Shown here: positions 1 to 32,418 of the stretch, piece after piece
Position numbering within the stretch: the first letter of the stretch is position 1
How the letters are laid out: the number at the start of each line of letters is the position of its first letter
Origin: Gammaproteobacteria bacterium
Lineage (GTDB): Bacteria; Pseudomonadota; Gammaproteobacteria; Ga0077554; Ga007554
Assembly (NCBI GenBank): GCA_023266055.1
Contig: JAHFRW010000031.1
Coordinates: 1-32,418 of the forward strand
Length of the DNA: 32,418 bases
Direction: 5' to 3'
Notes under the pieces: model-generated
Seen by the model: only the letters and a program-made list of their open reading frames with translations
Database searches by the model: none
What the model was told of the DNA's origin: nothing
Position numbers and translations under genes: made by a program

Positions 1-1
1 A

Positions 2-409
2 GTGCTGGCATATAGCCTGCTGAGTATCGCGGCCGTACAGGCCATTCTATTATGGATACAGGATCGGCAGTTGCGCAGCAAACATCCTGGCGGCTTCATA
101 CGCTCCCTGCCCCCCTTGCAAACCATGGAGACCCTGTTGTTTCAGATGATTGGTGTGGGCTTTGTTCTGCAAAGTTTATCGCTGGTGAGTGGTGCAGTTT
201 TTCTGGAAAATATGTTTGCCCAGCATCTGGCACACAAAACGGTGCTGTCGATTATTGCCTGGGTAGTATTTGCCGTGTTGTTATGGGGACGCTGGCACTT
301 TGGCTGGCGCGGTCGTACCGCGATCCGCTGGACATTAAGCGGGGCTGTGGCGCTGATGCTGGCCTACTTTGGCAGCAAGCTGGTACTGGAACTGGTACTG
401 CATCGTTAG
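2..409 (+). CDS. ypjD: YpjD/CcsA-like inner membrane protein, 3' part
   Basis: This is the C-terminal 135 residues of a multi-pass inner membrane protein of the CcsA/YpjD family (cytochrome c assembly protein superfamily). The reading frame is open at the window edge, so the GTG at position 2 is probably internal. At least three hydrophobic segments are visible, and the C-terminal stretch WGRWHFGWRGRTAIRW followed by a last membrane helix is typical of YpjD proteins. The family is related to the haem-handling CcsA/ResC proteins, but a haem role for YpjD itself is not established. The TAG stop (407-409) overlaps the stop of the convergent wspR gene, so the two genes leave no room for a terminator between them. 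The assignment is by recalled family resemblance; only the C-terminal part is visible. Confidence 0.8.
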   Translation: MLAYSLLSIAAVQAILLWIQDRQLRSKHPGGFIRSLPPLQTMETLLFQMIGVGFVLQSLSLVSGAVFLENMFAQHLAHKTVLSIIAWVVFAVLLWGRWHFGWRGRTAIRWTLSGAVALMLAYFGSKLVLELVLHR

Positions 410-1446
410 ATCACACCTTTTACTGCGGTAACATCAGAAAGGCAAAAACGGTTACGCCCGGTCTCTTTGGCCTTGTAAAGCGCCTCATCCGCCATTTCAA
501 TTAACGCCGCAGGAATGCCTCCCTCACGCGGCATGGTACTCGCCACGCCCAGACTAATCGTCACATGATCTGCCGTCTGGGAGTGGGTGTGCTCTACCTG
601 CAACGCCTCTACCGCGCTACGCAATTTTTCGGCGATCATTGCCGCGCCTTGCGGATCAGTATCCGGCAACACGATCACAAACTCTTCGCCACCATAACGT
701 GCCGCCACATCTGCCGCACGCTTCAGCTCACCATCCAGTGTACGTGCTACCCGTCTTAGACAGGCGTCTCCACCTTGATGTCCGTAATTGTCGTTATATG
801 CCTTGAAATGGTCAATATCAATCAGGATCAATGCCAGTCTTTTGCCATCCCGAGCAGCGCGCAACCATTCCTGCTCCAGATACTCATCAAAACGACGCCG
901 ATTGGCAATCCCGGTCAAGCCATCCAGGCTGGACAGACGCTGCAATTCGCTATTCTTCTTTTCAAGTTCGACCTGTAGATCACGCAATTCACGATAGGCC
1001 TCATCACGTTGCTGCTGAGCCATGTAACTGCGGGAATGCGCGCGAATACGCGCGACCACTTCAAGCTGATCCGGAAATTTGACCAGATAGTCAGTAGCCC
1101 CCAATTTAAAGGCTTCCTGTTTGGTCTTGGGATCTTCCCTGCTCGACAACACCACAATCGGCGTTGTTTTGGTAATCGGATTTGCACGGAAAAAACGCAG
1201 CAAGACCAGACCATCCACATCCGGCATGACCAGATCCTGCAAAATCACCGTGGGGCGAAACTCAATAGCCTCATTCATGGCACGGGTAGGGTCTGCACAA
1301 AAGCGTAATTCGATGTCGGGCTCCCCCTCCACCATGCGTTTCAACGCCTCTCCTACAATGTCCTGGTCATCAATAAGCAGGACGCGCGCGACATCTGCAG
1401 GCTCTGAAGCCATGGCTGACATGGCCGATCGATCCTTGTTACTCAT
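406..1446 (-). CDS. wspR: WspR: response regulator diguanylate cyclase
   Basis: Output protein of the Wsp pathway, expected to make cyclic di-GMP from two GTP once phosphorylated by WspE. The 346-residue protein has an N-terminal receiver domain (about 21-140; acidic pair at 26-27, phospho-acceptor D71 in the QDLVMP motif), a helical linker (about 145-172) and a GGDEF domain (about 173-340). The active-site motif is GGEEF at 252-256, the active form. An RxxD inhibitory site (R243-D246) lies five residues upstream, so product feedback inhibition is expected. The start overlaps the wspF stop by 4 nt, which implies translational coupling as the last gene of the operon. An alternative start at M9 or M12 is possible because the first 20 residues precede the receiver fold. 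Confidence 0.96.
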   Translation of the reverse strand: MSNKDRSAMSAMASEPADVARVLLIDDQDIVGEALKRMVEGEPDIELRFCADPTRAMNEAIEFRPTVILQDLVMPDVDGLVLLRFFRANPITKTTPIVVLSSREDPKTKQEAFKLGATDYLVKFPDQLEVVARIRAHSRSYMAQQQRDEAYRELRDLQVELEKKNSELQRLSSLDGLTGIANRRRFDEYLEQEWLRAARDGKRLALILIDIDHFKAYNDNYGHQGGDACLRRVARTLDGELKRAADVAARYGGEEFVIVLPDTDPQGAAMIAEKLRSAVEALQVEHTHSQTADHVTISLGVASTMPREGGIPAALIEMADEALYKAKETGRNRFCLSDVTAVKGVI

Positions 1447-2516
1447 AGTGCGTGTATCCTCACGTCCTTGGCTCCATGATTAATGTCGGCAATATCCTTA
1501 CAATACTTGATCAGGGCAGGGGCTATACTATCAATGGGTAATATGCTCACAGCCGCCTTCAGATCAGCCGCCGCTTTGGGCATACCATACACGATGCAAC
1601 TGGCTTCATCTTCGGCGATCGTATGCGCCCCACGCTCCCGTAACCGCAACAAGCCCCTTGCACCATCCCGGCCCATCCCCGTCAACAAGGCAGCGACCAG
1701 GCGACCTTTCCAGTGCTTTGCCACGCTATCAAAAAAAACATCTACCGACGGTCGATATGCAAGCTCCGAGGGGAAATGTGTATATCCCAAATATTGATTC
1801 GCATGCATCACCAGATGATTATTGGTTCCCGCCAACAAGACCGTACCCACCTCGGGACAATCACCTTCTTTGGCAAGACGCACATTCAGCGGAGACTGTT
1901 TATCCAGCCATGAGCTTAACTCGCCTGCAAATTGTGCATCCACATGCTGCACAATAATTACAGGAGCGGGGTAATCCGCAGGCAAATGAGACAGGATTTG
2001 CGCCAAAGCCTGCGGCCCTCCCGTCGATGAGCCAATAACCACCAGGCGGCGCGTCCCTTGCAAACCTGCATCACTTGGCAGTTTAAGACATGAAGACTGT
2101 GCAGGAGCAACACTTCGTGTCAATCGTTCAATAGTTTTCAGTTTGGCCTGAAATGTTTCGCAGCTTTCACAAGCGTAAATCTCGGCCTGCGGATAGAGTA
2201 CCGGTGTATTCACCGCATCCAATGCACCCGCGCCCATAGCCTCAAATACACCTGCTGCCTGATTGTCGATGGATGTAGTCACAATTAGAATCGGGCAAGG
2301 TGTTTTGGCCATAATGCGCCGCGTTGCCTCTGCACCATCCATTACGGGCATAAGAAGCCCCATCAAAATAAGATCAGGCTTATCCTCGGCACAGCGCCGC
2401 ACGGCTTCCTCACCATTATGCGCCACCCAGGCGACCTGATGAACACCCGTCGCGTGTACTCCACGACGCAGACTCTCTATTGACGACAATATATCATTCA
2501 CAATCGCAATTCTCAT
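1443..2516 (-). CDS. wspF: WspF: CheB-type methylesterase with Gly at the phospho-acceptor site
   Basis: Protein-glutamate methylesterase that should demethylate WspA and reset signalling. The 357-residue protein has a receiver domain (about 1-115) and a CheB catalytic domain (about 155-345). The esterase triad is present: S164 in GSSTGG, H191 in VQHVDA and D284 in TGMGRDG. The receiver is odd. The motif that should read M-D-L-x-M-P reads MGLLMP, so residue 53 is Gly (codon GGG, 2358-2360) where the phospho-acceptor Asp belongs. The rest of the domain (IVND at the N-terminus, VNTP near the end) resembles other WspF proteins. The gene overlaps wspE by 4 nt and wspR by 4 nt. Family identity is secure; the effect on regulation is inferred. 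Confidence 0.94.
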   Translation of the reverse strand: MRIAIVNDILSSIESLRRGVHATGVHQVAWVAHNGEEAVRRCAEDKPDLILMGLLMPVMDGAEATRRIMAKTPCPILIVTTSIDNQAAGVFEAMGAGALDAVNTPVLYPQAEIYACESCETFQAKLKTIERLTRSVAPAQSSCLKLPSDAGLQGTRRLVVIGSSTGGPQALAQILSHLPADYPAPVIIVQHVDAQFAGELSSWLDKQSPLNVRLAKEGDCPEVGTVLLAGTNNHLVMHANQYLGYTHFPSELAYRPSVDVFFDSVAKHWKGRLVAALLTGMGRDGARGLLRLRERGAHTIAEDEASCIVYGMPKAAADLKAAVSILPIDSIAPALIKYCKDIADINHGAKDVRIHAL

Positions 2517-5230
2517 GACACTGCCTCCCCGATCATATCGTGCACTGCCTGCAATAAAGTATCATCATGAAAGCTACCTTTGGTAAGATAGTAGTTCGCA
2601 CCCGCATTCAACCCACGATGACGATCCTCCATTCTATCTTTATAGGACACTATCATCACGGGGATGCTCTTGAATCTGGGGTCCTGCTTGATTAAACGAA
2701 CCATTTCAACGCCATCCATACGTGGCATATCTATATCCGTAACAACCAGATCATATTTACCATTGCGCACAGCATTCCAGCCATCCACACCGTCTATGGC
2801 GACATCTACTTTATAACCACTGTTTTCAAGAAGATTGCGCTCCACTTCGCGAACGGTAATGGAATCATCAACCACCAGAATATGTTTCCTTGCATCATGA
2901 TGCTCGGATATTTCAGCATCAATTCTATTAAGACGACCTTCCTTAACAATCTCCGCTATTGAATGCAACATATCATCGATATCGACAATTAAAACCGGGG
3001 AACCATCTTCCATGAGCGCCGCCGCACTAATATCCTTGACCTTACCCAATTTGCTGGGCAAGACATGAATCACCAAATCACGTTCACAAATAAAATTATC
3101 CACCACCAGGCCATAACAATTATCATGATCGCCTATAACGACTACAGAGAGGTTATCCTTCGAATCCACATCACTTTTCACATCCATAATCTGGGCGGCG
3201 GAAACCAGGCCAACATGCCGTCCATCAACATGCAAATACTGATTCCCTTCAATGGACTCAACACTGGATTTATCCGGGCGCAAAATACGCTGAATACGGA
3301 CCAATGGAAAAGCATAAGGTTCATTAGCAATACCCACCAGCAATGCCGGAATCACAGACAACGTCAACGGCAACTGCATCTGGAAACGTGTACCCTTGCC
3401 AAACTGTGATGTCAAACGCACCATACCACGCATTTTCTGCACTGTATCATGCACAACATCCAGACCTACGCCACGACCAGAGATTTCTGTAACCGCATCG
3501 CGAGTGGTGAAACCCGGCAGAAAAAGAAATGCCAATAGCTCTTCTTCTGTCAGTTTAACTGCCATTTCAGGTGACACCAGACCCCGACCCAGCACTTTGG
3601 CACGCAATTTCTCTACATTCACACCTCGTCCATCATCTTCAATGACGATAGATAACATGCCGGCCTGATGATAAGCAGACAAACGCAATGTACCTTTTGC
3701 AGGCTTCCCTGCCAGGGCACGCTCGTCGGGAGATTCAATACCATGATCTACCGCATTGCGTAACAAATGGTTAAGCGGAGCTTCCATTTTATCCAGGATC
3801 TCCCTGTCTACCATGGTATCCTGCCCTTTAATATCCAGATGAACATCTTTTCCCAGCGAACGCGCGACATCACGTACCATTCTCGAAAAGCCATGCACAC
3901 CATCCACAAAAGGACGCATTCGGCTTGTTACCACTTCACGTCGCAAGCGCCATGACAGATTACTCAAGCGATTATCAAAAGATTCCAACTCGGACAAACG
4001 CTCCGCAAGAAATTCACGGCACGCAGATACTTTATGCTGAATTTCCCGCAAAGATGAATGAACCTTATTACCACTTTCATCAGAACCTATACTTTCCGAT
4101 AATTTATCAATCAATCCCACCAACTCCACCTGTCGGCGCTTAAGACGCAACATGGATTTAGCGTAAGGCTGCAACCAGTTCGACTCAATCATGGCCTCGC
4201 CAGCCAATCCCATCAAACGATTAAGTTGGTCTGTGCTTATTCTTAATACCCTGTCCTTGGATGAAGTTTCAGACACTTTGGCTGGGGAAGGTATCACGGC
4301 AGGACTATCAACAACGGTAGATTTTGCATTGTCTTTAAGGATCACTTCACCAGACAATATTGACTTCAACATCAATAACAAATCATCATATGTTTTTTTA
4401 TGTTGCCTCATCCACTCATCAATGGACTCTTCCAGAGTAGTGATGCGGGATATCATATCAATACCCTTCAACAAGGCATCAACATAACTCGCATTAAAAA
4501 CAAGCTTTCCTGTCTGCGCAGCAACAAAGCTATCCTCCATTAAATGTGCCACCTCGACGATGGAATGCATGCCTACAAGCCGCGCCGCTCCCTTAATGGA
4601 ATGTGCAGCACGCATCAGAGATTCGAGATGCCTGGTTGCCGACGGGTCCTGCTCAAGAGACAACAACCCTTCAGTTAAAACAGTAGCCTGCTGCTCCACC
4701 TCTGAGCGGAACAAGGCCAACATTGTTGGGTCTATCGAGGCCACACCTTTAGAACCCTCTTCCTGGGTCACCCTTTCTCCGTCAGATTGCCTCTTTCCAC
4801 TCTCACCAACATCTTCTTTAACAAGAATGGGGGAAGTTGACAAGATTTTAACGAGGGAACTCACCATATCATCAAGCATCTTCTGATTTTTTGATGCCCA
4901 TGATTCTGGTGATTCCTGCAAGAGACCAATTCGAGCCAGAATGTCAGTACATTGCAGCAACACTTCAATGCTGTCGGCACCAAGAATTAATTTTCCCTGC
5001 TGGGCCGCAACGAAAACATCCTCCATGGCATGAGAAATTCTGGCAGCAGGCGGCACATCCACCAATTTGGATGCGCCCTTGATCGAATGAGCGGCTCTCA
5101 TTAAATCATCCAGCCGCTCACTCTCGGTGGGATCCTGCTCCAGCTTCAGAAGATTATCAGACAAGGTCATGGTTTGCTGCTCCACTTCAACACGGAACAA
5201 ATCAAACATGGAGAAATCGCCGGCATCCAT
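2513..5230 (-). CDS. wspE: WspE: hybrid CheA kinase with two Hpt domains and a receiver
   Basis: Central histidine kinase of the Wsp pathway, expected to phosphorylate WspR and normally WspF. The 905-residue order is Hpt1 (about 8-130, His48 in AAHSIKGA), Hpt2 (about 168-292, His210 in the same motif), a low-complexity linker (about 293-325), a dimerisation and CheA-type ATPase region (about 328-622, with N-box NAVDHG, EDDGRGV and the SGRGVGLDVV loop), a CheW-like domain (about 623-765) and a C-terminal receiver (about 783-903, D788/D789, phospho-acceptor D832, conserved K884). Well-known WspE proteins are shorter and, to my knowledge, have one Hpt. The two Hpt domains are clearly similar along their length, which suggests internal duplication. 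The start shares one base with the wspD stop (TAATG). Confidence 0.95.
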   Translation of the reverse strand: MDAGDFSMFDLFRVEVEQQTMTLSDNLLKLEQDPTESERLDDLMRAAHSIKGASKLVDVPPAARISHAMEDVFVAAQQGKLILGADSIEVLLQCTDILARIGLLQESPESWASKNQKMLDDMVSSLVKILSTSPILVKEDVGESGKRQSDGERVTQEEGSKGVASIDPTMLALFRSEVEQQATVLTEGLLSLEQDPSATRHLESLMRAAHSIKGAARLVGMHSIVEVAHLMEDSFVAAQTGKLVFNASYVDALLKGIDMISRITTLEESIDEWMRQHKKTYDDLLLMLKSILSGEVILKDNAKSTVVDSPAVIPSPAKVSETSSKDRVLRISTDQLNRLMGLAGEAMIESNWLQPYAKSMLRLKRRQVELVGLIDKLSESIGSDESGNKVHSSLREIQHKVSACREFLAERLSELESFDNRLSNLSWRLRREVVTSRMRPFVDGVHGFSRMVRDVARSLGKDVHLDIKGQDTMVDREILDKMEAPLNHLLRNAVDHGIESPDERALAGKPAKGTLRLSAYHQAGMLSIVIEDDGRGVNVEKLRAKVLGRGLVSPEMAVKLTEEELLAFLFLPGFTTRDAVTEISGRGVGLDVVHDTVQKMRGMVRLTSQFGKGTRFQMQLPLTLSVIPALLVGIANEPYAFPLVRIQRILRPDKSSVESIEGNQYLHVDGRHVGLVSAAQIMDVKSDVDSKDNLSVVVIGDHDNCYGLVVDNFICERDLVIHVLPSKLGKVKDISAAALMEDGSPVLIVDIDDMLHSIAEIVKEGRLNRIDAEISEHHDARKHILVVDDSITVREVERNLLENSGYKVDVAIDGVDGWNAVRNGKYDLVVTDIDMPRMDGVEMVRLIKQDPRFKSIPVMIVSYKDRMEDRHRGLNAGANYYLTKGSFHDDTLLQAVHDMIGEAVS

Positions 5231-5925
5231 TACGTAATTCCTCGCTCTAATGCCGGAAACAATAACGCATCATCAAGACAACCTATATAACGTTCCTCGC
5301 CACCCTCTTTCCACAACAACATGCCACAAAGATAGTCTTTTGCGCTATGTATTACCGTTGAAGGTGGCGCCAATAAGTCTCTAGCGGAATAACGCTGAAT
5401 ATCACGCACCTCACCTACAGGAAAGACATAGCGAACACCCTCCTTTGCTATGACTATCATCCGCTCGTAAATACCCTTGGAAACATTTGTTCCCTGCACT
5501 TCGCCCTTTTTTATATCCAGCAATTGTCCAAGAGAGACGCACAGTTGCAGCTCGCCACGTATATTAACCAAACCACGCAGTATTTTTCCACGTCTATGTG
5601 GAATGCTGTGTACACTACGAAATTGCACCACCTCCTGAAAGAGATTTGTCGGCAATCCCAACCACTCTTCACCAATTCTGAACACTACGATTGACGAGGT
5701 ATCATGTAGTTTTTTTTCGGATTTATTTTCAGCAAGAATATGCGCCTGCTCTTGCATATATTCAGGAGAAATATCCCTATCCAGCAATTGTCGTGCCGCA
5801 GAAGAATAAACCTTGCAATTGGAACAATGGACAACTTTCTCGAGCTCCGGACAACGTGGTCTGACATGGCCCCATACACCGATCTTATTCCAGCAGTCAT
5901 TGGTTTTTATATCTGGATTAGCCAT
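5230..5925 (-). CDS. wspD: WspD: CheW-like coupling protein with N-terminal Cys cluster
   Basis: Adaptor that should connect the WspA receptor to the WspE kinase. The 231-residue protein has a CheW domain from about residue 75 to the end (VFRIGEEWLGLP, then RGLVNIRGELQLCVSLGQLL). It is preceded by a separate N-terminal segment with cysteines at 11, 25, 34 and 37 and His33, arranged as CW..IG..G, RCPEL and HCSNCKVY. I recall similar cysteine motifs in other WspD-like CheW proteins. The spacing suggests metal or iron-sulfur binding, but no function is known to me. It lies 34 nt downstream of wspC and is coupled to wspE by a one-base stop/start overlap. The order matches the second CheW of Wsp operons. 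Confidence 0.93.
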   Translation of the reverse strand: MANPDIKTNDCWNKIGVWGHVRPRCPELEKVVHCSNCKVYSSAARQLLDRDISPEYMQEQAHILAENKSEKKLHDTSSIVVFRIGEEWLGLPTNLFQEVVQFRSVHSIPHRRGKILRGLVNIRGELQLCVSLGQLLDIKKGEVQGTNVSKGIYERMIVIAKEGVRYVFPVGEVRDIQRYSARDLLAPPSTVIHSAKDYLCGMLLWKEGGEERYIGCLDDALLFPALERGIT

Positions 5926-5959
5926 ACTTTACATCCATCAGTATCACCAAAAAAACAGG

Positions 5960-7261
5960 TCATTCAGACTCAGACAGGCGTCTGGCACGTGTTCGGTAGA
6001 TCGTTGCGGCCGCCAAATCACCTTGTCGTTCGGCGTGCCCTGCAAGGTGAATCAATGCCTGATAATGTTTCGGATCAAGGTACAGCGTCTTATGGAATAA
6101 TTCCCTTGCCGAACCAGAATCTCCTTGTGCCTCACGCACTACACCTAACAAATAATAAGCAGCACCAGAGTATGGATCATTCGCCAAATGCTGATCACAA
6201 AGCCGGGCGGCTTCAGTCAGATTTCCCTGGTCAGCCAATAATGCCGCTATCTTTAATAACTTCTCGCTGTCTTTATCCTCAATCGTTTTCTTATCGGAAA
6301 CTACTTCGACCTTGGAAATATTAACAACTTTGGGCATGGCAGCCTGAAGAGAAATACTGTTAGGGCGAAAAAAAAGGGAAGAATCACTTTTGTAAATACA
6401 ACCATCATCCATATTATTTCCAACCATATTGTTAGAATAAATGGTTTTGATAGTTTCTTTATTTTTTAATTTTTCAACTTTCCTATAGCAAAATGTTCCA
6501 GTTCTACGTACCAGAGAAAAAAAATCATGGTCAATACAGCCTGACTCCGCATGCCCTACAAAAAGCATACCTTGTTCGCTCATTAGACCATGTAATTTCA
6601 TCAAAGCTTTCGCCTGTGTAGGACGATCAAAATAGATCAATAAATTCCTGCAAAATATCGCATCATAAGCATATTCATTTGTCATGAAACTCTCATCCAA
6701 TAAATTTCCATGCCTGAATTGTACTGATTCACGAACCGGATCATTAATTCTATATCCGCCTTCTATCACATTGAAATACCGACTTACAGCGTCTCCTTCA
6801 TCCCCACGAAAAGAATTTCGTCCATAAAAACCCTGTCCAGCACGCGCTATGACCTTGGCGCTGATATCTACAGCATCAATGTGAAACTGATTTTTATTAA
6901 AACCAACATCCATCAAAACCATAGCGATGGAATAGGGCTCCTCTCCACTTGAACACGGCACGCTTAACACACGAAAAACCTGGCCATAATTAGACTTCAA
7001 CCACTCCATGGATGCATATTCAGCCAACAGCCGAAATGGTTCAACACCACGAAAAAACCACGTTTCCGGCACTGTAACCTCATCGATCAGCGCCTGCAGT
7101 TCTAATGATGAGCTCTTCAAAAGCGCAACATAGACATGCTTTTCAGAGATTCCACATTGCACCATACGTCTATTAATTGAACGTTCTACCGTGACAGATC
7201 CGATGGAAGAACTATCCAGTCCTATAGTTTTTTTAAGCAATTCCTCTATCTCTGTTGCCAT
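5960..7261 (-). CDS. wspC: WspC: CheR methyltransferase with C-terminal TPR
   Basis: SAM-dependent glutamate methyltransferase that should methylate WspA and raise pathway activity, opposing WspF. The 433-residue protein has the CheR N-terminal helical part and catalytic domain (about 1-270) with VPETWFFR, the SAM-binding motif CSSGEEPYSIAM, the VDIS motif and FCRNLLIYFD. A poorly conserved linker (about 275-330) follows, then about two tetratricopeptide repeats (about 335-425) ending in ARRLSESE. C-terminal TPRs are typical of WspC and are thought to mediate receptor or partner contacts. It starts 3 nt after the wspB stop, so co-translation is expected. The linker is AT-rich compared with its neighbours. 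Confidence 0.95.
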   Translation of the reverse strand: MATEIEELLKKTIGLDSSSIGSVTVERSINRRMVQCGISEKHVYVALLKSSSLELQALIDEVTVPETWFFRGVEPFRLLAEYASMEWLKSNYGQVFRVLSVPCSSGEEPYSIAMVLMDVGFNKNQFHIDAVDISAKVIARAGQGFYGRNSFRGDEGDAVSRYFNVIEGGYRINDPVRESVQFRHGNLLDESFMTNEYAYDAIFCRNLLIYFDRPTQAKALMKLHGLMSEQGMLFVGHAESGCIDHDFFSLVRRTGTFCYRKVEKLKNKETIKTIYSNNMVGNNMDDGCIYKSDSSLFFRPNSISLQAAMPKVVNISKVEVVSDKKTIEDKDSEKLLKIAALLADQGNLTEAARLCDQHLANDPYSGAAYYLLGVVREAQGDSGSARELFHKTLYLDPKHYQALIHLAGHAERQGDLAAATIYRTRARRLSESE

Positions 7262-7264
7262 GCA

Positions 7265-7756
7265 TTAGTCATCCGCACCAATAACACCAACAGTCTCTTC
7301 ATGATGGTCATGGAACAAGACAGCCTGCATCGCACAAGGCAATATTTTCATGGTATTAATTACCTGAGTAATAGATCCATCACGGATGACCACATCACCC
7401 AAAAATGGTGTATCTTTTGTCACTACGCCTGAACTGACAAGATCGTGATCTGATATTTTTACGGTTTCAGTGGTTTTCTCAATCAATAGCCCCAGCAAAT
7501 AATAACGAGAATCATGCCCTCCCTGATAGTTCACCAGCACTATACGCGAGCTTATTCTGTCTCGCGACACATGAGAAGACATCAACAGTGTCAAGTCAAC
7601 CACGGGAACCGTCTTGCCACGATAATTAAGCAAGCCAGACACATATTCCGGGCCATGAGGAAAGTGCTTTAACGTCACATTAGGTAGAACCTCAACGATA
7701 TCACGCACGTTAATCCCATAACTATCACCACCCACATTGAATAACAAAATCATCAT
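7265..7756 (-). CDS. wspB: WspB: CheW-like coupling protein
   Basis: Scaffold protein linking WspA to WspE. The 163-residue protein is essentially one CheW domain: it opens directly with the strand MMILLFNVGGDSYGI, continues with the VLPNVTLKHFPHGPEYVSGLLNYRG region at about 25-50, and keeps the LGLLIEKTTETVKI strand near residue 90. The short His/Glu-rich tail HDHHEETVGVIGADD is not part of the fold. It lies 26 nt after wspA and 3 nt before wspC. Two ATG codons stand at the start; I kept the first. Position in the operon separates it from WspD, which has the extra Cys-rich N-terminus. Confidence 0.92.
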   Translation of the reverse strand: MMILLFNVGGDSYGINVRDIVEVLPNVTLKHFPHGPEYVSGLLNYRGKTVPVVDLTLLMSSHVSRDRISSRIVLVNYQGGHDSRYYLLGLLIEKTTETVKISDHDLVSSGVVTKDTPFLGDVVIRDGSITQVINTMKILPCAMQAVLFHDHHEETVGVIGADD

Positions 7757-7782
7757 GTGACTATTTTCCGCCTATGTCACGG

Positions 7783-9774
7783 TTAACCAATAATTTTGAA
7801 GCGGGATACACCTGTCTGGAGTCCGTTTGCAGCTTCATTTAATCGTTCTATCACAATGTTTGACTGCCTTAATGAATCCACAGTTTGCTGAGCCGACTCG
7901 CTAAGCATAACGATAGCCTGCTTGATCTGATCCGCGCCTTGCGATTGGAAATGCATACCCTCGTTAACACTTTCAAAACGCGGCGTGAGCTCCCTGACCT
8001 GGGCGATGATATGTGTCAGTTGAGAGCTGACCTGTCGAACATCATCGACACTACGTCGAACCTCCTCGGAAAATTTGTCAACGCTCATTACACCGGCTGT
8101 CACAGCTGACTGCATTTCCTTGATCATTTGCTCAATATCCCATGTGGCAACTGCCGTTTGATCTGCCAAACGACGAATCTCGGTCGCAACAACGGAGAAT
8201 CCCAGGCCATATTCACCCGCTTTTTCCGCTTCAATAGCTGCGTTAAGTGATAACAGATTCGTCTGATCAGCAACTTTTGAAATCGTGGTTACGACGGTAT
8301 TAATGTTATTTGCTTTTTCACTTAAAACCTCCAGCTTGCTGGCAATGGCGGTCGAAGCATCGACCATATGTCGCATGGTATTTTCCATCTTTTCCAATGC
8401 TGTCTGACCATCTGTAGCCGAGTTTGCGGTACTTTCCGAGACACGTGAGACAGCATCCATGGTAGTCACCAATTCCTTGGTCGTTGCAGAAATTTCGGTT
8501 GCTGTTGCTACCATTTCATTGACTGTAGCGGCCTGCTCGGTCATGGTGGCTTCCTGCTGACGTGACGTCGCTGCAATTTCCGTGGATGATGATGTCACCT
8601 GAATCCCTGAACGTTGTACCTGCGAAACCAGCACATTCAGATTATCCATCATACGTTGCAGAACCAGTGCCAGCTGCCCAATGCCATCATTACCACCCAC
8701 AGTAATTTTTCCGGTTAAATCCCCTTCAGCAGCCTTGCTCACCACTGCCAGAATGCTATTTACCTTATGCTTGAGATCTTCCATGGAAACACGCTTTTCT
8801 TCAATCGAAAGCCGCAGGTTATCAATCATCACCTGCAATCCCGCACCAAGCTCACCTACTGCATCAGTACCAGTAAAAGTGATTTTTCCTGTCAGATCAC
8901 CCTTGGCCGCCTTGTTAACGACGTCTAACAACACATCCACTTTATTACGCAACTCCTGGGTCGCGGCACGCTCACGCGCATCATTGGCATCTGCCATATC
9001 CGCCATGTCATTAAAAGCCTTACTTAAGCGACCAATCTCATCAGAGCTTGTTACAGTACAGCGCGCAGACAAATCTCCCTTGGAACGGTTCGATACCACA
9101 CTCATCAGGCCTTCTAATGGACGTGTAATCCAGCCACGCAATATCATGCTTGCGATAATTAGACCTAAAATCATCAATATTAAATTGGCACCGGCACCCA
9201 CCAATAGATCCCGCTCGACCCTGTTATCCAGTTCAGCCAATGAATAACTTACACGTACCGCACCATTGACTGTACCAGACGGTACATTATGGCAAGCAAG
9301 GCAATTTACATCGCCGGTATTTTCAGTGGCTTTAAAAGGCGTCACTACTGTCAATGCACGCCCTTCGGCATGAGCATCCACCTTGACCACTTCTTCGCCA
9401 CGTAATGCCCTGAAATCCAGATCATCCACAGGTTGCTCATCAGCAAATCCAGGCCCGAATTGCTTGTTTACCGGCTCGCCACGGACTACGCGCGCATCCA
9501 ACACACCATGTCTTCGCAAGGTTTTTTTACGTAAAATGTCACGCTGATTCATCGTACCCGTCAACATCAGGGTATTAAGTGCATCAAAATATGATGCCGT
9601 CATATCCTTGGTATGATTCGTAGCTAAATCAAGTATATTCTCTTTCTCCCTCACACCCGCATAGAATGTGACCGAACCCACGACGAGAATAAACACCAGG
9701 GCCACTATCAAATTGACTTTGGCCAAAACGGGTAAGCGATTCAGCACAGGAATACGGTTAATCAGCGATAACAT
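7783..9774 (-). CDS. wspA: WspA: chemoreceptor with periplasmic haem-c (CxxCH) sensor domain
   Basis: Membrane receptor at the head of the Wsp operon. From the chosen ATG (good AAGGA spaced 9 nt upstream; a GTG at 9819 would add 15 residues) the protein is 663 residues. It has a first membrane helix (about 20-42), a periplasmic domain (about 43-188) with a single CLACH motif at 158-162, and a second helix (about 190-213). One canonical HAMP and two further HAMP-like repeats follow (GDLTGKITFTGTDAVGEL and GDLTGKITVGGNDGIGQL), then the MCP signalling domain with the tip ADQTNLLSLNAAIEAEKAGEYG. The tip and the IEQMIKEMQSAVTAGVM segment are WspA-like. The sensor resembles DUF3365/Tll0287-type c-haem domains. 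P. aeruginosa WspA has a different, helical sensor without haem, so the input here is probably redox or gas linked (inference). Confidence 0.93.
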   Translation of the reverse strand: MLSLINRIPVLNRLPVLAKVNLIVALVFILVVGSVTFYAGVREKENILDLATNHTKDMTASYFDALNTLMLTGTMNQRDILRKKTLRRHGVLDARVVRGEPVNKQFGPGFADEQPVDDLDFRALRGEEVVKVDAHAEGRALTVVTPFKATENTGDVNCLACHNVPSGTVNGAVRVSYSLAELDNRVERDLLVGAGANLILMILGLIIASMILRGWITRPLEGLMSVVSNRSKGDLSARCTVTSSDEIGRLSKAFNDMADMADANDARERAATQELRNKVDVLLDVVNKAAKGDLTGKITFTGTDAVGELGAGLQVMIDNLRLSIEEKRVSMEDLKHKVNSILAVVSKAAEGDLTGKITVGGNDGIGQLALVLQRMMDNLNVLVSQVQRSGIQVTSSSTEIAATSRQQEATMTEQAATVNEMVATATEISATTKELVTTMDAVSRVSESTANSATDGQTALEKMENTMRHMVDASTAIASKLEVLSEKANNINTVVTTISKVADQTNLLSLNAAIEAEKAGEYGLGFSVVATEIRRLADQTAVATWDIEQMIKEMQSAVTAGVMSVDKFSEEVRRSVDDVRQVSSQLTHIIAQVRELTPRFESVNEGMHFQSQGADQIKQAIVMLSESAQQTVDSLRQSNIVIERLNEAANGLQTGVSRFKIIG

Positions 9775-9887
9775 AATGAAATGTCCTTTTTCTTTGGATA
9801 GACACAACGCAACAGGCACGACACCACCTGGCTAATCAGCGGCAAAAAATACTAAAACTTTAATGGAAGGAAAGGGGTTACGGAACT

Positions 9888-9907
9888 GCCCTGCATGGAT
9901 TCAGGGC
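9888..9907. terminator. Small hairpin between dedA and wspA
   Basis: A GCCCTG/CAGGGC stem of 6 bp with an 8-nt loop lies in the 248-nt gap between the 3' end of dedA and the start of wspA. It could end uppP-dedA transcription or sit in the wspA leader. There is no clear T-run after it on the minus strand, so the call is weak. No convincing -35/-10 pair for wspA was found by eye in this gap. Confidence 0.25.
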
Positions 9908-10022
9908 AATGAAAGACAAATGATGAAGTGTGACGGGAATTACCCGCGTTTCAGATACGGATCGTGGAATATATCGGCAGATGATCGGGCAGGGTTTTCT
10001 CCGACACCCGCCCCAAATTCGA

Positions 10023-10643
10023 TCAAGGGCGCTTCATATGTTTTAGATGGCGGCGCACATACCAAATGACACCCACCAATAGAATCACGCCTATTACGGC
10101 ATCAAAGCGGTGAAAGTAGACACCCAGGGTATTCCAGTTCTGACCCAGTGTTAATCCTACCCACGCCAACCCCCAGCACCAAATATAGGATCCTGCAAAG
10201 GTATAAATCACAAAACGCCCCATCGCCATGCGGCTAACACCCGCAGGAAAGGCAATAAATGTACGAATAACCGGCAAGAGCCGCCCTACAAAGATGGTGA
10301 TATCACCATGCCGTTGAAACCAACGATCTGCCAGGACCAGGTCATGATGAGAGACAAGGATATATTTACCATACTTTTCTACAAAAGGCCGGCCACCCCA
10401 TGCTCCGGCATAGTACGCGACAAATGAACCCAATACACAGCCTATCGCACCCGCCATGGCGACCGCCCACAGCTGCATCTCGCCCTTGAACACCAGATAA
10501 CCGGCAAATGGCATAATAATTTCCGAAGGCAGAGGGATGCACGCACTCTCTATTGCCATGAGCAGCACAATACCGGCATAACCCAGATTGGATATGGTCG
10601 CTATGACAAAGCCCGCTAAAACAGTAATAATTTTTTCAATCAC
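10023..10643 (-). CDS. DedA family membrane protein
   Basis: A 206-residue DedA/SNARE-associated (VTT-domain) integral membrane protein. Visible family features are the N-terminal amphipathic segment with ESACIPLPSEIIMPFAGYL, the glycine-rich helix GAIGCVLGSFVAYYAG followed by GGRPFVEKYGKY, the motif FVGRLLPVIRTFIAFPAGVSRM, and a last membrane helix ending in basic residues. DedA proteins act in membrane homeostasis, and some members flip undecaprenyl phosphate (C55-P). The start is GTG, 6 nt after the uppP stop, so the two genes form one unit. The pairing with uppP fits a shared role in C55-P recycling, though that is inference from context. Which DedA subgroup this belongs to cannot be settled by eye. 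Confidence 0.9.
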   Translation of the reverse strand: MIEKIITVLAGFVIATISNLGYAGIVLLMAIESACIPLPSEIIMPFAGYLVFKGEMQLWAVAMAGAIGCVLGSFVAYYAGAWGGRPFVEKYGKYILVSHHDLVLADRWFQRHGDITIFVGRLLPVIRTFIAFPAGVSRMAMGRFVIYTFAGSYIWCWGLAWVGLTLGQNWNTLGVYFHRFDAVIGVILLVGVIWYVRRHLKHMKRP

Positions 10644-10649
10644 CAGCGG

Positions 10650-11444
10650 CTACCAAAAATAAAATAGCACGAGCGTACCAAGTACAATGCGGTAGTAGGC
10701 AAAAATCGTGAAGTCGTGGCGTCCTACATAGCCCAGAAACAATTTCACGACCACCAATGCAGTGACAAATGCCGATAAAAACCCGGCAGCAAACAACCCC
10801 GCATCTTCAATCTGCAATAAATCCCGGCTTTTGTATAATTCATACAACGTGGCCGCAAACATGGTCGGCATTGCCAGAAAAAAAGAAAACTCCGTTGCCG
10901 TGGTACGTGACAAGCCGCTTACCAGTCCCCCCATAATCGTTGCGCCGGAGCGTGACACCCCTGGGAACAACGCCAGCATCTGCGCCAACCCCACTTTAAA
11001 GGCATCCATGGGACGCAATTCATCAACAGTCATGACACGGGGTTTATACATTTTGCGTTCAATAATTAAAATTGCAACACCCCCAACAATCAAGGCACAA
11101 GCAACGCTCACCGGATTAAAAAGATAAGCTTTAATGGTTGTATGAAACATTAATCCCACGATAGCGGCGGGCATAAAGGCAATCAGCAGGTTCAGTACAA
11201 AGCGTTGCGACGGTGCCTGATCCAGACTTCCCAGCACAGTCCGTATCTTGGCCCGATATAACCACGCAATGCCCAGTACAGCACCCAACTGAATAAATAT
11301 CGCGAAGGTTTTTGCACGCTCCCCGGTAAAATCCATCAAATCTTCAGCAATAATCAGGTGACCGGTGGATGAAACGGGTAAAAATTCTGTTAGCCCTTCA
11401 ATCAGACCCAGGAGAACGGCCTTTAATAACAACATACTATCCAT
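10650..11444 (-). CDS. uppP: Undecaprenyl-diphosphatase UppP (BacA)
   Basis: Integral membrane phosphatase that converts undecaprenyl diphosphate to the monophosphate carrier used for peptidoglycan and other envelope polymers; overexpression is known to give bacitracin resistance. Both signature regions are clear: GLIEGLTEFLPVSSTGHLII at the N-terminus and ALFPGVSRSGATIMGGL at about residues 155-175, which together build the active site. I chose the ATG giving MDSMLLLKAV (264 residues) because family members begin about ten residues before GLxEGLTEFLP; an upstream ATG at 11477 would add 11 residues with no family counterpart. It is followed after 6 nt by the dedA-type gene. Confidence 0.95.
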   Translation of the reverse strand: MDSMLLLKAVLLGLIEGLTEFLPVSSTGHLIIAEDLMDFTGERAKTFAIFIQLGAVLGIAWLYRAKIRTVLGSLDQAPSQRFVLNLLIAFMPAAIVGLMFHTTIKAYLFNPVSVACALIVGGVAILIIERKMYKPRVMTVDELRPMDAFKVGLAQMLALFPGVSRSGATIMGGLVSGLSRTTATEFSFFLAMPTMFAATLYELYKSRDLLQIEDAGLFAAGFLSAFVTALVVVKLFLGYVGRHDFTIFAYYRIVLGTLVLFYFW

Positions 11445-11609
11445 GAAAACCCCATTGCGGCGATGCTCAGCGAGCATAAAAATATGGTTATTCTATATGG
11501 TAAACGCCACGATGCGCTATCACACCCTCAGAAAATGAGCATGGAAATGCTACAGCCACCTCTTAAATGGCTATATTTCAACAACCTGCTACATCTTATT
11601 TAATGAGAT

Positions 11610-12083
11610 TTATACGCGGGAACGGCATGATTGGCGGGCCAGTGTGTAACCATGAGCGATACAATAATCCAGCCATTCACTCAAAAACCGGTTAATGCGA
11701 CACTTTTCTCTTAGGTTATGTACATTCAACGTCGCATCAGGGTGGAATATCTGTAATGGGGAATGGCACTGATAACTCAAAACCTCCGCTACCCTGGCGT
11801 CATGATAAACACGAATCTTCATAAACGGATCAACGATCATCGCGCTATTCAGCCGCAGATAACGGATATTATTCATACGCAAATGGTGCGTTAATGCAAG
11901 TGTTGTGGTGTATTTGCTATGTTCGAGAATATCCAACTGTAACGTCAGACCATCATTACCATGTGACTGTAACGTCCCTGCCGCCGTCCCAAGCTCCGGC
12001 ACCAGCCAGGCCAATCGTTCAAAATTGGCCTCATAGTCACTTGTTTGTTGCCTCACATCGTACTTCATAGACCTTTGACTCAT
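11610..12083 (-). CDS. yqiB: DUF1249 (YqiB-like) protein
   Basis: A 157-residue soluble protein of the DUF1249 family, recognisable by NFERLAWLVPEL near the N-terminus, LDILEHSKYTTTLAL, the strand IRVYHDARVAEVLSYQ and the C-terminal REKCRINRFLSEWLDYCIAHGY. Family members occur mainly in gammaproteobacteria and their function is unknown. No signal peptide or membrane segment is seen. An internal ATG at residue 6 is possible, but its AAAGGT would be too close to act as a ribosome-binding site. It is transcribed alone, divergently from the small membrane protein gene downstream. The residues after DYCIAHGYTLARQ appear poorly conserved. Confidence 0.85.
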   Translation of the reverse strand: MSQRSMKYDVRQQTSDYEANFERLAWLVPELGTAAGTLQSHGNDGLTLQLDILEHSKYTTTLALTHHLRMNNIRYLRLNSAMIVDPFMKIRVYHDARVAEVLSYQCHSPLQIFHPDATLNVHNLREKCRINRFLSEWLDYCIAHGYTLARQSCRSRV

Positions 12084-12357
12084 TCACAGCAGTTATTATT
12101 TATTTAATACCACACACATTAATGGCCTGTCATTAATTATAGCGTCCTGTGTGGGCAAAACTTTCGCTCAATTAACAGCCCACCCACCTTCACATCCAGG
12201 ACCACCGCGAGAATTCATGAATATCATAAAAAGTCAACATTTTTCTCAAAAAACCCCCTAAGTTTTACGTCGTGATCAGCCGCTACCTTAATTGAAGGGT
12301 TATTTTTCTCTTATTAAAAATGCGCCAGAAACAAGCGTACATCACAGGTACATGACT
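12084..12357. promoter_or_regulatory. Divergent intergenic region, yqiB-like / small membrane protein
   Basis: About 270 nt without a gene between divergent starts. A loose promoter candidate for the plus strand is TTGAAG at about 12291 followed, 16-17 nt later, by an AT-rich TTAAAA-like box before 12320. No clear promoter for the minus-strand gene was seen. Nothing else stands out. Confidence 0.25.
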
Positions 12358-12504
12358 ATGATAGAATTTCTTGCAGAAGTAGTAGTCCTCTCTTTCACGA
12401 TGGGCGGCCTTATCGGTGCAGTGGTTGCGCTGAAACTGGTAGCACCCCGGAAAGTAGACGTAACGGTCACTGGCAGCACCCTGGAATCCGGCACACCGAA
12501 ATAA
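12358..12504 (+). CDS. Small single-span membrane protein (48 aa)
   Basis: A short ORF whose product starts MIEFLAEVVVLSF and has one strong hydrophobic helix (about residues 5-30, glycine-containing MGGLIGAVVALKL), followed by a polar tail rich in Val, Thr and Lys. I do not recognise the family. The start is chosen at 12358 because an AGG lies 9 nt upstream; ATG at 12352 would add two residues and a longer frame opens at 12292. It stands alone, 165 nt upstream of the CPHC protein gene. Coding status rests on the clean helix-plus-tail pattern and the plausible start, so it is moderate. Confidence 0.55.
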   Translation: MIEFLAEVVVLSFTMGGLIGAVVALKLVAPRKVDVTVTGSTLESGTPK

Positions 12505-12669
12505 CAAGCCCGCTGCGCTCGGTACGCTTATTATTTTCCCTCGCCAGCAGACAAAACTACCTTACGTCTGCCCGCTTGACTTTACAGAGCGGGGCTTACC
12601 CTTATTGTCTACCACCACCAAAATTTGTTACAGTCAACCCCTGTTACGCTCACTACAAAGGCGACTCTC

Positions 12670-13530
12670 ATGGAAACACACCCAATGCTTGCCGCATTTC
12701 GTTTTGCACGCCACCTGCTTCGTGGACATACCCTACCGGCTATCACGCTGTTATTGGCTTTCTGCGGGTTCCAGTCCGCCGCATTTGCCGCCGACAACAA
12801 CGCAGCGCCTGCCAACGGCACACGCACCCCTCAGAGCGACCCCCTCGCAGACTTTCTGCGCTCACTGGAACCAAACCTGCAACAGGCCATGAGCGATTCC
12901 TTATTCATATACCGGAATGCACCGCGCATCACTCGGGCCGCTGACCAAAAGCGCCTCATCTTTGGTGAAGCTACCGCGCCCCTGCATTTAATAGAATGGA
13001 CAGATATTCGTTGTCCGCACTGCAAACATCTGGAAAATGCACTGGAAGAAATTCGACGCGTTGCTCCGGCAGGTTCCTGGAGCGAAGAAGCGCGCCATTT
13101 TCCACTCGACTCCGAGTGCAACCCTAATGCTCAGCGCTCTGATGGCAGTGGCGTCAGCTGTCTGGCGGCAAAACTGCAAATTTGTCTGGCGATGGACAAT
13201 TCAAAATCAACGGAATTCAATCGCGTGCGCAGCACACTATTCAAGGAACAACGCGTCCTCACGCGTGACAGAATATGGCAAATTGCCACCACCGACACCA
13301 AGCAACGCAAAAAACTCGAAGCTTGTGTCAAGTCACCACAAACTGCAAAGACACTGCGTGAGGACATTGACTACGCCATACAGCACAAGCTCGAGGGCAC
13401 ACCTCTGGTTGTCATCAATAACCGAAAAGCCACGGCATTACCCGCCATGATTTACACCATGATCATGGTGATGGGCCGAGACAACGACCCTGGCTTCAAG
13501 GTATTACCATCACCCAACACACAACCATAA
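12670..13530 (+). CDS. Periplasmic DsbA/DsbG-like CPHC thioredoxin-fold protein
   Basis: Probable secreted thiol-disulfide oxidoreductase or isomerase. From the ATG at 12670 (AAAGGCGA just upstream) the 286-residue protein has a basic N-region, a hydrophobic core (about 21-36) and a likely signal-peptidase site after SAAFA (about 40). The active site is CPHC at 115-118 in TDIRCPHCKHLENAL, and the cis-proline loop is EGTPLVV near residue 255, as in DsbA-family folds. Two further cysteine pairs could form structural disulfides. A Pro/Asn-rich stretch follows the signal peptide. The frame is also open 45 nt upstream, but that start lacks a ribosome-binding site. DsbA versus DsbC/G subtype cannot be decided by eye. 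The DUF3301 gene follows 28 nt later, so the two may be cotranscribed. Confidence 0.85.
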   Translation: METHPMLAAFRFARHLLRGHTLPAITLLLAFCGFQSAAFAADNNAAPANGTRTPQSDPLADFLRSLEPNLQQAMSDSLFIYRNAPRITRAADQKRLIFGEATAPLHLIEWTDIRCPHCKHLENALEEIRRVAPAGSWSEEARHFPLDSECNPNAQRSDGSGVSCLAAKLQICLAMDNSKSTEFNRVRSTLFKEQRVLTRDRIWQIATTDTKQRKKLEACVKSPQTAKTLREDIDYAIQHKLEGTPLVVINNRKATALPAMIYTMIMVMGRDNDPGFKVLPSPNTQP

Positions 13531-13558
13531 CTGCTGGAATAGTCCGCTACGCTGACAC

Positions 13559-13897
13559 ATGAGTTTTATCGACGGCGTAGTCACCTTACTACTTGCAGGC
13601 TTATGCTGGTTCTGGTGGGATAGCTTAAAGGTTCGGGAGCGGGCCATACGACTCGCCCTGCGCGCTTGCGAAGATGCGAAAATGCAATTGCTTGACCATA
13701 CGGTGGCGCTGAAAAAAATCTGGCTTGGACGCAGACCGAATGGCCGTATCGCTCTGCTGCGATTTTACGAGTTCGAATTCAGCAGCACAGGAGATGAACG
13801 GCACAAGGGATTAATCGTGGTATTAGGCATGGCTCAACAATATGTCACCATGAATCTGCCACAAAACCGCACTATTACCATGGATCAGGATGTTTAA
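13559..13897 (+). CDS. DUF3301 family protein
   Basis: A 112-residue protein with one N-terminal membrane helix (about 5-20, VVTLLLAGLCWFWW) followed by a cytoplasmic or peripheral domain with RERAIRLALRACEDAKMQLLDHTVALKKIWLGRRPNGRIALLRFYEFEFSSTGDERHKG, split here as consecutive conserved blocks typical of DUF3301 proteins of gammaproteobacteria. Its function is unknown. It sits 28 nt after the CPHC protein gene on the same strand. No strong Shine-Dalgarno sequence is visible. A hairpin at 13924-13961 follows the stop. Confidence 0.8.
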   Translation: MSFIDGVVTLLLAGLCWFWWDSLKVRERAIRLALRACEDAKMQLLDHTVALKKIWLGRRPNGRIALLRFYEFEFSSTGDERHKGLIVVLGMAQQYVTMNLPQNRTITMDQDV

Positions 13898-13923
13898 CGC
13901 TCACCCCCATCAAGGTGACAAAG

Positions 13924-13961
13924 AAATCCAGCGACACCTTAATGGCCGTACCGCTGGATTT
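13924..13961. terminator. Hairpin between convergent genes
   Basis: The arms AAATCCAGCG and CGCTGGATTT pair perfectly over 10 bp around an 18-nt loop, between the stop codons of the DUF3301 gene and the convergent 133-residue protein gene. The A/T ends of the stem give short T or A runs on each strand, which fits a bidirectional terminator. Confidence 0.5.
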
Positions 13962-13993
13962 ATGTTTAGACCATATACAACCCGCATAATCAA

Positions 13994-14395
13994 CTAGAAG
14001 CTGTGTGAAACTGTGTTAGTTTTTCTCTTAACCTCTATGAGAGTATTGAGATTGGTGAGTCTGAGGAGACCATAAACTTCATCCCGACCCCAGTCTTCAT
14101 CCAGAACACCCTCACCCAGTAAGACAGAGAATGTCCGACTCTCCGTAGCGGCAGGCGTTGCATCAGGGAAGAAGAAAACATCGGAATACGTAAAGAGAAA
14201 ATCATCCGCGCCGGTAAGCCCCGAATCTTCGCCCCAGAGCTGACACTTCAGCTTGAAAAATCTCGCCCCTGGACACGTCTTCATCTGACATAATTCTAAT
14301 GACGTAAAGTTTACATTACAGCTTACGACAGCCCGTACTGTTTTTTTAGTGTGATCATGTGTCAAAACAAGTTTTGCATTGTTAATTGTAGCCAT
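13994..14395 (-). CDS. Beta-rich protein of unknown function (133 aa)
   Basis: I do not recognise a named family. The 133-residue product MATINNAKLVLTHDHTKKTV... alternates hydrophobic and polar residues in short stretches, as expected of a small beta-sandwich, with no signal peptide or membrane helix. Aromatic and acidic patches stand out (ADDFLFTYSDVFFFPD, LDEDWGRDEVYGLL). A strong AAGGAG lies 7-8 nt upstream of the ATG, so translation is well supported. It lies 374 nt downstream of the SNase-like gene on the same strand; the long gap may hold its own promoter. Repeated linkage to that nuclease in other genomes would be the best clue to its role, and I cannot check that here. Confidence 0.75.
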   Translation of the reverse strand: MATINNAKLVLTHDHTKKTVRAVVSCNVNFTSLELCQMKTCPGARFFKLKCQLWGEDSGLTGADDFLFTYSDVFFFPDATPAATESRTFSVLLGEGVLDEDWGRDEVYGLLRLTNLNTLIEVKRKTNTVSHSF

Positions 14396-14769
14396 GTTTT
14401 ATTACTCCTTATTTAAAGTAGACTGGATATACAAAATCCATCGACAACAAAGATGTTGAGACGATGAGTCATAACAATAAACGAGGAGGCAATACACATC
14501 AGATACAACATGGAACAAGAACAATGGGGATGTATTACATAGAAACCGTCTACGCTCTGTTCGCAAGGACAGATTCAGAATAAGATTTTGAAGACATCAG
14601 CGAATCGGGGGCCGCATAGCGTGCTGCACAGTAGTGTGTCGTAACGGGCACAGGTTGTCCAGACACTGCAAACATAGAGAGTCACTGTGGGACATCCTAG
14701 CCCCTAAAAAACTGCCTCGGCGACACAACTCCATCAGGGATACTGATATTGATAGGCACGCTATCCGCG
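14396..14769. other. 374-nt gap between the SNase-like gene and the 133-aa gene
   Basis: No convincing gene. On the minus strand a 32-codon Cys-containing frame (14695-14597) opens with poor initiation context and is probably chance. The stretch must hold the leader and probably the promoter of the 133-residue protein gene. No clear terminator hairpin for the nuclease gene was found by eye. Confidence 0.4.
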
Positions 14770-15636
14770 CTATTTCTCCATAAACACCAACTGCTCCGGA
14801 GAAACCGTCAGCCTGACCCGCTGACCCGTCACCTTGACCACGTAATCAAACCCGGTCACATGCCCCTGTGGAAGAATTATCACCCGATCCTTTCGTGATT
14901 CAAGGTAAGACCTGAAACCACCCAGAGACAGATCACCATCATTCAGGGCCAGGTAATCCACCACACGACGAAACAGCTTTGGCAAAATAACATTACGCTC
15001 TGTCAGTGCTGTAATATCCTTAACCGTAAAGCCTGAAGTTGTTTTATCCTGGGTCCAGAGGCCTTTACGACGTGCCGATGCTACTGCACGCGTTATTTCC
15101 TGGCGCAGATCAGGGTACATTTTTGAATAATAGGTGGGATATGCTAACCCCTGGCCAAGCATATGGTAGTTGGCACTTTTGCGCAGCAAACTTTTATCTA
15201 GATAAACCTGGCTACCGTCGGCCTGAGCAATATTTCCCTTGAATGCAAAGGCCACACAACGCCCATACATATCTGAAAACCGTGTCAAGACAAATCCAGC
15301 CGTCTGCTGTGGCTGAGCTGAAACTACCCTGTCTCGATCACCGCGCACTACCGTCCTGAAACCAAGAAACTTCAGGAGCTCCTTCGCAGCACCCTGAGCA
15401 AACTGGGGTGGTTGATGCAGCATGCCTAGAGCGACAGAACCCGGTTGGGCTCGAGGCTGATAATGGGTTTCCAGAGTGTCGATACCCTCCAGACGTAATT
15501 GCCCACCACCACTACTATTGGCGCGCACCCCCAGCGTGCGCCACAATTCCGGATTACTCGGATAGAACTTGATGGAATCTCCATCCGGAGCGGCATTGAG
15601 TATGCGATAGTGTCCTTTGATCAGCATCAATGACAT
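14770..15636 (-). CDS. SNase-fold (thermonuclease-like) protein, cytoplasmic
   Basis: Staphylococcal-nuclease-like (OB-fold) protein of 288 residues. Catalytic and Ca-binding positions of the family can be placed: DGD at 18-20, R48, D53-T54 and E56 in RLEGIDTLE, and R126 in MYGRCVAF. The family helix GQGLAYPTYY...ARRKGLW follows. Unlike secreted thermonucleases it has no signal peptide, it carries a Gly/Ser-rich insertion before the RLEGID strand, and it has an extra C-terminal region of about 85 residues (from about 203) ending in a beta-rich KVTGQRVRLTVSPEQLVFME. The ribosome-binding site is strong (GGGAGG). It starts 50 nt after the BTAD regulator gene, so the two are probably one operon. 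Activity on DNA or RNA is predicted from residues only. Confidence 0.82.
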   Translation of the reverse strand: MSLMLIKGHYRILNAAPDGDSIKFYPSNPELWRTLGVRANSSGGGQLRLEGIDTLETHYQPRAQPGSVALGMLHQPPQFAQGAAKELLKFLGFRTVVRGDRDRVVSAQPQQTAGFVLTRFSDMYGRCVAFAFKGNIAQADGSQVYLDKSLLRKSANYHMLGQGLAYPTYYSKMYPDLRQEITRAVASARRKGLWTQDKTTSGFTVKDITALTERNVILPKLFRRVVDYLALNDGDLSLGGFRSYLESRKDRVIILPQGHVTGFDYVVKVTGQRVRLTVSPEQLVFMEK

Positions 15637-15686
15637 GGAATAATCCTCCCTGATAATAAGTTATGATACAGCATCATAGCAAACAC

Positions 15687-18086
15687 TCAATTACCTGCCA
15701 ACGTGCGACGGGCGGCTTCCAGGTGAGATGATGGCGCAATACCCAACAGCGCAGCAAATACCGTGTGGCAACGCTGATACACACTCAACGCTTCAACACG
15801 ACGCCCCTGCCGCTGGTAGCACAACATAAGACGTTGATAAAAAACCTCGGCAAGCGGATCAATTTCCAGCCCTTTTCGATAACTGTTGACCGCCTTTTCC
15901 CATTGATTCGCATCTTCATACTGCCTGGCCATGCGCTCAAGATGACGATGAAACTTGCTGCGCAGTCGTTCGCGTAATGCCAGTGCCCAAGGGTATTCAA
16001 TATCATTACCCAAAAAATGCCCTTGATAAAGATCCAATGCCCTTTCTTCCATCGCGAACCCCCTTGTACCCTGCTGCTGGCCAAAAAACCGCTCCAACAC
16101 CCACACATCTACCCAGCAGCAGGACGTATCCAGAGTAAGATTCCCATCGCGTAAAACAATAACCTTCTCCTGACCCAGCAGTTGGCGTAAACGATGCAGG
16201 GTGATGCGGAATACCTGGTGGCCAGCATCACCCTCAGCATCCGGCCACAGGGCATCAATGAGCTGCACTTCGCTGACATCACGCCCTCCCAGCGCAATCA
16301 ATGCCTTCAGCAGCTGCAAGGGCTTACCTTGAGCCTTACTCTGATCTTTACTCGCAAAATCCAGTGTTTCATTACCCCGCACGATACTGAAACGCCCCAG
16401 CGTATAGATCTTGATAGGCCATGGCCAGGCGGTACATTCCACTGATGGACATGGTGGCTGCAAACCATGAGCCTTAATATAGCTGCGCACGTACTCTACT
16501 TCGATACCATTTTCCAGTGCTTTCTTGCACAGAATGGCCATCACACAGGGCCGCATAACCGGCATATTAATGTAACCATATTTTCTGGCTAGCGCAAAAG
16601 CAGCACTCAATGCGTTAATGCCACGCACATCGGCCATTCCCGACATCCTCGGCAACTGCTCCCTGCGTTGCTCTACCTCCTGTATCCATGCAGTCGTGCC
16701 TTTGGCGGCACTTGTTGTGCGTCCATGAACGACAGAAGAATGCATAAAACGTAATTGTGCTTCAAGCATCAGTGCCAGACAATCAATGTATTTACTGTGC
16801 GCGATATCACGGCAGGCGCGTGTAAACACCAGATGTCGCATCGCTTCACGGTATCCACCATACTCAAAAAGCACCTGTGCCAGAAGCGCATGACACAATG
16901 ACTGCTGGTATGGTGCACCCACTTCTTCGGCCAGAGTGAGCGCAAGCCGGGCATATTCCGTGGCACGCACCAGATCATTGCGGCCCAGACTATCCCATGC
17001 CAGCAAATAGTGATAAAGACTGGCATCAAGGTGTCGATTGGCGATGAGCAGGACACCCATGTGGCCCAGAAACTCCTCCGCAGCCGCATCATTTCCTTTT
17101 ACCAGCGCAGCCTGTGCCCCCAGGGTACACAATTGAAAATCGCCATTGCGCACACCCGCGTTACGGGCTATTTCCAGGCCATCAGCAACCATTTTCAGAC
17201 ACTCTTCCGCCGATACGACCAGTAAACTGTACAGCGCTTGGCTGATATACCACTCCACCTGAATCGCCGCACATGGGCGACTGGCATGTGCCTTGAGAGT
17301 ATGCAGCACCCACGCGGCTGCAGCCGGATCACCTTTTTGAAGATAATGTAAAACCAGACGATTACCCAATTTAAATTGCTGATCAACCTCAAGTCCGGAT
17401 TGCAGCAATTGCCGTGCGCGCTGTTCCCAGAGCGATGCCTCGAAATGCGACGGCTGATGCTGTGTCAACGCATCCAGCATGGCTTGAGTAACCCGTGCTT
17501 CCACATCCAGCGAAGGAAATGCAGGGTGTTGATCCTGGAAATCACGCAATGCCTTTATCCAGTCATCCAACAGGGTAAAATCAGTGCGATTCAATAAAAT
17601 GCTATCGACCACTCCCGCCCAGGCATAGAGCATGCCCCGTACGTCTCGATTCTGCACGTCCCTGGAACAGAACATTACATATGCCCGCACAAGATCGGCA
17701 CGGCCCTGCCCAGGCGCATGCGGCAGACAACAGATACCGCTCCAGTAAAGCAGCCAAGGATTGGTTTCCAGTATCTGGCGCGGCAACCGTTGCAACCTGT
17801 CTTCGAGCGTCTGCATACGCTCCTGGGCCACCAGACCGGGCGCCTGCTGACACACCACCTGAGCCACCGCCTGCCAATCCACGCCTACATCCAGAGCGGC
17901 AAACTCTTGCGCTGCCAATGACCTCCGGCGTCCCACATGCCCTATCCCGGCCATCTCTGGACTCGCATCACGCGCTCCCATACAATGGTGTTCAGAAGAG
18001 AGCGTAGTGAACTCTTCGGGGTGGTTTTCCCGTGGGACATGCGTGATCCATTGATTCATATCAGTTAAAGAAAATGTGCGTTCCAT
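15687..18086 (-). CDS. SARP/BTAD-type transcriptional regulator with TPR-like N-terminus
   Basis: A 799-residue regulator. Residues about 60-545 are helical TPR-like repeats resembling the middle of MalT/LAL regulators. Residues about 558-655 form an OmpR-type winged helix (IYTLGRFSIVRG, LLKALIALGGRDVSEVQLIDALWPD, RITLHRLRQLLG). Residues about 658-797 are a bacterial transcriptional activator domain (ALDLYQGHFLG, WEKAVNSYRKGLEIDPLAEVFYQRLM, GRRVEALSVYQRCH). No Walker A motif or STAND ATPase is present, whereas MalT-like BTAD proteins usually carry one at the N-terminus. It is either a shortened form or senses its signal through the repeats alone. The first 55 residues are low in structure. 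It precedes the SNase-like gene by 50 nt and diverges from moxR across a 251-nt gap. Target genes are unknown. Confidence 0.85.
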   Translation of the reverse strand: MERTFSLTDMNQWITHVPRENHPEEFTTLSSEHHCMGARDASPEMAGIGHVGRRRSLAAQEFAALDVGVDWQAVAQVVCQQAPGLVAQERMQTLEDRLQRLPRQILETNPWLLYWSGICCLPHAPGQGRADLVRAYVMFCSRDVQNRDVRGMLYAWAGVVDSILLNRTDFTLLDDWIKALRDFQDQHPAFPSLDVEARVTQAMLDALTQHQPSHFEASLWEQRARQLLQSGLEVDQQFKLGNRLVLHYLQKGDPAAAAWVLHTLKAHASRPCAAIQVEWYISQALYSLLVVSAEECLKMVADGLEIARNAGVRNGDFQLCTLGAQAALVKGNDAAAEEFLGHMGVLLIANRHLDASLYHYLLAWDSLGRNDLVRATEYARLALTLAEEVGAPYQQSLCHALLAQVLFEYGGYREAMRHLVFTRACRDIAHSKYIDCLALMLEAQLRFMHSSVVHGRTTSAAKGTTAWIQEVEQRREQLPRMSGMADVRGINALSAAFALARKYGYINMPVMRPCVMAILCKKALENGIEVEYVRSYIKAHGLQPPCPSVECTAWPWPIKIYTLGRFSIVRGNETLDFASKDQSKAQGKPLQLLKALIALGGRDVSEVQLIDALWPDAEGDAGHQVFRITLHRLRQLLGQEKVIVLRDGNLTLDTSCCWVDVWVLERFFGQQQGTRGFAMEERALDLYQGHFLGNDIEYPWALALRERLRSKFHRHLERMARQYEDANQWEKAVNSYRKGLEIDPLAEVFYQRLMLCYQRQGRRVEALSVYQRCHTVFAALLGIAPSSHLEAARRTLAGN

Positions 18087-18337
18087 CGTGATGCCCCCTT
18101 TTTCAAAAACTTCTTGTCTAACGATAGGTCAAAAATAATACCAGGGGGGCTTTAATGAAAGGTAATATTCCCCTTTCAGGAGCGATTTATTACCAACCGG
18201 TGCCTAATCCTGCGGTGTCACAAAGCCATCAGGGGATGCCGCAGGACTAACTGGCCTGACAGCGGTATACTTAACCTGAACTTATGGAACATTCGCGTTA
18301 AAAACAGATCTCAAAGTGAAGTCCTGGAAAACTATTC
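18087..18337. promoter_or_regulatory. Divergent control region, BTAD regulator / moxR operon
   Basis: 251 nt between divergent starts. Two dyads are visible: TGAAAGG/CCTTTCA at 18156-18178 (9-nt spacer) and CCTGCGG/CCGCAGG at 18209-18245 (23-nt spacer). Either could be an operator or a leader hairpin. No confident -35/-10 pair was identified. Confidence 0.35.
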
Positions 18338-19312
18338 ATGCAAAACGCACTGACTGCACTTAAAGCACATATCGAAAACACCATTGTCGGACAAGCAATA
18401 CTGGTGGAGCGTTTGCTGATCGCCGTACTGGCTGACGGCCACCTGTTAGTAGAAGGCGTACCCGGATTGGCAAAAACCACAGCAGTACACGCCTTGGCAA
18501 AAGGCATTGCAGCACGTTTCCAGCGTATCCAATTCACTCCCGACCTGATTCCTGGCGACATCACCGGCACGGATATATTTCTACCTAACGAAGGCCGTTT
18601 TCGCTTTGTAGAAGGCCCGATTTTTAACGATATCATCCTCGCGGATGAAATCAACCGCGCCCCCCCAAAAGTGCAGTCGGCATTACTTGAAGCCATGCAG
18701 GAACGTCAGGTGACAGTGGGTGGCGTCACACGCAAACTATCCCCTATATTTCTGGTAATGGCCACACAAAATCCCATTGAACAGGAAGGCACCTACCCTT
18801 TGCCTGAAGCACAGCTTGACCGTTTCTTAATGAAAATAGACCTGGACTATCCAACCCCCACAGAAGAACTGGAAATCCTGCGACGCAATAGCGCGCGCCT
18901 GCAAGGGAGAGCAAATACAGATGTCACCAAGACGCCCCTGCCAACCTCACAAATGGCAGTGCAACACATCACGGAGATTCGGGCGGCAGTAAACCGCATA
19001 CATATGGATCAAATGCTGGAACGCTACATTGTCACTCTGGTAAGCGCCACACGCGACGCAACACGCTGGGACGACCAGGCAGCACGCTGGCTGACGAGGG
19101 GCGCATCACCACGCGCCACGCTGGCGCTGGCACGTGCCGCACGTGCACGTGCCTATTTACGGGAGCGTGACTTTGTCGAACCAGGCGACATCATGGATTT
19201 GGCATATCATGTATTGAACCCCCGCATAGCATTAAGCTTTATGGCACGTGCCGAGGGTGTTACACGTCAACAAGTGATTGCACGTCTGCTTGAAAAAGTG
19301 CCCGCACCGTGA
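18338..19312 (+). CDS. moxR: MoxR-family AAA+ ATPase
   Basis: Chaperone-like AAA+ ATPase of 324 residues. Walker A is GVPGLAKT at 40-47, Walker B LADEIN at 101-106, followed by RAPPKVQSALLEAMQE, then the sensor region VMATQNPIEQEGTYPLPEAQLDRFL. The C-terminal lid contains WLTRGASPRATLALARAARARAY cut into the typical GASPRA motif. MoxR proteins act with VWA-domain partners in envelope stress tolerance, metal insertion or complex assembly. It is the first gene of a six-gene run. Its TGA overlaps the next ATG by one base. No strong ribosome-binding site is seen upstream. Confidence 0.95.
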   Translation: MQNALTALKAHIENTIVGQAILVERLLIAVLADGHLLVEGVPGLAKTTAVHALAKGIAARFQRIQFTPDLIPGDITGTDIFLPNEGRFRFVEGPIFNDIILADEINRAPPKVQSALLEAMQERQVTVGGVTRKLSPIFLVMATQNPIEQEGTYPLPEAQLDRFLMKIDLDYPTPTEELEILRRNSARLQGRANTDVTKTPLPTSQMAVQHITEIRAAVNRIHMDQMLERYIVTLVSATRDATRWDDQAARWLTRGASPRATLALARAARARAYLRERDFVEPGDIMDLAYHVLNPRIALSFMARAEGVTRQQVIARLLEKVPAP

Positions 19313-20220
19313 TGACACGCACCCCGCACAATCCTCCCGAAACAGCATTGCTGAGCATTACTGATCTGGAGCAGCTACAATACAAAACCACGGAACAAAA
19401 CCTGCGTTCCCGGCATCATACGATAGCACCCACGATCGGCCAGCGTCCTTCCATTTTTCGCGGGCATGGCATGGAGCTCGAAGACGTACGCGCATATCAG
19501 TCCGGTGATGATGTGCGCCATATGGATTGGCGCGCCACCGCTCGCAGCGGCAAACCTACCATGAAAGTATTCCGCGAAGAACGTAGCCAGGGCCTGTTCC
19601 TAATGATTGACCGACGTGCCAGCATGAATTTTGGTACACGCGGCGAGTTAAAAGCCACCACCGCCGCACGCAGCGCGGCCATTCTGGCATTTTCTGCCTT
19701 GGCGGCACACGACTGGGTCGCCGGTATGATCGTCGAGACCGATGAACAATTCTTTTCTGGCGTACGAGACATTAACAATGTACTGCGACTACTACAGGCG
19801 GCCAGCGCACCTTTGCCTAAGGCCGACAAACATGCTATCCCCATGAGCACACTGCTGATTCAAATAAATCGTGCCGCAGAACGCGGCGCATCGATATTTC
19901 TGATCAGCGACTTCAAAGACCTGCGTGAAGAACACGCTCCTTTATTATTACAGCTCACCACAGCCCATGAAGTATGGGCACTTCATGTTATCGACCCTGC
20001 TGAAGAAATGCTGCCTGCTGCTGGCAAGCTGCGCATGGCCTCACCCAATGGTGAGACATTTGTCATAGACACCACCAATGCATCATTACGTGCCCGCTAC
20101 GCACAGGCCATGACAAAACAACATGCCGACCTTGCCCGATTATTTTCACGCACCGGTATCACACTGCAACGCCTGTATACTCATAAAGACACTTTTGAAC
20201 AATTAACCTGCCATGGATGA
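19312..20220 (+). CDS. DUF58 protein (VWA-like)
   Basis: A soluble DUF58 protein of about 302 residues, recognised by the block GMELEDVRAYQSGDDVRHMDW, followed by RATARSGKPTMKVFREE. A degenerate VWA-like fold then begins with FLMIDRRASM, where the MIDAS DxSxS is altered to DRRAS. DUF58 proteins are regular partners of MoxR ATPases. Start: ATG at 19312 in TGATG; a GTG one codon upstream is also possible. It overlaps the following DUF4381 gene by 8 nt, which suggests translational coupling. No membrane helix is present. Confidence 0.92.
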   Translation: MTRTPHNPPETALLSITDLEQLQYKTTEQNLRSRHHTIAPTIGQRPSIFRGHGMELEDVRAYQSGDDVRHMDWRATARSGKPTMKVFREERSQGLFLMIDRRASMNFGTRGELKATTAARSAAILAFSALAAHDWVAGMIVETDEQFFSGVRDINNVLRLLQAASAPLPKADKHAIPMSTLLIQINRAAERGASIFLISDFKDLREEHAPLLLQLTTAHEVWALHVIDPAEEMLPAAGKLRMASPNGETFVIDTTNASLRARYAQAMTKQHADLARLFSRTGITLQRLYTHKDTFEQLTCHG

Positions 20221-20713
20221 CGCCAGAGATCATTCTCAAATACTGAACCGTCTGGCAGACATTGAGCTGCCTGCGCCACCCGACTGGCAACCGTTATTAA
20301 TCACGAGCGGCATCATCACTGCATGCCTGTTAGCTATCGTTACATGGTTATATATCCGACGCAGAAAAACACCTCATGCTGACAACAAGGTAACGGGCTA
20401 CGCCAGCCCTGCGTTGACCGCACAGATTAAGCTGCAACAACTCATCAATAACTGGCAATCACATGCCATCAGCGAACGCGAAGCTGCTTATCAGCTCACC
20501 ACGCTATTACGATTAGGCATGAATCTGCCGCAATTCACACCTGACTGTCCGGCACATCTTGCCAGTGAACAACAAGCCTGGCATGAAACCGCTATGATAT
20601 GCACCAGCCTGCGCTATCAAAAAACATCAACCATACGTTTGTCACTGGAAATTTTCCAGCGTGCCGAACAATGGCTGATCAAAACCAGCCAGCATCATGG
20701 CCAACGTATATAA
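20213..20713 (+). CDS. DUF4381 membrane protein
   Basis: A 166-residue protein with the typical N-terminal signature (ILNRLADIELPAPPDWQP) and one membrane helix (about 24-45, LLITSGIITACLLAIVTWLYI), followed by a cytoplasmic helical domain (QLINNWQSHAISEREAAYQLTTLLRLG). This matches DUF4381, found between DUF58 and VWA genes in MoxR operons. Function unknown; the position suggests it anchors or links the VWA proteins. Overlaps DUF58 by 8 nt. Confidence 0.85.
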   Translation: MDDARDHSQILNRLADIELPAPPDWQPLLITSGIITACLLAIVTWLYIRRRKTPHADNKVTGYASPALTAQIKLQQLINNWQSHAISEREAAYQLTTLLRLGMNLPQFTPDCPAHLASEQQAWHETAMICTSLRYQKTSTIRLSLEIFQRAEQWLIKTSQHHGQRI

Positions 20714-20714
20714 G

Positions 20715-21788
20715 ATGCTGGAATTTGCCTCACCTTGGTGGTTGATTATCGTGCCATTACCGTGGCTGATGTGGCGATACACTCCCAAGTCTGGCAGGTC
20801 GACAGCCCCCACTCTGCCATCTATTCGGCATGCACAGGCAGATATATTACTCACACTCATCGACGACACCCGGCCACGCCCCAACACCACGCCATGGTTA
20901 TGGATTATCGGTTGCGTCTGTCTGATACTGGCGCTGGCGCGGCCACAGTGGACGACGTCGGCACCTGACACCTATAAGGGACGTGACTTTTTACTGGCGT
21001 TGGATGTGTCTGGCTCAATGCGGGCACAGGATTTCGATGCACAAGGACATGCAGTGGCCACCGCAGAGGGTGTTACGCTGAGCCGTCTCGACATGCTGAA
21101 AAAAGTCGTCAACCAGTTTCTCAGCGAACGCCATGGGGATCGTATCGGCTTGATCGTATTCGCCGATGATGCATACACGTTATCCCCTCTCACCAGTGAC
21201 ATGAACGTAGTGCGTAATCTCTTAAACGAAGTGCGACAGGGTATGGCAGGTGAAAAAACAGCGTTGGGCACAGCCATGGCGCTTGCTGTGAAACGCATGA
21301 AAAACCACGACGCGCAGGGACGCACCAGCGCCGTGGACAGCACGACTCCAAGGATGGAAGAGGCCGATGCAAAGGCCCGCATATTGATTCTGCTCACCGA
21401 CGGCAGCAATACCTCCGGAGAAATTCATCCCGATGCAGCAGCAGCACTCGCTGCTGAAGAAGGCATTCGCATTTATACAGTGGGCATAGGCTCGCATCAA
21501 ACCGTAGCATTTCCGCGCGGCCCCAATGAAAAGCCCGCCTACACTGACATGCCATTGGATGAAGATCTGCTGCGCCGCATTGCCAATCGTACTCAAGGCC
21601 GCTATTACGCTGCGGCAAATACCGAAGAAGTACAGCGCATCATTAATGATATAGAAAAAATTGAAAAAATCGATATTACAGATAGTGCGCTATTAAAACA
21701 CACTGAATGGTACTGGTTACCACTCCTTGTCGGACTGATGCTGCTATTGGCAGCGCAGGGGCGTGCGCATAACGAGGTATTGCCATGA
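20715..21788 (+). CDS. batA: BatA-like VWA membrane protein
   Basis: VWA-domain inner membrane protein. I chose the ATG at 20715 because MLEFASPWWLIIVPLPWL matches the usual BatA N-terminus; ATG at 20697 would add six residues. Two N-terminal membrane helices surround a short loop, then a VWA domain begins with an intact MIDAS DVSGS (about residues 97-101) and continues with the metal-site region LLTDGSN. A C-terminal helix (YWLPLLVGLMLLLAAQG) brings the protein back to the membrane. BatA/BatB proteins are linked to aerotolerance and envelope stress in Bacteroides and related systems. It ends in an ATGA overlap with the next gene. Confidence 0.92.
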   Translation: MLEFASPWWLIIVPLPWLMWRYTPKSGRSTAPTLPSIRHAQADILLTLIDDTRPRPNTTPWLWIIGCVCLILALARPQWTTSAPDTYKGRDFLLALDVSGSMRAQDFDAQGHAVATAEGVTLSRLDMLKKVVNQFLSERHGDRIGLIVFADDAYTLSPLTSDMNVVRNLLNEVRQGMAGEKTALGTAMALAVKRMKNHDAQGRTSAVDSTTPRMEEADAKARILILLTDGSNTSGEIHPDAAAALAAEEGIRIYTVGIGSHQTVAFPRGPNEKPAYTDMPLDEDLLRRIANRTQGRYYAAANTEEVQRIINDIEKIEKIDITDSALLKHTEWYWLPLLVGLMLLLAAQGRAHNEVLP

Positions 21789-23500
21789 TGCCATTAATAC
21801 AATGGCGGGAACCGTTATGGCTGCTATTGATCATTATTCCCTGGCTGCAACTCGGAATACTGTGGCTACGCCACAGAAAAAATGTGTCGCAACGACAGAT
21901 TCGCCTTACCGCCTTTGCCGACCCGCATCTTTGGCAGCATCTGATCTCAGGCGAAATCAAATTATTTCCCGGTAAAAACATGCTGATCTGGATAGCCGCA
22001 TGGACATTCGCTGCACTGGCAGCCAGCGGCCCTTACATCCAGAAACAGGTACCTGATACCACAGTACAGGCCAACGGCATTGATATCGCCGTTATTATGG
22101 ATATCTCACCTTCCATGTCAGTACAGGACATCGCACCCAATCGTCTGGAGCGAGCCAAGCTGGAATTACGTGATTTTGTCAGCCGACTTCATGGCGACCG
22201 TGTAGCCTTGCTTGCCTTTTCCGCCAATGCCTACGTTACCTTGCCATTGACGCCCGACAAAGAGGCTTTTCTGCATTTTGCCGACCTGCTTGATCCGGGA
22301 TTAGTGATCAAACATGGCTCCAATATTGCGCGTGCGCTACTGATGGCACGCCGAACCCTCGAAGGAGCAGAACAAGACAGCCGCGCCATCATCTTGATAA
22401 CGGATGGGGAAACTCACAACCATACTGCCGCACTGGCAGAAGCAGATATATTGCGCACATCAGGTATCCCACTGTTTATTGTCGGCGTGGGTACGGAAGC
22501 AGGTGGCCCGGTGCCTGACGGCAAGGGACATTTCATGAAAAAAAACAATGAACTAATTGCTTCACGATTGGCGCGTGCCATGCTGACGGCTCTGGCACTC
22601 AGAGCCGGTGGACTTTATGTTGACCTGCGCGGTGATGACCACGAATGGCAGCAATTATTTACCCAGCTTCGTACACTCAAACCGGCCCGTTACAATCAGG
22701 ATATTCCTGCACAGCGTTATCAACTCTTCCCCTGGCTGCTCATCACAAGTCTATCATTATTTATATGGATGTTTCTTTGGCAGAATATTCAACAAGGCAG
22801 GGTGATGTTTCTTGCCATGGTAATATGCCTGCCACTACTGATTTCATCGGAACAGGCGAAAGCCACTCCCTGGGAAGAGCAACGCGCATTGGAGGCACTC
22901 AAAAAAAATGACCACACACAAGCCACTGCACTTTACCGTAGCATAAGATCATTTAATGGCTTTATGGGTCTGGGTGCCAGTGCCTACCGCCAACGACAAT
23001 GGGAAACAGCGCTGAACGCTTTCAGACTAGCATCACGCAATGCCAGCAACGATGTGGAACATGCACAGGCAAGCTATAATACCGGAAATGCACTGGCACA
23101 ACTGAACCGCCTTGACGAAGCCGCACGCGCTTATGAAATGGCGCTGGCATGGCAAAAGAATTATCCGCGCGCTGCACTTAATCTCACCCTGATAAATAAA
23201 GAGATCAATAAAGAAAAAGAACGGCGCACTCGTATTGGAGGTGAGGCCATCAGCAATTCAAAAAAGATACCCACCCAGAATCAATCCACGCAAGTCGACA
23301 AAAATGAAAATGGATTCGACTCAAACAAAATAATCACCGGCAATATCTCGCCTGCCCAGACACAAAAAGACCAAGCGGCACAGGTTCGCCAGCAAATGCA
23401 GGCATTGCATGAAAATGCCCAGGAGTTATTGAACAATCGTTTTTCCACTGCAGACAAATTTTCAGGCGTGCTGGTCGTAGAGGATGAAAAACCGTGGTGA
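21785..23500 (+). CDS. batB: BatB/BatC fusion: VWA membrane protein with C-terminal TPR
   Basis: A 571-residue protein that fuses two Bat functions. Two N-terminal helices (about 8-28 and 66-82) precede a VWA domain with MIDAS DISPS at 106-110 and ITDGE near residue 201. Two further hydrophobic segments lie at about 317-360. A periplasmic-type TPR region follows (about 365-480; AQASYNTGNALAQLNRLDEAARAYEMAL is seen as consecutive repeat residues), as in BatC. The last 90 residues are Lys/Asn/Gln-rich and probably disordered. The fused arrangement is common in proteobacterial Bat clusters. It overlaps batA by 4 nt and batD by 7 nt. Confidence 0.9.
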   Translation: MMPLIQWREPLWLLLIIIPWLQLGILWLRHRKNVSQRQIRLTAFADPHLWQHLISGEIKLFPGKNMLIWIAAWTFAALAASGPYIQKQVPDTTVQANGIDIAVIMDISPSMSVQDIAPNRLERAKLELRDFVSRLHGDRVALLAFSANAYVTLPLTPDKEAFLHFADLLDPGLVIKHGSNIARALLMARRTLEGAEQDSRAIILITDGETHNHTAALAEADILRTSGIPLFIVGVGTEAGGPVPDGKGHFMKKNNELIASRLARAMLTALALRAGGLYVDLRGDDHEWQQLFTQLRTLKPARYNQDIPAQRYQLFPWLLITSLSLFIWMFLWQNIQQGRVMFLAMVICLPLLISSEQAKATPWEEQRALEALKKNDHTQATALYRSIRSFNGFMGLGASAYRQRQWETALNAFRLASRNASNDVEHAQASYNTGNALAQLNRLDEAARAYEMALAWQKNYPRAALNLTLINKEINKEKERRTRIGGEAISNSKKIPTQNQSTQVDKNENGFDSNKIITGNISPAQTQKDQAAQVRQQMQALHENAQELLNNRFSTADKFSGVLVVEDEKPW

Positions 23501-25158
23501 TGCGAATGCTGCTGATCATTGCAACATGCTTGTTGTGGATTGCCAATGCCTCTGTGCACGCAGCCACACTCACGGCCAGCGTTGATCGCCAGTCTGTCAC
23601 CATGGATGAGCACATTGTATTCACGTTATCCCTCATCAATAGTGACACGCGTTTACGCGCTGAAGGCCTGTCACCCAATGTTGATTTAAGTGTACTCTCT
23701 CCTTATTTCGATTTGGGTACGCCACGTCCGGACAATCGATTCACACTGTCCCGTCGCAATGATAATACGCGAACCCCACAAGATAGCCGTGCCGTCTCCA
23801 GCATTACCGTCGAGCTATTCCCCAAACGTACCGGGCGTTATACCCTGCCCTCTTTTCAAGTGGATGGACAACGCAGTCAACCCATAACCATTAGTGTCAT
23901 GGCCGCACCTTCATCATCCTCCCCGGAAGTCTTTGTGCGCAGTGGCGTGGATAAAGCCACGGCATGGGCGCATGAACAGGTCATTATCTACCTTGAGTTA
24001 TGGCATCACGTTAACCTCAACACCGCCAGCCTGGGCGGTGACCTTCAAACCTCGCCGCTACGCATCGAATTACTGGATTACCGTAAGTTGATGCAAACCG
24101 AACGAAAAGAACAGATTGCAGGCATAAACTACCATGTGCAACGCATGGCCTGGGCATTATTCCCCAATCAGAACGGCACACTCACCGTACGCGTGCCAGA
24201 CATATGGACGATCACGGAAAAGGGACGCCGTGTGCGTCTGGCAGGAAAGGAACACCCCATTCAGGTCAAGGCACTGCCTGCCGGGATTCCAGCCGACATC
24301 ATGGTGGGCAAACCGGAAATCAATCAAGGTTCACTCACTGCATTACCTGACATCAACAGCCTGACCTCGTGGAACATCACCTTGCGCGCCCCGGTGATGG
24401 AGCATACGTTGCCCACTACCCTGCCCGATCTGATAGCACCTCCCCAGATCAAACTCTATTTCGACCGCGCACTACGGAAAACCGAAGAAAGTGCTGACGG
24501 CGTTATCAGCACCGCGCATTACACCGTATCCGTCACACCACTCGCCGCAGGTGAGTTTCGCATGCCCACGATTCGGCTTCCCTATTTCGATCCGGTACGT
24601 GGCATGGCTGATAGCATTGAGCTTGCTGGACAAACCCTGACGGTCAAAGCAGGGCCATCACCCTCTGCTGCCACCACAACACTCAATCACCCTCAGGAAA
24701 AACCACAGTCTGCACCATCCTCCACAGCATGGCCGTGGAAGATGATCGCGATGGTCTTGTTGGTATTGTGGCTTATTACGCTAACACTCTGGCTGCGTGC
24801 ACGCTCGGCAAACAGGCCAGACAATAATAGTGCCGGAATGCAGGTTACGCCCGCACAACCCACATTACAGGAACAGCTTCCTGCCCGCCCACTACAAACC
24901 TTATTGCTGGAGGCATTCGACAGTCCATCACTCGAACAGGGCTTGAACCACTGGGAGGAACAGTATGGCATGGATCCAGAGGTACGCCACATCGTACGGG
25001 CGGTTCAACGTCTCTATTATGGCAAGGAAGAAAGGACCGATGAAAATCTGCCGAAAGAGGTAAATGCTACCATCAGAAAAATTCACACTGCTAAACAGCA
25101 ATCTCCCTTGCCGCAGAAAAATCTCTGGGCACCGGAATCATTCACTCAACGGACCTAG
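23494..25158 (+). CDS. batD: BatD-like protein (BatD/oxygen tolerance)
   Basis: A 554-residue envelope protein. The N-terminus is a signal peptide (LLIIATCLLWIANASVHA) followed directly by ATLTASVDRQSVTMDEHIVFTLSL-type beta repeats, seen in BatD proteins as Ig-like domains. A single C-terminal membrane helix (about 413-438, WKMIAMVLLVLWLITLTLWL) leads to a cytoplasmic tail of about 115 residues. It closes the MoxR operon. Start: GTG at 23494 with a GAGG 10 nt upstream; ATG at 23500 is an alternative. The strong hairpin 20 nt beyond the stop fits the end of the transcript. Confidence 0.9.
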   Translation: MVMRMLLIIATCLLWIANASVHAATLTASVDRQSVTMDEHIVFTLSLINSDTRLRAEGLSPNVDLSVLSPYFDLGTPRPDNRFTLSRRNDNTRTPQDSRAVSSITVELFPKRTGRYTLPSFQVDGQRSQPITISVMAAPSSSSPEVFVRSGVDKATAWAHEQVIIYLELWHHVNLNTASLGGDLQTSPLRIELLDYRKLMQTERKEQIAGINYHVQRMAWALFPNQNGTLTVRVPDIWTITEKGRRVRLAGKEHPIQVKALPAGIPADIMVGKPEINQGSLTALPDINSLTSWNITLRAPVMEHTLPTTLPDLIAPPQIKLYFDRALRKTEESADGVISTAHYTVSVTPLAAGEFRMPTIRLPYFDPVRGMADSIELAGQTLTVKAGPSPSAATTTLNHPQEKPQSAPSSTAWPWKMIAMVLLVLWLITLTLWLRARSANRPDNNSAGMQVTPAQPTLQEQLPARPLQTLLLEAFDSPSLEQGLNHWEEQYGMDPEVRHIVRAVQRLYYGKEERTDENLPKEVNATIRKIHTAKQQSPLPQKNLWAPESFTQRT

Positions 25159-25177
25159 TGTAGTACTTCGTAATTAA

Positions 25178-25204
25178 GGGCACCAATGACTCTCATTGGT
25201 GCCC
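25178..25204. terminator. Strong hairpin between batD and terC-like gene
   Basis: Perfect 12-bp stem GGGCACCAATGA / TCATTGGTGCCC around a CTC loop, lying between convergent genes. There is no T-run on the plus strand; on the minus strand a TTAATTA follows. It probably ends transcripts from both sides. Confidence 0.75.
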
Positions 25205-25228
25205 TGGTGCGACACAACCCACACCTTC

Positions 25229-26200
25229 TCAGGTATTTTTCTCTGAAGCACTCGGCCGGGTCGTCACCAGACTCAGGATGACCGAAACCACCAGAATGGT
25301 GGCCACCACTCCCAACGCCAGCAATACCGGAATCTTGTAAAAATCGACAATCAACATTTTGACACCTATAAAAACCAGCACCAGTGCCAGGCCGTACTTG
25401 AGCAAGTGAAAGCGATCGGCAACATCTGCTAACAGAAAATACATTGCCCGTAATCCCAGAATGGCAAAGATGTTCGATGTAAAGACGATGAAAGGATCCG
25501 TAGTTATTGCAAATATCGCCGGAATACTGTCAACGGCAAACACCAGATCAGAAAACTCGATAAGCACCAGCACCAGAAACAACGGGGTAGCATAACGAAC
25601 ACTGTCTTTCGTTATGAAGAATTTTTCTTCGTGGTATTCATTGGTGACTTTCATATGACCACGCATCCAGCGCAGCAATGGGTTCTGTTCAAGATCGGAC
25701 TGCTTGTCGGCAAAATAGAACATCTTGATGCCCGTAACCAGCAGAAAAAGTCCAAAAAAATACAGTACCCAATGAAATTGGGTGATGAGTGCCGAGCCTG
25801 CCAGAATCAATATCGCGCGCATGGCAATGGCGCCAAGCACACCATACAATAATACCCGGCGCTGATACTCGACCGGCACTGCGAAATAGGTGAAAATCAT
25901 TAAAAAAACGAAGATATTGTCTACAGCCAGCGATTTTTCAATCAGATAGCCGGTGAAAAATTCCAGGGCTTTTGCATTAGCGATTTCCCGCCCCATCTGC
26001 CCATCAAGATACCACCATAACCCTGCATTGAAGAGCAGGGCCAATGATACCCAGACAACAGACCAGCTGAACGCCTCCTTGAAAGAAACCTTGTGTGCCG
26101 TTTTTCCACCCAGCATGAACAGATCGACGGCCAGCATTATCAATACAAAAATGATAAAGCCTGACCACATCCACCAGGAACCTACGCTTTCCAGACCCAC
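25229..26200 (-). CDS. TerC/Alx family integral membrane protein
   Basis: A multi-helix membrane protein of the TerC family (about 323 residues with the chosen start). Clear blocks are LAVDLFMLG at the N-terminus, the acidic motif EKSLAVDNIFVF, and VLIEFSDLVFAVDSIPAIFAI, the conserved Asp-containing helices thought to bind metal ions. Alx/TerC proteins are linked to manganese export, metal loading of exported enzymes and tellurite resistance. Start: GTG at 26200 with AAGGA spaced 8 nt upstream, which puts GLESVGSWWMW near the N-terminus as in relatives; the longer frame to 26233 lacks support. I looked for a yybP-ykoY manganese riboswitch upstream and did not find one. Confidence 0.92.
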   Translation of the reverse strand: MGLESVGSWWMWSGFIIFVLIMLAVDLFMLGGKTAHKVSFKEAFSWSVVWVSLALLFNAGLWWYLDGQMGREIANAKALEFFTGYLIEKSLAVDNIFVFLMIFTYFAVPVEYQRRVLLYGVLGAIAMRAILILAGSALITQFHWVLYFFGLFLLVTGIKMFYFADKQSDLEQNPLLRWMRGHMKVTNEYHEEKFFITKDSVRYATPLFLVLVLIEFSDLVFAVDSIPAIFAITTDPFIVFTSNIFAILGLRAMYFLLADVADRFHLLKYGLALVLVFIGVKMLIVDFYKIPVLLALGVVATILVVSVILSLVTTRPSASEKNT

Positions 26201-26475
26201 TCGACGTATCCTTAATTTTGTCAGTAACACCACTATCAGCTTCTGAGCCTGGAGCGTTGTATATTAACGTCGTATTTCGGAACGTTTGCCGCCCCCGATT
26301 TCAACACCAGAAGACATCAGGCATTAGTGCGTGGGCACCCTAAAAAGTTCCCTATATCTTCAGAACGAGGCCTGTTTATTTATTGAAAATCTGTCGGGAT
26401 TGCAACAAGACCGTAAAATAATTAGCCGGGGGGAGGTGCGGCTGAAGGAATACAAATGAGAATGATGCGCGATAC

Positions 26476-26874
26476 TTACTTCATTAAAACCCAAAAGGCG
26501 AGCGCTGCCAGTGCGCCCCCCAGAAAAATACACATGGCAATCAGCACTTTTGTGCGCACCCTGAAAACTTCAATGGCTTTAACCACTTCAACATTCTGCT
26601 CGGCAAGTGACCGGATCAGCTCAGCCGATGATTGTTGCTCAGCATCCAATTCCGTAATTTTCTGCTGCATTTGACGCACACGCGCATCAAGATTCACCCA
26701 TCTATCACTGTCTGATAATGGGCCGGTGGGCACTGGCGGCGGCGGGGGTGGCTCGGACATATCACCCCGGGTTGTGGCAAGAAGGCTCTTTGCCCCTTTG
26801 ACAATATGTGGAGCCGCGTCCAGAACCGTGCCCCAGGGAATGAGTTTTAACGCTGCGAGCCACCCTATTGCCAA
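26476..26874 (-). CDS. Small coiled-coil membrane protein, unknown (132 aa)
   Basis: Not a family I can name. The start is TTG with a GGAG 8 nt upstream. The 132-residue product has an N-terminal hydrophobic patch (WLAALKLIPWGTVLDAAP), a run of six prolines (about 42-47), a heptad-like region (about 60-105, VRQMQQKITELDAEQQSSAELIRSL) shown here in part, and one C-terminal membrane helix (LIAMCIFLGGALAALAFWVL). This is the layout of a tail-anchored coiled-coil protein facing the cytoplasm. It lies between ilvD and the terC-like gene on the same strand with about 120 nt and 275 nt gaps, so it is probably transcribed on its own. Confidence 0.75.
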   Translation of the reverse strand: MAIGWLAALKLIPWGTVLDAAPHIVKGAKSLLATTRGDMSEPPPPPPVPTGPLSDSDRWVNLDARVRQMQQKITELDAEQQSSAELIRSLAEQNVEVVKAIEVFRVRTKVLIAMCIFLGGALAALAFWVLMK

Positions 26875-26998
26875 GGTTTTATCTCCGTGGTTAAAAACAT
26901 CTTGATGATGCTATGAAGAATACATCACAAACATCCAGCAGCAGAGGGGCAGCGCAACGACGGGCGCCACACCTCTGCCACAGGGTTTTACAATGCGC

Positions 26999-28672
26999 CT
27001 AGTCTGTGACGGCACCCTTGCTGGCACTCGACACCAACTTGGCGTATTTTGCCAATACACCCGTGGTATAGCGTGGCTTGGGAGGTTGCCAGGCAGCGCG
27101 GCGACGGACAATTTCTGCGTCAGGCACGTTGAGTTGCAGCAAACGCGCTTCAGCATCTACCGTAATTGAATCACCCTCTTCCACCAGCGCAATGGTACCA
27201 CCCACGGCCGCTTCGGGCGCTACGTGACCCACCACCATGCCGTAGGTGCCGCCAGAAAAACGTCCGTCGGTAATCAAGCCGACGCTATCACCCAAACCCT
27301 CGCCGATGATCGCCGACGTGGGCGACAGCATTTCGCGCATGCCGGGTCCACCCTTGGGGCCTTCATAACGCACCACGATCACATCACCTGCCAGCACTTT
27401 TCGCGCCAGTATGGCCGCCATGCAGGCCTCTTCCGAATCAAATACGCGCGCCGGACCCGTGATGCTGGATTTTTTGATGCCGGTGATCTTGGCAACCGCG
27501 CCTTCAGGAGCAAGATTGCCTTTCAAAATGGCAAGGTGTCCCTGCGCATACACCGGATTACTCCAGGGCCGGATCACGTCCTGATCCGCACGCGGCTCGG
27601 CAGGAATATCCTTCAACACTTCAGCAACGGTCTGGCCGGTAATGGTCAGCGCATCACCATGCAACAGGCCGTGCGCAAGCAGCATCTTCATCACTTGCGG
27701 CACACCGCCGGCACGATGCAGATCGGTGGCAACATATTTACCGGAGGGCTTAAGATCGCACAACACCGGCACACGATTGCGCAGAACCTCGAAATCATCA
27801 ATGCAAAGCGCGACACCGGCGCTATGCGCAATGGCCAGAAAATGCAACACGGCATTGGTAGACCCACCCACCGCCATAATCACGGTAATCGCGTTTTCAA
27901 TGGACTGACGGGTGATAATGTCACGCGGCAAAATCTGTTTTTTAATGGCGTTGACCAGAACTCTGGCGGATTCCGCCGTGCTCTCGGCTTTTTCTGCATC
28001 TTCCGCTGCCATGGTGGATGAATACATCAGACTCATGCCCATCGCCTCAAACGCCGACGACATGGTGTTTGCCGTGAACATACCACCGCAAGAACCCGCG
28101 CCCGGACAGGCGTTACGCTCAATGCCGGTTAATTCTTCTTCGTCGATTTTATGTGCATTGAATTGACCCACCGCCTCAAATGAACTGACGACCGTCAAAT
28201 CACGGCCACGATAATGGCCCGGCTTGATGGTGCCGCCATAAACGAAAATCGCGGGGATGTTGAGCCGTGCCATGGCAATCATCGCGCCCGGCATATTCTT
28301 GTCACACCCCCCAATCGCCAGCACACCATCCATACTCTGACCACCGCACACGGTTTCTATTGAATCCGCAATCACCTCGCGCGACACCAGCGAATATTTC
28401 ATACCTTCGGTGCCCATCGAAATACCGTCGGAAATGGTGATGGTGCCAAACATCTGTGGCATTGCACCGGCGGCTTTCACCGCCTGTTCGGCGCGGGCGG
28501 CCAGACCACCAATGCCCATATTGCATGGCGTAATGGTGCTATGACTGTTGGAAATGCCAATAATAGGTTTGTCGAAATCCCCATCAACAAACCCCACGGC
28601 ACGCAGCATGGCACGGTTGGGAGAACGCTGTACACCTTGTGTAACAACTTTGCTTTTGCGATTGTCGGACAT
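26999..28672 (-). CDS. ilvD: Dihydroxy-acid dehydratase IlvD
   Basis: Iron-sulfur dehydratase of branched-chain amino acid synthesis, converting 2,3-dihydroxy-isovalerate (or 3-methylvalerate) to the 2-keto acid. The 557-residue length and the three cysteines C50 ([11 protein letters not shown]), C123 (GGCDKNMPG) and C195 ([12 protein letters not shown]) fit the shorter IlvD class, members of which carry a [2Fe-2S] cluster. The C-terminal substrate region includes GGPGMREML and [11 protein letters not shown]. Start ATG has AAGGA 8 nt upstream. It is monocistronic by spacing, with 636 nt of non-coding DNA on the upstream side. Confidence 0.97.
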
Positions 28673-29308
28673 GCCCTGATTCCTTGAAGAGGATATAGTG
28701 ATTTAATTTGAAATGGAGACTGAACCGCAGACGGAATAGCTAATTCGTTGAATTTAAAAAATAAAATAACGGGGCATTCTTTGAGGCTTGCGTGTGCGGA
28801 GCCGCTATGCGGCACTGGTTCCCATCGCCATTTTCAGGCTTAATAATACCCTACCAGGATAGTCTGCGGCAACTCACCGCGTAGGAGCGCCTGACATGGC
28901 ATACACGTTCTCATGTTATATTAAAATTGACGGGGTCGTGGATAGCGTGGATAGCGTGGTCGCAAACGAGCCGATCAGGGGTTTAATGCAGCATCATTGT
29001 ACACATTGAAAAGTAAGCTTGCGCTTGGGCGCCCGGTAGGGCCTAATGTAAAAGAGCTTTCCTGTTTCACCGCATGGGCATGCCGTGAACACCGTATGAA
29101 GATTGCTTTTTGCTCCCATTGTCATACGCATGCAACAAAATGGCATGAATATTGCAATTTCTCGTAAATCGCTCGTCCACAAGGCACTATAAAGTAATTC
29201 TGCTGTCGAATGGGCAGGGACGCTATAGAGTTAGCGGACAAATACCGATAATAGCGATATCGGGGATAGCATCCTCTTCAACAACCGGATAATAAGGGAG
29301 AAGCAACA
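28673..29308. other. 636-nt intergenic region between divergent ilvD and tal
   Basis: No supported gene. It must hold the ilvD and transaldolase promoters, but no clear -35/-10 pair was found. Visible structure: a GCCGC-TAT-GCGGC hairpin near 28800-28812, a 9-bp tandem repeat (GTGGATAGC, twice plus a partial copy) at 28938-28959, and a CCGATA/TATCGG dyad at 29245-29263 about 45 nt before the tal start. A 62-codon minus-strand frame at 28994-29182 contains CPCGETGK but has no good start context, so I left it out. Confidence 0.4.
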
Positions 29309-30457
29309 ATGAATCCATTGGTGGAGCTACAGAAATTCGGACAAAGCCCCTGGTACGACAATATTCAGCGCGGCATGTTACGCTCAGGCGAACTGGAACG
29401 GATGATCCGTGAAGATGGCCTCAAAGGCGTGACCTCCAACCCTACCATTTTCGAAAAAGCCATTAACGGTAGCAAGGACTATGATGAAGCCCTCGCACAC
29501 CTGCTGGCCCACAGCCCCCAGCAAAACAGCCGCGACCTCTTCTTTAATCTGGCGATAGAAGACATACAGCAAGCCGCCGATTTACTGCGCCCTGTGTATG
29601 ATACCACTGGCGGCTGTGACGGCATGATCAGCCTCGAAGTATCGCCTGATCTCGCACATGACACCCCCAGCACCGTGGCCGAAGCGCGCCGCCTTGCCGC
29701 ACGCGTCAATCGTCCGAACCTGATGATCAAGGTGCCCGCCACCAAAGAAGGGTTGCCCGTCATCACCGCCCTGATTGCCGACGGCATTAACGTCAACGTC
29801 ACGCTCCTGTTCGCTGTCGCGCGTTATGAAGAAGTGATTGAAGCCTATATTTCCGGCCTGGAGCTGGCACACAAAAATGGCAAGCCACTGCAAAAGATTG
29901 CCTCGGTGGCCAGCTTCTTCGTCAGCCGTGTCGACGCACTGGTTGACAAATTACTCGATGAAAAACTCAAAACGGCACCTGCCGCACAACATGCGGACAT
30001 CAAAGGCGCAAAAGGCAAGGCCGCCATTGCCAATGCCAAACTGGCCTATCAATCATACGAAAGATTTTTCTCAACGCCGCGTTTCGAGCAACTGCGCAAG
30101 GCGGGTGCCCACGCACAGCGTTTACTGTGGGCCAGCACGGGCGTAAAAAACCCTGATTATAGCGACGTACTGTACATTGAAACCCTGATCGGGCCAGACA
30201 CCGTTAACACTATCCCACCGGCGACCTACAAGGCCTTCAAGGAACACGGCAAAGCCGCTTCAACCTTGACCGATGGCATGGATGAAGCCCATACCTGCCT
30301 GAACCTGATCCGCAGCCTCGGCATTGACCTTGATGCCGTCACACTGCAACTTGAGGATGAAGGAGTGGAATCCTTTCTGGGCTCTTTCAAAACCCTGCTG
30401 GCCGCCATTGAAAGCAAAGCGGCCGCCATGGTTCCGCAAAAACGTGTCGGTGCATGA
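29309..30457 (+). CDS. tal: Transaldolase
   Basis: Pentose-phosphate enzyme transferring a dihydroxyacetone unit between sedoheptulose 7-phosphate and glyceraldehyde 3-phosphate. The 382-residue length and opening MNPLVELQKFGQSPWYDNI fit the longer bacterial Tal type found in actinobacteria, cyanobacteria and some proteobacteria. The Schiff-base lysine is K141 in NLMIKVPATKEGL, and the TSNPTIFEKA motif at about 42-51 is intact. The ribosome-binding site GGGAGAAG lies about 7 nt upstream of the ATG. It is transcribed alone, followed by a perfect hairpin at 30477-30504. Confidence 0.96.
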   Translation: MNPLVELQKFGQSPWYDNIQRGMLRSGELERMIREDGLKGVTSNPTIFEKAINGSKDYDEALAHLLAHSPQQNSRDLFFNLAIEDIQQAADLLRPVYDTTGGCDGMISLEVSPDLAHDTPSTVAEARRLAARVNRPNLMIKVPATKEGLPVITALIADGINVNVTLLFAVARYEEVIEAYISGLELAHKNGKPLQKIASVASFFVSRVDALVDKLLDEKLKTAPAAQHADIKGAKGKAAIANAKLAYQSYERFFSTPRFEQLRKAGAHAQRLLWASTGVKNPDYSDVLYIETLIGPDTVNTIPPATYKAFKEHGKAASTLTDGMDEAHTCLNLIRSLGIDLDAVTLQLEDEGVESFLGSFKTLLAAIESKAAAMVPQKRVGA

Positions 30458-30476
30458 CACCCGCAACGGCGACAGC

Positions 30477-30504
30477 GATTGCCGCTGACATCTCAGCGGC
30501 AATC
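30477..30504 (+). terminator. Hairpin after tal
   Basis: Perfect 12-bp stem GATTGCCGCTGA / TCAGCGGCAATC with a CATC loop, 20 nt after the tal stop. No clear T-run follows, but position and strength support a terminator. Confidence 0.65.
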
Positions 30505-30553
30505 CATGCACCGTTTACACCTCATACGCAACGTCCGGTATCCGGCGGCGATA

Positions 30554-30870
30554 TCAACGCCGCTGAGCAACGCGAATCGCCACTTTCAATCGCTCATTCT
30601 CTTGGGCACGCTCCGCGGGCTTACGATTAAGCCACTCATAGAAGCCGCTACGGGAGACGTCGAACACCCGGCACATCGTCTTGACCGGACACTGGCGTCG
30701 CCACTCTTTCATGAACGCGTCCCTGGCAGTGAGTCCTTTGCAAAGTACGCCGTCGCTTTTTTTAGGATGTCGCGCTCCATCCGTGCCTCTGCCAGTTCCT
30801 TGCGCAATCGGGCATTCTCCATCGCAAGCTCTGCCGCTGTACGAGCGCCGGGGGTTGTAATTTAGCAGTC
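30554..30870 (-). pseudogene. IS3-family transposase remnant (orfA end plus orfB start)
   Basis: Fragment of an IS3-type element. In one minus frame the end of orfA reads ELAMENARLRKELAEARMER then DILKKATAYFAKDSLPGTRS and stops at 30709. orfB begins in the -1 relative frame at 30712 (MKEWRRQCPVKTMCRVFDVS then RSGFYEWLNRKP), overlapping as expected for programmed frameshifting, but it breaks off after about 52 codons at RVAQRR. The orfA N-terminus and the whole DDE catalytic domain are missing, so it is inactive. No terminal inverted repeats were recognised. Confidence 0.85.
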
Positions 30871-30970
30871 CTTCACCTTCTCGCATTAAAACTGGAAACG
30901 TCAAGTGTGATTACAAACAGGAAAGAAACGGAGAATCAAAAACAGAAATGTCAGTTGCAAAGACGGGGAA

Positions 30971-31027
30971 GCCCTTGCCGCAAAGCTAAGCAGCGGCGCA
31001 GCCGTCCGCTTGAGCTCCGGGCTAGGT
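30971..31027 (-). repeat. attC-like integron cassette site (degenerate)
   Basis: A 57-bp imperfect palindrome resembling an integron attC site, read on the minus strand just as the 203-residue ORF ends. The end-core ACCTAGC fits RYYYAAC except for one base and contains the ORF's TAG stop. The inner arms CTCAAGC and GCTTAG pair with one extrahelical C, the hallmark of L boxes, around a GC-rich centre (GGACGGCTGCGCCGCT). The far core reads CAAGGGC, keeping the RRRY part but not GTT. Such decay suggests a fossil site. Recognition is by eye; a covariance model would decide. Confidence 0.5.
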
Positions 31028-31633
31028 AATTGTTTGGTTGTAATCAATTGCAAACATTGTTCTACCCGTAAAAGAAGGCCTAGATGAAATGAAACACTCG
31101 CCAATTGATGTGATGACAACAAACTTGTACGTTGCTCCCTCAGAATAGCTTGGCATTGTAACTAAGAGGTATTCTTTTTCCTTGACGTAACTAAATTCAA
31201 TAGCATCCTCAAGATAATGCTCTCTGTCATCGAGCGTACCTTTAGGATTCCAAACTACATCCTCTATTTTCGAATAATCCCAATCGAAAGGACCCATCTT
31301 GCTTTTTATGTAATTCGTTATATTTATTGGCTTAGGTTGATATAGAAGTACCTTTACGCAGTGCACCCGCAATGGATTTTGTCGGAGATTAAAAACGAGC
31401 AGCTTTACCCGAATTTGATTGTCAACCTTTAGGGCGCCAATAACCTCGATGGACGGAAGACTTTGCACTTTTTCGTAACTGGCACGCTTTAGTGCCACTT
31501 CGGAAATTGCCGTAGATTTAGCAGCCTGTTTAGCTGATTTTGCGGCGGCAAGATACGAAAAAAACGCCACAATAATTGAGAACCCGCTCAATGAAATTGT
31601 AATTGTTTCGACCGTCGTCATGTCGTTTAACAT
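31022..31633 (-). CDS. Cassette-like ORF: membrane-anchored protein of unknown function
   Basis: No recognised family. The 203-residue product has one N-terminal membrane helix (about 10-30, ITISLSGFSIIVAFFSYLAAA), a short Ala/Lys-rich helix, and a beta-rich cytoplasmic domain (about 55-200; VRVHCVKVLLYQP-type strands). Base composition is more AT-rich than the transaldolase gene next door. The ATG lies 4 nt after GTTAGGT, an integron core of the form GTTRRRY, and the stop codon lies inside an attC-like site. This is the layout of a promoterless gene cassette. An internal ATG at residue 5 is possible. Function cannot be assigned. Confidence 0.7.
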   Translation of the reverse strand: MLNDMTTVETITISLSGFSIIVAFFSYLAAAKSAKQAAKSTAISEVALKRASYEKVQSLPSIEVIGALKVDNQIRVKLLVFNLRQNPLRVHCVKVLLYQPKPINITNYIKSKMGPFDWDYSKIEDVVWNPKGTLDDREHYLEDAIEFSYVKEKEYLLVTMPSYSEGATYKFVVITSIGECFISSRPSFTGRTMFAIDYNQTIT

Positions 31634-31637
31634 TATT

Positions 31638-31644
31638 ACCTAAC
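31638..31644 (-). other. Integron-type core site GTTAGGT
   Basis: On the minus strand the heptamer GTTAGGT fits the GTTRRRY consensus of cassette junctions and lies 4 nt before the ATG of the 203-residue ORF. If the 158-bp element next to it is removed together with one GTT, the site reads TTTTAACGTTAGGT, the usual ending of an attC. A seven-base match alone could be chance. Confidence 0.45.
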
Positions 31645-31802
31645 GAGCCTGTAGAAAAACCACTTCCGGCGAAAAAATCTCAACAATAGGGGATACTAAC
31701 CCCCCTCCCACCACTGAGATCGTCGATCCTGGAGCATCTAGTGAAGCCGGCTTTTTGACTCTCACGTGATATATCCTCAGCAATGGGTTTTTCTACAGGC
31801 TC
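31645..31802. mobile_element. 158-bp MITE-like element with 17-bp inverted repeats
   Basis: The ends are a perfect 17-bp inverted repeat: GAGCCTGTAGAAAAACC at 31645-31661 and its complement at 31786-31802. On both sides the flanking triplet is AAC (31642-31644 and 31803-31805), consistent with a 3-bp target duplication. The interior has no ORF and is too short for a transposase, so it would need one in trans. The terminal sequence looks like an insertion-sequence end, but I cannot name the family. Confidence 0.7.
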
Positions 31803-31820
31803 AACGTTAAAATAACTGGC

Positions 31821-31860
31821 AATTTAAAGTGGCGTGACGATAGGAGCACCGCTTTAAATT
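31821..31860 (-). terminator. Hairpin after the 146-aa ORF
   Basis: The minus-strand arms AATTTAAAGCGGTG and CGCCACTTTAAATT pair over 14 positions with one C-A mismatch and one T-G wobble, around a 12-nt loop. It starts within the TAA stop region of the 146-residue ORF. It may be a terminator or a decayed attC, but it lacks RYYYAAC at its outer edge. Confidence 0.4.
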
Positions 31861-32299
31861 ATCCATGTTGATTTTTTTGGTGGGCGACACTCCCTTTCCC
31901 TGCATCCAAAAACACTCTGATAATACTCATATTAAATGACAGAAATGCCTGAGTTACAGACATAACTTCATTTTCGTCTATGCTTTTTACTAAATTCACC
32001 TGCGATGCAACATCCTTCCCGTAATGACCTGTAGCCCCGTTACGAATATCGGACCATTTCTTTAATTTAGACAATTCGTCTTTCCATTTTATTTTTTCTT
32101 TTTTTATATCGGCGCTATCTATTAGTACACCTCTTTCGTTTGCCATAGAAATTAGCGTATTCACTAAATGATGTCTAAGAAGCTTGTCATATTCGTAGAT
32201 GCGATGAATTAAACCTTTTAGCGAAACCTTCCGAGCAAAACCTTGTGGGTTATTTATTACAAAGCCAGCCATTTCAAGACATATTTCATATTGAAACAT
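31859..32299 (-). CDS. Alpha-helical protein with HEPN-type R-x5-H motif, possibly 5'-truncated
   Basis: The 146-residue product is predicted mostly helical, with Lys/Glu-rich middle helices and the motif SDIRNGATGHYGKD, in which R86 and H92 make an R-x5-H with Asn after Arg. That pattern is seen in HEPN-domain ribonucleases and toxins, but short motifs are weak evidence and many HEPN proteins are not nucleases. The region is AT-rich. The ATG directly abuts the left end of a probable ISL3-type element at 32300, so the original N-terminus may lie beyond the insertion. No cognate antitoxin gene is visible next to it. Confidence 0.6.
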   Translation of the reverse strand: MFQYEICLEMAGFVINNPQGFARKVSLKGLIHRIYEYDKLLRHHLVNTLISMANERGVLIDSADIKKEKIKWKDELSKLKKWSDIRNGATGHYGKDVASQVNLVKSIDENEVMSVTQAFLSFNMSIIRVFLDAGKGSVAHQKNQHG

Positions 32300-32418
32300 G
32301 GTTCCTCAGACTTTAGTGTGGGTTAAGAATAACGTAATCTATAGCGCATGTCTTGCAAAGGAGATGCGCGATGGAAAGCAAAGAATTGTATTGGTGCCTG
32401 CTTGGACTTAACGAACCA
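32300..32418 (+). mobile_element. Left end of probable ISL3-family insertion sequence
   Basis: The element appears to start at GGTTCCTCAGACTTTAGTG (32300), a GG-initial terminal repeat of the ISL3 type, directly against the coding start of the 146-residue ORF. It runs past the window end, so the right repeat and the target duplication cannot be seen. Confidence 0.5.
32371..32418 (+). CDS. ISL3-type transposase, first 16 codons
   Basis: Open frame from ATG 32371 to the window edge, with a strong AAAGGAG 8 nt upstream. The visible residues MESKELYWCLLGLNEP resemble the start of ISL3-family transposases, which often read M..KELY..LLGL..PW. Only 16 residues are available, so the family call is tentative. 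Confidence 0.5.
   Translation, partial: MESKELYWCLLGLNEP

Follow-up and report, generated by a model that had tools for sequence, protein, structure and literature searches.

A stand-alone SNase-family gene, probably of lateral origin, beside a resident BTAD regulator gene in a gammaproteobacterial genus

The explanation that we favour for the locus described here, and which we regard as reasonably probable, is that a stand-alone gene of the Staphylococcal nuclease (SNase) family, probably encoding an active cytoplasmic metal-dependent phosphodiesterase, was acquired laterally and landed beside a resident regulator gene. The locus lies within a 32,418-nucleotide stretch of DNA from a Gammaproteobacteria bacterium (the window; contig JAHFRW010000031.1) and comprises three genes on the minus strand, encoding a 799-aa BTAD regulator (15687–18086), the 288-aa SNase-family protein (14770–15636) and a beta-rich protein of 133 aa with no assigned function (13994–14395; hereafter beta). 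A preliminary description of this DNA, made from its letters alone, had proposed these three open reading frames, and they are borne out as coding and under purifying selection, since change relative to congeners is third-position-biased in each of them and dN/dS is low (0.22/1.63 for the regulator gene, 0.10/1.33 for the SNase gene and 0.06/1.26 for the beta gene). It had also joined the three genes into one module; as a conserved three-gene unit this is not supported, because the linkage fails outside the genus, an extra gene intervenes and beta is missing in one congener.

The 288-aa protein is probably an active, non-secreted nuclease of the SNase fold. Its score against PF00565 (E=6e-4, 20.7 bits) falls just under the curated Pfam cut-off of 21, which is passed by four of its relatives (L007, L008, L010 and L014), and the best Foldseek matches of its structure model, which is only of moderate confidence, are to Staphylococcal nuclease (probability up to 1.00, E of about 6e-3, model pLDDT 62). 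A search of solved-structure sequences with the single protein gave no match, and one with the family profile gave marginal thermonuclease matches only. After a core of approximately residues 1–200 the protein continues into a C-terminal extension, which is about 85 aa long, conserved and marked by a PKLFRR motif. In the family alignment, D20, R48, D53 and E56 are identical in 35/35 sequences, as is R126 in all 33 that are readable at this position; these residues are the equivalents of D21, R35, D40, E43 and R87 of Staphylococcal nuclease. The fold assignment of the preliminary description, its view that the catalytic positions are kept (R48 and E56 in particular) and its remark on the missing signal peptide therefore all stand, the last because no hydrophobic N-terminus was found in the protein. 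By analogy with Staphylococcal nuclease, D20 and D53 would bind a divalent metal, E56 would serve as the general base, and R48 and R126 would stabilise the phosphate. The protein could thus cut single-stranded or accessible DNA or RNA, and its most likely function is that of an intracellular nuclease for nucleic-acid turnover, including that of nucleotides, or under stress. SNase activity usually needs Ca2+, levels of which are low in the cytoplasm, and this counts against reading the protein as a cytoplasmic enzyme.

Compared with Staphylococcal nuclease and other thermonucleases of PF00565, the window protein has the same fold by search and equivalent catalytic residues, but it differs in its lack of a signal peptide, its longer loops and its C-terminal extension. 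An intracellular precedent comes from the plant proteins CAN1 and CAN2, SNase-like DNases which are Ca2+-dependent and anchored to the membrane by N-terminal acylation (PMC3505149). Both they and, by our reading, the window protein have a single SNase domain and are intracellular and not secreted, whereas the acylation anchor and the anticodon-binding-like motif of the CAN proteins (PMC3505149) set them apart from it. Studies of cytoplasmic bacterial SNases of this type were not found in the literature searched. Our searches define a widely scattered subfamily of full-length SNases, the majority of which lack export signals and share the conserved extension at the C-terminus; it is uncharacterised, but of an SNase kind that is already known.

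Full-length relatives of the SNase protein were recovered by tblastn and profile searches in other phyla at 34–57% identity, among them those of one Aphanocapsa and one Thermaceae MAG. The full-length family is present in 15 of the 292 cyanobacterial genomes (the phylum of Aphanocapsa) and 5 of the 111 genomes from the phylum of the Thermaceae MAG, while among 398 sampled Pseudomonadota it was found once, in the window genome itself; the gene is also present in the two sampled congeners of that genome. Further relatives lie on nine plasmid records (from Streptomyces, Kitasatospora, Embleya, Nonomuraea and Methylobacterium) and on one IMG/VR contig. A search of 50,697 phage records gave no match, and with no phage match for either the SNase or the beta gene, a phage origin of the two was rejected. 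In a tree of the sampled set, in which actinobacteria are represented by plasmids only and two cyanobacterial sequences (L067 and L068) stand as fragments, the first profile segment covering only their N-terminal part, the SNases of the window and its congeners nest among cyanobacterial sequences, in a clade of 8 rows with support of 95/90. This nesting suggests that the gene was laterally transferred into the window genus, most likely from a cyanobacterium-like donor. At another locus, one genome of the sister genus carries an SNase remnant (L009, 1400–1560), in which a large internal deletion has brought DGDS up against KVTGQR...EQLVFMEK.

The neighbouring regulator is of a different architecture from SARP/AfsR-type regulators. 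Its N-terminal region is helical and TPR-like, and is followed by a C-terminal winged helix (residues ~587–640; a weak Pfam match to Trans_reg_C, below cut-off) and a BTAD domain (681–795; 7e-19 in Pfam). AfsR chains match residues 583–793, and the winged helix and BTAD are common to this protein and those regulators; the window protein differs in that its DNA-binding part is C-terminal, after the TPR-like region, and in that it has no ATPase, for neither an ATPase domain (Pfam) nor a Walker A motif was found in it, just as the preliminary description had held. Relatives of the regulator are frequent among Gammaproteobacteria (36/229), and a distant one (L110) has an AAA/NACHT-type ATPase match. 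The gene also contains, in frame at about residues 449–484, a copy of a dispersed genomic repeat (16636–16742, minus strand) which is missing from the aligned BTAD proteins of the congeners. In the three congeneric genomes the repeat is matched 24, 42 and 10 times; several copies were checked in the window genome and are located inside other open frames.

Comparison of gene neighbourhoods points to the BTAD gene as the resident beside a MoxR operon and to the SNase gene as the newcomer, because in the sister genus (L108 and L109) an ortholog of the BTAD gene (~49% identity) occupies the same MoxR-side position, divergent from the MoxR gene, without an SNase gene. What follows it there, 138 bp away and on the same strand, is a gene for a 667-aa C1 peptidase/alpha-beta-hydrolase, itself followed in L108 by a gene for an FGE-sulfatase-domain protein. 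Under this scenario the incoming SNase gene would have landed next to a regulator gene already in place. Within the genus, BTAD and then SNase are found in the same order and on the same strand in all three sampled congeners, a closeness which could reflect functional pairing. In one congener (L005) a gene for a 263-aa membrane protein lies between BTAD and SNase, and SNase is followed by a 105-aa ORF and then by beta; in the other (L006) the membrane-protein gene again lies between BTAD and SNase, but beta is missing; the membrane-protein gene is absent from the window locus. Outside the genus, neighbour clustering of 36 loci placed neither a BTAD nor a beta gene beside any SNase relative. 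The notion of a dedicated regulator thus fares no better than that of the module, given the gene that intervenes between BTAD and SNase in both congeners and the different neighbour of BTAD in the sister genus. The preliminary description had named two signs that would speak against its reading: catalytic residues that vary in relatives were not seen, while a lack of linkage in other genomes was, outside the genus.

Beta itself has no family at a meaningful E-value in Pfam, NCBIfam, PADLOC or PHROG. In agreement with its earlier description as beta-rich, it is predicted to be mostly strands in a low-confidence model (pLDDT 61); the beta-sandwich structure matches of this model were weak and uninterpretable. 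The protein is 87% identical in one congener, its gene is absent at the locus in another, and one relative (34%) is found on a Fischerella plasmid, with no match in the 292 cyanobacteria, phages or viral contigs. Both small genes, SNase and beta, are preceded by good Shine-Dalgarno sequences, which for beta upholds the ribosome-binding site noted before. The preliminary description held the regulator and SNase genes to be probably cotranscribed; this may be so, but the 50-nt gap between them has promoter-like sites on the gene strand in a consensus scan, one of them a candidate promoter upstream of SNase (15673–15701, minus strand; TTGGCA-17-TATGAT with an extended -10). The gap between SNase and beta is 374 nt long, and its last part is occupied by a 74-bp element (14436–14509, minus strand), a candidate control region upstream of beta that is conserved in L005 both before beta and before the 105-aa ORF. 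In view of this gap and its element, separate transcription of beta from SNase is plausible. A wider regulon was rejected for the element, as three genomes yielded no additional strong copy (best other match E=0.03). An Rfam scan of 13000–19000 returned nothing.

How far the regulator and its neighbours belong together can be judged in more than one way. One possible but unlikely alternative is a genus-level unit, in which BTAD controls whichever hydrolase lies downstream and the small accessory genes are variable cargo. The constant order and strand of BTAD and SNase, the same-strand hydrolase gene after BTAD in the sister genus and the upstream element common to two small genes of one congener are all consistent with it. 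On the other hand, the contents of the gap vary by the extra membrane gene, promoter-like sites precede SNase, and the 74-bp element stands only before small genes. More speculatively, the MoxR-side locus could be a site for exchangeable cargo, where a BTAD regulator without ATPase drives one cytoplasmic hydrolase or another, namely SNase in the window genus and the C1 peptidase/hydrolase in its sister; this we consider improbable.

Other alternatives concern the SNase protein rather than its setting. That it has no catalytic activity, or leaves the cell by a non-classical route to act outside it, seems decidedly improbable: hydrophobic N-terminal segments in five relatives from the phylum of the Thermaceae MAG do suggest that some members of the family function outside the cytoplasm, but every catalytic residue is invariant, and neither the window protein nor the cyanobacterial members that were checked have such a segment, all of them starting directly at the SNase domain. 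We regard as very unlikely that SNase is a defence or abortive-infection nuclease, a role which the preliminary description had entertained and which our results do not bear out. Such a role could draw on the patchy distribution of the family, on the relative on an IMG/VR contig, on an ORF resembling, by eye, a cytosine methyltransferase near the sister-genus remnant, and on a gene for an M.Eco57I-like methyltransferase that comes directly after SNase, 26–96 bp downstream, in two genomes of the Thermaceae phylum (L008, 8975–10618; L075, 8959–10608). Against it, the three window proteins match no PADLOC model, no defence genes recur around ~30 SNase relatives, and the phage records searched gave no match to the SNase.

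A newcomer nuclease beside a resident regulator remains our preferred reading, and the case serves as a caution that adjacency alone does not make a module. If SNases of this kind are active inside the cell, the question arises of what keeps them from harming it. Elsewhere in the family, in Streptomyces, Kitasatospora (three copies) and, in divergent orientation, Methylobacterium, SNase adjoins a gene for a GMC oxidoreductase and one predicted to encode the small subunit of a sugar dehydrogenase, a linkage that recurs across two phyla (L011, 6001–9035; L021, L015, L019, L083, L014 and L017). On the IMG/VR contig (L082, 6537–9944), genes for DUF2278, SNase, a C1 peptidase and a chagasin-type inhibitor stand in a row, and this peptidase shares ~29% identity with the C1 peptidase whose gene follows BTAD in the sister genus.
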